Source of the DNA: Slackia piriformis YIT 12062
GTDB taxonomy: Bacteria > Actinomycetota > Coriobacteriia > Coriobacteriales > Eggerthellaceae
NCBI RefSeq assembly: GCF_000296445.1
Contig: NZ_JH815198.1
Coordinates: 670,975-734,974 of the forward strand
Length of the DNA: 64,000 nt
Direction of reading: 5' to 3'
Position 1 is the stretch's first letter, and the number at the start of each line of letters is the position of its first letter. The notes beneath the pieces are model-generated. The model made no database searches and was not told the origin of the DNA. It was given only the letters and a program-made list of their open reading frames with translations. Both the position numbers and the translations under genes were made by a program. Positions 1 to 64,000 of the stretch are shown in pieces.

Positions 1-1
1 T

Positions 2-178
2 GTGACGGGCACGTTCGAATTCGTTGTCGTTCCGCCTGACGGGGTCAAGCTCACCCAGGATGGCACGGAGGTTGCTCTTGATGCCAACTCTGGCGGCGTG
101 GCGAAGGTCTCGGTCGATTTTGCTGACGTTCTCGCCAAATGGCAAGAAGAGCATCCCGACGCTGGGGCTTCCTCGTAG
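2..178 (+). CDS. C-terminal end of an unidentified protein (5' truncated by the window)
   Basis: An open frame runs from the window edge to a TAG stop and encodes about 58 residues ending in DAGASS. Codon use is like that of the neighbours, with many G/C third positions, so it is probably the tail of a real gene that begins upstream. The segment is a mix of short beta-type stretches (FEFVVVPPDG) and an acidic amphipathic end. I do not recognise a family. A GTG lies at position 2, but nothing shows it is a start. Confidence 0.5.
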   Translation: MTGTFEFVVVPPDGVKLTQDGTEVALDANSGGVAKVSVDFADVLAKWQEEHPDAGASS

Positions 179-293
179 GAGGGACCTGCAATCATTGACG
201 ATATGAGCGCGCAAGGGCTGCAACGCATGGCGGTCCTGCGCTTTCCGAACAGACCTCGTCTTCGAGCGCATTATTCACGAGAAAGGTATTTTT

Positions 294-791
294 ATGGCGA
301 AAGAATCAAGCTTCGATGTCGTTTCCACCGTTGACATGCAGGAGGTGGACAACGCTTTCGGCCAGGCAAAGCGCGAGCTTACTACGCGCTACGACCTGAA
401 AGACTCGGGCGCCGAAATCTCTTTGGACAAGGCGGGACGCAAGTTCACCGTGTCCGCTCCGAGCGACTTCGTCGCCAAGCAGGTCATTGACGTGCTTGGC
501 ACCAAGCTCATCCGCCGAGGGATAGACCTCGCTTCGGTGAAATGGGGCGACCCCGTTCCTGCCGCAGGTCAAAGCGTTCGTCAGACCGCAGATATCGTCG
601 AGGGCATAGACAAGGAGACCGCAGGCAAGATCAACAAAGATATCAAGGCTCAGAAACTCAAGGTCAAAGTGACCATCGAGGGCGACAAGCTGCGCGTGAG
701 CTCTGCTTCGAGGGATGCGTTGCAGGAGGTCATCGCTTTTTTGAAGGGGCAGGATTACGGCCAGCCGCTTCAGTATGTGAACTATCGCTAG
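294..791 (+). CDS. yajQ: YajQ family nucleotide-binding protein
   Basis: A 165-residue protein of the usual YajQ length. It starts MAKESSFDVVSTVDMQEVDN and ends GQPLQYVNYR, both typical of the family. It is built as two similar alpha/beta halves (about residues 5-90 and 91-165). Family members bind RNA or nucleotides, and some bind cyclic di-GMP as effectors; the ligand here cannot be told from sequence. A weak purine-rich site (gagaaagg) precedes the ATG. rimO follows 14 bases downstream on the same strand, so the two are probably co-transcribed. Confidence 0.93.
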   Translation: MAKESSFDVVSTVDMQEVDNAFGQAKRELTTRYDLKDSGAEISLDKAGRKFTVSAPSDFVAKQVIDVLGTKLIRRGIDLASVKWGDPVPAAGQSVRQTADIVEGIDKETAGKINKDIKAQKLKVKVTIEGDKLRVSSASRDALQEVIAFLKGQDYGQPLQYVNYR

Positions 792-805
792 CAAGGAGTT
801 CTTTC

Positions 806-2155
806 GTGACTAATATCGACGTCACAGCGGCGCATTGCGCAGACGGGGGGAGTGCCGCTCCCTCCGTCTGTTTCGTTACGCTGGGCTGTGCGAAAAATGA
901 AGTAGACAGCGCCGAGATGACCAAGAAGGTTCAAGCGGCCGGTTTTCTCGTGGTCGATGACGCCTCCGAGGCCGATGCCGTGGTGGTCAACACCTGCTCG
1001 TTCATCCAGGCCGCTACCGAGGAGAGCATCGATGTCATCTTCGAAATCTGCGGCCTCGACAACTTCTCGTCCGGCAGCGCTAAGCTGATCGTGGCGGGCT
1101 GCATGCCCGCCCGCTACGGCGACGACCTTCAAGACGAGCTGCAGGAAGCCCAGGCGTTCGTTCCCTGCAGTCGGGAGGACGATATCGTCGAGGTTCTCTG
1201 CGGTGTTTTGGGCGTTTGTCCTCAGACCCCCTCCGACGGGTTCGTCTCTCCCTATGCGGTATCCGCCGCGTCCTACGTCAAAATCAGCGACGGCTGCGAC
1301 CGCTTTTGCAGCTTTTGCGCCATTCCTTATATCCGAGGCCGCTACCACAGTTTTTCCTACGAAGAGGTTCGTGCGGCCGTCGCAGAGCGCGTCGACGAGG
1401 GGGTGAGAGAGATCACCCTTATCGCCCAGGATACGGGGCGCTGGGGCGAGGATTTCGAAAACCCCTCTACCACGGCTCGTCTGCTTGACGGACTCGCTTC
1501 TGAGTTCTCCGATACGTGGTTCCGGCTGATGTACATAGAGCCGCAGGGCGTCACCGACGAGCTGCTCGACGTCATTTCCGCCCACGACAACGTCTGCTCG
1601 TATCTGGATGTTCCGTTGCAGCACGCTAGCGAAAGCGTGCTTCGCGCCATGAATCGCCGGGGATCGGCGAAATCCCATCGAGAGCTCATCGAGCGCATCC
1701 GCCTTCGCGTGCCCGACATCACGTTGCGCACGACTCTTATAGCCGGCTTTCCGGGGGAGACGGAGGCGGATTTCGAGGAACTCTGCGAATTCCTCGAAGA
1801 GGTCGAATTCGATTACGTCGGCGTGTTCCCGTACTCTCGGGAGGAAGGCACTCGTGCGGCGGATCTTCCCGGTCAAGTTGACGAAGAGGTCAAAATCGAA
1901 CGTGCTCAGCGTATCAGGGATATAAGCGACGCTATCGGGGAATCTCATGTTTCCGCACGCATCGGCAAGACCATGGATGTTTTGGTGCTTGGTCGCGAAG
2001 AGGACGGTCAGCTTTTCGGTCGCGCGATGTGCCAGGCTCCCGAAGTGGACGGCGTTGTGTATCTCGAAGAGGGCACCGTCGGAGATATCGTCAAGGTGCG
2101 CATAGAAGATACGCTTGTCTACGAGATGGAAGGGGAGGTTGTTCATGGGGAATAA
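806..2155 (+). CDS. rimO: Ribosomal protein S12 methylthiotransferase RimO
   Basis: Radical-SAM methylthiotransferase that adds a methylthio group to an aspartate of ribosomal protein uS12. The 449-residue protein has the N-terminal UPF0004 domain with three cluster cysteines (C28 in LGCAKN, C64 in NTCSF, C99 in AGCMPARY). The radical-SAM triad CDRFCSFC follows at residues 164-171, and a C-terminal TRAM domain lies after about residue 380. LGCAKNEVDS and the GCMPARY motif favour RimO over MiaB, which has its own gene at 8500. The GTG start is chosen because AAGGAG lies 8 bases upstream; an upstream in-frame extension would overlap yajQ. The end overlaps the next gene by 11 bases. Confidence 0.95.
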   Translation: MTNIDVTAAHCADGGSAAPSVCFVTLGCAKNEVDSAEMTKKVQAAGFLVVDDASEADAVVVNTCSFIQAATEESIDVIFEICGLDNFSSGSAKLIVAGCMPARYGDDLQDELQEAQAFVPCSREDDIVEVLCGVLGVCPQTPSDGFVSPYAVSAASYVKISDGCDRFCSFCAIPYIRGRYHSFSYEEVRAAVAERVDEGVREITLIAQDTGRWGEDFENPSTTARLLDGLASEFSDTWFRLMYIEPQGVTDELLDVISAHDNVCSYLDVPLQHASESVLRAMNRRGSAKSHRELIERIRLRVPDITLRTTLIAGFPGETEADFEELCEFLEEVEFDYVGVFPYSREEGTRAADLPGQVDEEVKIERAQRIRDISDAIGESHVSARIGKTMDVLVLGREEDGQLFGRAMCQAPEVDGVVYLEEGTVGDIVKVRIEDTLVYEMEGEVVHGE

Positions 2156-3281
2156 CGCTCCTAAATCCGCCGAGTCCATCATGACTCCGGCGAACATCAT
2201 CACCATGGTTCGCATCTGCCTCGTACCCGTTTTTGTGGTTGCCATCATCAGTCCCTGGCCCGAGTGGATCGGCTTTGCGGAGCTCGACGTGTGGAAGGCA
2301 TGGATTGCGGCGGGAATCTTCGTCGTGATCTCGTGCACGGATTGGCTTGACGGCTATCTGGCGCGAAAGCGTAACGAGGTGACCGACTTCGGCAAGTTCA
2401 TGGATCCTTTGGCAGATAAGATTCTGGTGACGGCGGCCTTGCTCGTGCTGATTGAGCTGGGGGCTTTGCCGAGCTGGGTCGTCCTGCTCATCGTGGCCCG
2501 CGAATTCATCGTCTCGGGCGTGCGCATGGTAGCCGCAAGCAAGGGGGAGGTTATCGCCGCCTCGTGGTACGGCAAGTTCAAGACTGTCTTCCAGATGATC
2601 GCCATCGTGCTTTTCGTGGTCAAGGAAAGCCCGGTTTTGCATGATGCTTCCGAATCCGTCTATCTTGCCGTATACGCCCTGAGCTGGTTCGTCATGCTCA
2701 TCGCCCTCGTCCTTACCGTGGTCTCCATGGTCGACTACGTTTCGAAGGCACGTCATCTGATCGGGTTCAGGCCGAAGCGCACCGCGTCCGAAGATATCGT
2801 TGAAAACGAGGCGAGCGTGGCCCAGCGCGTGATCGATGCGGCCCGTGAACGCTCTCTGACCTTGGCGACGGCCGAAAGCTGCACGGGCGGCCTTATCTCG
2901 GCCGCGTTGACCGATGTCCCCGGCTCTTCTGAGGCGGTGCTTGGCGGCATCGTCAGCTATGCGAACGAGGTCAAGCGCGACTCCCTCGGCGTGTCTGAGG
3001 AAGTTTTGAGCAAGCACGGAGCGGTGAGCGAGCAGACCGCGTGCGCGATGGCGAAAGGGGCGCGTGAAGCGTTCGGCGCCGATATCGCGGTTTCCGTGAC
3101 GGGCATTGCAGGTCCTGGCGGTGCGGTTCCCGGTAAACCCGTCGGCACCGTATGGGTCGGCGTATCGTGCGCGCAAGGCACGGAGGCCCAGCTTCATCAT
3201 TTCGAAGGCGATAGGGATGCCGTTCGTGCTCAGACCGTCGAAGCCGCGCTTTGCGTAATGCTCGAGAGGGCGACGAATTAG
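2145..3281 (+). CDS. pgsA: Fusion protein: PgsA-type phosphatidyltransferase plus CinA C-terminal (PncC) amidohydrolase
   Basis: A 378-residue two-domain protein. Residues 1-~205 are a membrane CDP-alcohol phosphatidyltransferase with the family signature DG-x2-AR-x8-G-x3-D-x3-D, seen as DGYLAR, GKFMD and PLAD. This domain would make phosphatidylglycerophosphate from CDP-diacylglycerol and glycerol 3-phosphate. Residues ~220-378 are a CinA C-terminal domain (ATAESCTGG with the nucleophile serine, SVTGIAGPGG, PVGTVWVGV), which deamidates nicotinamide mononucleotide in other bacteria. No stop or start separates the domains. ATG 2145 follows AGGGGAGG and overlaps rimO. In many Gram-positives pgsA, cinA and recA are adjacent separate genes; here the first two are one protein. 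Confidence 0.9.
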   Translation: MGNNAPKSAESIMTPANIITMVRICLVPVFVVAIISPWPEWIGFAELDVWKAWIAAGIFVVISCTDWLDGYLARKRNEVTDFGKFMDPLADKILVTAALLVLIELGALPSWVVLLIVAREFIVSGVRMVAASKGEVIAASWYGKFKTVFQMIAIVLFVVKESPVLHDASESVYLAVYALSWFVMLIALVLTVVSMVDYVSKARHLIGFRPKRTASEDIVENEASVAQRVIDAARERSLTLATAESCTGGLISAALTDVPGSSEAVLGGIVSYANEVKRDSLGVSEEVLSKHGAVSEQTACAMAKGAREAFGADIAVSVTGIAGPGGAVPGKPVGTVWVGVSCAQGTEAQLHHFEGDRDAVRAQTVEAALCVMLERATN

Positions 3282-3311
3282 AATCGAATGAGATTCCGTT
3301 TGGATTCGGGA

Positions 3312-3354
3312 GGGAAAATCCGCTTAAGCTCGCAAGGCGGAAGCGGGTTTTCTC
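3312..3354 (+). terminator. Terminator-like hairpin after pgsA-cinA
   Basis: GAAAATCCGCTT (3314-3325) pairs with AAGCGGGTTTTC (3341-3352), giving a 12-bp stem with one G-T pair. The T run is inside the stem, so this may act as a terminator or only as a spacer hairpin ahead of the recA promoter. Confidence 0.5.
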
Positions 3355-3421
3355 CGTGAAGGCGCCAAGGAAGACGTGGTTAGATAATGCGCAGTCATTC
3401 GCAATGTTTCGCCATGGATGA

Positions 3422-3450
3422 TTGACACAAGAACAAATGTTCGCAATAAT
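3422..3450 (+). promoter_or_regulatory. recA promoter with LexA box
   Basis: TTGACA (3422-3427) and AATAAT (3445-3450) are separated by 17 bases. The perfect palindrome GAACAAATGTTC (3431-3442) lies in the spacer and ends two bases before the -10 element. It fits the Gram-positive LexA consensus GAAC-N4-GTTC, so recA is very likely SOS-controlled by the LexA encoded at 12304-12987. Confidence 0.88.
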
Positions 3451-3499
3451 AAGGCGGTCTCAACATCATGCGGTCGCAAGGCCGAACCAAGGAGCGGCA

Positions 3500-4525
3500 A
3501 TGAACCAAGATTTAGAAAAATCGCTGAAGCTCACCACTGACCAGATCGAGCATAAATTCGGCAAAGGCTCCATCATGAAGCTGGGGGAAGGGGGCCAGAA
3601 CCTCGAGGTGGGCGTCATACCTACGGGCGCTCTTCCTCTCGATGCGGCGCTCGGCATCGGCGGCGTCCCTCGCGGGCGCATCGTCGAGATTTACGGTCCC
3701 GAATCAAGCGGTAAAACCACGCTTGCCCTTCAGATTCTCGCCGAGGCCCAGGCGCTCGGCGGCGTCGTCGCCTTCATCGACGCCGAGCATGCACTCGATC
3801 CTACCTATGCGGCCCGTCTTGGGGTTGATATAGACGAAGTCCTCATTTCCCAGCCCGACACAGGAGAGCAGGCGCTTGAAATCTGCGACATGCTTGTGCG
3901 CTCCAATGCCATTGACGCCATTGTCATAGACAGCGTTGCGGCCCTTGTTCCCCGTGCCGAAATCGAGGGAGAAATCGGAGACAGCAGCGTGGGTCTGCAG
4001 GCTCGTCTTATGTCGCAGGCTCTTCGAAAGCTCGCAGGATCTCTTTCGAAGTCGAACACAACCTGCATCTTCATCAACCAGCTGCGTGAGAAAATCGGCG
4101 TCATGTTCGGCAACCCCGAAACCACGACGGGCGGCCGTGCTTTGAAGTTCTTCTCGAGCGTTCGCATCGACATCCGTCGTATCGAGACGCTTAAAAACAA
4201 AGGAAACGAGCCTGTGGGCAACCGCGTTCGCGCCAAGGTCGTCAAGAACAAGGTCGCACCGCCGTTTCGCCAGGCTGAATTCGATCTCATGTACGGAACG
4301 GGCATCTCTCGCGAGGGCTGCATCGTAGACATGGGCGTTGAGGCCGGCGTGGTGAAGAAAAGCGGCGCCTGGTACACCTGCGGCGAGCAGCGTCTTGGGC
4401 AGGGCAGGGAAGCAGCAAAAGAGACCTTGCGCACCAATCCCGATCTGCGCGACGAGCTCGAGGCCCAGGTGCGCGAGCATTTCGGTATTCCCAGCGCTCA
4501 TCCTGGCGATTCTCAGGCCGAATAA
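3500..4525 (+). CDS. recA: Recombinase RecA
   Basis: DNA-dependent ATPase that drives strand exchange and stimulates LexA self-cleavage. The 341-residue protein has Walker [10 protein letters not shown] (66-74), the Walker B region [11 protein letters not shown], loop L2 around [14 protein letters not shown], and the C-terminal DNA-binding domain. Translation from an upstream in-frame ATG would begin inside the LexA box, so ATG 3500 with GGAG 5 bases upstream is preferred. recX follows 38 bases downstream, the common pairing. Confidence 0.98.
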
Positions 4526-4563
4526 TGAGGTTGCGGTTCGTCCGGCCAAGCAAGAGGTGAATC

Positions 4564-5091
4564 ATGCCGATTATAGACGATGCATTTTTGTCGACGCTCG
4601 TGCGCGAGCCTCTTGCCCCGGCCGTGCCGGAAGAGGAGGAGAAGGCTTTTTCTCGTATTTCCCGTCTAGTGGCCTCTCGTGAGCGTTGCGCTTGCGAGCT
4701 TGAGAAGCGCCTTGTGCAAGACGGATTCTCGGAGCGCGACGCACAGAGCGCCATCGCTCGCGCCGTTTCGTGCGGCATGGTGGACGATCTTCGCTATGCG
4801 GACATCCTCGTTCGTTCGAGGGTGTCCCAGGGCAGAGGCCGCGCGGGCATAGAGGAGGAGCTGAATCGCTGCGGCATCGACCCTCGCCGGCTTGCCGGCT
4901 GGCCAGACGAATACTTCGGCATCGACGGTGTTTCCGAGGAAGACCGTGCTTTCGACTTTCTCTGCCGCAAACCCCCTCGTTCGAAAAACGCCTATGCCGC
5001 CGCATGTCGGAAGCTTGCCGCTCGCGGCTATTCGCCGGATGTGGTCTTCGCTGCAGCGCGGCGCTATGCGAAACATGAAGGAGTTTTTTGA
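4564..5091 (+). CDS. recX: RecX regulatory protein
   Basis: Modulator that limits RecA filament growth. The 175-residue protein is all-helical with repeated three-helix units. The segment RERCACELEKRLVQDGF and the following MVDDLRYADILVRSRV are characteristic of RecX. It sits directly downstream of recA, which supports the call, and is probably co-transcribed from the LexA-controlled promoter. An AAGAGGTG ribosome-binding site precedes the ATG. No lesion is visible. Confidence 0.9.
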   Translation: MPIIDDAFLSTLVREPLAPAVPEEEEKAFSRISRLVASRERCACELEKRLVQDGFSERDAQSAIARAVSCGMVDDLRYADILVRSRVSQGRGRAGIEEELNRCGIDPRRLAGWPDEYFGIDGVSEEDRAFDFLCRKPPRSKNAYAAACRKLAARGYSPDVVFAAARRYAKHEGVF

Positions 5092-5306
5092 GGAACTGGG
5101 CGCGTTCTTTGACGTGTCGGTGTATCATAGGGAAAGCTTGAGTGTATTCGCATCGAATGTCCGATGCTTTTCGATATAAACAATCGCATATGCATGCTTT
5201 TGTCGTTCCATGCGCTTCGCTCATGCCAGGTGTTTATGCCCGGCTTTTTTTATTTCCGGTACACCGATATATGGTTTTGTCTAAAAGAACAAGAAAGGGG
5301 AAGCCG

Positions 5307-6839
5307 ATGCCCGAAATGCTATGGCTTATCGTCGTCGCCGTTGTTGGCGTCGCCGTCGGTTTCGTTATCTCCCGCTACCTCGTCAACGCTTCGAGCAAAA
5401 AGGCCGCTGAAGAGGCTGAGCAGCTTGTCAGCGATGCGAAACGCCAGGCTGAAACGCTGCGTCGCGAAGCGGTCGTCGAAGCGAAAGACGAAGTCCTCAA
5501 GATGAAGCAGGAGGCTCAGGCCGAAAACAAAGAGCGTATGCGCGAGGTTCGCAACGCTGAGAACCGCATCAACCAGCGCGAGGAATCCCTCGATCGCCGT
5601 GTCGAGTCCCTCGATGCTCGCGAGCATCAGCTCTCTTCCATGCAGGGACAGGTCGAGCGTCGCGAGCGCGACCTCAAAAGCGCTATGCAGGAGGTCAACG
5701 TTCAGCTCGAGCGTGTTGCCGGCATGACTCCCGACGAGGCGAAGCGAGAGCTTCTCGACAGTCTTCGCGACGAGGTTACCCACGAAAGTGCCGCCATCAT
5801 CCGCGAGGCTGAACAGCGCACGAAGCTCGAGGCCGACAAAAAGTCTCGCGAGATTTTGAGCCTTGCCATCCAGCGCGTCGCTGCCGATCATTCCGCTGAA
5901 ACAACGGTGAAGACCATCCATATCCCTTCGGACGACCTCAAGGGCCGCATCATCGGACGCGAAGGCCGAAATATCCGCTCGTTCGAGCAGCTCACCGGAG
6001 TCAATCTTTTGATTGACGACACCCCCGAGTGCGTCACCATCTCTTGCTTCGACCCCGTTCGCCGCGAAGTCGGTCGCGTCACCATGGAGAACCTCATCGC
6101 AGACGGCCGTATCCATCCTGCGCGTATCGAGGAGATGTATGCCAAAGCGGAAAAGCAGGTAAACCAGCAGGTTCAGGAGGCTGGAGAGCAGGCTACCTTC
6201 GATGTGGGCATTCATGACCTGCATCCTGAGCTTGTCCGTACGCTCGGTCGCTTGCGCTTCCGCACGTCGTTCGGGCAGAACGTCTTGAATCACTCTCTCG
6301 AGGTGGCCTATCTCTGCGGTGTCATGGCCGCCGAGCTCGGTCTCGACCCGGTTCCCGCCAAGCGCGCAGGTTTGCTCCACGACCTCGGCAAGGCAATCGA
6401 CCATGAAATCGAAGGTCCTCATGCCGTCATCGGCGCCGACCTTGCTCGTCGTTTCGGGGAAAAGCCTGAAATCGTGCACGCTATCGAGGCCCATCATGCC
6501 GACGTCGAGCCCAATAGCGTTCTCGATGTCTTGGTTCAGGCGGCCGACGCCGTTTCTGCCGCTCGCCCTGGGGCTCGCAAAGAAAGCCTCGAGAGCTACA
6601 TCAAGCGCCTCGAGAAGTTCGAGGAAATCGCCAATGCTCACAAAGGCGTCGAGCGCACGTACGCCATGCAAGCTGGTCGTGAGATTCGCGTCATGGTCGT
6701 TCCCGACCAGGTCGACGAAGCTGCGGCTGTCGTCCTTGCGCACGATATCGCGAAGCAGATCGAGGACGAGATGCAGTACCCCGGCCAGGTAAAGGTCGTT
6801 GTCATTCGCGAAAGCCGCGCGGTGGATTACGCGAAATAA
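5307..6839 (+). CDS. rny: Ribonuclease Y
   Basis: Membrane-anchored endoribonuclease that starts mRNA decay. The 510-residue protein has an N-terminal membrane segment (about residues 3-22, [17 protein letters not shown]) and a long coiled coil (about 30-190). A KH domain with [14 protein letters not shown] and an HD domain with [10 protein letters not shown] follow. The length matches the family. AGAAAGGGGAAG precedes ATG 5307. The 215-base gap to recX holds a T-rich stretch near 5245 but no gene. RNase Y is uncommon in Actinomycetota outside Coriobacteriia, which supports the taxonomic inference. Confidence 0.97.
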
Positions 6840-6851
6840 TCTTGCTGCAAG

Positions 6852-6882
6852 AGCGCGTCTGCTTCGGCGGGCGCGCTTTTTT
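6852..6882 (+). terminator. Rho-independent terminator after rny
   Basis: An 11-bp GC-rich stem starting AGCGCG and ending CGCGCT is closed by a TTCG tetraloop (6863-6866) and followed by TTTTTT. Confidence 0.92.
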
Positions 6883-6966
6883 ATTAGCGAAGGTCGCGGC
6901 AGGATGGGAGAAGTTGCGGCGGAATGAATCCTGTCCTTTGGGGCAACGAGAAAAGGTAGGCATCGG

Positions 6967-8052
6967 ATGGTTGAAAACGATCTGGCGGCGTTTGTCGAGC
7001 GCGTCACTTCGAAATCGCTTTTTCGGGTGGAGAGCGACCTCGGACACGGCTTCGTCAGACTCAAGGTTTCCGAGGCCGAAAGACGTCAGGCGAAGCAGGA
7101 TATTCGCTGCGTCGAGGATGCCGTCATAGAAATGCTCCGCAACGCACGCGATGCCCACGCCCGTTCCATCTTCCTCGCTACGAGCAAAAGCGGGTCGCTT
7201 CGCCGCATTGTCATGATCGACGATGGTGACGGTCTGCCTGCGGATATGCATGATGCGATTTTCGAGCCGCGCGTCACGTCGAAGCTCGATTCCTTCAGCT
7301 CGGATAACTGGGGTGTGCACGGCCGCGGTATGGCGTTGTATTCCATCAAGGAGAATGCCGAAGAGGCGCGCGTTGCAGCTTCGATGGAGCAGGGGGGAAC
7401 GGCTTTTTCTGTCGTGTTTGACACCGCTTCGGTGCGCGAACGGAAAGACCAGAGCACGCCGCCTCTTCTTACTCGGGGCGAAGACGGCCTCTGGACGTTT
7501 GCTTCAGGACCCCACAACATCGTGCGATGCGTTGCCGAGTTCTCCCTTTCGACGCAGGGTGCGTGCACGGTCTTCTGCGGTAGCGCGGTCGAAATCGCCG
7601 CGACCATGTATGCGTACGGAGAGCGATTTGCTCGCTCTTCCGTGGCCGAGGGGCTTGCACCCCAGGATGTCCCCGTTTCGAAGAGGCTTTCGCTGTGCTT
7701 CGATGCGGAATCCCTTGCGGAAAGCGCTCGGTCGATCGGCCTTGATATTTCTTTGCGTAGCGCCTATCGGATACTGCAGGGCGAGGTTTTTCCGCTCGAT
7801 TCCTACCTTGCAACGCTTTCGAAGGAGCAAGAAGGCCGTTCTCTTGAAAAGAAGGGCTCCGCTATGGACCTTTCGCAAGACTTTCGCGGGCTGAAGATCG
7901 CCGAAGAGGACATGGGGGAGTTCAAGCATTCCCTTTGCCAGGCTTGGAAGACGCTGGCCGAAGCCTATTTTCTCGAATCGGATATAGAGCCCTCTGTGCG
8001 GATTTCGCGCGATGGATTGTATGTGACGTTTCCTGTACGCAAGCAGCTGTAG
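6967..8052 (+). CDS. Orphan GHKL-type ATPase of unknown function
   Basis: A 361-residue soluble protein with a GHKL (Hsp90/MutL/histidine-kinase) ATP-binding fold near its N-terminus. The N box is EMLRNARDAHA (about residues 55-65), the G1 box is DDGDGLP (about 84-90), and the G2/lid region is GVHGRGMALYS (about 116-126). There is no HisKA dimerisation domain, phosphoacceptor histidine or membrane segment, so it is not a classical sensor kinase. The region after about residue 170 matches nothing I recognise. It lies between rny and spoVS, where Firmicutes usually carry ymdB. Known GHKL proteins couple ATP binding to conformational change; a role linked to RNA decay or SpoVS is only suggested by position. 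Confidence 0.8.
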   Translation: MVENDLAAFVERVTSKSLFRVESDLGHGFVRLKVSEAERRQAKQDIRCVEDAVIEMLRNARDAHARSIFLATSKSGSLRRIVMIDDGDGLPADMHDAIFEPRVTSKLDSFSSDNWGVHGRGMALYSIKENAEEARVAASMEQGGTAFSVVFDTASVRERKDQSTPPLLTRGEDGLWTFASGPHNIVRCVAEFSLSTQGACTVFCGSAVEIAATMYAYGERFARSSVAEGLAPQDVPVSKRLSLCFDAESLAESARSIGLDISLRSAYRILQGEVFPLDSYLATLSKEQEGRSLEKKGSAMDLSQDFRGLKIAEEDMGEFKHSLCQAWKTLAEAYFLESDIEPSVRISRDGLYVTFPVRKQL

Positions 8053-8138
8053 TACAATGACTTTTCGCGACTACAAGGTCGCAAGGCATGCCAATAGGCT
8101 CATCAAACACACCTTAAACATCGTATCGAAGGACTAAC

Positions 8139-8429
8139 ATGCCTCTGGAAAACGAGAAGCCTCAGATAGGCTGTTTGAAAGTTTCATCGAAATCATCCGC
8201 CGCTTCGGTCGCCGGGGCGATTGCGGGCATGATAAAAGACGGCTCGTGCGTCGAAATCCAGTCGGTCGGTGCGGGCGCGGTCAATCAGGCGGTGAAGGCC
8301 ATAGCCATTTCCCGCGGCTTTCTTTCTCCCGTTGGCATCGAAATCGTTTGCGTGCCTTCTTTTGCCAACATTGTCATTGACGGAGAGTATCGCACGGCCA
8401 TTCGCTTCAGCGTCGAGCCTCGTTCCTGA
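8139..8429 (+). CDS. spoVS: Stage V sporulation protein S (SpoVS)
   Basis: A 96-residue Alba-like small protein. The core LKVSSKSSAASVAGAIAG, the segment VGAGAVNQAVKAIAI and the end of VDGEYRTAIRF are diagnostic of the family. In Bacillus it affects spore coat assembly and septation, but SpoVS is also widespread in non-sporulating bacteria, and no other sporulation gene is visible here. The rny-X-spoVS order is retained as in Firmicutes. A GAAGGA site lies just before the ATG. Confidence 0.95.
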   Translation: MPLENEKPQIGCLKVSSKSSAASVAGAIAGMIKDGSCVEIQSVGAGAVNQAVKAIAISRGFLSPVGIEIVCVPSFANIVIDGEYRTAIRFSVEPRS

Positions 8430-8499
8430 CGCGTTCTTGTTTCTGCGCCGGCGATGCTCGTTTATAGAGGGGCTGCGCGCCTCTTGAAAAGGAGCTCTT

Positions 8500-9855
8500 A
8501 TGTCCATGCTTTCCCAAAAGACATTTTGCCTGTATACGTACGGCTGCCAAATGAACGAGCATGATTCTGAGCGCATCGCCGGCATGCTCGAATCGCACGG
8601 GGCGGTGCAGGTCTCTTCGGTGGAGCAGGCAGAAATCGCCATCTTCGTAACTTGCTGCATTCGTGAGGCGGCGGATGTTCGCCTCATGGGCCAGGTCGCA
8701 TCCATTAAAAACATTCCCCTTCCGCAGGGAAGCGAGCTTTCGAAGCGCATCGTATGCATCGGCGGGTGCATCGGGCAACGCGATGCCGAAAAGCTCCCTG
8801 AGGCGCTTCCTCATGTCGATGTCGTGTTCGGAACTCAGAATATCGAGCATCTCGTATCTTTGATCGAAGCGGCCATCATCCAAGGGGGCCACCAGGTCGA
8901 GGTGCTGGATTCTTCCACGTCATTTTCCACCGAGCTTCCATCGAAGCGCGTGCATCCTTGGTCGGCTTGGTTGCCGGTCACGGTGGGCTGCAATAATTTC
9001 TGCACATACTGCATCGTGCCATATGTGCGCGGACGCGAGCGTTCTCGTACGCTCGAAGACGTGGTCGAAGAGGCGCGCGGCCTTGTCGCGGATGGCGTGA
9101 AGGAAATCACTCTTCTTGGTCAGAACGTCAATTCGTACGGTCGCGACCTGTACGGCGAGCCTCGCTTCGCGGACGTTCTGCGTGGCGTGGCGGAAACGGG
9201 CGTGGAGCGTCTTCGCTTCGCAACGTCGCATCCGAAGGACCTGACGCGCGAGGTCATAGAGCTCTACGGCTCTCTTGGCAACCTCATGCCGTCGCTTCAT
9301 CTGCCGGTTCAGTCGGGAAGCGATGCGATACTCAAGGCCATGAACCGTCGCTACACCGCCGAGCACTATCTCGGACTTATCGAAGAGGTTCGCAAGGTCA
9401 ATCCCGACATCTCGTTTTCGACCGACATCATCGTGGGCTTTCCCGGGGAAACCGAAGAGGATTTCCAGGCGACCTATGATCTGGTCGAACGCGTAGGGTA
9501 TTCGCAAGTCTTCACGTTTATCTACTCGCGACGTGAGGGTACGCCGGCCGCTTCTATGCAAGACGATACGCCGCACGAGGTTATACAGCGCAGGTTCGAC
9601 TCCCTGGTCGACCTTGTTCAGGAGAACGCTTTCGCTCAGAATCAGAGGTTCGTGGGAAGAACCGTCGACGTGCTTGTGGAGGGTGCTTCGAAACGCGATG
9701 AGCGCGTTTTGGCCGGTCATAGCCCGCACAATATCACCGTGCATGCGCCGCTTCCCGAAGGGGTGCGTATCGACGATATCGTAGGAACTGTTGTTCCTGT
9801 TCGTATCGATGAGGCAAAGGCATGGTATCTTTCCGGGGCGATGCTGCGTGACTAA
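8500..9855 (+). CDS. miaB: tRNA-2-methylthio-N6-dimethylallyladenosine synthase MiaB
   Basis: Radical-SAM enzyme that methylthiolates N6-isopentenyladenosine at tRNA position 37. The 451-residue protein has the N-terminal cluster cysteines (C16 in YGCQMNEHDS, C52 or C53, C90 in CIGGC), the radical-SAM motif CNNFCTYC at 164-171, and a C-terminal TRAM domain. YGCQMNEHDSE is the MiaB-specific signature and separates it from RimO at 806. AAAAGGAG precedes the ATG. miaA overlaps its end by 8 bases, so the two steps of the same modification are translationally coupled. Confidence 0.97.
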   Translation: MSMLSQKTFCLYTYGCQMNEHDSERIAGMLESHGAVQVSSVEQAEIAIFVTCCIREAADVRLMGQVASIKNIPLPQGSELSKRIVCIGGCIGQRDAEKLPEALPHVDVVFGTQNIEHLVSLIEAAIIQGGHQVEVLDSSTSFSTELPSKRVHPWSAWLPVTVGCNNFCTYCIVPYVRGRERSRTLEDVVEEARGLVADGVKEITLLGQNVNSYGRDLYGEPRFADVLRGVAETGVERLRFATSHPKDLTREVIELYGSLGNLMPSLHLPVQSGSDAILKAMNRRYTAEHYLGLIEEVRKVNPDISFSTDIIVGFPGETEEDFQATYDLVERVGYSQVFTFIYSRREGTPAASMQDDTPHEVIQRRFDSLVDLVQENAFAQNQRFVGRTVDVLVEGASKRDERVLAGHSPHNITVHAPLPEGVRIDDIVGTVVPVRIDEAKAWYLSGAMLRD

Positions 9856-10810
9856 TCCCGAATACGCCCTCCCGATCGAGCGACCCGTCGTCTGCGTCGT
9901 CGGCCCGACGGCTTCGGGGAAAACGGACGTTGCGCAGGAGATGGCCCTACGCCTCGGCGCCTCGGTCATCTCGGCCGACTCCATGCAGATTTATCGCGGC
10001 ATGGACATAGGAACGGGGAAGATTCTTCCTGCCGATCGCAAGGTCGTGCATTACGGCATTGACATCTGCGATCCGGGCGAGGCGTATTCCGCCGCTTTGT
10101 TTCAGCGATATGCGCGTGAGCTGTTCGAGAGGGCCGATCGCGCAGGGAAGACCAGCGTTCTGGCGGGCGGCACGGGGCTGTATGTTCGAGCCACAATTGA
10201 CGATTACAACTTTCCTTATGGCGAGCAGGTCGAAAACCCGGTTCGAACGGCGTATCAGCGTTTCCTCGAAGAGCATGGAGCGCAGGCTCTCTGGGAAGAG
10301 CTCGCCAAGATCGACGCCGAGAGTGCGGGCCTTATCCATCCTAACAACACACGTCGCGTCATACGTGCCTTTGAGATGATTGAGCTCGAAGGCACGACAT
10401 ACGCCCGCCAGCATGAGGGGTTCTCTCATATGGCTCAATTCGTGCCCGCGGTTTTTGTCGGATTAGCGGTTGATCCCGATATTTTGAAACGCCGCATCGA
10501 CGCGCGCGTCGATGCAATGGTCGAACGTGGGCTTGTCGAGGAGGTCGAATTCTTGCTATCGCAGGGTTTCGAATCCGCGCTCACCGCGCGCGAGGCCATA
10601 GGGTACAAAGAAATCGTTGCTGCACTGCGAGGGGAATGCACGCTTGATGCGGCGATCGACGAGATAAAGCTTGCCACGCGCCGCTACGCGAAGCGCCAGC
10701 GAACTTGGTGGCGCAAGGATGGTCGCATTGCATGGATCGATGCCGACGATGCCGATGTTTCTCGAATCGCTGATGAGGCGATGGCGCTTCTGGACTCGCA
10801 CGAGGGCTGA
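9848..10810 (+). CDS. miaA: tRNA dimethylallyltransferase MiaA
   Basis: Transfers a dimethylallyl group to A37 of tRNAs reading UNN codons, the step before MiaB. The 320-residue protein has the P-loop GPTASGKTD near its start, SADSMQIYRGMDIGTGK, LAGGTGLYVRA, and the C-terminal TRRYAKRQRTWWR motif. The start is taken as GTG 9848, overlapping the miaB stop. A longer version beginning near 9809 would add residues unlike the family. The ribosome-binding site is weak (GGGGCG), as expected for a coupled start. Confidence 0.95.
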   Translation: MTNPEYALPIERPVVCVVGPTASGKTDVAQEMALRLGASVISADSMQIYRGMDIGTGKILPADRKVVHYGIDICDPGEAYSAALFQRYARELFERADRAGKTSVLAGGTGLYVRATIDDYNFPYGEQVENPVRTAYQRFLEEHGAQALWEELAKIDAESAGLIHPNNTRRVIRAFEMIELEGTTYARQHEGFSHMAQFVPAVFVGLAVDPDILKRRIDARVDAMVERGLVEEVEFLLSQGFESALTAREAIGYKEIVAALRGECTLDAAIDEIKLATRRYAKRQRTWWRKDGRIAWIDADDADVSRIADEAMALLDSHEG

Positions 10811-10899
10811 CGAGGGGTTTTTCGTGTCGTTTCGGGGCTTTGGAGCAATCGCCCCATCATGGCGAAGGCGATATTTCATTGATGACCGGAGGAGGACCT

Positions 10900-12201
10900 G
10901 TGTCGTTTGCTGATATGTCTCAAGAAAGTTTTACGGGCGACGCTGAACGGGCTGTTCTTGTCGGCATTGATTACAAAGACGCTCTCGAATCGCTTCTCGA
11001 GTCGTCGCTTGCCGAGCTTGCGCGCCTGACCGATACGGCAGGCGCGGTTGTCGTCGCAACCGTCTCGCAGCGTCTTGACGCTCCGAACCCCCGAACGTTC
11101 GTCGGGTCGGGCAAGGCGGAAGAAATTGCCGATTTATGCCGCTCTTTCGCAGCGGATGTCGTCATCTTCGATGAAGAGCTGACCCCGTCGCAGCAGAGCA
11201 ACCTCGAAAAAGCCATGCCGCGCGATGTCAAGGTAATTGACCGTACGGCGCTCATTCTCGATATCTTCGCGCTTCATGCCACCACGAAAGAGGGCAGGCT
11301 ACAAGTTCGCCTTGCGCAGAATCAATATCTTCTTCCCCGTCTTCGTGGCATGTGGGCGCACCTTGCGAGCAATCGCATGGGCGGCGGCGTAGGGTCTCGA
11401 TTCGGCGAGGGCGAAAGCCAGCTCGAGGTCGACCGCCGCATGGTGCGCAAGCGCATAACGTCCATTCGTCGCGAGCTCGAACAGGTGTCTCGCATGCGCC
11501 AAACGCAGCGCAGCGCTCGGTACGCATCGGGCGTTTTCAAAGTCGCCGAAGCGGGCTATACCAACGCCGGCAAATCGAGTCTGCTCAACCGGCTTTCGGG
11601 CTCCGACGTCCTCAGCTACGACAAGCTGTTCGCGACGCTCGATTCCACCACTCGCAAGCTCGTTCTTCCCGAAGGCAGGGAGGTTACGCTTACGGACACG
11701 GTTGGGTTCATTCAGAAGCTACCGACAACGCTCGTGGAAGCTTTCAAAAGCACGCTTGATGAGATTCGAGGTGCTGACTTGATTCTTCATGTGGTCGATG
11801 CGTCTTCCGACGAGCGAGATGCCCAGATGCGCGCCGTGGAAGGCACGCTCGAACAGATCGGCGCGCAAGGTATTTCCCGCATACTCGTTTTCAATAAAAT
11901 CGATCTCGTTGAGCCTTCGGTTCGTGCGGCGCTTTCCGCGCGCTTTCCTTCAGCGGTGCTTGTTTCTGCAGAAACGGGAGAGGGAGCTGATTCCCTGATA
12001 GAGGCCATTGCCCGTGCCGCTTCCGCAAGCGAGAAGGTTATGGAAGTGCTCGTGCCGTATTCGCGAGGCGATGTTGTCTCCATCGCCCACGAGCGGTGTT
12101 CGGTCCTCGCCGAGTCGTACGACGAAAGGGGCACGGCGCTTACGGTGCGCGTGCCGAGCGACCTTACGGCCCTATTCGAAGGGTATGCGCTTTCGGACTA
12201 A
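10900..12201 (+). CDS. hflX: Ribosome-associated GTPase HflX
   Basis: GTPase that binds and splits stalled or stressed ribosomes. The 433-residue protein has the HflX N-terminal domain with VGSGKAEEIADL, then a coiled coil. The G domain carries G1 GYTNAGKSSLLNRL, the G2 threonine region LDSTTR, G3 DTVGFIQKLP and G4 NKIDL. GTG 10900 is chosen because GGAGGAGG lies just upstream; earlier in-frame ATGs at 10840 and 10882 lack such a site. It follows miaA by 89 bases, echoing the miaA-hfq-hflX linkage of other bacteria. Confidence 0.95.
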   Translation: MSFADMSQESFTGDAERAVLVGIDYKDALESLLESSLAELARLTDTAGAVVVATVSQRLDAPNPRTFVGSGKAEEIADLCRSFAADVVIFDEELTPSQQSNLEKAMPRDVKVIDRTALILDIFALHATTKEGRLQVRLAQNQYLLPRLRGMWAHLASNRMGGGVGSRFGEGESQLEVDRRMVRKRITSIRRELEQVSRMRQTQRSARYASGVFKVAEAGYTNAGKSSLLNRLSGSDVLSYDKLFATLDSTTRKLVLPEGREVTLTDTVGFIQKLPTTLVEAFKSTLDEIRGADLILHVVDASSDERDAQMRAVEGTLEQIGAQGISRILVFNKIDLVEPSVRAALSARFPSAVLVSAETGEGADSLIEAIARAASASEKVMEVLVPYSRGDVVSIAHERCSVLAESYDERGTALTVRVPSDLTALFEGYALSD

Positions 12202-12255
12202 GACCAGGTTGCTTCTTTGCCGAAGCGTCCGCCGTTCAAGATGGAGCGCGGTTAA

Positions 12256-12284
12256 GACGGGAGCCCCGTAATGGGGCTCCCGTC
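12256..12284. terminator. Bidirectional terminator between hflX and lexA
   Basis: A perfect 12-bp stem (GACGGGAGCCCC / GGGGCTCCCGTC) with a 5-base loop (12268-12272) lies between the convergent ends of hflX and lexA. It has little T tail on either side. Confidence 0.8.
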
Positions 12285-12303
12285 CTGTTTCGGGCGCGAG
12301 TCG

Positions 12304-12987
12304 CTAGAGCCTTCTAAACACCGCGACGACTTTGCCTGCAATAATGACGTCTTCCCGCACGATAATAGGTTCCATGCTGGAGTTTTCGGGCTGAAGGCGA
12401 ATATGGTCGCGTTCCTTGAAGAAGCGCTTGACCGTGGCGCCGTCATCGATGACGGCGACTACGATATCTCCGTTTGTAGCGGTGGGCTGTTCTTTGACGA
12501 CGACGTAATCGCCGTCGTTAATGCCGATTTCCACCATGGAGTCTCCGCGTACTTTCAAAAGGAACGAGCTGGAGTCTCCGACGATTTCTGTCGGAAGGGG
12601 GATTGTCTCGGTGACGTTTTGTTCGGCGAGTATAGGAAGGCCTGCGGCGACGTTTCCTACCACAGGCAATGAGACGATATTGGAAAACTCCCCGACGCCG
12701 ACGGGCGGCTCGCTTGTCGTATTGGCCGGGGCGGGGGATGCATTGCGCTCTTGGCCGACGACGGTTATGCAGCGTGATTTAAGGGGGTCGCGGTGGATGT
12801 ACCCCTTTTCCTCGAGTGTTTTCAGGTGTACATGCACCGTGGAGGGGGAAGAAAGACCAAGCCCTACGCATATGTCGCGCACGGTGGGAGCGATGCCTGT
12901 CTCTTCGATGGTCTGCGCGATGAAATCAAGCACGGCCTTCTGCTTCTTCGTGATTTTCTTCGCGTTCTTCGCTTCTGCGGCGGTCAT
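12304..12987 (-). CDS. lexA: SOS repressor LexA
   Basis: Repressor of the SOS regulon, inactivated by RecA-stimulated self-cleavage. The 227-residue protein has an N-terminal winged helix (about 10-75) with recognition region LSSPSTVHVHLKTLEEKGYI. The cleavage site is Ala115-Gly116 in GNVAAGLP, the catalytic serine is S150 in RGDSMVE, and the catalytic lysine is K187 in GATVKRFF. A proline- and threonine-rich linker lies at 84-97. AAGGAG precedes the ATG. Its promoter overlaps that of the divergent gene at 13097 and carries LexA boxes, so it is autoregulated. Confidence 0.98.
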   Translation of the reverse strand: MTAAEAKNAKKITKKQKAVLDFIAQTIEETGIAPTVRDICVGLGLSSPSTVHVHLKTLEEKGYIHRDPLKSRCITVVGQERNASPAPANTTSEPPVGVGEFSNIVSLPVVGNVAAGLPILAEQNVTETIPLPTEIVGDSSSFLLKVRGDSMVEIGINDGDYVVVKEQPTATNGDIVVAVIDDGATVKRFFKERDHIRLQPENSSMEPIIVREDVIIAGKVVAVFRRL

Positions 12988-13005
12988 GACGGCTCCTTAA
13001 ATATC

Positions 13006-13080
13006 GAACAAACGTTTGAAAAAACGTTGACACGAACTTTTGTGCGATTTATTATATATCCGAACAAAGGTTCGTTGCAA
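13006..13080. promoter_or_regulatory. Divergent SOS promoter region with three LexA boxes
   Basis: Box 1 GAACAAACGTTT (13006-13017) lies in the lexA leader. Box 2 GAACAAAGGTTC (13062-13073) lies in the spacer of the lexA promoter (minus strand -35 TTGCAA at 13080-13075, -10 TATAAT at 13056-13051). Box 3, the imperfect GAACTTTTGTGC (13034-13045), lies in the spacer of the plus-strand promoter (TTGACA 13027-13032, 17-base gap, TATTAT 13050-13055). The two -10 elements overlap, so LexA should control both directions together. Confidence 0.88.
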
Positions 13081-13096
13081 GAGTTTGGAGGATACG

Positions 13097-13483
13097 GTGA
13101 GCAATCGAAATGCATATACGTATGTACAGGGAACTTCCGCTTTGGAAATACCTCGCCAGTCTCCGTCAAATCCTAACGTTATGCGTGTTGATTTCGGCAA
13201 ATGCGCAGACCGAACCTCGTCTGCAGCCGCCCGCGACAAACATGCGCAGTTGCGTCCCCAGGTTTCCGAGGCCAATTGTCGTCGCTTTCGGGGCGAAGGG
13301 GAGTCGTCTTCTTTCACGCAAGACCTCAAGTCGGCATATCTCGCGCTCGGGGTTTCTCAGGTGTATGAGGAGTTCGAACAGGGAAACGCCGCAGGGAGCG
13401 CTGCATATCGCATCTCACCACGTGTGTCATGGGGGTTTTCCTTCGCTCTTTTCGCCTTTTCTCTTTTTGTTCTCTTGGTTTAG
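13097..13483 (+). CDS. SOS-controlled small tail-anchored membrane protein of unknown function
   Basis: A 128-residue protein starting at GTG 13097 behind GGAGGA. Residues 1-~105 are soluble and polar. The last 17 residues (WGFSFALFAFSLFVLLV) form one membrane segment directly followed by the stop, a tail-anchored layout. There is no LysM domain, unlike YneA or other Gram-positive SOS division inhibitors that lie next to lexA. The gene diverges from lexA and shares its operator region. By position and size it could be a checkpoint division inhibitor, but this is inference; I know no family for the soluble part. Confidence 0.72.
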   Translation: MSNRNAYTYVQGTSALEIPRQSPSNPNVMRVDFGKCADRTSSAAARDKHAQLRPQVSEANCRRFRGEGESSSFTQDLKSAYLALGVSQVYEEFEQGNAAGSAAYRISPRVSWGFSFALFAFSLFVLLV

Positions 13484-13660
13484 TTCGGGTTCTCTTCTGC
13501 TTTCGCGCTTTGCTCTGGTTTCGGTTTAACGCTCGGCAATCGCGCGATGGGTAAACTCCTTTCGCTGCTTATTTTCGTTCGCTGATGGCTTTTCGTGCGT
13601 GTTCTACGTTGCCCACAGGTACCATTTGCCCGTTAAAAACTATGAGAGGGGATTGCCATC

Positions 13661-14956
13661 ATGTCCGATACAACTTTGCATCACGAAGAAGGGCAGCGGG
13701 AGCGAGCCGCCGCCACGAAGCCCTGGTACAAGCGTCTCTCGCTTACTACCTGGATTTTTATAGCGCTTGTTCTCGGCGTGCTGTGCGGCTTGGGGTTGCA
13801 GTCGAACCCTGATTTTGCCGATACCTATATCAAGCCCATCGGAACGGTCTTTCTGAATCTCATTAAAATGATCGTCGTTCCCTTGGTCGTCTTCTCGATC
13901 ATGACGGGCATCATCTCGCTGCAGGACATTAAGAAAGTCGGCGCCATCGGCGGAAAGACCGTTGCCTTCTATATGATTACCACGGCGTTCGCTGTCGTTA
14001 TCGGCTTGCTGTTCGCTAACGTCTTGCATGTTGGCGGAGGTTATACGCTTCCCGCATCCGAGCTCACCTATGAGGCGAAGGAGTCCCCTTCGTTCATCGA
14101 TACTCTCGTCAATATCTTCCCGTCGAACTTCTTCCAGCCGATGGCTGACGCGACCATGCTCCAAATCATTGTTATCGCGCTGGTCTTTGGCTTCGGCATT
14201 ATCGCAGCCGGCAAGAAGGCGGAGCCCGTCGTTCACTTCGTCGAGGGCATGAACGAGGTTTGCCTCAAGGTCATACACGGCATCATTTGCTTTGCTCCTT
14301 TCGGCGTTTTCGGTCTCATCGCGCCGGTTATTGCATCGAACGGTCCTGACGTCTTGCTTCCTCTGCTGTGGCTTATCCTTGTTGCCTACCTGGCTATGGC
14401 TGCTCACCTTGTTGTGGTCTACTCCGGAATGGTTCGAGCTCTTGGAAAGATGAGCCCTATCGCGTTTTTCCGCGGCATTGCACCTGCGTTCTTGTTCGCC
14501 TTCTCTTCGGCAAGCTCCGTCGGCACGCTTCCTATGAATATGGACTGCACGCGCAAGATGGGCGCTAGCAAGGAAATGACAAGCTTCGTCTTGCCTCTCG
14601 GCGCTACGATCAATATGGATGGCACCGCGATTTACCAGGGTGTCTGTGCCGTGTTCATCGCTCAGGTTTTCGGCATCGACCTGACCATCCAGCAGCAGCT
14701 CGTTATTGTGCTGACGACGGTCCTTGCTTCTATCGGCACGGCGGGCGTACCCGGCTCCGGCATGATTATGCTTGCTATGGTTCTTACCTCGGTCAATCTG
14801 CCCGTCGAAGGCATCGCCCTTGTTGCGGGCGTCGATCGCATCCTCGACATGATGCGCACGGCTCTCAACATCACGGGCGATTCCGCTTGCTGCATCTGCA
14901 TCGATTCCATGGACAAGCGCAAGAAGCAGAAGAAGTCCCAGAAGGCGCAAGCGTAA
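13661..14956 (+). CDS. Dicarboxylate/amino acid:cation symporter (DAACS/SLC1 family)
   Basis: Secondary transporter taking up dicarboxylates or acidic/neutral amino acids with Na+ or H+. The 431-residue membrane protein has eight helices plus two re-entrant loops. The diagnostic motifs are the serine-rich FAFSSASSVGTLP (first hairpin) and NMDGTAIYQ. The second hairpin, GTAGVPGSGMIML, and the substrate-site region DRILDMMRTALNITGD follow. The C-terminus is lysine-rich. The substrate cannot be fixed from sequence. AGAGGGGA precedes the ATG. It is a single-gene unit with its own terminator. Confidence 0.93.
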   Translation: MSDTTLHHEEGQRERAAATKPWYKRLSLTTWIFIALVLGVLCGLGLQSNPDFADTYIKPIGTVFLNLIKMIVVPLVVFSIMTGIISLQDIKKVGAIGGKTVAFYMITTAFAVVIGLLFANVLHVGGGYTLPASELTYEAKESPSFIDTLVNIFPSNFFQPMADATMLQIIVIALVFGFGIIAAGKKAEPVVHFVEGMNEVCLKVIHGIICFAPFGVFGLIAPVIASNGPDVLLPLLWLILVAYLAMAAHLVVVYSGMVRALGKMSPIAFFRGIAPAFLFAFSSASSVGTLPMNMDCTRKMGASKEMTSFVLPLGATINMDGTAIYQGVCAVFIAQVFGIDLTIQQQLVIVLTTVLASIGTAGVPGSGMIMLAMVLTSVNLPVEGIALVAGVDRILDMMRTALNITGDSACCICIDSMDKRKKQKKSQKAQA

Positions 14957-15001
14957 CGTACAGGAGCAAATGCGACGTTTACGTTTTTTGTAATCTTGGA
15001 G

Positions 15002-15029
15002 GAGACGGCTGCAAAGCCGTCTCTTTTTT
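15002..15029 (+). terminator. Rho-independent terminator after the symporter
   Basis: A perfect 9-bp stem (GAGACGGCT / AGCCGTCTC) with loop GCAA (15011-15014) is followed by TTTTTT. Confidence 0.93.
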
Positions 15030-15131
15030 GTTTGAAGGTGCGAATTTCACACCCTGCTCTGAGTTTTCGTTTCAAGCGTGTATGATAGGCGCCGTATTGA
15101 TTAGCCTGCCATACGGCAGAAGGAGGATTTC

Positions 15132-15584
15132 ATGCGTTGTCCGGCTTGTGGCCATCCAGAATCGAAGGTAGTAGACTCCCGCCCTTCCGACGAATTCAAT
15201 TCCATTCGCCGCCGCCGTGAATGCCTGAAATGCGGCAGTCGCTTCACTACCTACGAACGTATGGGCGACAATCCCGTCATTGTTATCAAGTCCGACGGTA
15301 CGAGCCAGGTTTTCGACCGCGAGAAGCTCTATCGTGGCATCAGCATCGCCTGCGCAAAGCGTCCGAATATCCCCAATGAGAAAAAATCCGAAATTATCGA
15401 CCAGATTGAAGCGGAATTGCGCAACTCGGGTCGCATGGAGATAAATTCGAAAGACCTCGGCGATATCGTCCTCGAGCACCTCAAAGGGCTCGATGATGTT
15501 GCGTATATCCGATTCGCCAGTGTATATAAAGACTTCCAAACCATCGAGGAATTTCAAGAGGCGCTGCGAGGACTCGAGGACTAG
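15132..15584 (+). CDS. nrdR: Transcriptional repressor NrdR
   Basis: Nucleotide-sensing repressor of ribonucleotide reductase genes. The 150-residue protein has an N-terminal zinc ribbon (MRCPACG ... RRRECLKCGSRFTTYER) and an ATP-cone domain starting PVIVIKSDGTSQVFDREKL. This is the standard NrdR length. GAAGGAGG precedes the ATG. No ribonucleotide reductase gene is in the window, so its targets lie elsewhere. dut, another nucleotide-pool gene, follows after a terminator. Confidence 0.97.
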   Translation: MRCPACGHPESKVVDSRPSDEFNSIRRRRECLKCGSRFTTYERMGDNPVIVIKSDGTSQVFDREKLYRGISIACAKRPNIPNEKKSEIIDQIEAELRNSGRMEINSKDLGDIVLEHLKGLDDVAYIRFASVYKDFQTIEEFQEALRGLED

Positions 15585-15622
15585 CCGGCCGTTACGGTGA
15601 AGCGTCTTTTGCTTAAAGCTGA

Positions 15623-15650
15623 TGAAAGGGCGGCTGCAGCCGCCCTTTCA
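15623..15650 (+). terminator. Terminator-like perfect palindrome after nrdR
   Basis: A perfect 28-base palindrome centred on CTGCAG, with arms TGAAAGGGCGGCTG and CAGCCGCCCTTTCA, lies between nrdR and dut. Confidence 0.78.
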
Positions 15651-15724
15651 TATTGCCTCCACGTCGCATGCGTGGTTTTCTAGGCGAACACGCATGCGTT
15701 TATCACACAACGAAGGAGTAGAAC

Positions 15725-16171
15725 ATGACCGATTCCCTATCCATACCTTTGACTGCCCTTGTTGACGGGGTTGAAATTCCGTCTTACGCGTACCCCGGCG
15801 ATGCCGGCATGGATCTTCGCTCTATCGAGAGCCTCGAGATTAAGCCGTTCGAACGAACCTTGGTTTCGACCGGAATCGCCATTGCCATTCCGGAAGGATA
15901 CGCCGGCTTCGTTCAGCCGCGTAGCGGCCTTGCCATCAAACAAGGCGTAACCGTGCTCAATACCCCGGGTCTCATTGACAGTCATTATCGGGGAGAACTC
16001 AAAGTCGCGCTGATCAATCTCGACCCAAACAACGTCTTCCAGGTCAAGCCGGGCGATCGCATCGCCCAACTCGTCATCCAAAAAGTTGAACAGGTGGTTT
16101 GGAATGTGGTTTCCTCGCTCAATGAAACCGAGCGAGGAAAAGGAGGCTTCGGCTCGAGCGGCGTGGCGTAA
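15725..16171 (+). CDS. dut: Deoxyuridine 5'-triphosphate nucleotidohydrolase
   Basis: Hydrolyses dUTP to dUMP and pyrophosphate, keeping uracil out of DNA and supplying dTMP synthesis. The 148-residue protein shows all five trimeric dUTPase motifs in order: PGDAGMDLRS, PRSGLAIK, GLIDSHYRGEL, GDRIAQLVI and RGKGGFGSSG. AAGGAG lies upstream of the ATG. The gene converges on degV across a strong terminator. Confidence 0.97.
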   Translation: MTDSLSIPLTALVDGVEIPSYAYPGDAGMDLRSIESLEIKPFERTLVSTGIAIAIPEGYAGFVQPRSGLAIKQGVTVLNTPGLIDSHYRGELKVALINLDPNNVFQVKPGDRIAQLVIQKVEQVVWNVVSSLNETERGKGGFGSSGVA

Positions 16172-16192
16172 AAAGCAGAGACTATTCTGGGG

Positions 16193-16218
16193 TCGGCGGA
16201 TGCATCTGCATCCGCCGA
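16193..16218. terminator. Bidirectional terminator between dut and degV
   Basis: A 12-bp stem (TCGGCGGATGCA / TGCATCCGCCGA) separated by only two bases lies between convergent genes. On the plus strand TTATTTTT follows a few bases later. Confidence 0.85.
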
Positions 16219-16222
16219 TTCG

Positions 16223-17092
16223 TTATTTTTCCGTTCCGACGAAGAAAAGCGCCAGGGTCCCCGGGCCTGAATGCGCTCCGATGACCGGGTCTACGTAGTT
16301 GACGACAAAATCGGTGACGCCGAGGCGTTCGGTTATTTCCAGCTTGAGCAGTTCGACATCCTCGATGCAGTCGCCGTGGGTGATGAAGACGGTTTGAGAC
16401 GCCGGATCGATGGCGGTTTTCTCCATGTGATCGACAAGAGCCTTGATGGACTTCTTGCGTCCGCGAACTTTCCCCATCGGAATAAGAGCGCCCTTGTTGT
16501 CAACGTGAAGCACCGGCTTGATGTTGAGCATCGTGCCCGCCCAGGCGCTCGTGCGGCTCACGCGTCCGCCGCGGAACAGAAACATCAAGTCGTCGACGGT
16601 GAACCAGTGGCACAAATGGTCTCGCATCTGAACGACGAAATCGCCGACTTCGTCGAGCGTTGCTCCTTCTTGCGCTTTCTTGCAGGCGAGGTAGACGAGC
16701 ATGCCTTGGCCGCCCGATGCCGCGAACGTCTCTTCGGCTCGCAGGGTGCGCTCTGGGTATTCTCCGGAGAGCTGCTCCATAAGAAGGGCCGTTGCCTGGT
16801 AGGTTCCGGAAAGAGCGCTCGAGAAGCCCAGATAGAGAACGTCGTCTCCCTGTTCGAGAATGGCGCGCAACGTATCCTCGGTCTCTTGCATGTTGGGAAG
16901 GGATGTGGTGATTACCTTGCCCTCTCGCATCATGGTGTAGAACTGCTTGAGGTCGGTTTTCGCCCCCTTGAGATAGCTGCGGTGCTCCATTCCGTCCACC
17001 ATGAATGTCAGCGGCAAAACTTCCAGACCGAATTCGTCAATCATCTCTTCGACGAGATTGCTGGCGGAGTCGGTCACAATGCGGTAAGCCAT
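16223..17092 (-). CDS. DegV family fatty-acid-binding protein
   Basis: A 289-residue two-domain DegV/FakB-like protein that binds a fatty acid in a buried pocket. FakB proteins present fatty acids to the FakA kinase for phospholipid synthesis. The N-terminus IVTDSASNL, the pocket loop TSLPNMQE and the FSSALSGTYQA motif are characteristic. RGGRVSRTSAWAG and IGAHSGPGTLALFF follow in the C-terminal part. ATG 17092 behind GAAGGAGA is chosen over an upstream in-frame ATG. No fakA is in the window, so a FakB role is inferred from the family only. Confidence 0.92.
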   Translation of the reverse strand: MAYRIVTDSASNLVEEMIDEFGLEVLPLTFMVDGMEHRSYLKGAKTDLKQFYTMMREGKVITTSLPNMQETEDTLRAILEQGDDVLYLGFSSALSGTYQATALLMEQLSGEYPERTLRAEETFAASGGQGMLVYLACKKAQEGATLDEVGDFVVQMRDHLCHWFTVDDLMFLFRGGRVSRTSAWAGTMLNIKPVLHVDNKGALIPMGKVRGRKKSIKALVDHMEKTAIDPASQTVFITHGDCIEDVELLKLEITERLGVTDFVVNYVDPVIGAHSGPGTLALFFVGTEK

Positions 17093-17297
17093 GAGTTCTC
17101 CTTCTGTTGTCTCGGGGCCGGCATTGCGTCGAGTGCGCCTTAACGGACTGCTCCTCATCACCTGCGGCGCAACGAGGATTAAGTCGCGTTTCGACTTGCG
17201 GCATGCAATCGGCCAGGATAGGAAAGAGTATAGACTTTGTGGATGGGGCCGTACGAAACTTTATCGAATACATGGCGTGGAATGTCACAATTTTCCC

Positions 17298-17303
17298 TAT
17301 AAT
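17298..17303 (+). promoter_or_regulatory. Candidate -10 element for ileS
   Basis: A perfect TATAAT lies 70 bases upstream of the ileS start. No good -35 is visible at the right distance (the best is GCGTGG). I see no T-box antiterminator signature in the 17093-17372 leader. Confidence 0.45.
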
Positions 17304-17372
17304 AGACAAATTGCGCGCAATACGCCGCGCTGTAGTGCCTGTGCGATTTGAATGAAAGGATCGGAGTACACG

Positions 17373-20219
17373 ATGGGAAACGATTACAAGCACTCGATGA
17401 ACCTGCCCAAGACGGATTTCGCCATGCGCGCGAATCTGCCCGAGAACGAGCCGAAGCGCTTGGAGAAGTGGGTCGAGCAGGATATCTATCACCGTGTTTT
17501 GGAGAAGAACAAAGATGGCGAGCCGTTCATCCTGCATGACGGCCCTCCGTATGCGAACGGACCGATTCACATCGGCCATGCTTTCAACAAGATCCTCAAG
17601 GACTTCGTTGTCAAATCGCATGCCCAGCGCGGTTATTTCACCCCTTACATCCCGGGCTGGGACTGCCATGGCCAGCCTATCGAGCACGAGGTGGAAAAGA
17701 AGCTCGGCACCGAGAAAATGAAAGAACTTCCGCAGTCCAAAGTGCGCGAACTCTGTCGCGAATGGGCCGAGCGCTTCGTCGATGTTCAGCGCGAGGGGTT
17801 CAAGCGCCTTGGCGTCAACGGCGATTGGGAGCATCCGTATCTGACGTTCCAGCCGAGCTTTGAGTCCGCCAACGTCGAAGTCTTCAAGCAGATGTACCTT
17901 GACGGCGCCGTCTATCGCGGCCGTAAGCCCATCCATTGGTGCAAGCATTGCCACACCGCCTTGGCCGAGGCCGAGATCGAGTATGCCGACGAGATGTCTC
18001 CGTCTATCTACGTGAACTTCAAGCTCAACGAGGTTCCCGAGCCGTTCGTCGCCGCGGGCGTCGATGCGGACAACGCGTACGTCTTGATCTGGACCACCAC
18101 GCCATGGACGCTTCCTGCGAATACGGCCGTGTCCTTCGGCCCAGAAATCAAATACTGCTTCGTCGAAGCCGACGGCAAGTTCATGCTGTTTGCCCATGAA
18201 ATGGTGGAGCAGGTTGCCGAAGTTGCCGGTTGGGAGAATTATCGCGTGGTCGAAGCCGACGGCGAGCCTGTTCTCATGAACGGCGACCAGTTCGGCGGCG
18301 TCACGTACGTGTGCCCGGTCATCCAGGACAACGTCGGACGCATCATCTGGGGCGACCACGTCACCCTCGATGCCGGCACCGGTGCGGTTCATACCGCTCC
18401 CGGCCACGGCGTAGACGACTACCTGGTGGGCCAGGAGTTCGGCATCGAAACCATCATGCCGGTCGATGACGATGGCCGCTTCACCGACTACGTGCCCTTG
18501 TTCGCTGGCCTTGACACCGATGAGGCCAATCCGAAGATCATCGAGTGGCTCAAAGAGCAGGGAACGCTTGTCGCGCACGTCGACATCAACCACAGCTATC
18601 CGCATTGCTGGCGCTGCCACCAGCCGGTCATCTTCCGCGCCACCGACCAGTGGTTCGTCTCCATGGAGAAGACCGGCCTGCGCGAGGCGGCTCTCGATCA
18701 GATCCGCAACCATGTCCAGTGGATTCCCGAGTGGGGCCAGAACCGCATCGGCGCCATGGTGGCCGACCGTCCCGACTGGTGCATTTCCCGCCAGCGCAGC
18801 TGGGGCGTGCCCATCCCCGTGTTCAAGTGCGCGAGCTGCGGCGAAACCGTTGCCGACGAATCCACCTTCGATGCCGTCATCGACCTTTTCAACACGGAGG
18901 GTGCCGACGCCTGGTTCACGAAGGACCCGAAGGAGTATCTGCCCGCTGGCACGTGCTGCCCGAAGTGCGGCTGCGAAGACGTGCTCCCCGAAAAGGACAT
19001 TCTCGACGTCTGGTGGGAGTCCGGCGTTTCTCACGTCGGCGTTTTGAAGCATCGCGCCGAGGCGGACGGCCTGCGTTGGCCTGCCGATATGTACCTCGAA
19101 GGCTCCGACCAGCATCGCGGTTGGTTCCAGAGCTCGCTCATGTGCGGCGTGGGCGCATTCGGCACTGCTCCGTACAAGAGCGTCATGTGCTGCGGTTTCA
19201 CCGTCGACGAAAACGGCGAGAAGATGTCCAAGTCCAAGGGCAACGGCATCGACCCGCGCGAGGTCACCGATAAATACGGCGCCGACGTGCTGCGTCTGTG
19301 GGTTGCTTCCACGGACTATTCTGTCGATGTCTCCATTGGCGATACCATCCTACAGCGCACCTCTGATGCCTACCGTCGTTTCCGCAACACCTTCCGCTTC
19401 CTGCTCGGCAATCTCGACGGATTCGACTGGGAGCGCGATTGCGTCGATTTCGCCGACCTCAAGCCCATCGACGTATGGGCCATGCTTCGTCTGCGCGAGG
19501 TGCTTCACGAGGTCGAGCGCGGCTATGACGAATACAAGTTCCATTCCGTCTTCCGCGCGCTGTACGACTACGTCATCACCGACCTGTCTGCCGTTTACAT
19601 GGACGTCATCAAGGACCGTCTGTATGCGGAGGCGCCGAACTCCGTGTCTCGCCGTGCCGCTCAGACCGTGCTCATGAACATCCTCGAGGTCATGGTTCGC
19701 GTCATGAGCCCGATTCTTTCGTTCACCTGCGATGAAGTCTGGGAGCATTACCCCGAGGCGGAGCGCAACCGCGAAGGCCGCCCCGTAAACGTTCAGCTCG
19801 CCGGCTGGCCGACCGACGCCGATTTTGCACCCGCGCTTCCCGAGGGCGAAGAGGCCCAGGCGTTCATGGATCGCTTCGATTCGCTGCTCGCTGCCCGCGA
19901 TGCGGTGACCAAGGCGCTTGAGGACGCGCGTACCGCCAAGACGGTCAACAAGAGCCAGGAGGCTGCGCTCACCATCGCCGCGCCTGAAGCCGCCTTCGAA
20001 GTTCTTTCGTCCGCCGATGCGGCTGACCTCGAAGAGCTCTTCATCGTGGCGAGCGTTGCTGTCGAGCGCGCAGAGGGCGAAGATATCGTTGTGACCGTGG
20101 AGAAGACCTCGGCGGACAAGTGCCCGCGTTGCTGGAACTATCGCGAGCTCGGCGGCAATGCAGCGCATCCCGACGTGTGCGCGCGTTGCGGCGAAGTTCT
20201 CGAGAGCATGGGCGAATAG
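17373..20219 (+). CDS. ileS: Isoleucyl-tRNA synthetase
   Basis: Class I synthetase charging tRNA-Ile. The 948-residue protein has the HIGH motif in GPIHIGHAFNK (about residues 64-74), an editing domain in the middle (TTTPWTLPANT), and KMSKSKGN near residue 620. A C-terminal zinc ribbon has two cysteine pairs (CPRCWNYREL and CARCGEVLE). ATG 17373 follows GGATCGGAG; an ATG seven codons earlier has no site. lspA and an rlu pseudouridine synthase follow closely, the common ileS-lspA-rluD operon order. Confidence 0.97.
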   Translation: MGNDYKHSMNLPKTDFAMRANLPENEPKRLEKWVEQDIYHRVLEKNKDGEPFILHDGPPYANGPIHIGHAFNKILKDFVVKSHAQRGYFTPYIPGWDCHGQPIEHEVEKKLGTEKMKELPQSKVRELCREWAERFVDVQREGFKRLGVNGDWEHPYLTFQPSFESANVEVFKQMYLDGAVYRGRKPIHWCKHCHTALAEAEIEYADEMSPSIYVNFKLNEVPEPFVAAGVDADNAYVLIWTTTPWTLPANTAVSFGPEIKYCFVEADGKFMLFAHEMVEQVAEVAGWENYRVVEADGEPVLMNGDQFGGVTYVCPVIQDNVGRIIWGDHVTLDAGTGAVHTAPGHGVDDYLVGQEFGIETIMPVDDDGRFTDYVPLFAGLDTDEANPKIIEWLKEQGTLVAHVDINHSYPHCWRCHQPVIFRATDQWFVSMEKTGLREAALDQIRNHVQWIPEWGQNRIGAMVADRPDWCISRQRSWGVPIPVFKCASCGETVADESTFDAVIDLFNTEGADAWFTKDPKEYLPAGTCCPKCGCEDVLPEKDILDVWWESGVSHVGVLKHRAEADGLRWPADMYLEGSDQHRGWFQSSLMCGVGAFGTAPYKSVMCCGFTVDENGEKMSKSKGNGIDPREVTDKYGADVLRLWVASTDYSVDVSIGDTILQRTSDAYRRFRNTFRFLLGNLDGFDWERDCVDFADLKPIDVWAMLRLREVLHEVERGYDEYKFHSVFRALYDYVITDLSAVYMDVIKDRLYAEAPNSVSRRAAQTVLMNILEVMVRVMSPILSFTCDEVWEHYPEAERNREGRPVNVQLAGWPTDADFAPALPEGEEAQAFMDRFDSLLAARDAVTKALEDARTAKTVNKSQEAALTIAAPEAAFEVLSSADAADLEELFIVASVAVERAEGEDIVVTVEKTSADKCPRCWNYRELGGNAAHPDVCARCGEVLESMGE

Positions 20220-20224
20220 CACCC

Positions 20225-20779
20225 ATGGTAGAAAGCCGACATTCTTCTTTGGCGAAAAGCGGCGGCGTCTTTGCGGGCGTCGCCGCCCTTTGGCTCGTCT
20301 TCGACCAGCTGACCAAGGCCTACTTCCAAAACGCATATACGCTCGGACAGGTTTCCGCTTCGGAGTTCGGGCTGTTCCGCTTTCGCCTCGTGCACAATAC
20401 CGGCGCCGCCTGGGGCATGTTCGGCGATTCGACGTTTGCTCTCGGCGTGGTTTCCGTTATCGTCTGCATCGCGGTCGTGCTGGTCTTTCTTTTCTACGAA
20501 CGGGCTTTCGGCCATCGGGCAACGGCGCTCGAGACCTGCGCTCTCTCGCTTATCGCCGCGGGGGGCATAGGCAACGCCATCGACCGTTTCGTCAACGGAT
20601 TCGTCGTCGATTTCATCGATCTGACGTTCATGGATTTTCCGGTGTTCAATATCGCCGATATCGGCGTGACCTGCGGGTTCGTTTTGCTCGTCATAGGTTA
20701 TCTGCTGGCAACGAGGCCGCCGTCTCGCAAGGAGACAACGCCGTCTTGTGATGAAGGGAAGGAGGCGCATCATGACTGA
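20225..20779 (+). CDS. lspA: Lipoprotein signal peptidase (signal peptidase II)
   Basis: Membrane aspartyl protease that removes signal peptides from prolipoproteins. The 184-residue protein has four membrane helices. The two catalytic aspartates lie in GGIGNAIDRF and FPVFNIADIGV, and FDQLTKAYF is in the first helix. The start is 5 bases after the ileS stop, so it is probably coupled. A substrate in this window is the lipoprotein encoded at 55289. Its end overlaps the next gene by 8 bases. Confidence 0.95.
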   Translation: MVESRHSSLAKSGGVFAGVAALWLVFDQLTKAYFQNAYTLGQVSASEFGLFRFRLVHNTGAAWGMFGDSTFALGVVSVIVCIAVVLVFLFYERAFGHRATALETCALSLIAAGGIGNAIDRFVNGFVVDFIDLTFMDFPVFNIADIGVTCGFVLLVIGYLLATRPPSRKETTPSCDEGKEAHHD

Positions 20780-21728
20780 TGTCGCGCACGTCGAGGTTGC
20801 TGCGGAGTACGCAGGCATGCGTCTCGATGCCTTCATGGCCGCCGAGGGCCTGTATCCCACGCGTTCTGCCGCCGCCAAGTGCATAGCGGATGGGTGCGCT
20901 GCGCTCAACGGGCGCATTGCGCGCAAGAGCGCGACCGTCGCTGCGGGAGACGTGCTCGAATACGAAACCTACGACGACCCTCATGCCCCCGTTCTTGAGG
21001 CGGTGGAAATCCCTCTCGATATTCGCTACGAGGACGAATACCTCATGGTGATATCGAAGCAGGCAGGGCTCGTATGCCACCCGTCCGATGGGCATTTCGG
21101 CGACACGCTCGTCAACGCTCTGATTGCGCACTGCGGTCGCGAGCATCTTTGCGACGTGCAGGGCGAGCAAGACCGTCTTGGCATCGTGCATCGTCTTGAC
21201 AAGGATACAAGCGGTCTTATGCTGTGCGCCAAAACCAACGAAGTCGGGCTTGCGCTCATGGAGGACATTCGGACGCGCGATGTGGACCGTCATTACCTGG
21301 CTCTCGTTCAAGGGTGGATTCCCCTTGAGACCGGCCTGGTGGACGCTCCGATTGCCCGCGGCGATCGCGACCGTCTGCGCATGAAGGTCTCCGACCGCGA
21401 CAATGCGCGACCCTCCATCACGACGTTCGAGGTCAAACGCCGTTTCGAGCCCGGCAAAAATGACGACGGCTATACGTTGATTGACTGCAAGCTGTATACA
21501 GGGCGCACGCATCAGATTCGCGTGCATATGGAATACATCAAGCATCCTTGCGTGGGCGACCCGGTATACGGATGGCAGAAGAAGGACAATCTGGGGCTCG
21601 ACCGCCAGTTTCTGCATTCGTACCGGCTGTCTTTCACGCATCCGATAACGGGGGAGCGTCTCGAGTTTGAAGACAGCCTGCCGCAAGACCTGCAGGAGGT
21701 CATCGACGAGCTCGAGGCTCGAGAATAG
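20772..21728 (+). CDS. RluA/RluD family 23S rRNA pseudouridine synthase
   Basis: The 318-residue protein has an N-terminal S4 RNA-binding domain (RLDAFMAAEG ... AALNGRIARKSATV). The catalytic domain carries the key aspartate in HRLDKDTSGLML, followed by YLALVQG and GRTHQIRVHM. RluD isomerises uridines in helix 69 of 23S rRNA; the exact target here cannot be fixed from sequence. GGGAAGGAGG precedes ATG 20772, which overlaps the lspA stop. Confidence 0.94.
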   Translation: MTDVAHVEVAAEYAGMRLDAFMAAEGLYPTRSAAAKCIADGCAALNGRIARKSATVAAGDVLEYETYDDPHAPVLEAVEIPLDIRYEDEYLMVISKQAGLVCHPSDGHFGDTLVNALIAHCGREHLCDVQGEQDRLGIVHRLDKDTSGLMLCAKTNEVGLALMEDIRTRDVDRHYLALVQGWIPLETGLVDAPIARGDRDRLRMKVSDRDNARPSITTFEVKRRFEPGKNDDGYTLIDCKLYTGRTHQIRVHMEYIKHPCVGDPVYGWQKKDNLGLDRQFLHSYRLSFTHPITGERLEFEDSLPQDLQEVIDELEARE

Positions 21729-21761
21729 CTTCGGGTTTGCAAGCAGGAAGAAGCGAGCGAA

Positions 21762-21793
21762 ATCAGGCTCCGAGGTGAAGCTCGGAGCCTGAT
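21762..21793. terminator. Bidirectional terminator between rlu and def
   Basis: A 13-bp perfect stem (ATCAGGCTCCGAG / CTCGGAGCCTGAT) with a 6-base loop lies between convergent genes. Short A and T runs flank it. Confidence 0.88.
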
Positions 21794-21849
21794 TTGTTAT
21801 GCGGACAAGACGTGCTTTTCTTCGGGCCGTGCGCGGTCTATCCGTTCGG

Positions 21850-22260
21850 TTAAATCACTACGCCGTTGCAGTGATCTATTTCGTGCTGGATGATTTGCGC
21901 GGTGAAGCCCGAAAACGTCTCCACGTGCTCTTTGAACGAGAGGTCGAGGTAACGAACGCGAACGGTGCGGAACCGCTTTGCGCTGCGGCGGCCGACGAGC
22001 GAAAGGCAACCTTCGTCGGTTTCGTAAGGGGTCTTCGCCTCTGCAATCTCGGGATTGATCATGGCTCGCGCCGCGCCGTCGTCCACAAAGACGATGATTC
22101 GCTTGCGCTGCCCGATCATATTGGCCGCCATGCCTACGCATTCATGCGTGTGGGCCGCCAAGGTGTCAAGCAGGTCGTAGGCGATCGGCAGGTCAGCAGA
22201 CGTTGCCGTCTCGCTCGGTTGCTGCAGGAAGAATTCGTTTTTCATAATGGGGCGGATCAT
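21850..22260 (-). CDS. def: Small peptide deformylase-family protein
   Basis: Metallohydrolase family that removes the formyl group from nascent proteins. The 136-residue protein is short for the family. It keeps motif 2 EGCLS (metal cysteine) and motif 3 QHEIDH (two metal histidines and the catalytic glutamate). In motif 1 the usual GxGxAAxQ reads CVGMAANMIG, so the conserved glutamine is methionine. I recall the same substitution in a group of short clostridial deformylases, so it is probably subfamily-typical, but activity is uncertain. The start is taken at 22260 behind GAAGGAAAG. No fmt is adjacent. Confidence 0.88.
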   Translation of the reverse strand: MIRPIMKNEFFLQQPSETATSADLPIAYDLLDTLAAHTHECVGMAANMIGQRKRIIVFVDDGAARAMINPEIAEAKTPYETDEGCLSLVGRRSAKRFRTVRVRYLDLSFKEHVETFSGFTAQIIQHEIDHCNGVVI

Positions 22261-22411
22261 CGGTTCGTTTCGCTTTCCTTCGTTGGCGTAGCGGCATCTG
22301 CGCACGGTTTGTACAGCGCCGTTTCCATGGTACCATCGCTTGATGAGCGGCGGTATCGACTGCTGCTCACGCGAAGAAGGCTCGAAGGAAAAACCGAAGG
22401 AGGTGAGGCGA

Positions 22412-22626
22412 GTGTCGAAGAAGACGAAGCGCGCGAACCGCGTGCCGAAAACGGGTGCCGTCTGGCATCTGTCGGCCGAAGAGGCCACGCTGGCGAAAAA
22501 GCCGCGCTACAACGGTTACGCATGTGGCCACGGCGCGCATGGCGATGCGAAATACAATCGCGCCAAGCAAAAGCGCGTATGGAAAAGCGTCATCAGGCAG
22601 GAAGGGACCCCGCGGGGTCCCTTCCT
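22412..22626 (+). CDS. Small basic protein frame without a stop codon, running into a hairpin; candidate ribosome-rescue factor
   Basis: A GTG start follows a perfect extended Shine-Dalgarno (AAGGAGGTGA, 22397-22406). The frame encodes a basic protein (about 16 Lys/Arg in the first 64 residues) with RYNGYACGHGAHGDAKYNRA at about 32-51. No stop occurs before or within the perfect hairpin at 22599-22626, where codons 63-72 read EGTPRGPFL. The frame stays open past the rpsO promoter. The other two forward frames are also stop-free through 22700, so a simple frameshift error would not supply a stop. Transcripts ending or cut at the hairpin would be non-stop mRNAs, as known for E. coli arfA and Bacillus brfA. 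Sequence kinship to those proteins is not evident. The end given is that of the hairpin. Confidence 0.62.
22599..22626 (+). terminator. Perfect palindrome hairpin inside the non-stop frame
   Basis: The arms AGGAAGGGACCCCG and CGGGGTCCCTTCCT form a perfect 28-base palindrome, so a stem of about 12 bp with a 4-base loop. It is followed by a pyrimidine-rich tract (CTCGTTCGTCTTCTCGTTT). It could be an intrinsic terminator or an RNase III-type cleavage site. It lies within an open frame rather than after a stop. Confidence 0.8.
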
Positions 22627-22674
22627 CGTTCGTCTTCTCGTTTGCGACTTTTCCGCCGAAGTTCGGAGCCGTCA

Positions 22675-22702
22675 TTGCATTCGTCTCTTGCTCTGCTATA
22701 CT
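22675..22702 (+). promoter_or_regulatory. Candidate rpsO promoter
   Basis: TTGCAT (22675-22680) and TATACT (22697-22702) are spaced by 16 bases, 135 bases upstream of rpsO. This leaves room for a structured leader of the kind through which S15 represses its own mRNA. Confidence 0.5.
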
Positions 22703-22836
22703 GCAAAAGTTGCATTTTTACCCGCGGCTTCGCTGTCACGCACCACCTGCATGGCATCGCAGCTTTGGGCGTATTCGCAAAACGGCGCGCAACAGCCGTG
22801 TAAAGCGGAGGTATTCCGCAGGAAAGGTGGAGCACT

Positions 22837-23124
22837 ATGGCTACCAAGCTCAGCATCAGCAAAGAGCGCACCGCAGAGCTCGTCAAGGAGTTCGGCAAGG
22901 GCGAGGGCGATTCCGGCAGCGCAGAGGTTCAGGTCGCTATCCTGTCCGAGCGCATCCGCAACCTCACCGAGCATCTCAAGACCCACAAGAAGGACAACCA
23001 CACCCGTCGTGGTCTCATGATGCTCATCGGTAAGCGCCGCGGCATGTTGAAGTACATCAAGAATCGCGACATCGAAGAGTACCGCGCTCTCATCAAGAAG
23101 CTCGGTATCCGCGACAACATCTAG
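22837..23124 (+). CDS. rpsO: Small ribosomal subunit protein uS15
   Basis: A 30S primary-binding protein contacting 16S rRNA helices 20-22 and 23S helix 34. The 95-residue protein matches bacterial S15: [36 protein letters not shown] and [24 protein letters not shown] precedes the ATG. pnp follows after a terminator, the classic rpsO-pnp pair. Confidence 0.98.
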
Positions 23125-23133
23125 CCAAGCATT

Positions 23134-23155
23134 AAGCCCGCTCGCGCGGGCTTTT
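23134..23155 (+). terminator. Terminator between rpsO and pnp
   Basis: AAGCCCGC / GCGGGCTT stem with a 4-base loop (TCGC) and a short T run. It may be leaky and let some rpsO transcripts continue into pnp. Confidence 0.85.
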
Positions 23156-23249
23156 GCATATTTCGGTCGATGCGGGCAGGGGCCCGCATTGCTCGAGAGG
23201 CCCTGTGAAAAGCGCAAGGCCCGAAGAAGAAGAGAAAGAACGATACTCT

Positions 23250-25472
23250 ATGGAAAAAATTTCGACGAGCTTCGAGCTGTACGGTAAGGAGTACCGCCTC
23301 GAAACCGGCGAGCTTGCCAAGCAGGCCACCGGTGCTGTGCTGGTCACCCAGGGCGAAACTACTTGCCTGGTGACCGCCGTCGTATCCAAGGAACAGAAGG
23401 ACTATGACTTCTTTCCTCTGACGGTGGACTTCATCGAGAAGATGTACGCCGTCGGCCGCATTCCCGGCGGCTACCTGAAGCGCGAGGCGAAGCCTTCCGA
23501 CAAAGGCACGCTGACTGCTCGCATGATCGACCGTCCTATCCGTCCTGGTTTCGCCGATGGCTTCAAGCAGGAAGTCCACGTCGTCGCCACCACGCTTGCG
23601 TGCGACGGCCAGAACCCGCCCGACTGCATCTGCGTCGGCGGCGCTTCTGCAGCGCTTCTGTGCGGCGGTACGCCGTTTGACGGCCCGGCCGCCTGCGTGC
23701 GCATCGCCCGCGACAAAGAAACCGGCGAATTCATCGTCAACCCCACCTATGCCGAGCAGGAGAATTCCGATCTCGAGCTCACCATTGCCGGCACCCGAGA
23801 CTACATCTCCATGGTGGAGGCGGGCGCCGAAGAGGTGACTGAGGAAGATATGCTCGCCGCCATGGAATTCGGCCAGCAGGCCATCGCCGCTTTCTGCGAG
23901 AAGCAGGCGGAGTTTTTGGCCATGGTCGCCCCCGAGCCCAAGGAATATCCCGTTCATGCGGCGGATCCCTGCATCGCCGAACGCGTTAACGCCCACTTCG
24001 ACGAGATGAGCGCGGCGCTTAAAGATGCCGACAAGCTTTCCCGCATGGGCAAGGTCGAAGAGCTCAAGGCGTCCATCAAGGAGAACGACTTCTCCGAAGA
24101 GGAGCGCGAAGCGTGGAAGAGCGACATCGCAGCCGCCTGCAAAGCCCTCGAGAAGCAGGCCATGCGCGCCATGGTCATCGAGACGGGCGAGCGTGCCGAC
24201 GGCCGCAGCGCCGATGAGATCCGACCGCTCTATATCCGCCCGGGATATCTGCCCCGCGTCCACGGCTCCGGCCTGTTCCAGCGCGGTCAGACCCAGGCGC
24301 TATCCGTGTGCACCTTGGGCCTTCTCAACGAGGCGCAGCGTCTTGACACCATCGATCCGCAGGAGTCCAAGCGCTACATGCACCAATACAACTTCCCGCC
24401 GTATTGCACGGGCGAAGTGGGCCGCATGGGCGCTCCCAAACGTCGTGAAATCGGTCACGGCGCTTTGGCCGAGCGAGCGATTCTGCCGATTCTGCCCTCC
24501 GAGGACGAATTCCCCTACGCCATTCGCGTGGTCTCTGAAATCCTCGAATCCAATGGCTCGTCTTCCATGGCTTCCACCTGCGGTTCTACGCTCGCTCTGA
24601 TGGATGCCGGCGTGCCCATCAAGGCTCCCGTCTCAGGCATCGCCATGGGCTTGATCAAAGAGGGCGACGACGTCGTCATTCTCTCCGACATCCAGGGCCT
24701 CGAGGACTTCCTCGGCGACATGGACTTCAAAGTGTGCGGCACCGCCAACGGCATCACGGCGCTTCAGATGGACAACAAGGCCAAGGGTCTTTCCACCGAG
24801 ATTCTCGGTCGTGCTCTTCAGCAGGCCAAGGAAGGCCGTGCCCACATCCTCTCCGCCATGCTCGGCGAAATCGCTGAGCCCCGCGCCGAGCTGCGCGACA
24901 CCGCTCCTCGTATCGAGACCATCCATATTCCGGTCGAAAAGATTCGCGAGGTCATCGGCAAAGGTGGCGAAACCATCCGCGGCATCCAGGATTCCACGGG
25001 TGCAAGCATCGAAATCCAGGAAGACGGCACGGTGCATATCGCGGCTGTCGAGCAGGAGGCCGGTCGCGCTGCAAGGGCTGCTGTCGAGGCTATCGTCAAA
25101 GAGCCCGAAGTCGGTGAAATCTACGAGGGCCAGGTCGTGGGCATCCAGACCTTCGGCGCCTTCGTCAAGCTCACGCCTTCTAAGGACGGCTTGCTGCATA
25201 TCTCTCGCGTGGCCAACGGTCGCGTCGGTCAAGTCGAGGACGTGCTCAACGTGGGCGATACCGTCAAGGTAGAGGTCATCGAGATCGATCCGAAGTCCGG
25301 CAAGATTTCTCTTGACCGCCTCGACAAGCCTGAGGCTCCCGAGGGTAGCGCTCCTGCGCCTGCTCGCGCTCCGCGTGGCGAGGGTCGTCGCGAGCGCTCC
25401 GATCGTCGTCCCGGCCGCGCCAACCGCGAGGCGAATTCGGGTGATGGCCGCACGCCTCGTCGCCGTCACTAG
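23250..25472 (+). CDS. pnp: Polyribonucleotide nucleotidyltransferase (PNPase)
   Basis: Phosphorolytic 3'-to-5' exoribonuclease of the RNA decay machinery. The 740-residue protein has two RNase PH domains, the first with GRIPGGYLKREAKPSDK and the second with RADGRSADEIRPL and SNGSSSMASTCG. A KH domain (VIGKGGETIRGI), an S1 domain (GAFVKLTPSKDGLLHIS) and an Arg-rich basic tail (about 710-740) follow. It probably works with RNase Y at 5307. ATG 23250 has only a weak purine site (AGAGAAAG). Confidence 0.97.
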   Translation: MEKISTSFELYGKEYRLETGELAKQATGAVLVTQGETTCLVTAVVSKEQKDYDFFPLTVDFIEKMYAVGRIPGGYLKREAKPSDKGTLTARMIDRPIRPGFADGFKQEVHVVATTLACDGQNPPDCICVGGASAALLCGGTPFDGPAACVRIARDKETGEFIVNPTYAEQENSDLELTIAGTRDYISMVEAGAEEVTEEDMLAAMEFGQQAIAAFCEKQAEFLAMVAPEPKEYPVHAADPCIAERVNAHFDEMSAALKDADKLSRMGKVEELKASIKENDFSEEEREAWKSDIAAACKALEKQAMRAMVIETGERADGRSADEIRPLYIRPGYLPRVHGSGLFQRGQTQALSVCTLGLLNEAQRLDTIDPQESKRYMHQYNFPPYCTGEVGRMGAPKRREIGHGALAERAILPILPSEDEFPYAIRVVSEILESNGSSSMASTCGSTLALMDAGVPIKAPVSGIAMGLIKEGDDVVILSDIQGLEDFLGDMDFKVCGTANGITALQMDNKAKGLSTEILGRALQQAKEGRAHILSAMLGEIAEPRAELRDTAPRIETIHIPVEKIREVIGKGGETIRGIQDSTGASIEIQEDGTVHIAAVEQEAGRAARAAVEAIVKEPEVGEIYEGQVVGIQTFGAFVKLTPSKDGLLHISRVANGRVGQVEDVLNVGDTVKVEVIEIDPKSGKISLDRLDKPEAPEGSAPAPARAPRGEGRRERSDRRPGRANREANSGDGRTPRRRH

Positions 25473-25604
25473 GCACTATTTGATTCAAAGCGTCCATGTT
25501 TCGAGTCTTCGGGGCACGGACGCTTGAAAAACGAAGTGGCACGTTATATTATGTCCACTTGCATGTTTTTATGGCAGTTTGTATACATGAAGGAGTCTAC
25601 CGAA

Positions 25605-25850
25605 ATGGCAGTTAAGATTCGTCTCGCCCGCCATGGCGCAAAGAAGAAGCCCATCTATCGCGTGGTCGTGGCTGATGCCCATAGCCCTCGTGACGGTCGT
25701 TATATCGAGCAGGTTGGCCGCTACAACCCCAACACCGATCCCTCTGAGATCACCCTTGACCTTGAGAAGGTTGAGAAGTGGATTGCAAACGGCGCTCAGC
25801 CGACCGATACCGTCAAGCGTCTCATCGAAGCCGCTAAAAAGGCTCAGTAG
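25605..25850 (+). CDS. rpsP: Small ribosomal subunit protein bS16
   Basis: An 81-residue protein with the S16 signature [20 protein letters not shown] and [21 protein letters not shown] precedes ATG 25605. It is the first gene of the conserved rpsP-khpA-rimM-trmD ribosome and tRNA maturation operon. Upstream (25473-25604) lies a weak hairpin (AAGCGTCC ... GGACGCTT) that may end pnp transcription. Confidence 0.98.
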
Positions 25851-25852
25851 CA

Positions 25853-26110
25853 ATGAACCGGGCGTCATCCGACATCGTCGCCCTGGTGCGTGAAATAGTC
25901 GATCCGCTCGTCGAGGATAAGGAAGCGGTCGAAGTGACCTCCTCCTTCTCTGAAGACGGAACAGAGCGTGTTGAAATTCGCGTCGCTGCCGATGATGCCG
26001 GCAAGGTCATCGGCCGTCAGGGTCGCGTCATTAAATCCATTCGTGTGCTTGCACGTGCTGCAGCATGCACCGACGGCGGAGCCGTCGAAGTCGAGCTTGT
26101 CGAGGACTAA
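25853..26110 (+). CDS. khpA: KH-domain RNA-binding protein KhpA
   Basis: An 85-residue single-KH protein with the GxxG loop in VIGRQGRVIKSIRVL. KhpA usually pairs with KhpB (Jag) and binds many RNAs, affecting cell growth and division in Gram-positives. khpB is not in this window. The start lies 2 bases after the rpsP stop and the gene precedes rimM, which is the standard order. Confidence 0.95.
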   Translation: MNRASSDIVALVREIVDPLVEDKEAVEVTSSFSEDGTERVEIRVAADDAGKVIGRQGRVIKSIRVLARAAACTDGGAVEVELVED

Positions 26111-26111
26111 T

Positions 26112-26675
26112 ATGACGCGTCGTTGGGCTGACGTAGCCGAGCTCATCGCAACACAAGGTCTTAAAGGAAGGCTTGTCGCACGTTCCGTGCGCGGCCTTCC
26201 TTTCCTTCTGCATGAGGGGCTTACCGTTCATTTCGTACCGCCTACGCTCGATGGTCCTCGTACGGCCAGCGTGCGTAGCGTTCAGCATCTCGGTTCGCAA
26301 GAATACGCGGTGCAATTCAGCGGCGTCTCGAAGCGTGATACCGCTGAGCTTCTAACGGGCAGTCATTGTCTGGTCGCCCGCGCCGATCTTCCTGATGATT
26401 TCGAGGACATCGTGCGCTCTTCGGCGGAATATCTCTCCGGTTTTTTGGTTGTTGACGAGGTCTTAGGCGATATCGGCACCATTTCCGACGTGCGTGAAAT
26501 GCCTGCTCAGGACCTGCTTGTCGTAACAGCTCCGGGCGGGGAGGTGCTCGTTCCCTTCGTGGAGGACTTCATCGTCGAATTCGACGATGCGGAGAGGGTC
26601 TTGTATATGGATTTGCCGGACGGACTTGTCGATCCCGGCGTTTTGGACGAATCGAGCGAAAAGGAAGACGCGTAG
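26112..26675 (+). CDS. rimM: Ribosome maturation factor RimM
   Basis: Assists assembly of the 30S head by binding uS19. The 187-residue protein has the N-terminal barrel (ELIATQGLKGRLVAR ... SVRGLPF) and the C-terminal PRC-barrel (GFLVVDEVLGDIGTISDVREM ending in VPFVEDFIVEFD). It starts right after the khpA stop and is followed 4 bases later by trmD. An acidic tail (about 165-187) extends past the usual end. Confidence 0.95.
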   Translation: MTRRWADVAELIATQGLKGRLVARSVRGLPFLLHEGLTVHFVPPTLDGPRTASVRSVQHLGSQEYAVQFSGVSKRDTAELLTGSHCLVARADLPDDFEDIVRSSAEYLSGFLVVDEVLGDIGTISDVREMPAQDLLVVTAPGGEVLVPFVEDFIVEFDDAERVLYMDLPDGLVDPGVLDESSEKEDA

Positions 26676-26679
26676 CTCT

Positions 26680-27411
26680 ATGAAAATCGAGACGTTATCG
26701 ACCTTTCCCCGTATGTACGATTCGGTCATGGGAGAATCCATCATGAAGCGCGCCCAGGCTTGCGGCGCGCTTGATTTCCATGCCTACGATTTGCGTGATT
26801 GGACGCATGATCGCCATCGTACCACCGATGATGACCCATACGGCGGCGGACAGGGGCTCGTGATGAAGTGCGAGCCCATCTTCGAGGCGTACGACGATAT
26901 TTCCGCATCGGGTCCTGCGCCTTACACGGTGTTTCTCACGCCCTGCGGCGAGCCTTTCGACCAGGGAATGGCAACCGAGCTTTCCTCTCAGGAACGTCTG
27001 CTGTTCATCTGTGGTCATTACGAAGGAATAGACGAACGCGTCTATGCGCTTGCCGACCGTTGCATCTCTTTGGGCGATTATGTGCTCACTTCCGGCGAGC
27101 TTGCTTCCATGGTGGTCATCGACGCTGTGGTCCGACTGCTCGACGGCGTTTTGGGCGATGAAGGCAGCGCCATTGACGAGAGCTTCTACGACGGATTGCT
27201 CGAATACCCGCAGTATACGCGCCCCGCGAGCTATCGCGGAATGGAGGTTCCCGAGGTGCTTTTGTCGGGCAACCATGCGAAAATTGCCGCATGGAGAAGG
27301 GCTCAGGCCGTTGAGCGTACGGCCCGCTTGCGTCCCGATTTGCTGAAGTCTGCGAATATAACCGAAGACGAACGTGCTTTTTTGCTATCATTGCACGGCG
27401 ACACACTCTAA
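26680..27411 (+). CDS. trmD: tRNA (guanine-37-N1)-methyltransferase TrmD
   Basis: SPOUT-class methyltransferase that makes m1G37 and prevents +1 frameshifting. The 243-residue protein shows the trefoil-knot motifs FICGHYEGIDERV and SLGDYVLTSGELA, the substrate loop DDDPYGGGQGLVMK, and YTRPASYRGMEVPEVLLSGNH. It is the last gene of the rpsP operon and has its own terminator. rplS, often next, is not here. Confidence 0.97.
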   Translation: MKIETLSTFPRMYDSVMGESIMKRAQACGALDFHAYDLRDWTHDRHRTTDDDPYGGGQGLVMKCEPIFEAYDDISASGPAPYTVFLTPCGEPFDQGMATELSSQERLLFICGHYEGIDERVYALADRCISLGDYVLTSGELASMVVIDAVVRLLDGVLGDEGSAIDESFYDGLLEYPQYTRPASYRGMEVPEVLLSGNHAKIAAWRRAQAVERTARLRPDLLKSANITEDERAFLLSLHGDTL

Positions 27412-27432
27412 GGCGTCTTCGGGGCGCCTTTT
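27411..27432 (+). terminator. Terminator after trmD
   Basis: AAGGCGTC / GGGCGCCTT stem closed by a TTCG loop, followed by TTTTC, directly at the trmD stop codon. Confidence 0.82.
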
Positions 27433-27454
27433 CATTTCATAGGAGGATTTGTCC

Positions 27455-28024
27455 ATGGGTTATGGGCAGCATGCCACGCCGCGTTCGCGCGGCTTCTTTA
27501 GAAGCGTCCTTTCCTGGGCATTCTACATTGCGCTTGTTTTCGCGCTTGTGTGGGGCCTGCAGACGTTCGTGGTCTGTCCGTATACCATTCCCTCCGGGTC
27601 TATGGAAGACACCATAGAGGTGGGAGACAACGTCTGGTCCGAAAAGGTGTCTTATTATTTCCGCGATGTCGAACAAGGCGATATTGTGACCTTCGACGAT
27701 CCCGAAATCGCCGGTCGAACGCTCATCAAGCGTGTGATAGCTGTTGGCGGTCAGACCGTAGATCTTGTCGACGGCCTTGTGTACGTGGACGGGATGGCTC
27801 TTGACGAGCCGTACACCAACGGTAAACCGTCGGCGCCGCTTACGCCCGTTTCCGGCGTGGAGATATCGTATCCTTATACGGTTCCTCAAGGCGAGATTTG
27901 GGTAATGGGGGATAACCGCACGAATTCGGCCGATTCCCGTTATTTTGGTTCTATCGACGAAGCGTCCGTCAGCGGGCGCGCTGTCGTAATCTATTGGCCC
28001 CTCGATCACATAGGAGTGCTTTAA
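27455..28024 (+). CDS. lepB: Type I signal peptidase
   Basis: Membrane serine protease that cleaves secretory signal peptides. The 189-residue protein has one N-terminal membrane helix (about 18-38). The catalytic serine is in PSGSMEDTI and the general-base lysine in [11 protein letters not shown]. Box E is [14 protein letters not shown]. This is the compact Gram-positive type. AGGAGG lies 8 bases upstream of ATG 27455; a TTG two codons earlier is too close to that site. Confidence 0.96.
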
Positions 28025-28026
28025 TC

Positions 28027-28938
28027 ATGAGTCAAGCTGCAAAGCCCGACGCGCTCAGCTTCCAGGACATCATCCTGACCCTGCAGCGCTACTGGGCCGA
28101 CCTCGGTTGCGTTGTGCTGCAGCCCTACGATAACGAGGTGGGTGCGGGAACGAACGCCCCGGCCACTACGCTTCGTTCCCTGGGTCCCGACACGTGGCGT
28201 ACGTGCTACGTGCAGGGCTGCCGCCGTCCCACCGACGGCCGCTACGGCGAGAACCCCAACCGAACCCAGTTCTATTACCAGTTCCAGGTGCTCATGAAGC
28301 CCTCTCCGGACGACATCCAGGAGCTTTACCTGGGTAGCCTGCGTGCTATTGGCATCGATACGGACAAGCACGACGTCCGCTTCGTCGAGGACGACTGGGA
28401 GAGCCCGACGCTTGGCGCATGGGGCCTTGGATGGGAAGTCTGGATCGATGGCATGGAGGTCACCCAGTTCACGTACTTCCAGCAGGTCGGCGGATTCGAA
28501 TGCAATCCCGTTCCCGTGGAAATCGCCTACGGTCTTGAGCGTCTCACCATGTATATCCAGGGTGTCGACAGTATGTTCGATATCGTCTGGAGCCGCGGAA
28601 AAGACGGCATCGTGTTCACCTATGGAGATGTCTATCTCGAAAACGAGCGCCAGTACTCCCGCTACAACTTCGAGGTCGCTGATACCGAATTCCTTTTCCA
28701 GGAGTTCAACGACCGCGAGGCGGAGTGCCTGCGCACCCTTGAGGCGGGCCTGCCCTTGCCTGCGTACGACAGCGTTTTGAAATGCTGCCACGCGTTCAAC
28801 CTGCTCGATGCGCGCGGCGTTATTTCCGCAACCGAGCGCATGGGCTATATCTTGCGCGTACGCGCGATCGCGAAGGCGTGCTGCGCGTCCTATATGAAGC
28901 ATGTCGTAGGCGTCGACGTCGACGAGAAGGAGGCATAG
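28027..28938 (+). CDS. glyQ: Glycyl-tRNA synthetase alpha subunit
   Basis: Catalytic subunit of the bacterial alpha2beta2 glycyl-tRNA synthetase. The 303-residue protein carries family blocks [55 protein letters not shown] and [28 protein letters not shown] 28027 has GGAGTG upstream and lies just after the lepB stop. glyS begins one base after the stop. Confidence 0.97.
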
Positions 28939-28939
28939 G

Positions 28940-31024
28940 ATGTCTAAGACCACTCTCGCATTCGAAATCGGCACCGAAGAGCTGCCCGCCTTCGACCTGC
29001 ACGCCGCAACCGAGCAGCTTCCGTCGCTCGTCGCAAACGCACTCGGCTCCGTGCGCGTTCCCTTCGACGACGTAAAGGTGTATTCGAGCCCTCGTCGCCT
29101 CGTGGCGATCGTCGAGGGAGTCCCGGAGCGCACCGAGGCTTCCGTGGAGGAATTCCGCGGCCCAGCTGCCCGCATCGCGTTCGACGCCGAGGGCAATCCG
29201 ACCAAGGCGGCGGCCGGCTTTGCGCGCGGCAAGGGCGTCGACGTTGCTGACCTCGAGCGCCGCGACGAAGACGGCGCCGAATACGTCTACGCCGTCAAGA
29301 ACACGCCTTCCGCAGACGTTGCCGAACTGCTTCCCGAAACGCTTAAGGGAGTCATCGAGGGCATTTCCTGGCCGAAGTCCTGCCGATGGGGCACGACGAG
29401 CGAGTACTTCTCCCGTCCTGTCCGTTGGATCGTCGCTTTGCTGGGCGACAAGGTCATTCCCGTGCGTTTCGCGGGGCTCGAGGCCGGCAATAAGACCTGC
29501 GGTCATCGTTTCCTGGCTCCCGGCCCGCATACGGTCGAGCATGCCGACAGCCTGATCGATGTGCTTCGCGGCGCCTATGTCGTGACCAGCGAAGCCGAGC
29601 GCGAGGCAAGCGTTCGCAAACAGGTTCGCGCGGCCGAAGAGAAGACCGGTCTGACCGCCGAGCTTCCTGCGAAGACCCTCGCTGAAGTCGTGAACCTTTC
29701 CGAGTATCCTACGGTCATGGTGGGCGAGTTCGACGAGCTCTTCCTGACGGTTCCCAAGGAGATTATCGTCGACGCCATGCTTGTGCACCAGCGCTACTTC
29801 CCGCTGTTCAACGCCGATGGCACGCTTGCGAACAAATTCCTGATTACCTCGAACGGCAATCCCGAGTTCGAATGCAACATCGTCGACGGCAACCAGCGCG
29901 TGGTTGCTGCGCGCCTCTACGACGCGAAGTTCTTCTATGACGAAGACCTGAAAAAGCCTCTCGAGGCCTATGTGGACGACCTTGATGCGGTGGTGTTCCA
30001 GGAGAAGCTCGGAACGACCCTCGCGAAATCCAAGCGCATCGTCAAGCTTGCCGGCCACCTGTGCGAGAGCATGGAAATCGATGGCCAGGAAAAAGAGGAC
30101 ATCCTGCGTGCTGCGCATCTGTGCAAGGCCGATCTGGTCACGGGTGCTGTCGTGGAGTTCACGAGCGTTCAGGGCATCATGGGCTCTTACTATGCGAAGG
30201 CGGCGGGGGAGACCGACGCTGTCTCCCAGGCTATCGCCGACCACTATCGTCCTCGCTTCTCGGGAGACAACCCTCCCGCGACGCGCGTAGGCAAGGTTGT
30301 TGCTGTCGCCGACAAGCTCGATACCATCTGTGGCCTTTTCGCCGTCGACCAGGCTCCCACCGGCTCTTCCGATCCGTTCGCCCTGCGCCGTAGCGCGCTC
30401 GGCATCGTCACCATGCTCTGCGCGGGCGACGATTTTGAGTTCGATCTTGTGCCCGCCATCGACGCCGCCCTGGCCGCCTATGCTGCCGACGGCATCGAAT
30501 TCGACGCACAAGCCGTTCGCGAACAGGTTATCGAGTTCTTCGTCACGCGCACCAAGGTCATGGAGCGTGATAACGGCGTTTCCGCCGACGCGATCGACGC
30601 CGTTTTGGCGGCGGGCGTTCGCGAGCCCCTCGAGTTCGCAAAACGCGTCGTCGCGCTCGAGCATGCTCGTCGCGAAGACCCCGACACGTTCAACGATCTA
30701 GCGGTCGCCTACGGACGTGCGAACAACCTGCGCGACCCCGAGCTCGGTATTGACTACGACGAATCTCTGCTGTGCGAGGTCGAACACGCCCTGACGTGCG
30801 CTATCGTCCAGGCAGAAGGCCGCGTAGCCCGCGCCCTCGAGGCCAACGATTATCCTGCGGCCCTGGCCGAGCTTGCTTCTCTGCGCAAGCCGGTCGACCT
30901 GTTCTTCGAGCGCATTATGGTCATGGACGAAGATGCGGCGCTTCGCGAGAACCGCTTGAAGGTCTTGAACCGCTTTGTCAATGTTTTTTCCAGCGTTGCC
31001 GATTTCGGGCTTCTTGCTAAATAG
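28940..31024 (+). CDS. glyS: Glycyl-tRNA synthetase beta subunit
   Basis: Partner subunit that binds tRNA-Gly. The 694-residue protein starts TLAFEIGTEELPAFDL and has WPKSCRWG, RPVRWIVALLG, the HD-like central domain (ADLVTGAVVEFTSVQGIMGSYYA) and DPFALRR. A C-terminal anticodon-binding region includes RKPVDLFFERIMVMDED. An AGGAGG site lies upstream. It is transcribed with glyQ. Confidence 0.97.
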   Translation: MSKTTLAFEIGTEELPAFDLHAATEQLPSLVANALGSVRVPFDDVKVYSSPRRLVAIVEGVPERTEASVEEFRGPAARIAFDAEGNPTKAAAGFARGKGVDVADLERRDEDGAEYVYAVKNTPSADVAELLPETLKGVIEGISWPKSCRWGTTSEYFSRPVRWIVALLGDKVIPVRFAGLEAGNKTCGHRFLAPGPHTVEHADSLIDVLRGAYVVTSEAEREASVRKQVRAAEEKTGLTAELPAKTLAEVVNLSEYPTVMVGEFDELFLTVPKEIIVDAMLVHQRYFPLFNADGTLANKFLITSNGNPEFECNIVDGNQRVVAARLYDAKFFYDEDLKKPLEAYVDDLDAVVFQEKLGTTLAKSKRIVKLAGHLCESMEIDGQEKEDILRAAHLCKADLVTGAVVEFTSVQGIMGSYYAKAAGETDAVSQAIADHYRPRFSGDNPPATRVGKVVAVADKLDTICGLFAVDQAPTGSSDPFALRRSALGIVTMLCAGDDFEFDLVPAIDAALAAYAADGIEFDAQAVREQVIEFFVTRTKVMERDNGVSADAIDAVLAAGVREPLEFAKRVVALEHARREDPDTFNDLAVAYGRANNLRDPELGIDYDESLLCEVEHALTCAIVQAEGRVARALEANDYPAALAELASLRKPVDLFFERIMVMDEDAALRENRLKVLNRFVNVFSSVADFGLLAK

Positions 31025-31095
31025 GCGTAGGGGTGCTTGTCCTTTCGTCGATGCATGAATGCCGCTCGCATTGAAAAATAGTGCGTTCTGAAAAC

Positions 31096-31131
31096 GAACC
31101 GGCCTGTCCGAGTCAATCGGCGGGCCGGTTC
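31096..31131 (+). terminator. Hairpin after glyS
   Basis: GAACCGGCC pairs with GGCCGGTTC over an interior with a second short stem (CCGA / TCGG). No clear T run follows. Confidence 0.65.
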
Positions 31132-31219
31132 TGTATATTGATGCATTGCGGCAGAGTTGCACCGTGCGCAGCGGTTGCCTTCTGCGCAATGAGATCGATT
31201 CAAGGAAAGGAGCGCATGC

Positions 31220-32125
31220 ATGACGACCGCGATTCACGATCACATGTGCGTTCATAACGATTCTCCACTCCCAACTATCTACATCGTCAGCGATTCCCTC
31301 GGCGCCACCGCTCATGTGCTTGCGCGCGCTGCGGCAGGGCAGTTCGGCGTCGCGGAGCCTTACATCGAGGTTCTTCCTAAAGCTCGCGATTTCGAAGAAA
31401 TCAGCAACTTTCTCGAAATTCACCAGGCAATGTATCGCGAAGCGGGGTTGCGTGACGATATCGTCGTGTTCTTCACCCTCGTCGATCCCGACCTTCGTCA
31501 CAAGCTTCGCGATTACTGCAAGGAAAAAGGCATCCATTTCGTGGATATCATGAGCACGCCGATTCATGCGCTCGCGGACGCTTCGGGCTTGCAGCCCTCC
31601 AACAACCCCGGGTTGCTTCGCACGACCGACGAGCATTATTTCCGTCGCATTGCTGCGATGGAGTTCACCGTCGAACACGATGACGGGCGCAATCCCCAAG
31701 ACCTCACCGAGGCGGACATCGTGCTTCTGGGCGTGTCCCGTTCGTCGAAAACTCCCATTTCCATCTATATGGGTATGGAGGGTTACAAGGTCGCAAACGT
31801 TCCGCTGGCACTCGGCGTGGAGCCTCCGAAGGAGATATACGAATGCGACCCTTCTCGCATTTTCGGCCTTATGACGACGCCGGATATCCTGGTGGGAATA
31901 CGTACACGCAGGCTCGGGGGGTCGGGGCGCGGCGCAGCGAGCGTCGCGGCAAGTTACGCGGAGCCGGAGATGGTGTACCAGGACCTCGAAGAGGCCCGCG
32001 CCCTCATGCGCAAGCTGGGCTGCATCGTCGTGAGGACGGACAATAAAGCCGTGGAAGAAACCGCTCAGGAGATTTTACGCTACTATGAGCTTGCTCATCC
32101 CTTCCAAAAGACCATAGTCGAGTAA
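31220..32125 (+). CDS. PPDK regulatory protein (bifunctional kinase/pyrophosphorylase, DUF299 family)
   Basis: Enzyme that inactivates pyruvate phosphate dikinase by ADP-dependent phosphorylation of a threonine near the catalytic histidine and reverses this with phosphate. The 301-residue protein has the family start IYIVSDSLGATAHVLARAAAGQF, the P-loop-like GVSRSSKTPISIYMG, and SIYMGMEGYKVANVPLALG. The family also regulates PEP synthase (PpsR) in other bacteria; the neighbouring ppdK makes PPDK the likely target. AAGGAAAGGAG precedes the ATG. Confidence 0.94.
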   Translation: MTTAIHDHMCVHNDSPLPTIYIVSDSLGATAHVLARAAAGQFGVAEPYIEVLPKARDFEEISNFLEIHQAMYREAGLRDDIVVFFTLVDPDLRHKLRDYCKEKGIHFVDIMSTPIHALADASGLQPSNNPGLLRTTDEHYFRRIAAMEFTVEHDDGRNPQDLTEADIVLLGVSRSSKTPISIYMGMEGYKVANVPLALGVEPPKEIYECDPSRIFGLMTTPDILVGIRTRRLGGSGRGAASVAASYAEPEMVYQDLEEARALMRKLGCIVVRTDNKAVEETAQEILRYYELAHPFQKTIVE

Positions 32126-32171
32126 TATCTTCCTATATGCAGTATGGTATCTATCAGCGAAGGAGAATACA

Positions 32172-34889
32172 GTGACTGCTGACGTCAAGCGTGTCTACGC
32201 GTTCGGTAAGGACGCCGAAGGCAACAACGTTACCGAGGGCAACAAGGATATGAAATATATCCTCGGCGGCAAGGGCGCTAACCTTGCCGAGATGGCCGTA
32301 ATCGGCCTTCCGGTGCCTCCGGGATTCACCATCACCTGTCAGACCTGTATGGAATACGCCAACGCCGACAACACCTGGCCCGAAGGCGCTCTCGACGAAA
32401 TCGAGCAGTATCGTCTCGACCTCGAGCGTCGTATCGGCAAGAAGATCGGCGATGCAGAAGATCCCCTGCTCGTTTCCGTGCGTTCCGGTGCCCCTATGTC
32501 CATGCCGGGCATGATGGACACCGTCCTCAACCTCGGTTTGAACGACCAGTCCATCAACGGATTGATCAAGCATACCGATAATCCTCGTTTTTCCTGGGAT
32601 AGCTATCGTCGCTTCATCCAGATGTTCTCCAACGTGGTCATGGGCCTCGATGGCGACTTGTTCGAAAACGCCATCAATGCGAAGAAGATTGTTCGCGGCG
32701 TGAAAAGCGATGCGGACCTCACTGCGGAGGACATGCAGGAGCTCGTCGAGGAATTCAAGGCAATCTTTTCCGAGAACGTTTCCGCCGAGGAGTATCCCTC
32801 TCTTGTCGTCGACGGCAAGGTGGGCTTCCCCCAGAATCCCGACACGCAGCTTCGTCTTGCGATCGAGGCCGTTTTCGGCAGCTGGAACAATCCGCGCGCC
32901 ACTCTGTATCGCAAGCAGAATAAGATTGCTGACGATCTGGGCACCGCAGTCAACGTTCAGTGCATGGTCTTCGGCAATAAGGGCGAGACTTCTGCTACCG
33001 GTGTTGCGTTCACGCGCAACCCTGCAAATGGCGAGAAGGAATTCTACGGCGACTACCTGGTCAATGCCCAGGGTGAAGACGTCGTCGCCGGCATTCGCAA
33101 CACCAGCCCCATCGCAGAGCTCAAGCATGTCGACGGGTTGCAGAAGGCAGGCGCCGAGCTCGAGGAGGTCTTCGTGACCCTCGAGAACCACTATCGTGAC
33201 ATGTGCGATATCGAGTTTACCATCGAGCAGGGCAAGCTCTGGATGCTGCAGACTCGTGTGGGCAAGCGTACGGCCGCCGCTGCTTTGCATATTGCGATCG
33301 AGATGGTCAAAGAAGGCCTCATCACCAAGGAAGAGGCGGTTTGCCGCGTCGATCCCGAGCAGCTCGACCAGCTTCTGCATCCTCAGTTCGACAAGAACGC
33401 AGAATACGATGTGCTCGCACGCGGCTTGAACGCATCTCCCGGCGCTGCCGTGGGTGAAGCGGTCTTTTCCGCCGCTGACGCCGTCGCGGCCGAGGCCGAG
33501 GGTCGCAAATGCGTGCTCGTCCGCTGGGAAACCAACCCCGACGACCTCGCCGGCATGATTGCCGCCGAAGGCATTCTGACCTCTCATGGCGGCAAGACCT
33601 CCCACGCCGCCGTTATCGCTCGCGGCATGGGCGCTCCCTGCGTCTGCGGTGTCGAGGCTCTCCGCATCGATGCGGAGAAGAAGGAAGCCGTTGTTTCCGG
33701 CACCGACACCGTCATCCACGAAGGCGACATGATCTCCATCGACGGCACCACCGGTATCGTCGTTCTGGGCGCTGTCGAACTGGTTATGCCTGAGCTCTCT
33801 GGCGATCTTGACGTCATCCTCGAATGGGCCGACGAATTCCGCCGTCTTGGCGTTCGCGCCAATGCTGACAACCCGGCCGACGCGGAGCTCTCCCGTTCCT
33901 TCGGCGCAGAAGGCATCGGTCTCGACCGTACTGAGCATATGTTCCTGGGCGATCGCAAGCGGATCATCCAGACCTTCATCCTCAATGAGGATCCCGCTGT
34001 TCGCGAAAAGGCTGTCAATGAGCTCTTCGAAGCGCAGACGGGCGATTTCTACGGCATGTTCAAGGCTATGGACGGTCTGCCGGTCATCGTGCGCCTTCTC
34101 GATCCGCCGCTGCACGAATTCCTCGAAAGCCCGCGTGCGCTTGATGTGGAAATCGCCAAGCTCGAGGCAACGGGCGGCGATGTCAAGACGATTGCTGAAA
34201 AGCGCAAGCTCATGGAGCAGATCGACGCTATGAGCGAAGCGAACCCCATGCTTGGTCTGCGCGGTTGCCGACTGGGCATCGTGTATCCCATTCTTCCTGT
34301 CATGCAGGTCCGTGCGATTGCAACTGCGGCCGCTAACCTGAAAAAGGAAGGCCTCGACCCCAAGCCCGAGGTCATGATTCCGCTGGTTTCCACCGTCAAG
34401 GAGCTCGAGAAGCTTCGTAAGGTCGCCGTGGACACCATCAACGAGGTGGCTGCAGAGGCGGGCGTCGAGCTCGATATTCCTGTCGGAACCATGATCGAGC
34501 TTCCTCGCGCCGCCGTTACCGCCGACGAAATCGCCACCCAGGCCGACTTCTTCAGCTTCGGCACCAACGACCTCACCCAGACCACGTTCGGCTTCAGCCG
34601 CGACGACGTCGAGGCCGAGTTCGTTCCCCAGTACCTTGCTGAGAAGCTTCTGCCGTACAATCCGTTCGCAACCATCGATCCGGGCGTTGCCAAGCTCGTG
34701 AAGATGGGCGTCGAATTGGGTCATGAGGGCAATCCCGATTTGGTCTGCGGCGTATGCGGCGAGCATGGCGGCGATCCTGACTCCGTCAAGATGTTCCATA
34801 AGATCGGTCTTGACTATGTCTCCTGCAGCCCTTATCGTGTTCCCTTGGCACGCCTCGCTGCCGCACAGGCAGCTTTGGCTGATAAATAA
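32172..34889 (+). CDS. ppdK: Pyruvate, phosphate dikinase
   Basis: Interconverts pyruvate, ATP and phosphate with PEP, AMP and pyrophosphate, linking glycolysis and gluconeogenesis in anaerobes. The 905-residue protein has the N-terminal ATP-grasp domain (LGGKGANLAEMA, VRSGAPMSMPGMMDTVLNLG) and the central phosphohistidine site THGGKTSHAAVIARGMG. The C-terminal PEP/pyruvate barrel ends with CGVCGEHGGDP. The GTG start follows AAGGAGA. The regulator gene lies 46 bases upstream, so target and regulator are co-encoded. Confidence 0.97.
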   Translation: MTADVKRVYAFGKDAEGNNVTEGNKDMKYILGGKGANLAEMAVIGLPVPPGFTITCQTCMEYANADNTWPEGALDEIEQYRLDLERRIGKKIGDAEDPLLVSVRSGAPMSMPGMMDTVLNLGLNDQSINGLIKHTDNPRFSWDSYRRFIQMFSNVVMGLDGDLFENAINAKKIVRGVKSDADLTAEDMQELVEEFKAIFSENVSAEEYPSLVVDGKVGFPQNPDTQLRLAIEAVFGSWNNPRATLYRKQNKIADDLGTAVNVQCMVFGNKGETSATGVAFTRNPANGEKEFYGDYLVNAQGEDVVAGIRNTSPIAELKHVDGLQKAGAELEEVFVTLENHYRDMCDIEFTIEQGKLWMLQTRVGKRTAAAALHIAIEMVKEGLITKEEAVCRVDPEQLDQLLHPQFDKNAEYDVLARGLNASPGAAVGEAVFSAADAVAAEAEGRKCVLVRWETNPDDLAGMIAAEGILTSHGGKTSHAAVIARGMGAPCVCGVEALRIDAEKKEAVVSGTDTVIHEGDMISIDGTTGIVVLGAVELVMPELSGDLDVILEWADEFRRLGVRANADNPADAELSRSFGAEGIGLDRTEHMFLGDRKRIIQTFILNEDPAVREKAVNELFEAQTGDFYGMFKAMDGLPVIVRLLDPPLHEFLESPRALDVEIAKLEATGGDVKTIAEKRKLMEQIDAMSEANPMLGLRGCRLGIVYPILPVMQVRAIATAAANLKKEGLDPKPEVMIPLVSTVKELEKLRKVAVDTINEVAAEAGVELDIPVGTMIELPRAAVTADEIATQADFFSFGTNDLTQTTFGFSRDDVEAEFVPQYLAEKLLPYNPFATIDPGVAKLVKMGVELGHEGNPDLVCGVCGEHGGDPDSVKMFHKIGLDYVSCSPYRVPLARLAAAQAALADK

Positions 34890-34904
34890 GAGGGTGTCTA
34901 ACAC

Positions 34905-34981
34905 AGGCCAGTAGCTCCAATTGGCAGAGCGGCGGTCTCCAAAACCGCATGTTGTGGGTTCGAGTCCTACCTGGCCTGCCA
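34905..34981 (+). tRNA. tRNA-Trp (anticodon CCA)
   Basis: Acceptor stem AGGCCAG / CTGGCCT, discriminator G, and an encoded CCA end (34979-34981). The anticodon stem is GCGGT / ACCGC (34932-34936, 34944-34948) with loop CTCCAAA and anticodon CCA at 34939-34941. The T loop is GGTTCGAGTCC. It lies 15 bases after ppdK and is followed by a strong terminator. Confidence 0.96.
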
Positions 34982-35007
34982 TCTTCCTCTTATGCGATGC
35001 CATAAGT

Positions 35008-35041
35008 AAACGATCCGCTCTTTTGAGCGGATCGTTTTTTG
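35008..35041 (+). terminator. Rho-independent terminator after tRNA-Trp
   Basis: A 13-bp perfect stem (AAACGATCCGCTC / GAGCGGATCGTTT) with TTTT loop and a T-rich tail. The transposon insertion begins 35 bases downstream. Confidence 0.93.
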
Positions 35042-35067
35042 TTCTCAGGCCGTTAGCTAAATTGACG

Positions 35068-35075
35068 TGAAAACC
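35068..35075. repeat. 8-bp target duplication of the outer IS, left copy
   Basis: TGAAAACC directly abuts the left inverted repeat and is repeated exactly at 38703-38710. An 8-bp duplication fits the IS256/IS1249 group. Confidence 0.9.
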
Positions 35076-35111
35076 GGGTTATGTTTCAAAAAGTGTGTCC
35101 CCCTGAATTAT

Positions 35112-35402
35112 TCAACATCGGTAATTCGTAGGCATGTGGAACTCCTCCCAGACTATCCCCGTGCCGTATTCGCCAGGGGCCCCATCCTCTCGTTTGGACC
35201 CTTGCGAAGCCGCGGCGAACAGACCGTCCACGTCGTCGTCGGTGGGCATGGCCCGTATGATCTCGGCGGGCGGGAGCGGGTTTTCGGTGTGCATGTAGCA
35301 CCACCAGAATATCGCCTTGATGCGGTGCATGAGCGGCAGGCCGCGGTGGTGGCGCAGCATGTCCCTGAGCCTGGCGTTCACGCTCTCGACCGCATTGTTG
35401 GT
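35112..35402 (-). pseudogene. C-terminal fragment of the IS1249-like transposase
   Basis: Encodes the end of the outer transposase, beginning at TNNAVESVNARLRDMLRHH and ending PTNYRC. The glutamate in NAVESVNAR is the likely third residue of the DDE triad, so the insertion separates it from the two aspartates. Joined to the 38516-37693 part with the TTGGT duplication counted once, the frame is continuous: 370 codons including the stop. Not functional as it stands. Confidence 0.9.
35398..35402. repeat. 5-bp target duplication of the IS21-family element, left copy
   Basis: TTGGT lies directly before the element end TGTTAGCG and is repeated at 37693-37697. Confidence 0.9.
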
Positions 35403-35507
35403 TGTTAGCGTCAATATATTTTTCACCATTTTCACCAACGCATTTTCGCCAATCGCGCCAACGCGGATACGCCGGATTCGCCAACGCGGATGCGCCGCTT
35501 TCGGCGT

Positions 35508-36296
35508 CTAGGCGCCGTCCTCCTTCCCGTCCTCACCGCCGATGGACACGTCCTTCAGGCGGTACGACCGGCCCGTTATCTTGATCATCGCGCAGTGGTG
35601 GCAGAGCCTGTCGGCGACCGCCGAGGCCGTGACGTTGCTGCCGAACACGTCGCCCCACCTGCCGACCGGCACGTTGGTCGTGACGATCGTCGACCGCTTG
35701 AGCGCGTAGCGCCTGTTCACCAGCTGGAACAGCAGGTCGGCGCCCTCCTTCCCGATGTCGAGGTAGCCAAGCTCGTCTATTATCAGCAGGCTGCAGTGCT
35801 CGTAGAACCGCATCCTGCGCGTCAGCGCCTCCTTCGCCGAGGCGTGCTTGAGGTCCTCGACCAGCCTCGAGCAGTCGGCGAAGTACACCTGCTTGCGGGC
35901 CATCACCGCCTCGTGGCCTATGGCTATCGACAGGTGGGTCTTGCCGACGCCCGGGCTGCCGACGAGCACGACGTTGTCGCCGCGGTCGATGAACTCGAGC
36001 GTGGCCAGCTGCTCGACCAGCCCGCGGGGCACGCTCGGCTGGAAACCCCAGTCGAAGTCGGCCAGCGTCTTTATGTAGGGGAAGTTGGCCATCCTCGTGC
36101 GGCGCTCGTCGTCGGCACGCCGCTTGAGGGCTATCTGGGCGTCGGTGAGCTCGAGCATGGCGTCGACCAGGCTCTTCCTCCCGTCGGCGACGAGCCTGAC
36201 GTACTCGGGCACCGACGACGCCATGCCCTCGAGCCCCAGCTCCTCGAGGTTGGCCGCCAGGCGGTTGAGCGGGCTGGCCTGCACGGCGGCGCTCAC
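35508..36296 (-). CDS. istB: IS21-family helper ATPase IstB
   Basis: AAA+ ATPase that assists IstA in target choice. The 262-residue protein has an N-terminal helical domain, Walker A GSPGVGKTHL (about residues 108-117), Walker B LLIIDELGYL, and the family block TTNVPVGRWGDVFG. The GTG start overlaps the istA stop by four bases (GTGA), the usual coupled layout. Longer open frames upstream in this frame run antisense or out of phase to istA and are not real. The gene looks intact. Confidence 0.95.
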   Translation of the reverse strand: MSAAVQASPLNRLAANLEELGLEGMASSVPEYVRLVADGRKSLVDAMLELTDAQIALKRRADDERRTRMANFPYIKTLADFDWGFQPSVPRGLVEQLATLEFIDRGDNVVLVGSPGVGKTHLSIAIGHEAVMARKQVYFADCSRLVEDLKHASAKEALTRRMRFYEHCSLLIIDELGYLDIGKEGADLLFQLVNRRYALKRSTIVTTNVPVGRWGDVFGSNVTASAVADRLCHHCAMIKITGRSYRLKDVSIGGEDGKEDGA

Positions 36297-37531
36297 AGCG
36301 AGCCCCCTATCGAGTCGAGCAGCCCGAGGGTGGCGGCGGCGGCCGCCTCGATGTCGCCGGCGGCGTCGCCGAACCAGCGCTTCCCGGCCATGGCCTCGGC
36401 GTAGTGCGCCGGGTCGTAGGCCGGCCCGCCCGCCACGTGCGTCGCCACCAGCTCGCCGCCGACGTAGCAGTCCATCGCGCCGCCGGGCATGCAGACGATG
36501 CGGGCGGGCCTGCCGATGCAGCGCCTGGACACCGACATGGGCTCGCCGTGCGCGCTCACCAGCATCGTGGCCGGCACCCTGGCCACGCGCACCACGTCGC
36601 CCATCGCCTCCTCGAGGGCGCGAAGGTTGCCGACGGGCAGCAGCGCGTCCTTCTCCTCCATGAACAGCGCGGAGGGCGGCAGCCCCGTGGTCTCGTTGGG
36701 CTCGGAGTTGCTGGCGTCCTCGATCCGCGCGATGATCTCGTCGATGTCGTCCCAGCCGTCGAAGTCGCCCTGGTAGGCCGCGAGCCGCGACAGGAAGCGG
36801 TTCGACGACTCGACCTTGCCCTTGGTCTGGGGGCTGCGCGGGCGGCACAGCTTCAGCTCGAAGCCGGCGGCCTTGGCGAACTCGTATGCGCGCTGGACCT
36901 TGAGGCGCCTGCCGCCCTTGATCGCCACCAGGGCGGACATGTTGTCCGTGACCCACTCGCGGGGCACGCCGCCGAGCCTCGCGATCGTGGCGTACATGCA
37001 TCTGACCAGGTCGTCGGTCGTCCTGGTCCCCGACCGGATGAATATGTGCCTGCGGGAATGGGCCAGCGTCGCCGCGAACACGTTGAACTCGAACAGCTCG
37101 CCGTCGCGGTTTGCCATCCTGACCGACTCCTTCCAGTCGAACTGCAGCTGCAGCCCGGGCGGCGTCTCGAAGCGCGGATGCGGTTCCGGGCCGCCGGAGG
37201 CCCCGACGGCGATGCCGTTCTTGCGCATGAACTGGGTGAAGGCGTTGTAGCCGGCCAGGTTCTCGCCGGGATACCTGTGCAGCAGCCACTCGTGGATGCC
37301 CTTCTTGGTGACCCCCGGCAGCTGCGCCTTGGCGGCCACCTCCTCGATGTGCGCGTCGAAGGAGCCCGCCCTGTCGGCGCGCCCGTCGCGGGGCCGGCCG
37401 CCCTCGGCCCTCCAGTACGCCGCCACGGTGTGCCTGTCCTTGCCGTAGCGCTTCGCTATGTCGCTGAAGTTGGGCTTTATGCCCGCTTCCCTGTACATGT
37501 CCAACTCTCCGATCAGGTTCTTCTCTGCCAC
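36293..37531 (-). CDS. istA: IS21-family transposase IstA
   Basis: DDE transposase of 412 residues. An N-terminal helix-turn-helix (FSDIAKRYGKDRHTVAAYW) precedes the catalytic core, with D132 in QFDWKESV, D196 in WVTDNMSALV and E241 in KGKVESSNRF. The GTG start lies behind GGAGGAGC. Both IS genes appear intact, so this copy may still be mobile. Codon use is markedly more GC-rich at third positions than in neighbouring host genes. Confidence 0.95.
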   Translation of the reverse strand: MAEKNLIGELDMYREAGIKPNFSDIAKRYGKDRHTVAAYWRAEGGRPRDGRADRAGSFDAHIEEVAAKAQLPGVTKKGIHEWLLHRYPGENLAGYNAFTQFMRKNGIAVGASGGPEPHPRFETPPGLQLQFDWKESVRMANRDGELFEFNVFAATLAHSRRHIFIRSGTRTTDDLVRCMYATIARLGGVPREWVTDNMSALVAIKGGRRLKVQRAYEFAKAAGFELKLCRPRSPQTKGKVESSNRFLSRLAAYQGDFDGWDDIDEIIARIEDASNSEPNETTGLPPSALFMEEKDALLPVGNLRALEEAMGDVVRVARVPATMLVSAHGEPMSVSRRCIGRPARIVCMPGGAMDCYVGGELVATHVAGGPAYDPAHYAEAMAGKRWFGDAAGDIEAAAAATLGLLDSIGGSL

Positions 37532-37692
37532 GGCCCGCTCCTCCCGAAAGCATCGTTCGCTTGTCGGTCGAAGCGTAAGCCCCGGCGTTGGTGGAAATGG
37601 TGAAAATGCGTTGGCGCGATTGGGGAAATTACGTTGGCGGAATCGGCTAATGTGCGATGGCGAAATTGGTTGTTTTTACAGTAGCGCTAACA

Positions 37693-37697
37693 TTGGT
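37693..37697. repeat. 5-bp target duplication of the IS21-family element, right copy
   Basis: TTGGT follows the CGCTAACA terminus and matches 35398-35402. Confidence 0.9.
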
Positions 37698-38516
37698 CGA
37701 CGGCCACTCCCCGCCGTGCTCCTGTTGCATCTCGACGAAGGTGAACAGCGTGCCCTCCTTGACGAGCCTGTTCAAGCCGCGCCTAGCCTTGCGGAGCCGC
37801 TCGTGCGTGTAGGCCTTCTTGCCGTCCTTGATCGTGTACTCCTTGAGGAACGTCGCCCACCTGGTGCACCATTCGTTGTATTCCAGCAGCCACGCCGTGG
37901 CGGAGCCGGCGTCCTTGGCGTCCTTGAGCTTGTTGGCGATTCCCAGGAGCTCGATTCCGGCCTCCAACCTGGGCTTCAGCGTCGTGCACCGCTTGACCTG
38001 GTTGGCCGCGTGGAACGTGCACCGCTGTATCCTGGTGTTCGGCCAGACGGCCTTGACGGCGGCGGCGAAGCCGGGAGAGCCGTCGGATACCGCCATCTTC
38101 GGGGTCGGGATGCGCAGCATGAGCGCGGCCCACGCGGACCCGCATTCGCTTTGCGCCAGGTGCCAGCCGACGACATGGCCGCCGGCGACCGCCACGAGCA
38201 CCACCGCCTTCCTGCGCAGCCAGATGCCGTCCAGGAACACGACGTCGTGCAGCTCGCCGGTGGCGGGGGCGATCGGCCAGATTCTCCAGGCCCACGCCGT
38301 CTTGCGCCAGAACGTCGCCCTGCTGGTCTTCAGGTCCGCTATAGCATCCTTCGACAGCAGCCACTTGAGGAACGCCGCGAGCTGCTTCGCCCCGCTGTCG
38401 TGCTTGCGGACGCTGGATGCCCCGCATTTGGGACAGCGCCATCTCTGGGTGCCCGCCTTGGTCCTTCCGTTCCCCTTCATCTTGGCCCCGCAGGAGCCGC
38501 ATTTTGGATTGTTCAC
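37693..38516 (-). pseudogene. N-terminal fragment of the IS1249-like transposase
   Basis: Encodes the zinc-ribbon start (CGSCGAKMKG ... RWRCPKCGAS) and the catalytic core with two aspartates (VVFLDGIWLR and MAVSDGSPGF). The native frame ends at WPST followed by the insertion; reading on into the IS21 end adds NVSATVKTTNFAIAH before a stop. A 289-residue truncated protein could still be made and might bind the 25-bp ends without catalysis. The GTG start at 38516 has a GGGGC-type site. Confidence 0.9.
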
Positions 38517-38582
38517 GCCCCGTTCCCGTCTCTTGGCAATTTCCTGGATGGAAAAGCCTGTCTGAACAGGCGTGTCAAGTGC

Positions 38583-38606
38583 AAATCGGACACACTTTTT
38601 GAAACA
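38583..38606 (+). repeat. Extra internal copy of the outer IS end
   Basis: The 24-base sequence AAATCGGACACACTTTTTGA plus AACA occurs here and again at 38673-38696, exactly 90 bases apart and in the same orientation. The outer copy is part of the functional right inverted repeat. The 66 bases between them code for nothing recognisable. Confidence 0.85.
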
Positions 38607-38702
38607 CCTAGAAATTGGGGAGGTTCAATTTGAAGGATGGATTTACGCCATCTCACCTGCAGAAATAGGGTTAAATCGGACACACTTTTTGAAACATAAC
38701 CC

Positions 38703-38710
38703 TGAAAACC
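38703..38710. repeat. 8-bp target duplication of the outer IS, right copy
   Basis: TGAAAACC, identical to 35068-35075. Confidence 0.9.
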
Positions 38711-39101
38711 GAGCCCGCCAAGGCTTTTTGCGCGAATTGTTCGTTTGAATATCGAAAAAGCCACGAAGTGTATCAATGAAACGCCACCGGTGGTTGCAAG
38801 TTGGGCCTTTTTTCCTGAAATAATAGACAAAAGAGCAAAAAATGATGATTAGCTTTTCTTAATTTGCGCACCGTATGCCTTCGTTTGATACATTTCGTGA
38901 AAAAATCGATACTGAAGGCGTCTGCTCGTGCATGTAAAGATGAAATGATGCATGGCTGCGCAGAGGTCGCGCAAACAAAGGCTTTTCTCGGGGTTGCTTC
39001 GAAGTTGCAAACGAATCTCGCCGGGTCGCCTTTGATTTTCGAGGCAACCCGGCGAGGGCTTTTCTGATTGATGGGTGCGTTTATCGGAGGCGTTGCGACC
39101 G
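38711..39101. other. Non-coding stretch between the IS and the amidohydrolase gene
   Basis: About 390 bases, more AT-rich than the surroundings. Apart from the hairpin at 39017-39056 I see no supported gene or RNA. Short open frames here lack ribosome-binding sites and family features. Confidence 0.6.
39017..39056. terminator. Terminator hairpin downstream of the amidohydrolase operon
   Basis: CTCGCCGGGT / ACCCGGCGAG outer stem with an inner GCCT / AGGC stem. It lies 46 bases past the stop of the minus-strand gene. A short T run follows on the plus strand. Confidence 0.75.
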
Positions 39102-39899
39102 TTAGCCGATCTTGAACCCAAGATAATGCTCAGCGGTATGCCAGGTCATATTTTCGAACTCTTCATCGGTGAAATCGATCGACGAGAAGACCTCGAGCTC
39201 TTCGGCCGGATCCCACATGGGGAAGTCGGACCCGAAAAGAATCCTGTCTGATCCGTATATCCTGCAGAGCTCTTTCGTGCGGCGAGTACCGAGGTAGGTC
39301 ATGGAACTCGATACGTCCAAGAAGCAGTTCTCGTCCTCGAGGTATTCCACGGCAAGGTCGTAGACCGACCAGCCGCCGAAATGAGCCGCATCGACGCGGA
39401 GGTCGGGAAAAGCGTGAAGGACGTTTTTGAGTCTGCGCGGATGCGAATGGTCTCGGCGATAATCTCCGCAATGAATCATGACGGGCAGGTTTCGTGCCTG
39501 TGCTATCTCGTAGACGTTCATAAGCCGCGGATCGTCCATATCAACATGCTGGGAATCGGGGTGAAGCTTGATTCCCTTGAGTCCCAGCGATATCGCACGG
39601 TCTATCTCCGCCTCAGGGTCTTCGTAGTCCTGGTGCATGGTGGCGAAGCCGATGAAGTTTGCGTGCTCTTTGCATGTGGCGGCCACGAAATCGTTGATGC
39701 TTTCGACGACCTTGGGTTTCACGGCAACGGAATGCACGAGGGAATGCGTGATAGGCGACGGCTTAAGAGCATCGAGATATCTTTGCACCGATCCGGTGTC
39801 GTGCCGCATGGCGATGCTGTAGAATTCTCCGACGCTTTCAGAAGCGCGTTGCGCAACCTTGTCGGGGTAGATATGTGCATGGATATCGATGATTGTCAT
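39102..39899 (-). CDS. Amidohydrolase family protein (ACMSD-like TIM barrel)
   Basis: A 265-residue metal-dependent hydrolase or decarboxylase of the amidohydrolase-2 superfamily. It starts IIDIHAHIYPDKVA with the HxH metal site. Further metal or catalytic residues are likely in VMIHCGD, DAAHFGGW and LFGSDFPMWDP. The family includes 2-amino-3-carboxymuconate-semialdehyde decarboxylase and resorcylate decarboxylases; the substrate here is unknown. It lies two bases after an acyl-CoA synthetase gene and is surely co-transcribed with it, so it may prepare or process the acid that is activated. Confidence 0.85.
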   Translation of the reverse strand: MTIIDIHAHIYPDKVAQRASESVGEFYSIAMRHDTGSVQRYLDALKPSPITHSLVHSVAVKPKVVESINDFVAATCKEHANFIGFATMHQDYEDPEAEIDRAISLGLKGIKLHPDSQHVDMDDPRLMNVYEIAQARNLPVMIHCGDYRRDHSHPRRLKNVLHAFPDLRVDAAHFGGWSVYDLAVEYLEDENCFLDVSSSMTYLGTRRTKELCRIYGSDRILFGSDFPMWDPAEELEVFSSIDFTDEEFENMTWHTAEHYLGFKIG

Positions 39900-39901
39900 G
39901 G

Positions 39902-41578
39902 TTAACCTTCTATACCGTCTGCATTGCGAATTTCGCGGCGCTTGATTTTTCCGCCGACCGTTTTCGGGAGCTCATCGACGAATTCGACGATGCGCGGGTA
40001 TTTGTAAGGCGCCGTGGTCTTCTTCACGTGGTTCTGCAATTCTTTGACCAGATCGTCGGAGGGCTCCCAGCCTTTAGCAAGGATAATAGAGGCCTTTACC
40101 ACCATGCCGCGAACAGGGTCGGGCGCAGCGGTGACGGCGGCTTCTACGACGGCCGGATGTTCGACCAGCGCGCTTTCCACTTCGAAAGGACCGATGCGGT
40201 AGCCGCTGCATTTGATGACGTCGTCGTTGCGGCCTATGAAGAAATAGTAGCCGTCGCTGTCGCGCCATGCCATATCGTGCAGGTTGTAGTATTCGCCGCC
40301 GACCGTTTCAGCGGTGCGTTTCGGATCTTGGAAATAGCCGACGAAAAGTCCGGGAGGGTAGGCCTCCTTCAGCTTGGTAACGCAAATGGCCCCTTCTTCG
40401 CCGTCGTCCATCTCGTTGCCGTTTTCGTCGAGCAGGCGAATATTGAACAGCGGGCTCGGCTTGCCCATGGATCCGGGGCGCGGCTCGATCCAAGGGAAGG
40501 TGGCAAGCAGGACGGGGCCTTCGGTCTGCCCAAAGCCCTCGCGTATCTTCTTGCCCGTCAGACGCTCCCATGCCAAGGTGACCTCAGCATTGAGAGGCTC
40601 GCCGGCGGTTGCGAAATTCGCGACGCTGGACAGGTCGTAGCGCTCGACGTCTTCCTGGAGCATGAAGCGATACATAGTGGGCGGAGCGCAAAACGTCGTG
40701 AGCTTGTAATCCTGTATCTTCTGCAGCAGCTTTGCGGGGACGAACTTGTCCATGTCGTAGGCGAAGACCGTCGCTCCGCATATCCACTGGCCGTAAATCT
40801 TTCCCCAGCCGAACTTGGCCCACCCGGAATCGGAGACGCTCATATGCAGTCGGTCTTCTTGAACCTGCTGCCAATACTTCGCAGTGATGATGTGGCCGAG
40901 CGGATGCACGAAACTGTGGCAGACCGCCTTCGCCATGCCGGTTGTTCCGCTGGTGAAGTAAATCAGCATAATGTCGGAGTTCTTCGTGGCCTTATCGCCG
41001 GCGGGGCGGACCCAGTCTTCGGAGCCCTCCTCGAGAAGGCTTTCGTAGGAGGTCCATCCTTCGCGTGTGCCGCCGGCCACGATGACGCTCTCAATGCTCG
41101 GAGACTCAGGAAGCGCCTTTTCCACCTCGCCGCAAACGTAATCGTCGTCTACACAGACCATGGCCTTGACATGGGCGCTTTGCGCTCGGTAGACGATGTC
41201 CTTTTTCGTGAGCTGCAGGGTCGCGGGGATAATGGTCGCGCCGATTTTGCACAGCGCAACGGCGGTGACCCAGTATTCCCATCGGCGGCGGAGGATGCAC
41301 ATCACCACGTCGCCCTTGCCGATTCCCATCGCAGAGAAGGAGTTCGCCATGCGGTTGGAGAGGCGGGAAATGTCGGTGAAGGTGAAGGTTCGCTCGTTGT
41401 CGTGATCGTCGCACCAGAGCAGAGCGCGTTTGTCGGGCTCGACACGGGCCCATTCGTCCACGACGTCATAGGCGAAATTGAAGTTTTCAGGAACATCTAT
41501 GCGGAAGTTTTCCGCAAAGTCCTCGTAGGAGTCGAAATCGATGCGCGGACAGAATGTATTGAGCAGGTGGTTCGCCAT
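39902..41578 (-). CDS. AMP-forming acyl-CoA synthetase (first of three)
   Basis: A 558-residue ANL-superfamily ligase that activates a carboxylic acid to acyl-AMP and then acyl-CoA. The phosphate loop is YFTSGTTGMAKAV, the central motif GEPLNAEV ... GFGQTEGP, the hinge region YRIGPFEVES, and the C-terminal catalytic lysine lies in TVGGKIKRREIR. It is most like medium-chain or aryl acyl-CoA synthetases (ACSM type). It forms a minus-strand operon with the XRE-cupin gene upstream and the amidohydrolase downstream. The substrate cannot be assigned. Confidence 0.9.
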   Translation of the reverse strand: MANHLLNTFCPRIDFDSYEDFAENFRIDVPENFNFAYDVVDEWARVEPDKRALLWCDDHDNERTFTFTDISRLSNRMANSFSAMGIGKGDVVMCILRRRWEYWVTAVALCKIGATIIPATLQLTKKDIVYRAQSAHVKAMVCVDDDYVCGEVEKALPESPSIESVIVAGGTREGWTSYESLLEEGSEDWVRPAGDKATKNSDIMLIYFTSGTTGMAKAVCHSFVHPLGHIITAKYWQQVQEDRLHMSVSDSGWAKFGWGKIYGQWICGATVFAYDMDKFVPAKLLQKIQDYKLTTFCAPPTMYRFMLQEDVERYDLSSVANFATAGEPLNAEVTLAWERLTGKKIREGFGQTEGPVLLATFPWIEPRPGSMGKPSPLFNIRLLDENGNEMDDGEEGAICVTKLKEAYPPGLFVGYFQDPKRTAETVGGEYYNLHDMAWRDSDGYYFFIGRNDDVIKCSGYRIGPFEVESALVEHPAVVEAAVTAAPDPVRGMVVKASIILAKGWEPSDDLVKELQNHVKKTTAPYKYPRIVEFVDELPKTVGGKIKRREIRNADGIEG

Positions 41579-41590
41579 GGGTATTCGTCC

Positions 41591-42142
41591 TTACTCTGCG
41601 ATGATGGTGACGAAGCGAGCCTGCGTGTCGCCGCCGCACCGTTGGCCATGAAGCTGTTCCGGATTGAAGTAGATGCTGTCGCCGGCTTCGAGGACGAACT
41701 CTTTATCCTCGATGGTCACGATGACGGTGCCTTCGAGGACGAAGTTGAACTCCTGCCCATGATGGGTGACCAATTTGGCGGGTTCGTCGCTCGGGTCCAA
41801 AAAGACCAGCAGAGGCTGCATGATCTTTCCGGTGTAGCGCCATGCCAGGTCCTGGTAGTAATAGCCGGGATAACGGTCGACCTCCTTGCCCTCGCCCGCT
41901 TTGACCACATGGTAGGTATTGAGCTTCGCGGCGGTGCCGGTGAGGATCTCGGTGAATTCGACGCCGAAGATATTCGCCATGTGATAGATGGCGGAAATGG
42001 GGACGTCCGCTCCGGTTTTCTCCCAATTCTGGTAGGTTTCAAGGCTGACTCCGAGCTCTGCAGCCATGTCTTCCTGGGTGACGTTGCACGCATCGCGCAA
42101 TCCCGCGATGCGCATGCCGATTTCGCTGAATTCGGTCTCCAT
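41591..42142 (-). CDS. XRE-cupin transcriptional regulator (first of three)
   Basis: A 183-residue regulator with an N-terminal XRE helix-turn-helix (RIAGLRDACNVTQEDMAAELGVSLETYQNWE, about residues 11-41, two separate helices) and a C-terminal cupin sensor (HHGQEFNFVLEG ... LEAGDSIYFNPEQLHGQ). The histidines and glutamate of the cupin suggest a metal or small-molecule site. It sits 12 bases before an acyl-CoA synthetase gene, so it probably controls that operon in response to an acid or acyl-CoA. Confidence 0.9.
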   Translation of the reverse strand: METEFSEIGMRIAGLRDACNVTQEDMAAELGVSLETYQNWEKTGADVPISAIYHMANIFGVEFTEILTGTAAKLNTYHVVKAGEGKEVDRYPGYYYQDLAWRYTGKIMQPLLVFLDPSDEPAKLVTHHGQEFNFVLEGTVIVTIEDKEFVLEAGDSIYFNPEQLHGQRCGGDTQARFVTIIAE

Positions 42143-42173
42143 TTCCGCTCCTTTGTCTCGATAGAATGAAAAT

Positions 42174-42204
42174 TCCCTCGCGTTCGGTGAGGAATCGCGA
42201 GGGA
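42174..42204 (-). terminator. Terminator of the oxidoreductase operon
   Basis: A 9-bp stem (TCCCTCGCG / CGCGAGGGA) downstream of the gamma-subunit gene; on the minus strand AATTTTCATTC follows. It separates the oxidoreductase operon from the XRE-cupin/acyl-CoA synthetase operon. Confidence 0.85.
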
Positions 42205-42227
42205 GGACAGTAACGAATGGTGAAGCG

Positions 42228-42764
42228 CTACGCTTCGATTCCCAGCCTGAGCGCCTTCAGATTCGGCTCAAGCAGATGCTGCTTGCGCGGGGGGATGCAG
42301 CGTTCCATGGCGGCGAACAGCGTCTCCTCGCTGCAGAATCCTGTCTCGGCGAAGAGCTTGCCCACGCAGATGATGTTGGCGAGTCCTTTGAGGCCGTTCT
42401 CCTCGGCCATGGCGGTTGCGGGGATTTCGACGACCTTTACGTTCTCGGGGTAGCGCATGGTGGGCACGAGCGTGCTGTCCACTACGGCAACGCCGCCGTC
42501 GGATACAAGATCGATGAACTTGTCGAACGAAGGCTGGTTCATGGCGATGATGCCATTAGGCTCCATGACCAGCGGCGATCCGATGGGGTTGTCGGAGAGG
42601 CAGACGCTGCAGTTTGCTGTGCCGCCGCGCATTTCAGGGCCGTAGGAAGGCAGCCAGCTGAGTTCTTTGTCCTCGATCAGCCCGGCGGTTGCGATGACTT
42701 TGCCGCCGAACAGAAGGCCTTGTCCGCCGAAGCCCGCCAACACGAAGTTGAAATCCTGAGACAT
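42228..42764 (-). CDS. 2-oxoacid:ferredoxin oxidoreductase, gamma subunit
   Basis: A 178-residue gamma subunit with the family start FNFVLAGFGGQGLLFGGKVI and the block LPSYGPEMRGGTANCSV. It is part of a four-subunit enzyme that decarboxylates 2-oxoacids to acyl-CoA and reduces ferredoxin. ATG 42764 follows AGGAGGAG. It is the last gene of the order delta-alpha-beta-gamma on the minus strand. Confidence 0.93.
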   Translation of the reverse strand: MSQDFNFVLAGFGGQGLLFGGKVIATAGLIEDKELSWLPSYGPEMRGGTANCSVCLSDNPIGSPLVMEPNGIIAMNQPSFDKFIDLVSDGGVAVVDSTLVPTMRYPENVKVVEIPATAMAEENGLKGLANIICVGKLFAETGFCSEETLFAAMERCIPPRKQHLLEPNLKALRLGIEA

Positions 42765-42772
42765 GGCTCCTC

Positions 42773-43591
42773 CTATTCCTTGTTCGCGATCGGACATTCT
42801 GCGGCGCGCGCTGCGGCCGCTTCGTAGACGTCGGCGAAGCCTTCCGCCTTCACGTCCTTGTAAACGCCGAGGGGGTAATAGGGAAGCATGTTCTCGCGCA
42901 TCCACTCGAAGGATTTCTGCGGACTCATGCCCCAGTTGGTAGGACAGGTCGACACCACTTCGACGAAGGTGTAGCCGACGCCTTCGAGCTGATACTCGAA
43001 GGCTTTACGGATGGCTTTTTTGGCCTTGCGCACGTTGGCGGGCTTGTCGACGGTGACGCGTTCGATGTATGCCACGCCGTCGAGCTCGCGCAGCATTTCA
43101 GAAACGCGGATGGGGAAGCCTGCGGCATGGACGTCTCGGCCGTAGGGGGACGTCTGGGTAATCTGGTTCGGAAGGCTGGTGGGAGCCATCTGGCCGCCGG
43201 TCATGCCATAGATCGCATTGTTGATGAAGATGACGGTGATCTTCTCGCCGCGCGTTGCGGCATGGACGGTCTCGGCCATGCCGATGGAAGCAAGGTCTCC
43301 GTCGCCCTGGTAGGAAAAGACCAGATTTTCGGGATGAACGCGCTTCACGGCGGTTGCGACCGCGGGCGCACGGCCGTGCGCGGCCTCGATCATGTCGCAG
43401 GAGAAGAAGTCGTAGGCCATGACGGCGCAGCCGACGGGGGCTACACCCACGCTGGTGCCCTCTACCCCGAGCTCGTCGATGACTTCAGCCACCAGGCGCT
43501 GCACAATGCCGTGACCGCAGCCGGGGCAGTAGTTGGTGACCGCGTCGGTCAAAGCGCCGGGGCGCTGGAAAACAACCTTTTCTTCAGCCAT
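42773..43591 (-). CDS. 2-oxoacid:ferredoxin oxidoreductase, beta (TPP-binding) subunit
   Basis: A 272-residue thiamine-diphosphate subunit. YCPGCGHGIVQR begins the conserved part, and the TPP/Mg motif runs from YQGDGDLASIG to INNAIYGMTGGQ. PTNWGMSPQKSFEW near the C-terminus is typical of the VOR/KOR four-subunit class. Only 2 bases separate it from the alpha gene upstream and 8 from the gamma gene downstream. Confidence 0.95.
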   Translation of the reverse strand: MAEEKVVFQRPGALTDAVTNYCPGCGHGIVQRLVAEVIDELGVEGTSVGVAPVGCAVMAYDFFSCDMIEAAHGRAPAVATAVKRVHPENLVFSYQGDGDLASIGMAETVHAATRGEKITVIFINNAIYGMTGGQMAPTSLPNQITQTSPYGRDVHAAGFPIRVSEMLRELDGVAYIERVTVDKPANVRKAKKAIRKAFEYQLEGVGYTFVEVVSTCPTNWGMSPQKSFEWMRENMLPYYPLGVYKDVKAEGFADVYEAAAARAAECPIANKE

Positions 43592-43593
43592 CG

Positions 43594-44664
43594 TTATTCA
43601 CCTACCTTTTCAGCGAGGGCTTCGATCTGAGCCAGAATTTCGGCGGGCGTGGGGATGACGCCGCCCGTGCGGCCGTAGAATTCCACGGGGACGCGGCCGT
43701 TCACGGCAAGGCGTACGTCGTCGACCATTTGTCCCATGTTCATTTCGACGGTCAGATAGGCCTTGGCGGTGCTGGCGGTTTCATCTATGGCCTTCTTCGG
43801 GAACGGCCACAAGGTAATCGGGCGCAAGAGGCCTGCCTTGATGCCTTTCTCGCGAGCCTTCTTCACGGCGCTCAAGGTGACGCGGGCGCTAGCGCCAAAC
43901 GCGACGAGCACGATATCGGCATCATCGGTCATGATGCATTCGGCTGCCTGCTCGTTCTCTTCGATTTGCGCATAGCGTGCGAAACGCTCGATGTTGAGCT
44001 TTTCGAGGGCGTCGGCAGTCAGGTAAAGGGAGTTGGCGACGTTGTGCGGACGCTTGTTGTGGTGGCCGCAGGTGGCCCAGGGCTTTTCGGGGAGTTCGGT
44101 CTTGGGCTCAGGGAGCACGACGGGTTCCATCATCTGTCCGAGCATGCCGTCGGCGAGAATCAAGACGGGCGTGCGATATTCATCGGCAACGTCGAACGCC
44201 TTGTAGACGTAATCGGCCATTTCCTGAACAGAGCTCGGGGCGAAGACGACGCAGTGGAAATCTCCATGGCCGAGGCCGCGGGTGGCCTGCCAATAGTCTG
44301 CCTGGGACGGCTGGATGCCGCCGAGACCCGGGCCGCCTCGCTGCACGTTGATGATGACGGCCGGCAAATCGGCGCCTGCCAGATACGAGATGCCCTCGCT
44401 TTTCAGAGAGACTCCGGGAGAGCTTGAGGACGTCATGGTGCGGGCGCCTGCCGCAGAGGCCCCGTAGACCATGTTGATGGCGGCTACTTCGCTTTCGGCC
44501 TGCAGATACGTTCCGCCGATTTTAGGCATGGTTTTGGACATGTATGCAGCAAGCTCGGTCTGGGGGGTGATGGGGTATCCGAAGAAGTGCCGGCACCCAG
44601 CCGCCACGGCGGCGGCCCCCATGGCCTCGTTGCCCTTCATGAGGACCTTGTTCTTTTCTGCCAT
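43594..44664 (-). CDS. vorB: 2-oxoacid:ferredoxin oxidoreductase, alpha subunit (VorB type)
   Basis: A 356-residue alpha subunit with the start VLMKGNEAMGAAAVAAGCRH, FGYPITPQTELAAYM, the acidic QAESEVAAINMVYGASAAG and SSSPGVSLKSEGISYLAGA. These match proteins annotated VorB (3-methyl-2-oxobutanoate:ferredoxin oxidoreductase), so branched-chain 2-oxoacids are the likely substrates; 2-oxoglutarate or aryl-pyruvates cannot be excluded. ATG 44664 lies behind GGAGGTGA; a start five codons earlier lacks a site. Confidence 0.93.
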   Translation of the reverse strand: MAEKNKVLMKGNEAMGAAAVAAGCRHFFGYPITPQTELAAYMSKTMPKIGGTYLQAESEVAAINMVYGASAAGARTMTSSSSPGVSLKSEGISYLAGADLPAVIINVQRGGPGLGGIQPSQADYWQATRGLGHGDFHCVVFAPSSVQEMADYVYKAFDVADEYRTPVLILADGMLGQMMEPVVLPEPKTELPEKPWATCGHHNKRPHNVANSLYLTADALEKLNIERFARYAQIEENEQAAECIMTDDADIVLVAFGASARVTLSAVKKAREKGIKAGLLRPITLWPFPKKAIDETASTAKAYLTVEMNMGQMVDDVRLAVNGRVPVEFYGRTGGVIPTPAEILAQIEALAEKVGE

Positions 44665-44669
44665 ATGTA

Positions 44670-44876
44670 TCACCTCCACACTTTAATAGCTACATCGGGG
44701 CACATGGTGGCGCAGTTTGCACAACCAGTGCATTTGTTCTCGTCGACTAGACGAGCAGGATGGCATCCTTTGGCGGTGATGACGTCCTGGTCGAGCTCGA
44801 TGATGCCCTGAGGGCAAAAATCGACGCACAGTCCGCATCCTTTGCAATAGGAGTCGTCTACTTCGATTTTCGGCAT
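44670..44876 (-). CDS. 2-oxoacid:ferredoxin oxidoreductase, delta (2x[4Fe-4S] ferredoxin-like) subunit
   Basis: A 68-residue ferredoxin-like protein with two CxxCxxCxxxCP clusters (CKGCGLCVDFCP and CTGCANCATMCP). It passes electrons from the TPP subunit to ferredoxin. It is the first gene of the operon; GGAAAGG precedes the ATG. The 266-base upstream gap (44877-45142) holds the operon promoter region but no clear element I can assign. Confidence 0.95.
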   Translation of the reverse strand: MPKIEVDDSYCKGCGLCVDFCPQGIIELDQDVITAKGCHPARLVDENKCTGCANCATMCPDVAIKVWR

Positions 44877-45142
44877 GGTCCAACCTTTCCTTAACGCCGT
44901 CTCGGCGGTATATTCCTGCCCGAATCAGCTCGGGGGCCGGCGTCGCGGCACGGGGCGTAAACGGGGCAGGCTCTTCAAGGTTCGTACAAAGCGCCCTTTG
45001 AGGGTAGTCTCTTCAGAATAGCGTCTCAATGGGCGTTGAACGCAAGGTGACGGGGCTTTTTCCGTTGGGCGGGTGCAAGTTTTTACCTTCTGGCAACGTT
45101 TCTTGCGACGCTTTTTGGACGGTCCCGACAAAGTGTCCGAAA

Positions 45143-45823
45143 CTATTCCCACGGCATGCGCACGTGGCGATCAACGGGGAATGGACGGACGACATGCGCC
45201 TGCTGCGCATAGCGGGCGGGTACGGTGGTGCACACGATGGGAAGCCCGAGCAGGGAGGCGGTCTTTTCCGCGAAAGGAGCCGATGCCTCGACGACGGAAA
45301 GCGTCGTCTCCTCGGAGAGGTGCGTGTTGTTCACCACGCCTGTCGCCTCGAGCTTGCATCGCCGCTCTATATCCTTCAGCATCTGCGCCGTTTCTTCGGG
45401 TGATTCGATCTCTCGGCGCTCGTTTATCACATAGAGCATCGTATAGGGCGAGTTTCCCGATTTGATGGCGCTTGAGAAGCGTCCCATGGCCTTGGCCCCC
45501 TCGTCGTCACCGCCCATATCTATAATGAGAGGGTGCGTATCGCTTGCGTGTTCGATTGCTGCTTGCATGCTGCCGGGAAGGCTTGGCGTGTCGAGCATGC
45601 TTTGCGCGAATACGGGAGCGACGATGCGTATGCCGCGGCTCTCGAGGAAATCCGTGTAGTCGCTGCTGCGAAAGTACGGATTCACGATATCGACATCCAT
45701 CAGAGTGACCTCTTGTCCGCGCTCTTGCGCGGCGAGGGCGAGATTGAGGGAGAAATTGGTTTTGCCGACGCCGTAGCGCCCGGCAATGACGGTAATAGGC
45801 GAAAGGGGCAGAAGCTCATTCAT
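45143..45823 (-). CDS. MinD/ParA-like P-loop ATPase beside the oxidoreductase
   Basis: A 226-residue soluble protein with Walker A GRYGVGKTNF (about residues 15-24), a switch region DVDIVNPYFRSSDY and a Walker B-like segment PLIIDMGGDDEG. I recall similar small ATPases next to VorABC-type genes in anaerobes, but the role is unknown; cofactor insertion or partner loading is possible. GAGGAGA precedes ATG 45823. The gene reads toward vorD and diverges from an XRE-cupin gene. Confidence 0.82.
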   Translation of the reverse strand: MNELLPLSPITVIAGRYGVGKTNFSLNLALAAQERGQEVTLMDVDIVNPYFRSSDYTDFLESRGIRIVAPVFAQSMLDTPSLPGSMQAAIEHASDTHPLIIDMGGDDEGAKAMGRFSSAIKSGNSPYTMLYVINERREIESPEETAQMLKDIERRCKLEATGVVNNTHLSEETTLSVVEASAPFAEKTASLLGLPIVCTTVPARYAQQAHVVRPFPVDRHVRMPWE

Positions 45824-45908
45824 GGTTCTCCTCTCGTTTTGCTTTCGTTTCGATTGTTTCCAATGCGATAAATCGGATGAAGTTATCATTTCCCGATTGC
45901 GCTAGAAT

Positions 45909-45933
45909 ACTATCGTACGCTAAAGTACAATAG
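45909..45933. promoter_or_regulatory. Candidate operator in the divergent region before the second XRE-cupin gene
   Basis: CTATCGTAC (45910-45918) and GTACAATAG (45925-45933) form an inverted repeat with one mismatch. The alternative half-site CTAAAGT (45920-45926) also occurs in the perfect palindrome at 48596-48613. Confidence 0.5.
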
Positions 45934-45983
45934 CACACACGGAGAAGAACGCAAAAGTTTGCAAACCTACGAAGGAAGTAATC

Positions 45984-46580
45984 ATGGAGCCCAATATCAA
46001 AGAAATCGTCAGCCGCGTTCGCGCGCTGCGCGAGGACCTGGGCCTCACCATGCAGGAGATGGCGGAGGCTACAGGACGCAGCGTTGCCGAGTATGCGGCG
46101 CAGGAGAGCGGCGAACAGGATTTGTCGTTCACCTTTTTGTACCGCTGCGCCGAGAAATTCGGCGTTGACGTGGTCGATATCCTGACGGGCGAAAGCCCGC
46201 ATCTCACCGGGTATTCTCTCGTCCGCAAAGGCGAAGGCCTCTCGGTGAAACGTTATGAGGGATTCGAGTACCTTCACAAGGCGCCCAGCTTCCGCAATAA
46301 GCTCTGCGAGCCTTTCGTGGTTACCATCCCGTACTCCGACGAAGAGGCGGGGCTTCCCATGGAAGACATCCACCTTTCGTTCCACGAAGGCCAGGAGCTC
46401 GATTACATCATCAGTGGCCGTTTGCGCTTCGTCTACGACGGAAAGCATGTCGAGGAGCTTGCCGCAGGCGACGTCATCCTCTATGACAGCGGACGCGGCC
46501 ACGGCATGGTCGCCATCGGCGGCGAGCCGTGCGTCCTTCTGGCGTCTGTGATGAAGCCGCAGGATGAGAAGATTCTTTAG
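45984..46580 (+). CDS. XRE-cupin transcriptional regulator (second of three)
   Basis: A 198-residue XRE-cupin protein. Helix-turn-helix residues about 10-45 (RVRALREDLGLTMQEMAEATG) are followed by a longer linker and a C-terminal cupin with FHEGQELDYIISG and AAGDVILYDSGRGHGM. It lies 131 bases before the second acyl-CoA synthetase gene in the same direction and diverges from the P-loop ATPase gene. A direct role in controlling these flanking genes is likely but inferred from position. Confidence 0.9.
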   Translation: MEPNIKEIVSRVRALREDLGLTMQEMAEATGRSVAEYAAQESGEQDLSFTFLYRCAEKFGVDVVDILTGESPHLTGYSLVRKGEGLSVKRYEGFEYLHKAPSFRNKLCEPFVVTIPYSDEEAGLPMEDIHLSFHEGQELDYIISGRLRFVYDGKHVEELAAGDVILYDSGRGHGMVAIGGEPCVLLASVMKPQDEKIL

Positions 46581-46607
46581 GCACTGCCCCTTTATATAGG
46601 CAGTGCC
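46580..46607 (+). terminator. Hairpin at the end of the second XRE-cupin gene
   Basis: GGCACTGCC / GGCAGTGCC, a perfect 9-bp stem beginning in the stop codon. With no T run after it, it may be an attenuator or an RNA-stability element before the acyl-CoA synthetase gene. Confidence 0.55.
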
Positions 46608-46711
46608 GTTCGCGCTTCCACTTCTCGTTCATCCTGCCGCCGCTTCATCAAAAACAAAATCACTATAAGTTTTGGTTCGATTGCGGCGTACAAGTCAGAA
46701 AGACTACTGTT

Positions 46712-48541
46712 ATGCGCAATATCAACCAGCGTTATCTTACCGAGTCCTTCAACAGCGAAGGACAGCTCGAAACGTTCAAGGTCAATGTTCCGGAGGATTT
46801 CAATTTCGGCTACGACATCGTCGACGACATCGCCGAGAACGACCCTGACCGCAACGCAATGGTTTGGTGCAACCCCGAAGGCGAAGAGCATGTGTTCACC
46901 TTCGCCGACATGAAATATTGGTCGGACAAGACCGCGAATTATTTCAGCGAGCACGGAATCGGCCGTGGCGACAAGGTCATGGTCATTCTTCGCCGCCATT
47001 ATCAGTTCTGGTTCGTTGCCACGGCCCTGCACAAGCTCGGAGCCGTTATGGTTCCTGCCACCTTCATGCTGAAAGAACACGATCTTGAATACCGACTCAA
47101 TTTCGGAGAAATCAAAGCTCTCGTCTGCACGTCCGTAGGAACGATCGCCGACGTGGTGGACAACGTCGAGGCGTTATGCCCGGGCCTTGAGGTCAAGATG
47201 CTCGTGAACGGTGCCGGCGGCGGGCTTTCTCCTCATGACGAGAAGGGTAATTTCGTCGTTTCCGGCTCCGAGGCCACCTGCGGCATGGACTTAGGTCCTG
47301 CGCTCAGCGGCCCCGAGGGCATCTGCGCGGTTCCCGTCAAGCGAGATGGCTGGCTCGACTTCAACACCGGCGTGCGCAACGCCTCGGCTGATTTCGAGCG
47401 CCGTGAAACGTCTCCCGACGAGCCCATGCTTATGTACTTTTCCTCCGGCACCACGGGCAATCCCAAGCTGGTCATGCACAACAGCGGCTACGCCCTGGCG
47501 CACATCCTCACCGCGAAGCCCTGGCACAACGTGCAAAGCGACGGAGGCATCCACTTCACCATCGCGGACACCGGATGGGGCAAGGCCGTGTGGGGCAAGT
47601 ATTACGGACAGTGGATCATGGAAGCATGCGTGTTCACGTACGACTTCGATCGTTTTGCGGCCAGCGAGATCTTGAGCCTCATCGGCAAATACAAGATCAC
47701 CACGCTATGCTGCCCGCCCACTATGTACCGCATGATCATGCTTGAAGACGTCGACTCCTACGACCTCTCGTCGCTTGTGCACTCGACCACGGCGGGCGAG
47801 GCGCTCAATCCCGATCTATTCGATTTTTGGAAAGAGCACACGGGCTTGACCATCTACGAAGGATTCGGCCAGACCGAGACTCCGCTCACCATCGCGAATC
47901 TGGTCAACTCCAAGCCTCGTTCGGGTTCTATGGGCAAGCCTGTTCCAATGTATGATGTGGTCGTTCTTAACGAGGACGACGAACCGTGCGAAGCGGGTCA
48001 GACGGGCGAGATCTGCATCAAAATCGACCCCGTTGTCCCTCCGGGAATCATGATGGGCTACTACAACAACCCGGAAAAGACCGCTGCGGCCATGCGCGAC
48101 GGCTGGTATCACACGGGCGATACCGCGTGGTGCGACGAGGACGGCTACTTCTGGTACGTCGGTCGCAACGACGATGTCATCAAGTCGAACGGGTATCGTA
48201 TCGGACCTTTCGAGATCGAGAGCGTTCTTCTCGACCACGAGGCGGTGCGCGAATGCGCGGTTACCGGCGTGCCCGATTCCTTGCGCGGCCACGCGGTCAA
48301 GGCGACGGTCGTGCTTGCCGAGCCGTTCAAGCCTTCCGACGATTTGACCAAGGAGCTGCAGATGTGGGTGAAAAACCAGACGGCTCCTTACAAGTATCCT
48401 CGCATCATCGAGTATGTCGACACGCTGCCCCGTACGGTGAACGGCAAGATTCGCCGCGGCATCATCCGCGCGGAAGACGAGGCGGCGGCGAAGGTCGTCG
48501 AAGAGCCGCTTGAGCCCAAAAACGTCGACGGGCTTGTATAA
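46712..48541 (+). CDS. AMP-forming acyl-CoA synthetase (second of three)
   Basis: A 609-residue ligase paralogous to the enzyme at 39902 (both have VPENFNF-type N-terminal blocks: VPEDFNFGYDIVDD here). It has the phosphate loop YFSSGTTGNPKLVM, GFGQTETPLT, YRIGPFEIESVLLDHEAV and the catalytic-lysine region TVNGKIRRGIIR. It is about 50 residues longer than the paralogue, mostly from an insertion near residues 160-215. The substrate is unknown; a branched, medium-chain or aromatic acid is plausible from the neighbouring VorB-type enzyme. Confidence 0.9.
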   Translation: MRNINQRYLTESFNSEGQLETFKVNVPEDFNFGYDIVDDIAENDPDRNAMVWCNPEGEEHVFTFADMKYWSDKTANYFSEHGIGRGDKVMVILRRHYQFWFVATALHKLGAVMVPATFMLKEHDLEYRLNFGEIKALVCTSVGTIADVVDNVEALCPGLEVKMLVNGAGGGLSPHDEKGNFVVSGSEATCGMDLGPALSGPEGICAVPVKRDGWLDFNTGVRNASADFERRETSPDEPMLMYFSSGTTGNPKLVMHNSGYALAHILTAKPWHNVQSDGGIHFTIADTGWGKAVWGKYYGQWIMEACVFTYDFDRFAASEILSLIGKYKITTLCCPPTMYRMIMLEDVDSYDLSSLVHSTTAGEALNPDLFDFWKEHTGLTIYEGFGQTETPLTIANLVNSKPRSGSMGKPVPMYDVVVLNEDDEPCEAGQTGEICIKIDPVVPPGIMMGYYNNPEKTAAAMRDGWYHTGDTAWCDEDGYFWYVGRNDDVIKSNGYRIGPFEIESVLLDHEAVRECAVTGVPDSLRGHAVKATVVLAEPFKPSDDLTKELQMWVKNQTAPYKYPRIIEYVDTLPRTVNGKIRRGIIRAEDEAAAKVVEEPLEPKNVDGLV

Positions 48542-48595
48542 CGCTCTTGCGTTCATTTCGACTTTGTTATTTTTGGCAAGCGAAATGATACAGGC

Positions 48596-48613
48596 ACTTT
48601 AGTTGGCTAAAGT
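48596..48613. promoter_or_regulatory. Perfect palindrome upstream of the third XRE-cupin gene
   Basis: ACTTTAG-TTGG-CTAAAGT, perfect 7-bp arms, 121 bases before the regulator start. The right arm CTAAAGTA recurs at 45920-45927 before the second XRE-cupin gene. Likely a regulator-binding site. Confidence 0.6.
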
Positions 48614-48733
48614 ATTCAATCAACGCTTTTGAAAGCTGCCGCTCGAGGATATCGGCGGCGGCTTTTCTAAGGCGAACGGTCGGCGACGAGCCGGCCTTGC
48701 CTTATCTGCAGGACAATGAGGACGGAGGATTCC

Positions 48734-49312
48734 ATGTCTGACACCAACAAGCTTGGTCATAAGATCGCCACGCTTCGAGAAGCCCACCACCTTTCTCAGC
48801 AAGACCTTGCCGACCGTTGCAGCTGCGACGTCGAAATCATCATCGGTCTTGAAGACGGGGAGCTTCCCGCCTCGCTTGCTCCGCTCATCAAAATCACGCG
48901 TGCGCTCGGCGTGCGCCTCGGTACCCTCATGGACGATGACGAGCAGCTTGGGCCTGCGTATATCGATTCGAAGCAGATGGAAGAGGTGGCCCGTCTTAAG
49001 AGCCTGCAGACCGCAAGCGACGCCGGCGACCTGAGCTATTTCTCCCTGGCGGCCGGGCGTCCTTCCCGCCATATGGATCCCTTCATCATTACGGTCGACC
49101 CCTCGGGCGCGACCGATCATGTGCTCACTGCCCACGAGGGCGAGGAGTGGCTCTACGGCATGGAGGGCTGCATCGAAATCGAGTACGGCAAAGACGTCTA
49201 CGTCCTGCATCCCGGCGAGAGCATCTACTACGATTCCATCGTTCCGCATCAGGTGCGCGCTTATGACAACCAGAAAGCCAAGTTCTTGGCTGTTGTCTAC
49301 ACGCCGGTCTAA
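48734..49312 (+). CDS. XRE-cupin transcriptional regulator (third of three)
   Basis: A 192-residue XRE-cupin protein: helix-turn-helix KIATLREAHHLSQQDLADRC (about residues 9-28) and a cupin with AHEGEEWLYGMEG and LHPGESIYYDSIVPHQVRA. ATG 48734 follows GGAGG; an in-frame ATG six codons earlier overlaps that site. It starts an operon with the third acyl-CoA synthetase 12 bases downstream, repeating the pairing seen at 41591/39902. Confidence 0.9.
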   Translation: MSDTNKLGHKIATLREAHHLSQQDLADRCSCDVEIIIGLEDGELPASLAPLIKITRALGVRLGTLMDDDEQLGPAYIDSKQMEEVARLKSLQTASDAGDLSYFSLAAGRPSRHMDPFIITVDPSGATDHVLTAHEGEEWLYGMEGCIEIEYGKDVYVLHPGESIYYDSIVPHQVRAYDNQKAKFLAVVYTPV

Positions 49313-49324
49313 GGAGTTTCAAGA

Positions 49325-51043
49325 ATGACTGAAGAGCATAACGAAAACGCATCGGAGCCTGCGCGCATTCCCGTGCCAGGGGATATCGACTACCCCTTGC
49401 ATACCGAAAAGACCATCGGGCGCTATTTTCGCGACCAGGTGGCGGTCGACCCCGACCATGAATTCGTGGTCTATCCCGACCGCGACCTTCGGTGGACGTA
49501 TAAAGACTTCGACGAGCGCACTGACAATCTCGCCCGCGGCCTGCTGGCCATCGGCCTGAAGCCGGGCGATCATCTTGGCGTATGGGCGCGCAATATTCCC
49601 GACTGGCTGACGTTTATGTACGCCACAGCGAAAATCGGCGTCGTCATGGTCACCGTCAACCCGGTGTACAAGGGCCATGAGGTCGCTTACGTTCTCAAGC
49701 AGTCCGATATGAAGGCCCTCTGTATCATCGACGCCTATCGCGATGTCGACTACATCAAAATCATCCGTGAATTGGTGCCCGAATCGCTCACGCAGGAGCG
49801 TGGCCATCTGGAGTCGGAGGAATTCCCGTGCCTGAAGCACCTCATCTACATGGGGCCTGAAAAACATCGCGGATTCTACAGCGTACCCGAGCTTGTGCTG
49901 TTGGGCCAGCATGTGCCCGAAGAGGAGCTTGAGAAGGCCGAGGCGCAGTTCGACAACAACGACGTTGTCATGATGCAGTACACGAGCGGCACCACGGGCT
50001 ATCCGAAGGGCGTCATGCTCACGCATCGCAATATCATCAACAACGGATTCTATATCGGCGAGGGGCAGAAGCTCGGGCCGGACGATCGTATTACGCTGCC
50101 CGTCCCGTTCTTCCATTGCTTTGGCTGCGTTTTGGGCGTTATGGCAAGTCTTACGCACCGCTCGACCATGATCATCGTCGAGGATTTCAACGCAAGCCTG
50201 GTTTTGCAGGCGGTTCACAAGGAACGAGCCACGGCGCTTTACGGCGTGCCCACCATGTTCATTGCGGAATTGAATTCTCCCGAGTTCGACCAGTACGATC
50301 TTTCCAGCCTTCGTACGGGCATCATGGCGGGAAGCCCCTGTCCTCCCGAGACCATGCGTGAAGTCATGGACCGCATGTACATGAAGGAAATCACCATCTG
50401 CTACGGCCTGACGGAAACGAGCCCGGTATTCACGCAGACATCTGCCGATGATGACATCGTGCATAAATGCGAGACTGTCGGTCTCAAGCATCCGCCGGTT
50501 TCCGTGCGCGTCATCGATCCGGAAGACGGCCACATCTGCGGTCCGAACGAGCCGGGCGAGCTGTGCTGCAAGGGCTATAACGTCATGAAGGGCTATTACA
50601 AGATGCCCGAGGCCACGGCGAACGCAATCGATGCGGACGGCTATCTGCATTCCGGCGACTTGGGCATGGTTGACGAAGACGGCTACTATCGCGTGACCGG
50701 TCGCATCAAGGACATGATCATCCGCGGCGGCGAAAACATCTATCCGCTGGAAATCGAGAACTTCCTTTTGGGCATGCCCGGCGTCCTCGACGCCCAAGTC
50801 GTGGGTATTCCCGACGAGAAGCTCGGAGAAATCGTCGGTGCGTTCATTCGCACGCGTCCGGGTTATGAGGACATGACCGAAGAAGACGTGCGTGAATACT
50901 CCATTCCGCGTATCGCGCGCTACAAGGTTCCCAAGCGCGTCTTCTTCGTGGACGAATTCCCCATGACTCCTTCCATGAAGATTCAGAAGTTCAAGCTTCG
51001 CGACATGGCGGTGCAGCTGCTCGAGGAGCGCAATCGGGCCTAG
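49325..51043 (+). CDS. Long-chain-type acyl-CoA synthetase (third of three)
   Basis: A 572-residue AMP-forming ligase of the FadD-like class: phosphate loop [25 protein letters not shown], the [21 protein letters not shown] hinge region (two adjoining motifs) and the lysine region [11 protein letters not shown]. It differs from the other two synthetases in this cluster and resembles medium- and long-chain fatty acyl-CoA synthetases. It shares an operon with the XRE-cupin gene upstream and ends at a strong terminator. Confidence 0.9.
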
Positions 51044-51383
51044 TTTTGTTTGGGCCTGGGCGTTTGCTTTGGTCGTGCGGCGAATCGAAAATCGAGAGAG
51101 GAAGGCGGCGATATGCCGCCTTCTTTTGCCTGTCTTTCTCATTCCGCTGGCAGGAGACTCTTCTCTAAAGGCGCCCGAATCCGAAGACTTCGGTTCTGCG
51201 TCGGTCGATTCCGAGCTGTTCGATGTAATCGGTCCCTATGTGAATGAACATGCCGTCAGTCAGGCGCTTACGGTGAAGACCGAAGGCGGCGCCCGATTCT
51301 CGGAGAAGGCCGCGAAGGACGAACTGTGCACCTGGACCTCGACCAGGTGCGTGGTGCTTGCGGGGACGAAGTGAAAAGCGTGT
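51044..51383. other. Gap holding a terminator and a possible gene remnant
   Basis: After the terminator at 51101-51127, an open plus-strand stretch (about 51129-51374) reads like coding sequence of this genome (PESEDFGSASVDSELFDVIG ... CVVLAGTK, stop at 51372-51374). It has no convincing start or ribosome-binding site. It may be the remnant of a truncated gene; I do not recognise it. Confidence 0.35.
51101..51127 (+). terminator. Rho-independent terminator after the third acyl-CoA synthetase
   Basis: Perfect 9-bp stem GAAGGCGGC / GCCGCCTTC with loop GATAT, followed by TTTT. Confidence 0.92.
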
Positions 51384-52752
51384 CTACTTCGACAGCGGCA
51401 AAACCACTGTGAATACGGTTCCGTCTTCGGCGGAGCTTTTGACCTTGATGCTTCCTCCATGCGATTCCGTTATTCCTCGGGCGATGGCAAGTCCGAGTCC
51501 GAAGCTTCGCGAGTCGTCGTGGGTTCGGGCCTTGTCGGCTCGGTAGAAGCGGTCGAAAACATGTTCAATGGACTCTTGGGGGATGGGGTTTCCCAGGTTT
51601 CGCACGGAAAGCACGGCCTTCTTCCCCTGGCGGGAGAGGCGCACCGTCACGCTGCTTGCTTCCGCAGCGTATTTGCAGGCGTTGTCGATCAGCGTGCCGA
51701 CGAGCTTTTCCAGCGCGCGGGTGCTTCCTTGCACGTGCATGCCCTCGGCGATGTCGTCTTCGATGGTCACATTGCGCTCGAATGCGACCGATTCGAATTG
51801 CAACGCCTCTTTGGAGACGATGCTGCTTAGGTTCGTGCGCGCGAACTCGTATGTTTCCGTCGATTCCGCCTGTGCGAGGGAGAGCATGTCGCTGACGAGC
51901 TCTTGCATGCGAACGAACGGCCTCTTCGCGGGTGCTTTCCAGCCATTGCATGTTTTCGCGCAGAGGGGTCTCAGGGTGTTTCTCCAGAATGGATGAGTTT
52001 GCCAGAATGACGGTCAGGGGGGTCTTGAGCTCATGGGAGGCGTCGGCGACGAACTGCCTCTGCTTCTTCCAGGCTTCCTCGACGGGGCGAAGAGCCCAGC
52101 GGGCGAAGAAGACGTTGATGGCGAAGAGGACGGTCAGCGCACCGGCTCCGGCCAGCGCGAGGGAGGCCGCGAGGGATTCCCATCGCTCGACGAACGAGGA
52201 ATCGGCGAATGTCACGTACGTGCCGTCTTTCATGCTTCGCTTCATGTAGACGAGTCCGTAATCCGACAGGACGTCTGTTCCATCGGCTGCTTGGGCAATC
52301 GTCTGCGCCGCGCTTTCTATGGTGCTTTCATCGATGGAGATGATGGATTGCTCGGGGAATGCGGCGGTAAGGCTTCCGTCTTGCGAAAGGCGGTATACGG
52401 CCACGGGAATGGCGGGGGACTCTTCGCCTCTTCCCAAGACCATGCCGCCTGTTTCTTCGGATGCCGCCTGCGGGCTCTCCCGGTTAAGGGGGTCGGACGA
52501 CGATGCGTCGATCGGACCTTGCTGGGCGGTTTGCGATTCCTCGGCGCCGTCTTGCGGGCCCGACTCTGCCTGGGCTTTTGCTTTCCGATCCGTTTCGGCG
52601 GCTTTGTAAATGGCCCCTCCGAGGGAGGATTGCACCTCTTGGAAATTCTGCTGGCGCTCGTTGAGGCAAATGCCGACAAACACGACGACCATCACAAGGA
52701 ATATGGTCGCCATGTTGAGCGCGATGAATTTGATGCGGAGTCGTTTGAGCAT
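51384..52752 (-). pseudogene. Sensor histidine kinase, frameshifted by a 4-bp tandem duplication
   Basis: Reads in one frame from MLKRLRIKF: membrane helix 1 (about 9-29), an extracellular sensor of about 170 residues, membrane helix 2, then the HisKA box SHELKTPLTVIL. After STREEAV the frame shifts, because CGAA is present twice at 51910-51917 (plus strand). The rest, MQELVSDMLSLAQ onward with N box DNACKYAAE and G box FGLGLAIARG, is in another frame. Removing one CGAA restores one kinase of about 450 residues. As read, it would make a membrane protein lacking the ATPase domain. It is 52 bases downstream of its response regulator gene. Confidence 0.88.
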
Positions 52753-52803
52753 GGGTTCCTTCTCGAGGAGGCGTTTCGTGATCGCGGCCGCGACTGCCGT
52801 GTT

Positions 52804-53472
52804 TTATTCGGCTAATTTGTATCCTATCTTACGGATCGTTTCTATCCGCGCATTTGATTCCAGGTAGCGAAGCTTCTTCCTCAGAAACGAGACGTAGGCC
52901 TCCACGTTGTTGTCGGCGGCGTTGGATTCGATGCCCCAGATTTTCTCGATGATCATCTCTTTGGGGAGGATACGTTCCTTGTTGGACATGAGCATCTTTG
53001 CCAGGGCGAATTCCGTCTTGCTGAGATGGATGGTTTTCCCGTTTCGTACGAGCTCGTGGCTGTCGAGCTTGAGCGAGACGTCTCCCGCGTCGACGGTCTC
53101 GAAGATGACCGACCCTTGCCTGCGCATGAGTGCGCGAAGATGAGCCATGAGCTCTGCGGGCGAGAAGGGTTTCGTCATGTAGTCGTCCGCGCCGTGGTCG
53201 AGCCCTGCGATTTTGTCCGACACGCTGCCTCGCGCCGTCAGCATCAGGACGGGCGTGTCGATGTTTGCGTGGCGGATTTCTCGGACGACTTCGTAGCCGT
53301 CCATGCCGGGCATCATGACGTCAAGGATGATGGCGTCGTAATTTCCGACGACGGCCCAGTCTCGTCCGGTTGTGCCATCATGCACCATATCGACCGTGTA
53401 GTCGCTTTCCTCGAGGATACGTCCGAGGGCTTGGGCGAGCTTTATGTCGTCTTCGACAATGAGCACCTTCAT
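52804..53472 (-). CDS. OmpR-family response regulator
   Basis: A 222-residue two-component regulator. The receiver domain has the acidic pair in VEDD, phosphoacceptor aspartate in ILDVMMPGMDG, threonine in MLTARG and lysine in YMTKPF. The C-terminal winged-helix domain ends SNARIETIRKIGYKLAE. GGAGG precedes the ATG. Its kinase gene follows and is broken. Phased CCTGAAA repeats in the region upstream are candidate binding sites, shared with the divergent VTC operon. Confidence 0.95.
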   Translation of the reverse strand: MKVLIVEDDIKLAQALGRILEESDYTVDMVHDGTTGRDWAVVGNYDAIILDVMMPGMDGYEVVREIRHANIDTPVLMLTARGSVSDKIAGLDHGADDYMTKPFSPAELMAHLRALMRRQGSVIFETVDAGDVSLKLDSHELVRNGKTIHLSKTEFALAKMLMSNKERILPKEMIIEKIWGIESNAADNNVEAYVSFLRKKLRYLESNARIETIRKIGYKLAE

Positions 53473-53520
53473 GGCATGCCTCCATAGGGTAGAAGTCTTT
53501 CCTGATATTGTAATTCGCCG

Positions 53521-53538
53521 CCTGAAATAAACCTGAAA
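53521..53538. promoter_or_regulatory. Phased direct repeat, candidate response-regulator site (proximal)
   Basis: CCTGAAA (53521-53527) and CCTGAAA (53532-53538) are separated by four bases, an 11-bp period that puts them on one face of the helix as OmpR-type dimers require. They lie 49 bases upstream of the regulator gene. Confidence 0.6.
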
Positions 53539-53671
53539 GGAAGTAGGCCTCTTGCGCGCCGATTCATAAGCGCCTTTTGCCTCTTTCTTCTTTTCCGTTT
53601 CCGCTCTGCTCGTGTTTGGAATTCGCTTTTGAGGGAAATACGACCGCTTTTCTGAAAGTCTCTCTCGCACG

Positions 53672-53709
53672 AACCTGAAAAGAACGCTGCGTTTCAGGTT
53701 TTTTTCAGG
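53672..53709. promoter_or_regulatory. Phased repeat and hairpin, candidate response-regulator site before the VTC operon
   Basis: TTTCAGG (53692-53698) and TTTCAGG (53703-53709) repeat with the same 11-bp period on the opposite strand. A further CCTGAAA lies at 53674-53680. AACCTGAAA / TTTCAGGTT can also fold into a 9-bp hairpin followed by T residues, so an attenuator is an alternative reading. Confidence 0.6.
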
Positions 53710-53780
53710 TCGGCTTCCTATCTTGCGAGCCAGACGAAGCGTATGCGGCTGTCTTGTCGCAGGATGGAAAGGAGATTCTC

Positions 53781-54605
53781 GTGGCACGCGACGTTCAGAG
53801 CGTCTTCGAACGCAAAGAGACGAAATATAGGCTCAGTGCCGATCAATACCGCGCGATTCTTGACGCATTGGAGGGCAGGCTTGCCCCCGACGCGTACGGA
53901 AGCACCGTGGTCAAAAGCGCATACTTCGACACGGAGCAGCGTGATATGGTGGCCCGTTCGTTGGAAAAGCCTTTCTATAAGGAAAAGCTGCGCGTGCGCG
54001 GTTATGGCATCGTGGGCAAAGACGATACGGTATTCGTCGAGATTAAGAAGAAATACGATGGGGTGGTCTATAAGCGCCGCATAGGCATGTCTTACGCAGC
54101 GGCGCGCGCTTACCTCGACGGCATGCCGTATGAGAAGGCCTGCCGTGCTTTCCCTGCAAAAGGGGAGTCGCAGACCACCTGCGCTTCGCATGAAGAAGAG
54201 GTTCAGGTGGCGCACGAGGTGGATGCCTTGGCGTCGCGATGGGGCGCGCTGAGCGCGTCGGTCGTTACATCGTGCGTGCGCACGGCGTACGGTCCCATCG
54301 GCGAAGACGGCTACGGCTGCTCGGGGGAAGACGGCCTTCGCATCACGTTCGACTCGTCGCTTGCATATTGCGACCTGCGGGCGAAAAGGCGTGCTTCTTC
54401 GTTTCTGCCTCTGATAGGGCCCGAAGAGGTGATTATGGAGATCAAGGTGCGCGGGTCGTATCCGAAATGGCTTGCCGACGTTTTGGCTCAGTGCAATGCA
54501 TATCCGTGCTCTTTCTCGAAATACGGCGAGGCGTACAAGCGCTGCATGCAGCGCTGCTCGAAGCCCGTCGACGGCAAGAGAGAGGCGGTGGCTGTCTGTG
54601 CTTGA
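53781..54605 (+). CDS. VTC-domain (polyphosphate polymerase-like) protein
   Basis: A 274-residue triphosphate-tunnel fold protein of the VTC family, whose yeast member polymerises phosphate from ATP into polyphosphate. Tunnel motifs include FERKETKYRLS, SAYFDTEQ, YKEKLRVRGYG, FVEIKKKYDGVVYKRR and VIMEIKVRG. The GTG start follows AAAGGAGA. It overlaps the DUF4956 gene by 8 bases, a widely seen partnership. With DUF4956 as membrane partner it may form a polymer-synthesis or transport unit; the product in bacteria is not settled. Confidence 0.88.
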   Translation: MARDVQSVFERKETKYRLSADQYRAILDALEGRLAPDAYGSTVVKSAYFDTEQRDMVARSLEKPFYKEKLRVRGYGIVGKDDTVFVEIKKKYDGVVYKRRIGMSYAAARAYLDGMPYEKACRAFPAKGESQTTCASHEEEVQVAHEVDALASRWGALSASVVTSCVRTAYGPIGEDGYGCSGEDGLRITFDSSLAYCDLRAKRRASSFLPLIGPEEVIMEIKVRGSYPKWLADVLAQCNAYPCSFSKYGEAYKRCMQRCSKPVDGKREAVAVCA

Positions 54606-55289
54606 TTTTCTGTTCTCTTCGATGCTTTCGGCGACAGAATCGAGCGTTACGGGGGTTTCGGCGGAGGGGTTTCTCGCCTGCTGCGTCGCCTCTCTCGTGC
54701 TGGGCGCCGCCGTTGCGGTCATCTATATGTTCCGCACACGTATTCTAAGAACTTCGTCGTAACGCTTGCCTTGCTGCCCGTTATCGTTCAGATGGTCATT
54801 ATGCTGGTGAACGGAAACATCGGCGCAGGAATCACCGTGATGGGCGTGTTCAACCTGGTGAGATTTCGGTCGATTCCCGGCAGCGCCAAAGATATCGGCA
54901 GCGTCTTTCTCGCTATGGCCGTCGGTTTGGCTACGGGAATGGGGTTCGTTCTTCTGGCCGTCCTGTTCGTTGCAATCGTGGCCGTGGCCAACGTCGTTTA
55001 CGTTCTTTCGCCGTTCGGGCGGGGTAACGCCGAGGAGAAAAGGCTGCGTATCACCGTTCCTGAGGACTTCGAATATGAAAACGCCTTCGACACCGTGCTC
55101 GCGCGCTACACGAAGGAGCATGAACTTGTTTCGGTGGAGACGTCGAACATGGGGAGTCTGTATCAGCTCGAGTACAAGGTGAAACTCGAAGAAGGGGCGG
55201 GGCAGAAAAGATTTCTCGACGAGATTCGCTGCCACAACGGCAATCTCAAGGTCTCGCTTGGTCTTTATGGCGGAAGAGAGGTGCTCTAG
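54598..55289 (+). pseudogene. DUF4956 membrane protein, split by a 1-bp deletion
   Basis: The first part (GTG 54598, VLDFLFSSMLSATES ... IYMFRTR) reads to a stop at 54760-54762. The second part continues in another frame as YSKNFVVTLALLPVIVQMV through GITVMGVFNLVRFRSIPGSA to the stop at 55289. One missing base at about 54741 (CGTATTC for CGTTATTC) explains the break. The intact protein of about 230 residues would have about four membrane helices and a C-terminal cytoplasmic domain. I see no slippery sequence. A real mutation and a sequencing error are both possible. Confidence 0.85.
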
Positions 55290-57253
55290 TGATGATGCAT
55301 TTCGGCGCCGGCCGCAGCGAATACGACGCGCTGCGCCATCGAGCGGCACACGTCGCATCCCGTGGGCTCTTCTGTTTGGCCGTCATTGTGATGTTCTTCC
55401 TTTCGGCGGCTGTTCTGCTCGCAGGATGCACCTCCGGAGCCGATTCGACCCCGAGCGAGGATTCCTCCGACGGCTCGGTGGCCGAGCAGGCGACGACGTC
55501 GTCTGAGTCCGAAGCCGACGAATCGGGCATGGACTTCTCGTACAGTTCGCGCGATTTGGATGTAAGTTATGATGCTGAAAACGCGACGTATATCCGCCTG
55601 TCGGACGATTCCGTTGAAGTGCAGGGTCTGGGCGCTACGGCTGTTGACGGCACGGTGAGCGTGAGCGCAGCGGGAACCTATGTTGTATCCGGCAGTATCG
55701 CCGATGGGAGAATCGTGGTGGAGGCGGGAGACGAGGACAAAGTGCAGATCGTGCTTTCGAACGCCTCCGTCTGTTCCCAGGACGGACCTGCGATTTCGAT
55801 CCTTTCGGCGGACAAGTGCTTCGTCACGCTCGAGCAGGATTCGACGAATGCCCTTGTAGACGGGTCTGCCTATACGCTCGAGGAAGGGGCGGACGAACCG
55901 AATGCGGCGCTGTACAGCAAGGCCGACCTGACGCTGAACGGGACAGGGTCGCTTTCCATCGAGGGCAATTGGCAGCATGCGGTATGCTCGAAGGACGACC
56001 TCGTTATCACCGGCGGAACCTATGACGTCTCCGCCGTCGAAGACGCATTCCGCGGAAAGGACTGCGTGAAAATAGCCGACGGGTCGTTTACCGTCGAAGC
56101 AGGCGGAGACGGCTTCGTTTCGACGAACGACGAAGACGAAACCCGTGGCTTCGTCAGCATAGACGGCGGTACTTTTGATATCTCCGCGCAAGACGACGGC
56201 ATCCAGGCGTATACGCATGCAAGGCTCGCGGGCGGCGAGTTCTCGATGGACTCGGGAGATGACGCCGTGCATAGCGACGGGTCGGTGTCCGTTGCGGGCG
56301 GCACGTACGATATCGTGGCGGCCGACGACGCTTTCCATGCGGAGACGACGCTCGAGGTAATCGACGGCACGGCGCGCGTCGTTTCGTGCTACGAAGGGCT
56401 CGAGGCCCAGTGTGTCTATCTCCGCGGCGGAACCGTGCATGTAACGGCCGACGACGATGCGGTCAACGCCGCTTCGTCTTCAGCCGACGGGTCGTTCTCC
56501 GAAGCGGTGGCTTCTTCTTCCGACCCCGTTGGCGAAGGCTCCCTTTCGGCGGCAGACCCCTTCTCTGCGCCTGCTGCCGGCGTTTCCGCCGGGGCGCCTG
56601 CGGGCGAGGCCGATGTGCGCGGCGCAACTCCCGAGAGCGGTATGGCCGAAGGAGGCGTCGGCATGGGCGATTCATCCTGCGTGATAGAGATTTCAGGCGG
56701 GTATTACGTTCTGACGTCGGGCGGAGACACGCTCGACTCGAACGGGAGTATCGCGATCGCGGGCGGAACAGTTCTGGCTCAGGGCGCGCCCAATACCGAC
56801 GATTATGTGCTCGACTACGACATCGAGGCAACCATCGACGGCGGAACCCTCATTGCGCTTGGCGGCAGGGAGATGGCGCAGAACCTCACGAGCGGTTCGC
56901 AGGCGTTCGGCATGGCAAGCGTTTCCGGCAGCGCCGGAAAGACAGTCGCAATCGTGGACGGAGAAGGCTCGGTTCTCGGCTCGTTCACGGCGGTCTACGA
57001 CTTCGACACCGTTGTCGCAAGCGTGTCGGGTATGCAGGATGGTGAGGTCTATGGCATCGTGGCGGCCGATTCGCTCGAGGGCGCCAATGAAGACGGCTAC
57101 GCGAGCTCGGGCACGCTATCAGCGGTCGATGCGATGGAACTGGTAGTTTCGACGAGCGCTCAAAGCGGCTTGGGCGGCCTGGGCGCCGACGGACAGGCCG
57201 CAGGGCCTGGTATGGCGGGAGATGTCAGGCAGGGTCCGGGAGCGCAGCCCTGA
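55289..57253 (+). CDS. Surface lipoprotein with carbohydrate-binding beta-helix repeats (Cthe_2159 family)
   Basis: A 654-residue protein with a signal peptide and lipobox (VLLAGC, about residues 42-47), a Ser/Asp/Glu-rich spacer (about 48-85) and a right-handed beta-helix. The helix has recurring GGT(Y/F)D and DDA(F/V)H turns (ITGGTYDVSAVEDAFRG, IDGGTFDISAQDDGIQA, SVAGGTYDIVAADDAFHA). The related Clostridium thermocellum protein binds cellulose-like or acidic polysaccharide. The helix is interrupted by a Ser/Ala/Pro-rich insertion (about 390-455). It ends the VTC-DUF4956 operon, starting at the last base of the DUF4956 stop. It would be processed by LspA (20225). Confidence 0.88.
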   Translation: MMMHFGAGRSEYDALRHRAAHVASRGLFCLAVIVMFFLSAAVLLAGCTSGADSTPSEDSSDGSVAEQATTSSESEADESGMDFSYSSRDLDVSYDAENATYIRLSDDSVEVQGLGATAVDGTVSVSAAGTYVVSGSIADGRIVVEAGDEDKVQIVLSNASVCSQDGPAISILSADKCFVTLEQDSTNALVDGSAYTLEEGADEPNAALYSKADLTLNGTGSLSIEGNWQHAVCSKDDLVITGGTYDVSAVEDAFRGKDCVKIADGSFTVEAGGDGFVSTNDEDETRGFVSIDGGTFDISAQDDGIQAYTHARLAGGEFSMDSGDDAVHSDGSVSVAGGTYDIVAADDAFHAETTLEVIDGTARVVSCYEGLEAQCVYLRGGTVHVTADDDAVNAASSSADGSFSEAVASSSDPVGEGSLSAADPFSAPAAGVSAGAPAGEADVRGATPESGMAEGGVGMGDSSCVIEISGGYYVLTSGGDTLDSNGSIAIAGGTVLAQGAPNTDDYVLDYDIEATIDGGTLIALGGREMAQNLTSGSQAFGMASVSGSAGKTVAIVDGEGSVLGSFTAVYDFDTVVASVSGMQDGEVYGIVAADSLEGANEDGYASSGTLSAVDAMELVVSTSAQSGLGGLGADGQAAGPGMAGDVRQGPGAQP

Positions 57254-57279
57254 TAGAGGCAGTCTTGCGTTCCTCCTTT

Positions 57280-57316
57280 AAAGGTGAAGGCGTCGCCAGG
57301 GCGCCTTCACCTTTTT
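57280..57316. terminator. Bidirectional terminator
   Basis: 13-bp stem AAAGGTGAAGGCG / CGCCTTCACCTTT followed by TT on the plus strand and an A/T-rich flank on the other. It lies between the lipoprotein gene and the convergent Kef pseudogene. Confidence 0.92.
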
Positions 57317-57328
57317 CTATGCCAAGGG

Positions 57329-59816
57329 CTAGCGGTCGCCTTGTCCGAGGGGACCGTCGGTCTGAGCAACGACCCCTTCCGGCGTGCCCCGGTCTATGAC
57401 TTCGGCGTCGGCGGCGTTGATGAGGTTGCCCGCAAGACCCGACTCCCCGATGAGCCAAATCCTGTCGCCGGCGGCGAGGCGTGTGTTGCGCGAGGGCTTC
57501 ATGCGCAGAAGAAGGTTGTGTTCGATCGCGACCACGAGGCTTCCGTATGCCGATTTGAAATCGATATTGGCAATCGTGCGCCCGACGAAGGCCGATTTCG
57601 CTTCAATCACGAACGAGAAGCAGGTGATGTCGGGGGAGGAAGGGGAGCTGGCGAGGTAGTCCTCGAGGGATTCGCCGAGCGCCTTGTCCTCGTCGATTAC
57701 GTTGTCTTTCAGAAGATGCTGCAGGTAGGAATCCACTTCGTCTTCTGTGCCGACAAAGGTGAGCACGTCGCCTTCCCTGACGCAGAGCGGGTCTTCGGCG
57801 TCTCCGATTCTGCGCAACAGGTCAGGCTTCGAAAGCCGGGCGAGGGTGTCTCCTGCAATTCGTCGACCGTCTCGTTCGATGGCTATCAGGTCTAGTCCGT
57901 GCGCCATGCCGAAAAGGAAGCCCGCCGAATGCTGCGATTCTCCGGGAAGGGTGCTTTGTCCCACGATTTTCAGCATAGATTCGGGGGAGAGGGGTCGCGG
58001 CTTTGCCTGGAGCATGCGGCTGGTTTCGACGCGTGTCACGTAGAGGTGCTTTTCGACCCAATGGACATGCTCCTCGTCGCTGAGGCTCTCGCGGCGCTCG
58101 GCGATGATGTTCTCGTTCAGATTCCGGATGAAGCGTGTCTCTATTCTCAGGAAGGAAGAATGGACGGACTTCGATCGCGCTAAAAGCACGCTTGCTAAGA
58201 CGGCGAAAAGGTAGGGCCATACGGTATGGCCGATGTTCGACGCGTGGACGATGTAGACGATGGCGGCGATCGAGACAAGCGTGCTAAAGAGCGCGAGCGC
58301 TAAAAGGGGAAGGTGGTTGCGCCTACTCTTAATCCAAAGCACGCTGAATTCGTTCCTACGTCCGCTTCGGACACTGTGGAAGAGATTGGACACAAAGGCG
58401 CTGGTAATAAGAATGGATATTCCGGCGATCGCGTATCCTGCGACGAAGTCGGGGGCGAATCGGGCCAGAAGGGGCCCGGCGATGGCGTTGAGCACCTCGA
58501 CGGATGCGATCGCGGCAAGCACGATCAGGCCCACTTTGACCGCCCAGCGCTTGATATATCCCATCCAGAGTTTGGAGGAGGGGCTGGATTCCTTCGCTTC
58601 AGCCTGGGCTCTTCTGTCGATTGAATCGAGGATGGCCTGGGGAAGAACGCGGACGATGGTCCGATATGCGGCATCGGAACTTTTGATGTAGAAAGGCGTT
58701 GCGAACGTGGTGAGCACCGAAACGGCCACGATGACGGGATGGAGGAAGTCCTCGGTGACGCCGAGCTAGGAGCCGAGCGCTGCGATGATGAAGGAGAATT
58801 CTCCCACCTGGGCCATGCTCATGGAACATTTCACGGTGGTTCTCAGCGACTGCTTGGAGACGAGCGCTCCGAGCGATACGCAAAGAGGCATGCCCACCAG
58901 GACAAGCAGCGAGACGATGGCGATGATGGCCGCGTTGTCGGCGATGGCCTGCGGGGATATAAGCATGCCTACGGAGACGAAAAGACCGCTCCGAAAAGAT
59001 CCTTAATGGGTTTGACGAGCTTCGCTATGCGTTCGGCCTGTACGGTTCCGGCAAGGATGGAGCCCGCGAGAAACGCTCCGAGTGCGGCCGAGAACCCAAT
59101 GGCGCTTGCCAGCGCGACCATGCATAGGCACAGCGCGAGAGACGCTATGAGCAGAATTTCGTCGGTGAGGAAGCTCGCGATGCGCTGAAGCGCCACGGGT
59201 ACGAAGATGACGGTCAGTACGAACCAGACGATCAGGTAGAGCGCCATGCGTCCGAGCTTTACCGAAACGGCCGCGCCGTCTATGTTCGTGCCCACAGCAA
59301 GGGTGGAGAGCACCACCATGAGAAACACGGCTGCGATATCCTGGATAACAAGCACGCCGAAAACGAGTCCTGCGAACCCTTTGTCTTTCAGGTGCAGTTC
59401 GTCGAACGTCTTCGCGATGATCGTCGTCGACGAGATGGCGATCATGCCGCCGAGAAACAGGCTCGTGAGAAGCGGCCAGCCAAGCAGGGTGCAGCACGTG
59501 AATCCTGCGACCATCATAAGCCCCATCTCGATGAGCGCCGTCAGAATGGCGGGCGGCCCGCGGTGGCGAGCCTTGTGATGCTGAATTCCAGCTCCAGGCC
59601 GAACATGAGGAAGATGACGCCTATCTCGGACCAGACGGAGATGCTTTCGGTGTCAGAGACGTCGGGAAACCACGAGATGGCGGGGCTCACCAGAAACCCA
59701 GCCAGCACGTAGCCGAGCACGAGGGGCTGTTTAAGCCTCCTGCATACGATGGTGGCAATGGCGGCCACAGCGAGGATGAGGGCGAGGCCTATGGCAAGCG
59801 GGGAAAGATTTTGCAC
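57329..59816 (-). pseudogene. Kef/CPA2-type cation:proton antiporter with TrkA-C domains, three lesions
   Basis: The intact product would be about 830 residues: an N-terminal exchanger domain (VLGYVLAGFLVSP, FMFGLELEFS, ALGAFLAGSILAG), extra C-terminal membrane helices, and two RCK_C regulatory domains (AGDRIWLIGESG in the last). Three lesions are seen. One base is missing in a GC-rich run near 59549-59557. One base is missing in the A run at 58980-58983, so TTTTC replaces TTTTTC. An in-frame TAG (58766-58768) follows IIAALGS. The GTG start at 59816 lies behind AAGGAGGAG. It is not expected to make a working transporter. Confidence 0.9.
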
Positions 59817-59943
59817 AGGCTCCTCCTTGATAGCGTATCCGCTTGATTGTAGCAGCCTTCGTTTGCTTTCGATGTTTTTCCGGGCGAAGGGTTCAACGTG
59901 GTACACTGCGGTGGCGTATATCGCACGCGGAAAGGCGGCATGC

Positions 59944-61008
59944 ATGCATATCATTCGACGTGAAAACCAGGTAGAGCGCGAGCGCGCCGGTCTTTCTCAA
60001 GACGCTATGCTCTCGTGCGAGACAGAAGGGCGTGCGCGTTCTGCCGAGCCTGATTTCCTGCGCAACGAGTTTCAGCGCGACCGCGACAAAATCATCCACG
60101 CGAAGAGTTTTCGCCGTCTGTCTCACAAGACGCAGGTGTTCATCGCTCCCGAGGGCGATCACTTTCGCACGCGCCTCACGCATACGCTCGAAGTGGCGCA
60201 GATCGCCCGCACGATCGCGCGTGCGCTCGGCCTGAACGAGGATTTGACCGAAGCCGTGGCCCTCGGCCACGATCTGGGGCATACTCCCTTCGGTCACACC
60301 GGCGAGGAGGCTCTTGCGGCGGCCATAGGAAGACATCGGGGAATTTCGGCGGACGATTCGCGCGTGGCTGATTTGTATAGGCACAACGTTCAAAGCCTGC
60401 GTGTAGTGGAGTTCGTGGAAAACGAAGGCAGAGGCCTCAACCTCACCTCGGAGGTTCGTGACGGCATCGTCTGTCATACAGGTCCCGTGCGCGCGGAAAC
60501 GCTCGAGGGGCGCATTGTAGCCGTGGCCGATCGAATCGCTTACGTCAACCACGATATCGACGACGCGATCCGCGCGGGCATTCTCGAAGAGAAAAACCTG
60601 CCCGAAAGCACCCATGCGGTTCTTGGATCCGATCACTCGGCGCGCATCGAGACGCTCGTCACGGATGCGGTCGTGGCTTCTGCGGCGGCGGGCGATATAC
60701 GACTGAGCGATTCGGCCTTTGCTGCCATGGGGGAGTTGCGCGAGTTCCTCTTCGATTCCGTCTACAAAAGCGAGCCCGTTCTGCGCGAAGTGGCCAAGGC
60801 CCAGCATCTGATTGCCGGGCTGTTCGATTATTTCGTATCGCATCCCGAAGCGGTTCCGGCGGAATGCCTCGCCGTCGCCGAAGGCGATGTCGTGCGTGCG
60901 GTGACCGACTATATCGCGGGCATGACCGACCGATACGCTACCAGGGTCTATCAGGACCTCTTCATTCCTCAGCCCGCCTTTTTCTCGTCTGCTTGTAAAA
61001 GCGTCTAG
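59944..61008 (+). CDS. dgt: Deoxyguanosinetriphosphate triphosphohydrolase-like protein
   Basis: HD-domain phosphohydrolase that releases triphosphate from dNTPs. The 354-residue protein has RSAEPDFLRNEFQRDRDKI, KTQVF, RTRLTHTLEV and the HD pair GHDLGHTPFGHTGEE, then DRIAYVNHDIDDA. This is the short dGTPase-like class common in Gram-positives, where dgt often precedes dnaG; dnaG is not here. ATG 59944 follows GGAAAGG. Confidence 0.94.
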   Translation: MHIIRRENQVERERAGLSQDAMLSCETEGRARSAEPDFLRNEFQRDRDKIIHAKSFRRLSHKTQVFIAPEGDHFRTRLTHTLEVAQIARTIARALGLNEDLTEAVALGHDLGHTPFGHTGEEALAAAIGRHRGISADDSRVADLYRHNVQSLRVVEFVENEGRGLNLTSEVRDGIVCHTGPVRAETLEGRIVAVADRIAYVNHDIDDAIRAGILEEKNLPESTHAVLGSDHSARIETLVTDAVVASAAAGDIRLSDSAFAAMGELREFLFDSVYKSEPVLREVAKAQHLIAGLFDYFVSHPEAVPAECLAVAEGDVVRAVTDYIAGMTDRYATRVYQDLFIPQPAFFSSACKSV

Positions 61009-61042
61009 AAAAGCGGGGGCATCTTCGTATAATAGGGCAACT

Positions 61043-61753
61043 ATGAATACATCGATCGTGCAAGAATCATTCAAAGCGGCTGCGCCTATCATGGCGGGCT
61101 ACGTCGTGCTCGGGCTTCCTTGCGGCATCCTTTGCGCTGCCGCCGGCATGGAGGTCTGGATGGTCGCGCTCATGTGCGCCCTGTTCTATTCGGGGGCGGG
61201 TCAGTACATGATTCCCAACATGTACATGGCGGGCAATCCGCTCACCGCCATCATCGCAAGCGTGTCTCTGGTCAATACGCGCCAGATGCTCTACGGCGCC
61301 TCGCTCTCGCAGTTCTGCGGTACGTGCCGCAAGCGCCTGGCGTTCATATTCGGCGCCACGGTCACCGACGAAAGCTTCGGCGTGAACCTCGCCAACTTCT
61401 TCAACGGCAACTGGTCGGTCGGCAAGGCGTTGGGCGTGAATCTGTTCTCCCAGTCCACCTGGCTGCTTTCCAACGTGGCGGGCGCCGTGGTAGGTTCCGC
61501 GATTTCTCTTCCGACGGCTCTGGCCTCATTTGCCATGACGGCGTTGTTCATCTGCCTCCTGTGCATGCAGAAAATTTCTCGCGCGAACCTCGTCGCGGCG
61601 GGAAGCGCGTTTCTCGGCGTCATAATCTGTAAATGCATCGGCCTTTCCGGCCCTGCCATTTTGATCGGGGCCTTGATCGGCATCGGCGCTGCGCTTGCGT
61701 TCAGCCTCAAGATGGAGGAGCCGGGCGATTCCGATATCAGGATGGGGGCGTAG
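61043..61753 (+). CDS. azlC: Branched-chain amino acid exporter large subunit AzlC
   Basis: A 236-residue membrane protein with about seven helices: AAPIMAGYVVLGLPCGIL, FYSGAGQYM, VNTRQMLYGASL and TDESFGVNL are the family blocks. With the small AzlD subunit it exports branched-chain amino acids. This could balance the branched-chain metabolism suggested by the VorB-type enzyme at 43594, but that link is inference. It starts 35 bases after dgt. Confidence 0.93.
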   Translation: MNTSIVQESFKAAAPIMAGYVVLGLPCGILCAAAGMEVWMVALMCALFYSGAGQYMIPNMYMAGNPLTAIIASVSLVNTRQMLYGASLSQFCGTCRKRLAFIFGATVTDESFGVNLANFFNGNWSVGKALGVNLFSQSTWLLSNVAGAVVGSAISLPTALASFAMTALFICLLCMQKISRANLVAAGSAFLGVIICKCIGLSGPAILIGALIGIGAALAFSLKMEEPGDSDIRMGA

Positions 61754-61754
61754 C

Positions 61755-62093
61755 GTGTCTATTTCTGACTTCTTCATCGTATTCGTTTCCTGCGCACTCA
61801 CCATGCTCGCTTGTCGTGTCCTTCCCGTATTCCTGCTGAAGGGCAAGAAGCTTCCCGAGACCATGGTTCGTGCTCTGAACTTCATTCCGCCCGCGGCATT
61901 CGCGGCTCTGGTTGCCAACGACCTGTTCGATCCCGCAAAGATTTCGTCGGGCGATGTGTGGTCGTGGCTTGCGCCGCTTATTGCCGCGCTTATTACCATG
62001 GGTGTCGGGCTGAAGACGAAATCCCTCGCGTGGTGCATTCTCGTAGGCGTGTGCTCCCTCGCCGTTCTCATGTACGGCCCATCTCTTGTGTAG
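61755..62093 (+). CDS. azlD: Branched-chain amino acid exporter small subunit AzlD
   Basis: A 112-residue protein with four predicted helices and the AzlD pattern LACRVLPVFLLKGKKLPETMVRALNFIPPAAFAALV (two blocks, about residues 18-53). The GTG start lies one base after the azlC stop, with GGGGGCG as a weak site, so the two are coupled. Confidence 0.92.
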   Translation: MSISDFFIVFVSCALTMLACRVLPVFLLKGKKLPETMVRALNFIPPAAFAALVANDLFDPAKISSGDVWSWLAPLIAALITMGVGLKTKSLAWCILVGVCSLAVLMYGPSLV

Positions 62094-62145
62094 CTTGCCT
62101 CGCGTTCGGCAATTGGGTCGATGATTCTTCTGAAAGGAATGGAAG

Positions 62146-62682
62146 ATGAAAAAGGTTCTCCTGGCTGTTTCGGGCGGCATCGCGGTTTATAAAGCGTGCG
62201 ATATCGTGAGCAAGCTCACGAAGCGCAACGTCGATGTGCAGGTCATCATGACCGAGAATGCTACGAAGTTCGTCACGCCTCTGACATTCGAGGCCCTGTC
62301 CAAGCATATGGTGTTCACCGACACCTTCGATTATTCCTATGACGCCTCCATCAAGCATATCTCTCTGGCGCAGGAGGCCGATTTGCTCTGCGTCGCTCCC
62401 GCCACGGCGAACATCATGGCAAAGATGGCTCACGGCATTGCCGACGACATGGTGTCTTCGACGTTTCTTGCGGCGACGTGTCCTGTGTTGGTGTGTCCTG
62501 CGATGAATACCAACATGTACGAAAATGCTGCCACGCAAGCGAATTTGCGCATTCTCGAAGAGCGTGGCATGAAGATTGTCGGGCCTGGCGTGGGCAAGCT
62601 TGCCTGCGGCGACGTTGCCAAGGGCGTTCTTGCTCCGGTCGACGATATCGTGGACGCCATCATGGAGACGCTTGGACAGTAG
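62146..62682 (+). CDS. coaC: Stand-alone phosphopantothenoylcysteine decarboxylase-like flavoprotein (CoaC type)
   Basis: A 178-residue HFCD flavoprotein. VSGGIAVYKACDIVSKL binds FMN, the catalytic histidine lies in IKHISLAQEADL, PAMNTNMYENAAT is the PAMNxxM substrate loop, and GKLACGDVAKG holds the proton-donor cysteine. These features favour CoA biosynthesis (PPC decarboxylase) over UbiX or lantibiotic decarboxylases. There is no CoaB synthetase domain or coaB gene next to it, unlike the usual fused CoaBC. GAAAGGAATGG precedes the ATG. Confidence 0.85.
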   Translation: MKKVLLAVSGGIAVYKACDIVSKLTKRNVDVQVIMTENATKFVTPLTFEALSKHMVFTDTFDYSYDASIKHISLAQEADLLCVAPATANIMAKMAHGIADDMVSSTFLAATCPVLVCPAMNTNMYENAATQANLRILEERGMKIVGPGVGKLACGDVAKGVLAPVDDIVDAIMETLGQ

Positions 62683-62709
62683 CCCGTCTGTCTTCGGAAT
62701 GATTCAAAG

Positions 62710-62742
62710 AAAGAGCGCGCAAGCCCGGCTGCGCGCTCTTTT
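62710..62742. terminator. Bidirectional terminator between coaC-like and nth
   Basis: 11-bp stem AAGAGCGCGCA / TGCGCGCTCTT with an 8-base loop, T run on the plus side, between convergent genes. Confidence 0.92.
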
Positions 62743-62776
62743 GCGTTTTGCGGAGTGTTTGCTTTGCGAAGGGGTC

Positions 62777-63439
62777 TTATTTCGCCTTTCCGCAGCTCGG
62801 GCATAAGTCGTTAATCAGGCACATTTCGCATTTCGGGTTGCGTGCGCTGCAGAACTCGCGCCCGAAATGCACCCACTGGTGATTGATGAACAGCCAGTCG
62901 TGCTGCGGGTAGATTTTCAAGAGCTTGGCCTCGGTCTTCTGCGGTGTATCGTCGTTGCGCGTTGCGAATCCGAGCCTGTGCGCTATGCGATACACGTGCG
63001 TGTCGACGGCGATGCCCTGCGGATTGCGAAATGCCTGGCACATGACGACGTTGGCGGTTTTGCGGCCGACGCCGGGAAGCGTCTGCAAGGCGTCGATGTC
63101 GTTGGGGATGGTTCCGCCGAAATCTGCAAGCACGGTCTGCGCGCATGCCACGATGTTTTTCGCCTTCGAGCGAAAGAACCCGAGCGGGTGGATGATCGCT
63201 TCGATGTCCTCTACGCGGGCGTGGGCCATTGCTTCCGGAGTTCCGAAGCGCGAGAAAAGCTCCGGGGTCACTTTGTTTACGGCGGCGTCCGTGCACTGTG
63301 CCGAAAGAATTACCGCGATGGTGAGCGTGAATGGGTCTTCGTGATCGAGGGAGCATTCGCCCTCGCCGTAATATTCGTAGAGGCGGCGTTCTATCTCTGC
63401 CGCTCGTTCTCGTTTCTGGGTCAGGTTTTCGCGTGGCAT
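62777..63439 (-). CDS. nth: Endonuclease III
   Basis: DNA glycosylase/AP lyase for oxidised pyrimidines. The 220-residue protein has the helix-hairpin-helix LPGVGRKTANVV with the catalytic lysine, the catalytic aspartate in AVDTHVYRIAHRLG, and a C-terminal [4Fe-4S] loop (CSARNPKCEMCLINDLCPSC, cysteines spaced 6-2-5). ATG 63439 has AAGGATG upstream. It diverges from mfd, and the shared region carries a candidate LexA box. Confidence 0.96.
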   Translation of the reverse strand: MPRENLTQKRERAAEIERRLYEYYGEGECSLDHEDPFTLTIAVILSAQCTDAAVNKVTPELFSRFGTPEAMAHARVEDIEAIIHPLGFFRSKAKNIVACAQTVLADFGGTIPNDIDALQTLPGVGRKTANVVMCQAFRNPQGIAVDTHVYRIAHRLGFATRNDDTPQKTEAKLLKIYPQHDWLFINHQWVHFGREFCSARNPKCEMCLINDLCPSCGKAK

Positions 63440-63518
63440 GGGCGCATCCTTCGTACGGTGGTTTGACGGCATTGTAGCCCAAGACGGGTTCGTGGGTTCT
63501 TCGAGAATGTGCGCAGCA

Positions 63519-63549
63519 TTGCAGAATGCGAACAATCGTTTGCTACAAT
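63519..63549 (+). promoter_or_regulatory. Candidate mfd promoter with LexA box
   Basis: GAACAATCGTTT (63530-63541) resembles lexA box 1 (GAACAAACGTTT; two differences, both in the central four bases). It ends two bases before TACAAT (63544-63549), the same geometry as in the recA promoter. A weak TTGCAG (63519-63524) lies 19 bases upstream of the -10. Confidence 0.6.
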
Positions 63550-63637
63550 TCGGATAGATTCCGGTCGCTTGTGCGGCCTTGTCGTGTTTGTCTTTCCGCC
63601 CGTATGCTGCGCGGGCTTTTGGTTCATGGAGGAATGT

Positions 63638-64000
63638 ATGCTCATCGATTCGCTCGCGTTCGCCATCGAAGAAAGCGGCGCGCTCGCGCCCGTCTACGAG
63701 AAACTTGACGCGGGCCAGGATGCAACGCTGGCTATAGCCGCTTCCGCCCGCCCGTTCGCGATTGCCGCGCGCTTTGCCGCGCACCCGCAATCTATGCTGG
63801 CGGTCATTCCGGGCGAAGATGCGGTGGACGGTTTCGCCCGAAGCATCGCTGCGTATGTGGGGGATGCGCACGTCGCGGTTTTCCCCATGCGTTGCGATTA
63901 TCCGTTTGCCCCCAAAGAACCCGATGCGCGCTTCGTCGCCCGCCGGGCCCATGCGGCCTGGGCCCTTCAGTCGGGCGAAGACGTCATCGTTGTGGCGTCC
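63638..64000 (+). CDS. mfd: Transcription-repair coupling factor Mfd, N-terminal part (cut by the window end)
   Basis: The first 121 codons match the UvrB-like domain 1 of Mfd: LAVIPGEDAVDGFARSIAAY, then VAVFPMRCDYPF, PDARFVARRAHAAWAL and DVIVVAS at the edge. Mfd removes RNA polymerase stalled at lesions and recruits UvrA. GGAGGAATG provides the ribosome-binding site for ATG 63638. The assignment rests on the N-terminal segment only. Confidence 0.82.
   Translation, partial: MLIDSLAFAIEESGALAPVYEKLDAGQDATLAIAASARPFAIAARFAAHPQSMLAVIPGEDAVDGFARSIAAYVGDAHVAVFPMRCDYPFAPKEPDARFVARRAHAAWALQSGEDVIVVAS

Follow-up and report, generated by a model that had tools for sequence, protein, structure and literature searches.

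How does a gene that reaches a strong hairpin before any stop codon yield a functional protein, and what might that protein do? These questions are raised by a locus in a 64-kb stretch of the Slackia piriformis genome (64,000 nucleotides, "the window" below). The preliminary description of this DNA had noted an extended Shine–Dalgarno (SD) motif and a GTG-started frame for a basic protein, entering a 28-base palindrome without a stop, and this layout was confirmed at positions 22397–22626 (Table 1). The translation opens VSKKTKRANRVPKTGAVWHLSAEEATLAKKPRYNGYACGHGAHGDAKYNRAKQKRVWKSVIRQEGTPRGPF, the palindrome starts ~62 codons into the frame, and the first in-frame stop lies far beyond it. In the ORF list of the window, the gene is enclosed in an ORF at 22340–23020. 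As had also been described, all three forward frames are free of stops from 22412 to beyond 22700, the other two being likewise open in this GC-rich stretch.

Table 1 Positions of the non-stop gene, its neighbors, and related features (positions in the window unless a locus is named)
Feature	Position	Strand or context	Basis or scope
Extended Shine–Dalgarno motif AAGGAGGTGA	22397-22406	+	sequence
Start codon GTG	22412-22414	+	sequence
Non-stop coding region, basic protein, final codons within the hairpin	22412-22626	+	relatives, alignment A1, dN/dS
In-frame perfect palindrome AGGAAGGGACCCCGCGGGGTCCCTTCCT, 28 bases, 12-bp stem, loop of 4	22599-22626	+	
Continuation of the open frame, unconserved, up to the first stop (TGA, 23018-23020)	22627-23020	+	
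Pseudouridine synthase with S4 domain	from 20748		Pfam
Peptide deformylase	21850-22245	opposite strand	Pfam
rpsO	from 22837	downstream of hairpin	Pfam
Stop-bearing homologue	L119: 1380-1595	minus	
Stop-bearing homologue	L121: 1255-1458	minus	
ArfB-like protein, 124 aa, GGQ, basic tail	L169: 1498-1869	minus	also in 17 further family genomes

A protein search across 138 Eggerthellaceae genomes, in which all strong-match loci were read, yielded 57 intact loci in 55 genomes. These carriers span 18 of 48 genera in the family, and relatives were found, among other named records, in Slackia, Adlercreutzia, Enterorhabdus, and Candidatus Aphodovivens. Profile searches added more distant members in two other families of the order; matches in the order-wide search came from 66 of 395 genomes, among them a spurious one (G316), a remnant (G070), and a damaged copy (G105). 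Outside of the family and order, no convincing relative was found in a phylum sample of 326 genomes, and one scan of viral contigs gave no relative. The marginal matches in G316, G548, and G361 were rejected, as their loci read as unrelated frames.

We classified 66 loci, i.e., 58 from Eggerthellaceae (one damaged copy included) and 8 from the other two families, with two remnants (L084 and L124) excluded. For 64 of these 66 loci, including the damaged L080, no in-frame stop precedes the 3′ end of the hairpin. The other two frames, read from the start codon to the hairpin end, contain stops in 27 and 30 of the 64 non-stop loci. Protein, in-frame hairpin, and missing stop are hence conserved together, which is the association that the preliminary description had singled out for a search, and we consider this conserved non-stop architecture firmly established; as the loci are related, and some identical, the counts do not represent independent events. 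The two exceptions are distant homologues from another family (L119 and L121), whose frames close with a normal TAG stop and contain no hairpin, so that the non-stop trait is not universal among homologues. An ordinary stop ahead of the hairpin had been named at the outset as evidence against the proposal: in these two homologues the stop is indeed seen, but not a hairpin in the frame. Both of their genomes match the tmRNA family over the cut-off, with a tmRNA confirmed by ARAGORN for that of L119 only.

Some individual loci are special cases. At L070, the hairpin picked is a second, downstream one, and the frame is open beyond it. In two genomes the non-stop gene occurs twice (L010 and L074 in G079, L009 and L083 in G080), and the L083 copy has a degraded hairpin with the frame open past it. 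In the remnants L084 and L124, the N-terminal part is gone and the terminator hairpin is retained, and L084 has gained an in-frame stop. By eye, the L084 remnant adjoins a tRNA-like stretch. Upstream of the gene, 51 of the 58 Eggerthellaceae loci show AGGAGGT at a spacing of 6–9 nt from the assigned start, start codons having been chosen partly by this SD motif. In the Eggerthellaceae alignment A1, which omits L015 and L074 (duplicate translations) and L080 (internal deletion), columns W18, P31, N34, G41, G44, and R50 are invariant, and the C-terminal part of the protein is basic, i.e., rich in lysine and arginine.

Substitution patterns show that the protein is under purifying selection. Across pairs with moderate synonymous divergence, dN/dS in the core had a median of 0.30, with 98% of 810 pairs below 1, and the whole-body value was 0.37 (696 pairs). 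The frame is thus not neutral, its ratio being ~0.3 rather than the value of 1 that the preliminary description had associated with a failure of its proposal; an unconserved reading frame was not found, and it is the sequence past the hairpin that lacks conservation. For a random draw of 60 close pairs, median DNA identity rose from 0.41 upstream to 0.77 in the SD region (the last 15 nt ahead of the start codon) and 0.79 in the core; the hairpin reached 0.71, and past it the value fell to 0.37. The conserved block thus extends from the SD motif to the hairpin, which speaks for a product that ends there and against regular read-through as far as the distal stop. The residues FLVRLL, which had been pointed out just after the hairpin, are present in the window and not conserved among relatives.

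These observations bear on three rival explanations. In one, the gene is an ordinary one ending downstream, with the polymerase often passing the hairpin and translation stopping at the distal stop. The window frame, open to 23018, and the weak T tail of its hairpin would agree with this; yet the first stop lies anywhere from 4 to ~166 codons past the hairpin (excluding L070, where the hairpin was mispicked, and L067 and L123, whose frames run off the available sequence), and identity after the hairpin is at background (0.37 vs 0.41 upstream), and we consider this explanation very improbable. Still less credible is that the hairpin is an attenuator of rpsO and the frame its leader peptide. Such an arrangement is suggested by the position of rpsO in the window, but only 3 of 66 loci have this gene downstream, which refutes attenuation for the family as a whole; 64 loci had more than 1.2 kb of downstream sequence, and neighborhoods vary between loci. 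The presence of three open frames in a GC-rich stretch could also indicate a chance frame, or a stop removed by a sequencing or assembly error. This is refuted by conservation, the layout being repeated in 64 of 66 loci and the protein under purifying selection, and chance or error retains practically no probability.

We evaluated the hairpin itself as a terminator in the window and among relatives. The RNA fold of 22580–22645 was predicted at −30 kcal/mol (z = −3.3). On the + strand of the 64-kb window, with G-T pairs allowed, 14 uninterrupted stems of at least 10 bp were detected, compared with 4.6 on average in 10 shuffles. Stems of 12 bp or longer containing 8 or more G-C pairs numbered 8, the window hairpin among them, vs 0.3 in shuffles. 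A looser terminator scan of 21500–23700 gave 6 sites vs 2.3 in shuffles, with the window hairpin strongest, and no sigma-70-like promoter was obtained from a scan of the same region. The T-rich tail of the window hairpin is interrupted (CGTTCGTCTT) and poorer than the tails of many relatives. A search with Rfam over 20000–26000 returned one match only, far under the gathering score of its family. Separately, TATAAT-like hexamers occur ~26–50 nt upstream of the start, just before the SD motif, in a number of relatives; they score at least 9 in 10 of 65 loci, are consensus matches only, and none is convincing in the window. Such hexamers would fit a short single-gene mRNA. An 11-bp uninterrupted hairpin also lies at 22344–22369, 43 nt upstream of the start codon; it is not conserved in relatives and was set aside, as stems of at least 8 bp are found upstream in 15 of 65 loci, where they differ in sequence and place.

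Across the 64 non-stop loci, the in-frame hairpin starts 52–89 codons past the start codon and has a median stem of 11 bp; at least four T are found within the 8-base tail window in 51 loci. Hairpin sequences differ among lineages at the same place (e.g., L118/L120, L163, L082, and L059) and are still paired and in frame, with 29 distinct sequences among 58 loop-4 hairpins. For these 29 hairpins, 287 of 290 pairs (ten per hairpin) are formed, compared with a share that averaged 69% and never exceeded 81% when the arms were re-dealt 500 times; since hairpins were selected for pairing in the locus classification, only this re-dealt-arms control counts for covariation. At some stem positions, G-C, C-G, A-T, and T-A all occur. 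Changes on both arms that keep the pairs indicate selection on hairpin pairing, and we propose the in-frame palindrome as an intrinsic terminator, possibly also serving as an RNase III site.

The window protein matched no Pfam and no NCBIfam family, and Pfam searches with 29 members gave single weak matches only. Its translation contains no GGQ, and no match to the RF-1 domain (PF00472) was found in Pfam. The predicted fold was poor (pLDDT 62, pTM 0.33), which is neutral for any reading of the gene and too uncertain to support a fold search.

Since the putative function concerns ribosome rescue, we surveyed rescue pathways across the 138 family genomes. In the window genome, a tmRNA was detected (158 bits; ARAGORN tag GKAKTQSAPALAMAA), with SmpB encoded 1.2 kb away. 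Overall, 120 of 138 genomes, the window genome included, displayed a tmRNA over the cut-off; matches under it were mostly tRNA-like, and a control search gave a weak signal even in archaea. Among the 55 carriers of the non-stop gene, 45 had a tmRNA over the cut-off, and the remaining ten were assemblies in at least 100 contigs. SmpB was found in 38 of 41 relatives. For L158 (genome G343), a tmRNA was found with Rfam's model and none with ARAGORN.

Alternative rescue systems were scarcer. ArfA (PF03889) was detected over its cut-off in none of the 138 genomes, with two weak matches, both in non-carriers, and the RqcH domain (NFACT-R) likewise in none, with Bacillus subtilis positive as a control. 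The NCBIfam ArfB model gave no match over its cut-off in the 138 genomes and 12 partial matches, two of which were read fully and proved to be GGQ-bearing ArfB-like proteins. A search with one of these two as query gave matches in 18 of 138 genomes at E ≤ 2e-41, all others being at 3e-20 or weaker and mostly frames of RF1/RF2 length. The window genome had no match to ArfA, the ArfB model, or the RqcH domain, and only two RF1/RF2-level matches in the ArfB-like search. As the L169 ArfB-like protein scores 78 bits vs a model cut-off of 100, standard annotation may miss it. None of the 18 genomes with an ArfB-like protein carried the non-stop gene vs 55 of 120 without one (Fisher P = 5e-5), and the same pattern was seen by genus (0 of 7 vs 18 of 41, P = 0.036); these statistics ignore phylogeny, and the exclusion between the two is suggestive. 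Neither an intact non-stop gene nor an ArfB-like protein was found in 65 of 138 genomes, including three in which a remnant or damaged copy remains. This implies, with incomplete assemblies allowed for, that parts of the family do without such a backup.

Taken together, the likeliest function is that of a tmRNA-silenced backup ribosome-rescue factor, working in the manner of ArfA and BrfA, to which we assign a probability of roughly 0.77. The mRNA of the non-stop gene would lack a stop codon because transcription ends, or RNase III cuts, at the in-frame hairpin. With tmRNA–SmpB working, ribosomes on this message would be rescued and the product tagged and destroyed; with trans-translation overloaded or missing, an untagged protein of ~70 residues would build up. 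This small basic protein may then free ribosomes that are stuck at the 3′ ends of broken mRNAs, with its Lys/Arg-rich C-terminal part entering the empty mRNA channel, and would recruit a release factor, as it has no GGQ of its own. Hairpin termination, tmRNA tagging, ribosome binding, and release-factor recruitment are the steps that we infer. Going by BrfA and ArfA, the recruitment would be expected to be specific for the species of the release factor (PMC6881298). The reading draws on the non-stop architecture and its conservation, the selection on the gene, the presence of tmRNA and SmpB in the host with no ArfA or RqcH detected, the variable neighboring genes, the exclusion with the ArfB-like protein, and the BrfA-like size and design. 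Counting against it are the lack of a sequence relation to ArfA, the stop-bearing homologues L119 and L121, the 65 of 138 genomes with neither gene, the weak T tail in the window, and the lack of a promoter in the scan.

The main competing possibility is that the gene is genuinely non-stop and silenced by tmRNA, and its product does not rescue ribosomes but instead has a regulatory role, acts in ribosome hibernation, or is some other small protein produced upon failure of trans-translation. The architecture argues only that expression depends on the state of trans-translation, and neither a known family nor a known fold was matched. Against this, arfA and brfA, the characterized genes of the same design, encode rescue factors according to PMC6881298 and PMC8012679, and a rescue role also fits the basic C-terminus and the pattern of exclusion with ArfB-like proteins, so that a non-rescue product appears unlikely, if well ahead of the three explanations above.

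The rescue-factor reading would bear on how trans-translation is backed up in Actinobacteriota without ArfB. In a survey of 15,259 genomes, as reported in PMC11633108, arfA was found in 1, arfB in 2,245, and rqcH in 0 of 3,213 Actinobacteriota. The non-stop gene family provides a concrete candidate for such a backup. A review (PMC8012679) foresaw small factors recruiting release factors that sequence similarity may miss, and the present family suggests a homology-free search rule, i.e., a conserved frame with an in-frame terminator and no stop. The stop-bearing homologues L119 and L121 offer a natural contrast for the role of the missing stop. No non-stop rescue factor in Coriobacteriia was found in the literature searched, a scope that leaves out preprints and most subscription journals.

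Among known systems, ArfB (YaeJ) shares with the window protein the backup rescue role proposed here, and differs in having its own GGQ hydrolase domain. ArfT of Francisella is described in PMC6299226 as a 40-residue protein which acts with RF1 or RF2, without a terminator or RNase III site before its stop; compared by description, it resembles the window protein in being small, and differs in length and in this missing terminator. Burroughs and Aravind describe relatives of ArfT, and no family like the non-stop one is named in the available portion of their text (PMC6514570). The arfA gene (yhdL) of Escherichia coli has 72 codons and a stem-loop that acts as a transcription terminator or as an RNase III cleavage site (PMC8012679). 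The resemblance lies in the ~70 residues and the in-frame hairpin giving a non-stop mRNA, the latter seen in 64 of 66 loci here. In contrast, no sequence relation was found: hhalign of alignment A3 against the single E. coli ArfA sequence gave a probability of 0.2%, PF03889 matched neither the window protein nor 29 members at E up to 1, and the window protein lacks the KGKGS motif that PMC6299226 names. The original label "ArfA-like" therefore holds for the logic of the gene and not for its ancestry.

BrfA is a further close counterpart. According to PMC6881298, it comprises 71 codons, an intrinsic terminator lies within the reading frame, and the product is ~62 aa long; together with arfA, brfA is one of the two characterized genes of this design, both encoding rescue factors (PMC6881298, PMC8012679). 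Its origin is disputed, being independent in PMC6881298 and homologous to ArfA in PMC11633108. The window gene resembles it, as described in PMC6881298, in its ~70 codons, basic C-terminal region, terminator within the coding region, Gram-positive host, and narrow distribution. A terminator-like hairpin after some 50–90 codons, with termination predicted, is likewise found across the 64 non-stop loci (52–89 codons). The comparison was made by description only, and profile searching of PDB chains (E ≤ 10) yielded three unrelated proteins and no rescue-factor chain, BrfA not being confirmed among the chains searched. The hosts differ in phylum, and in that Bacillus subtilis has an RqcH domain, which matched none of the 138 Eggerthellaceae genomes. 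Overall, the rescue factor would be a new, apparently unrelated variant of a known design, and we lean toward a separate Actinomycetota family of non-stop rescue factors silenced by trans-translation, with some lineages stop-bearing and others using an ArfB-like hydrolase instead, which would make it the third independent invention after ArfA and BrfA.
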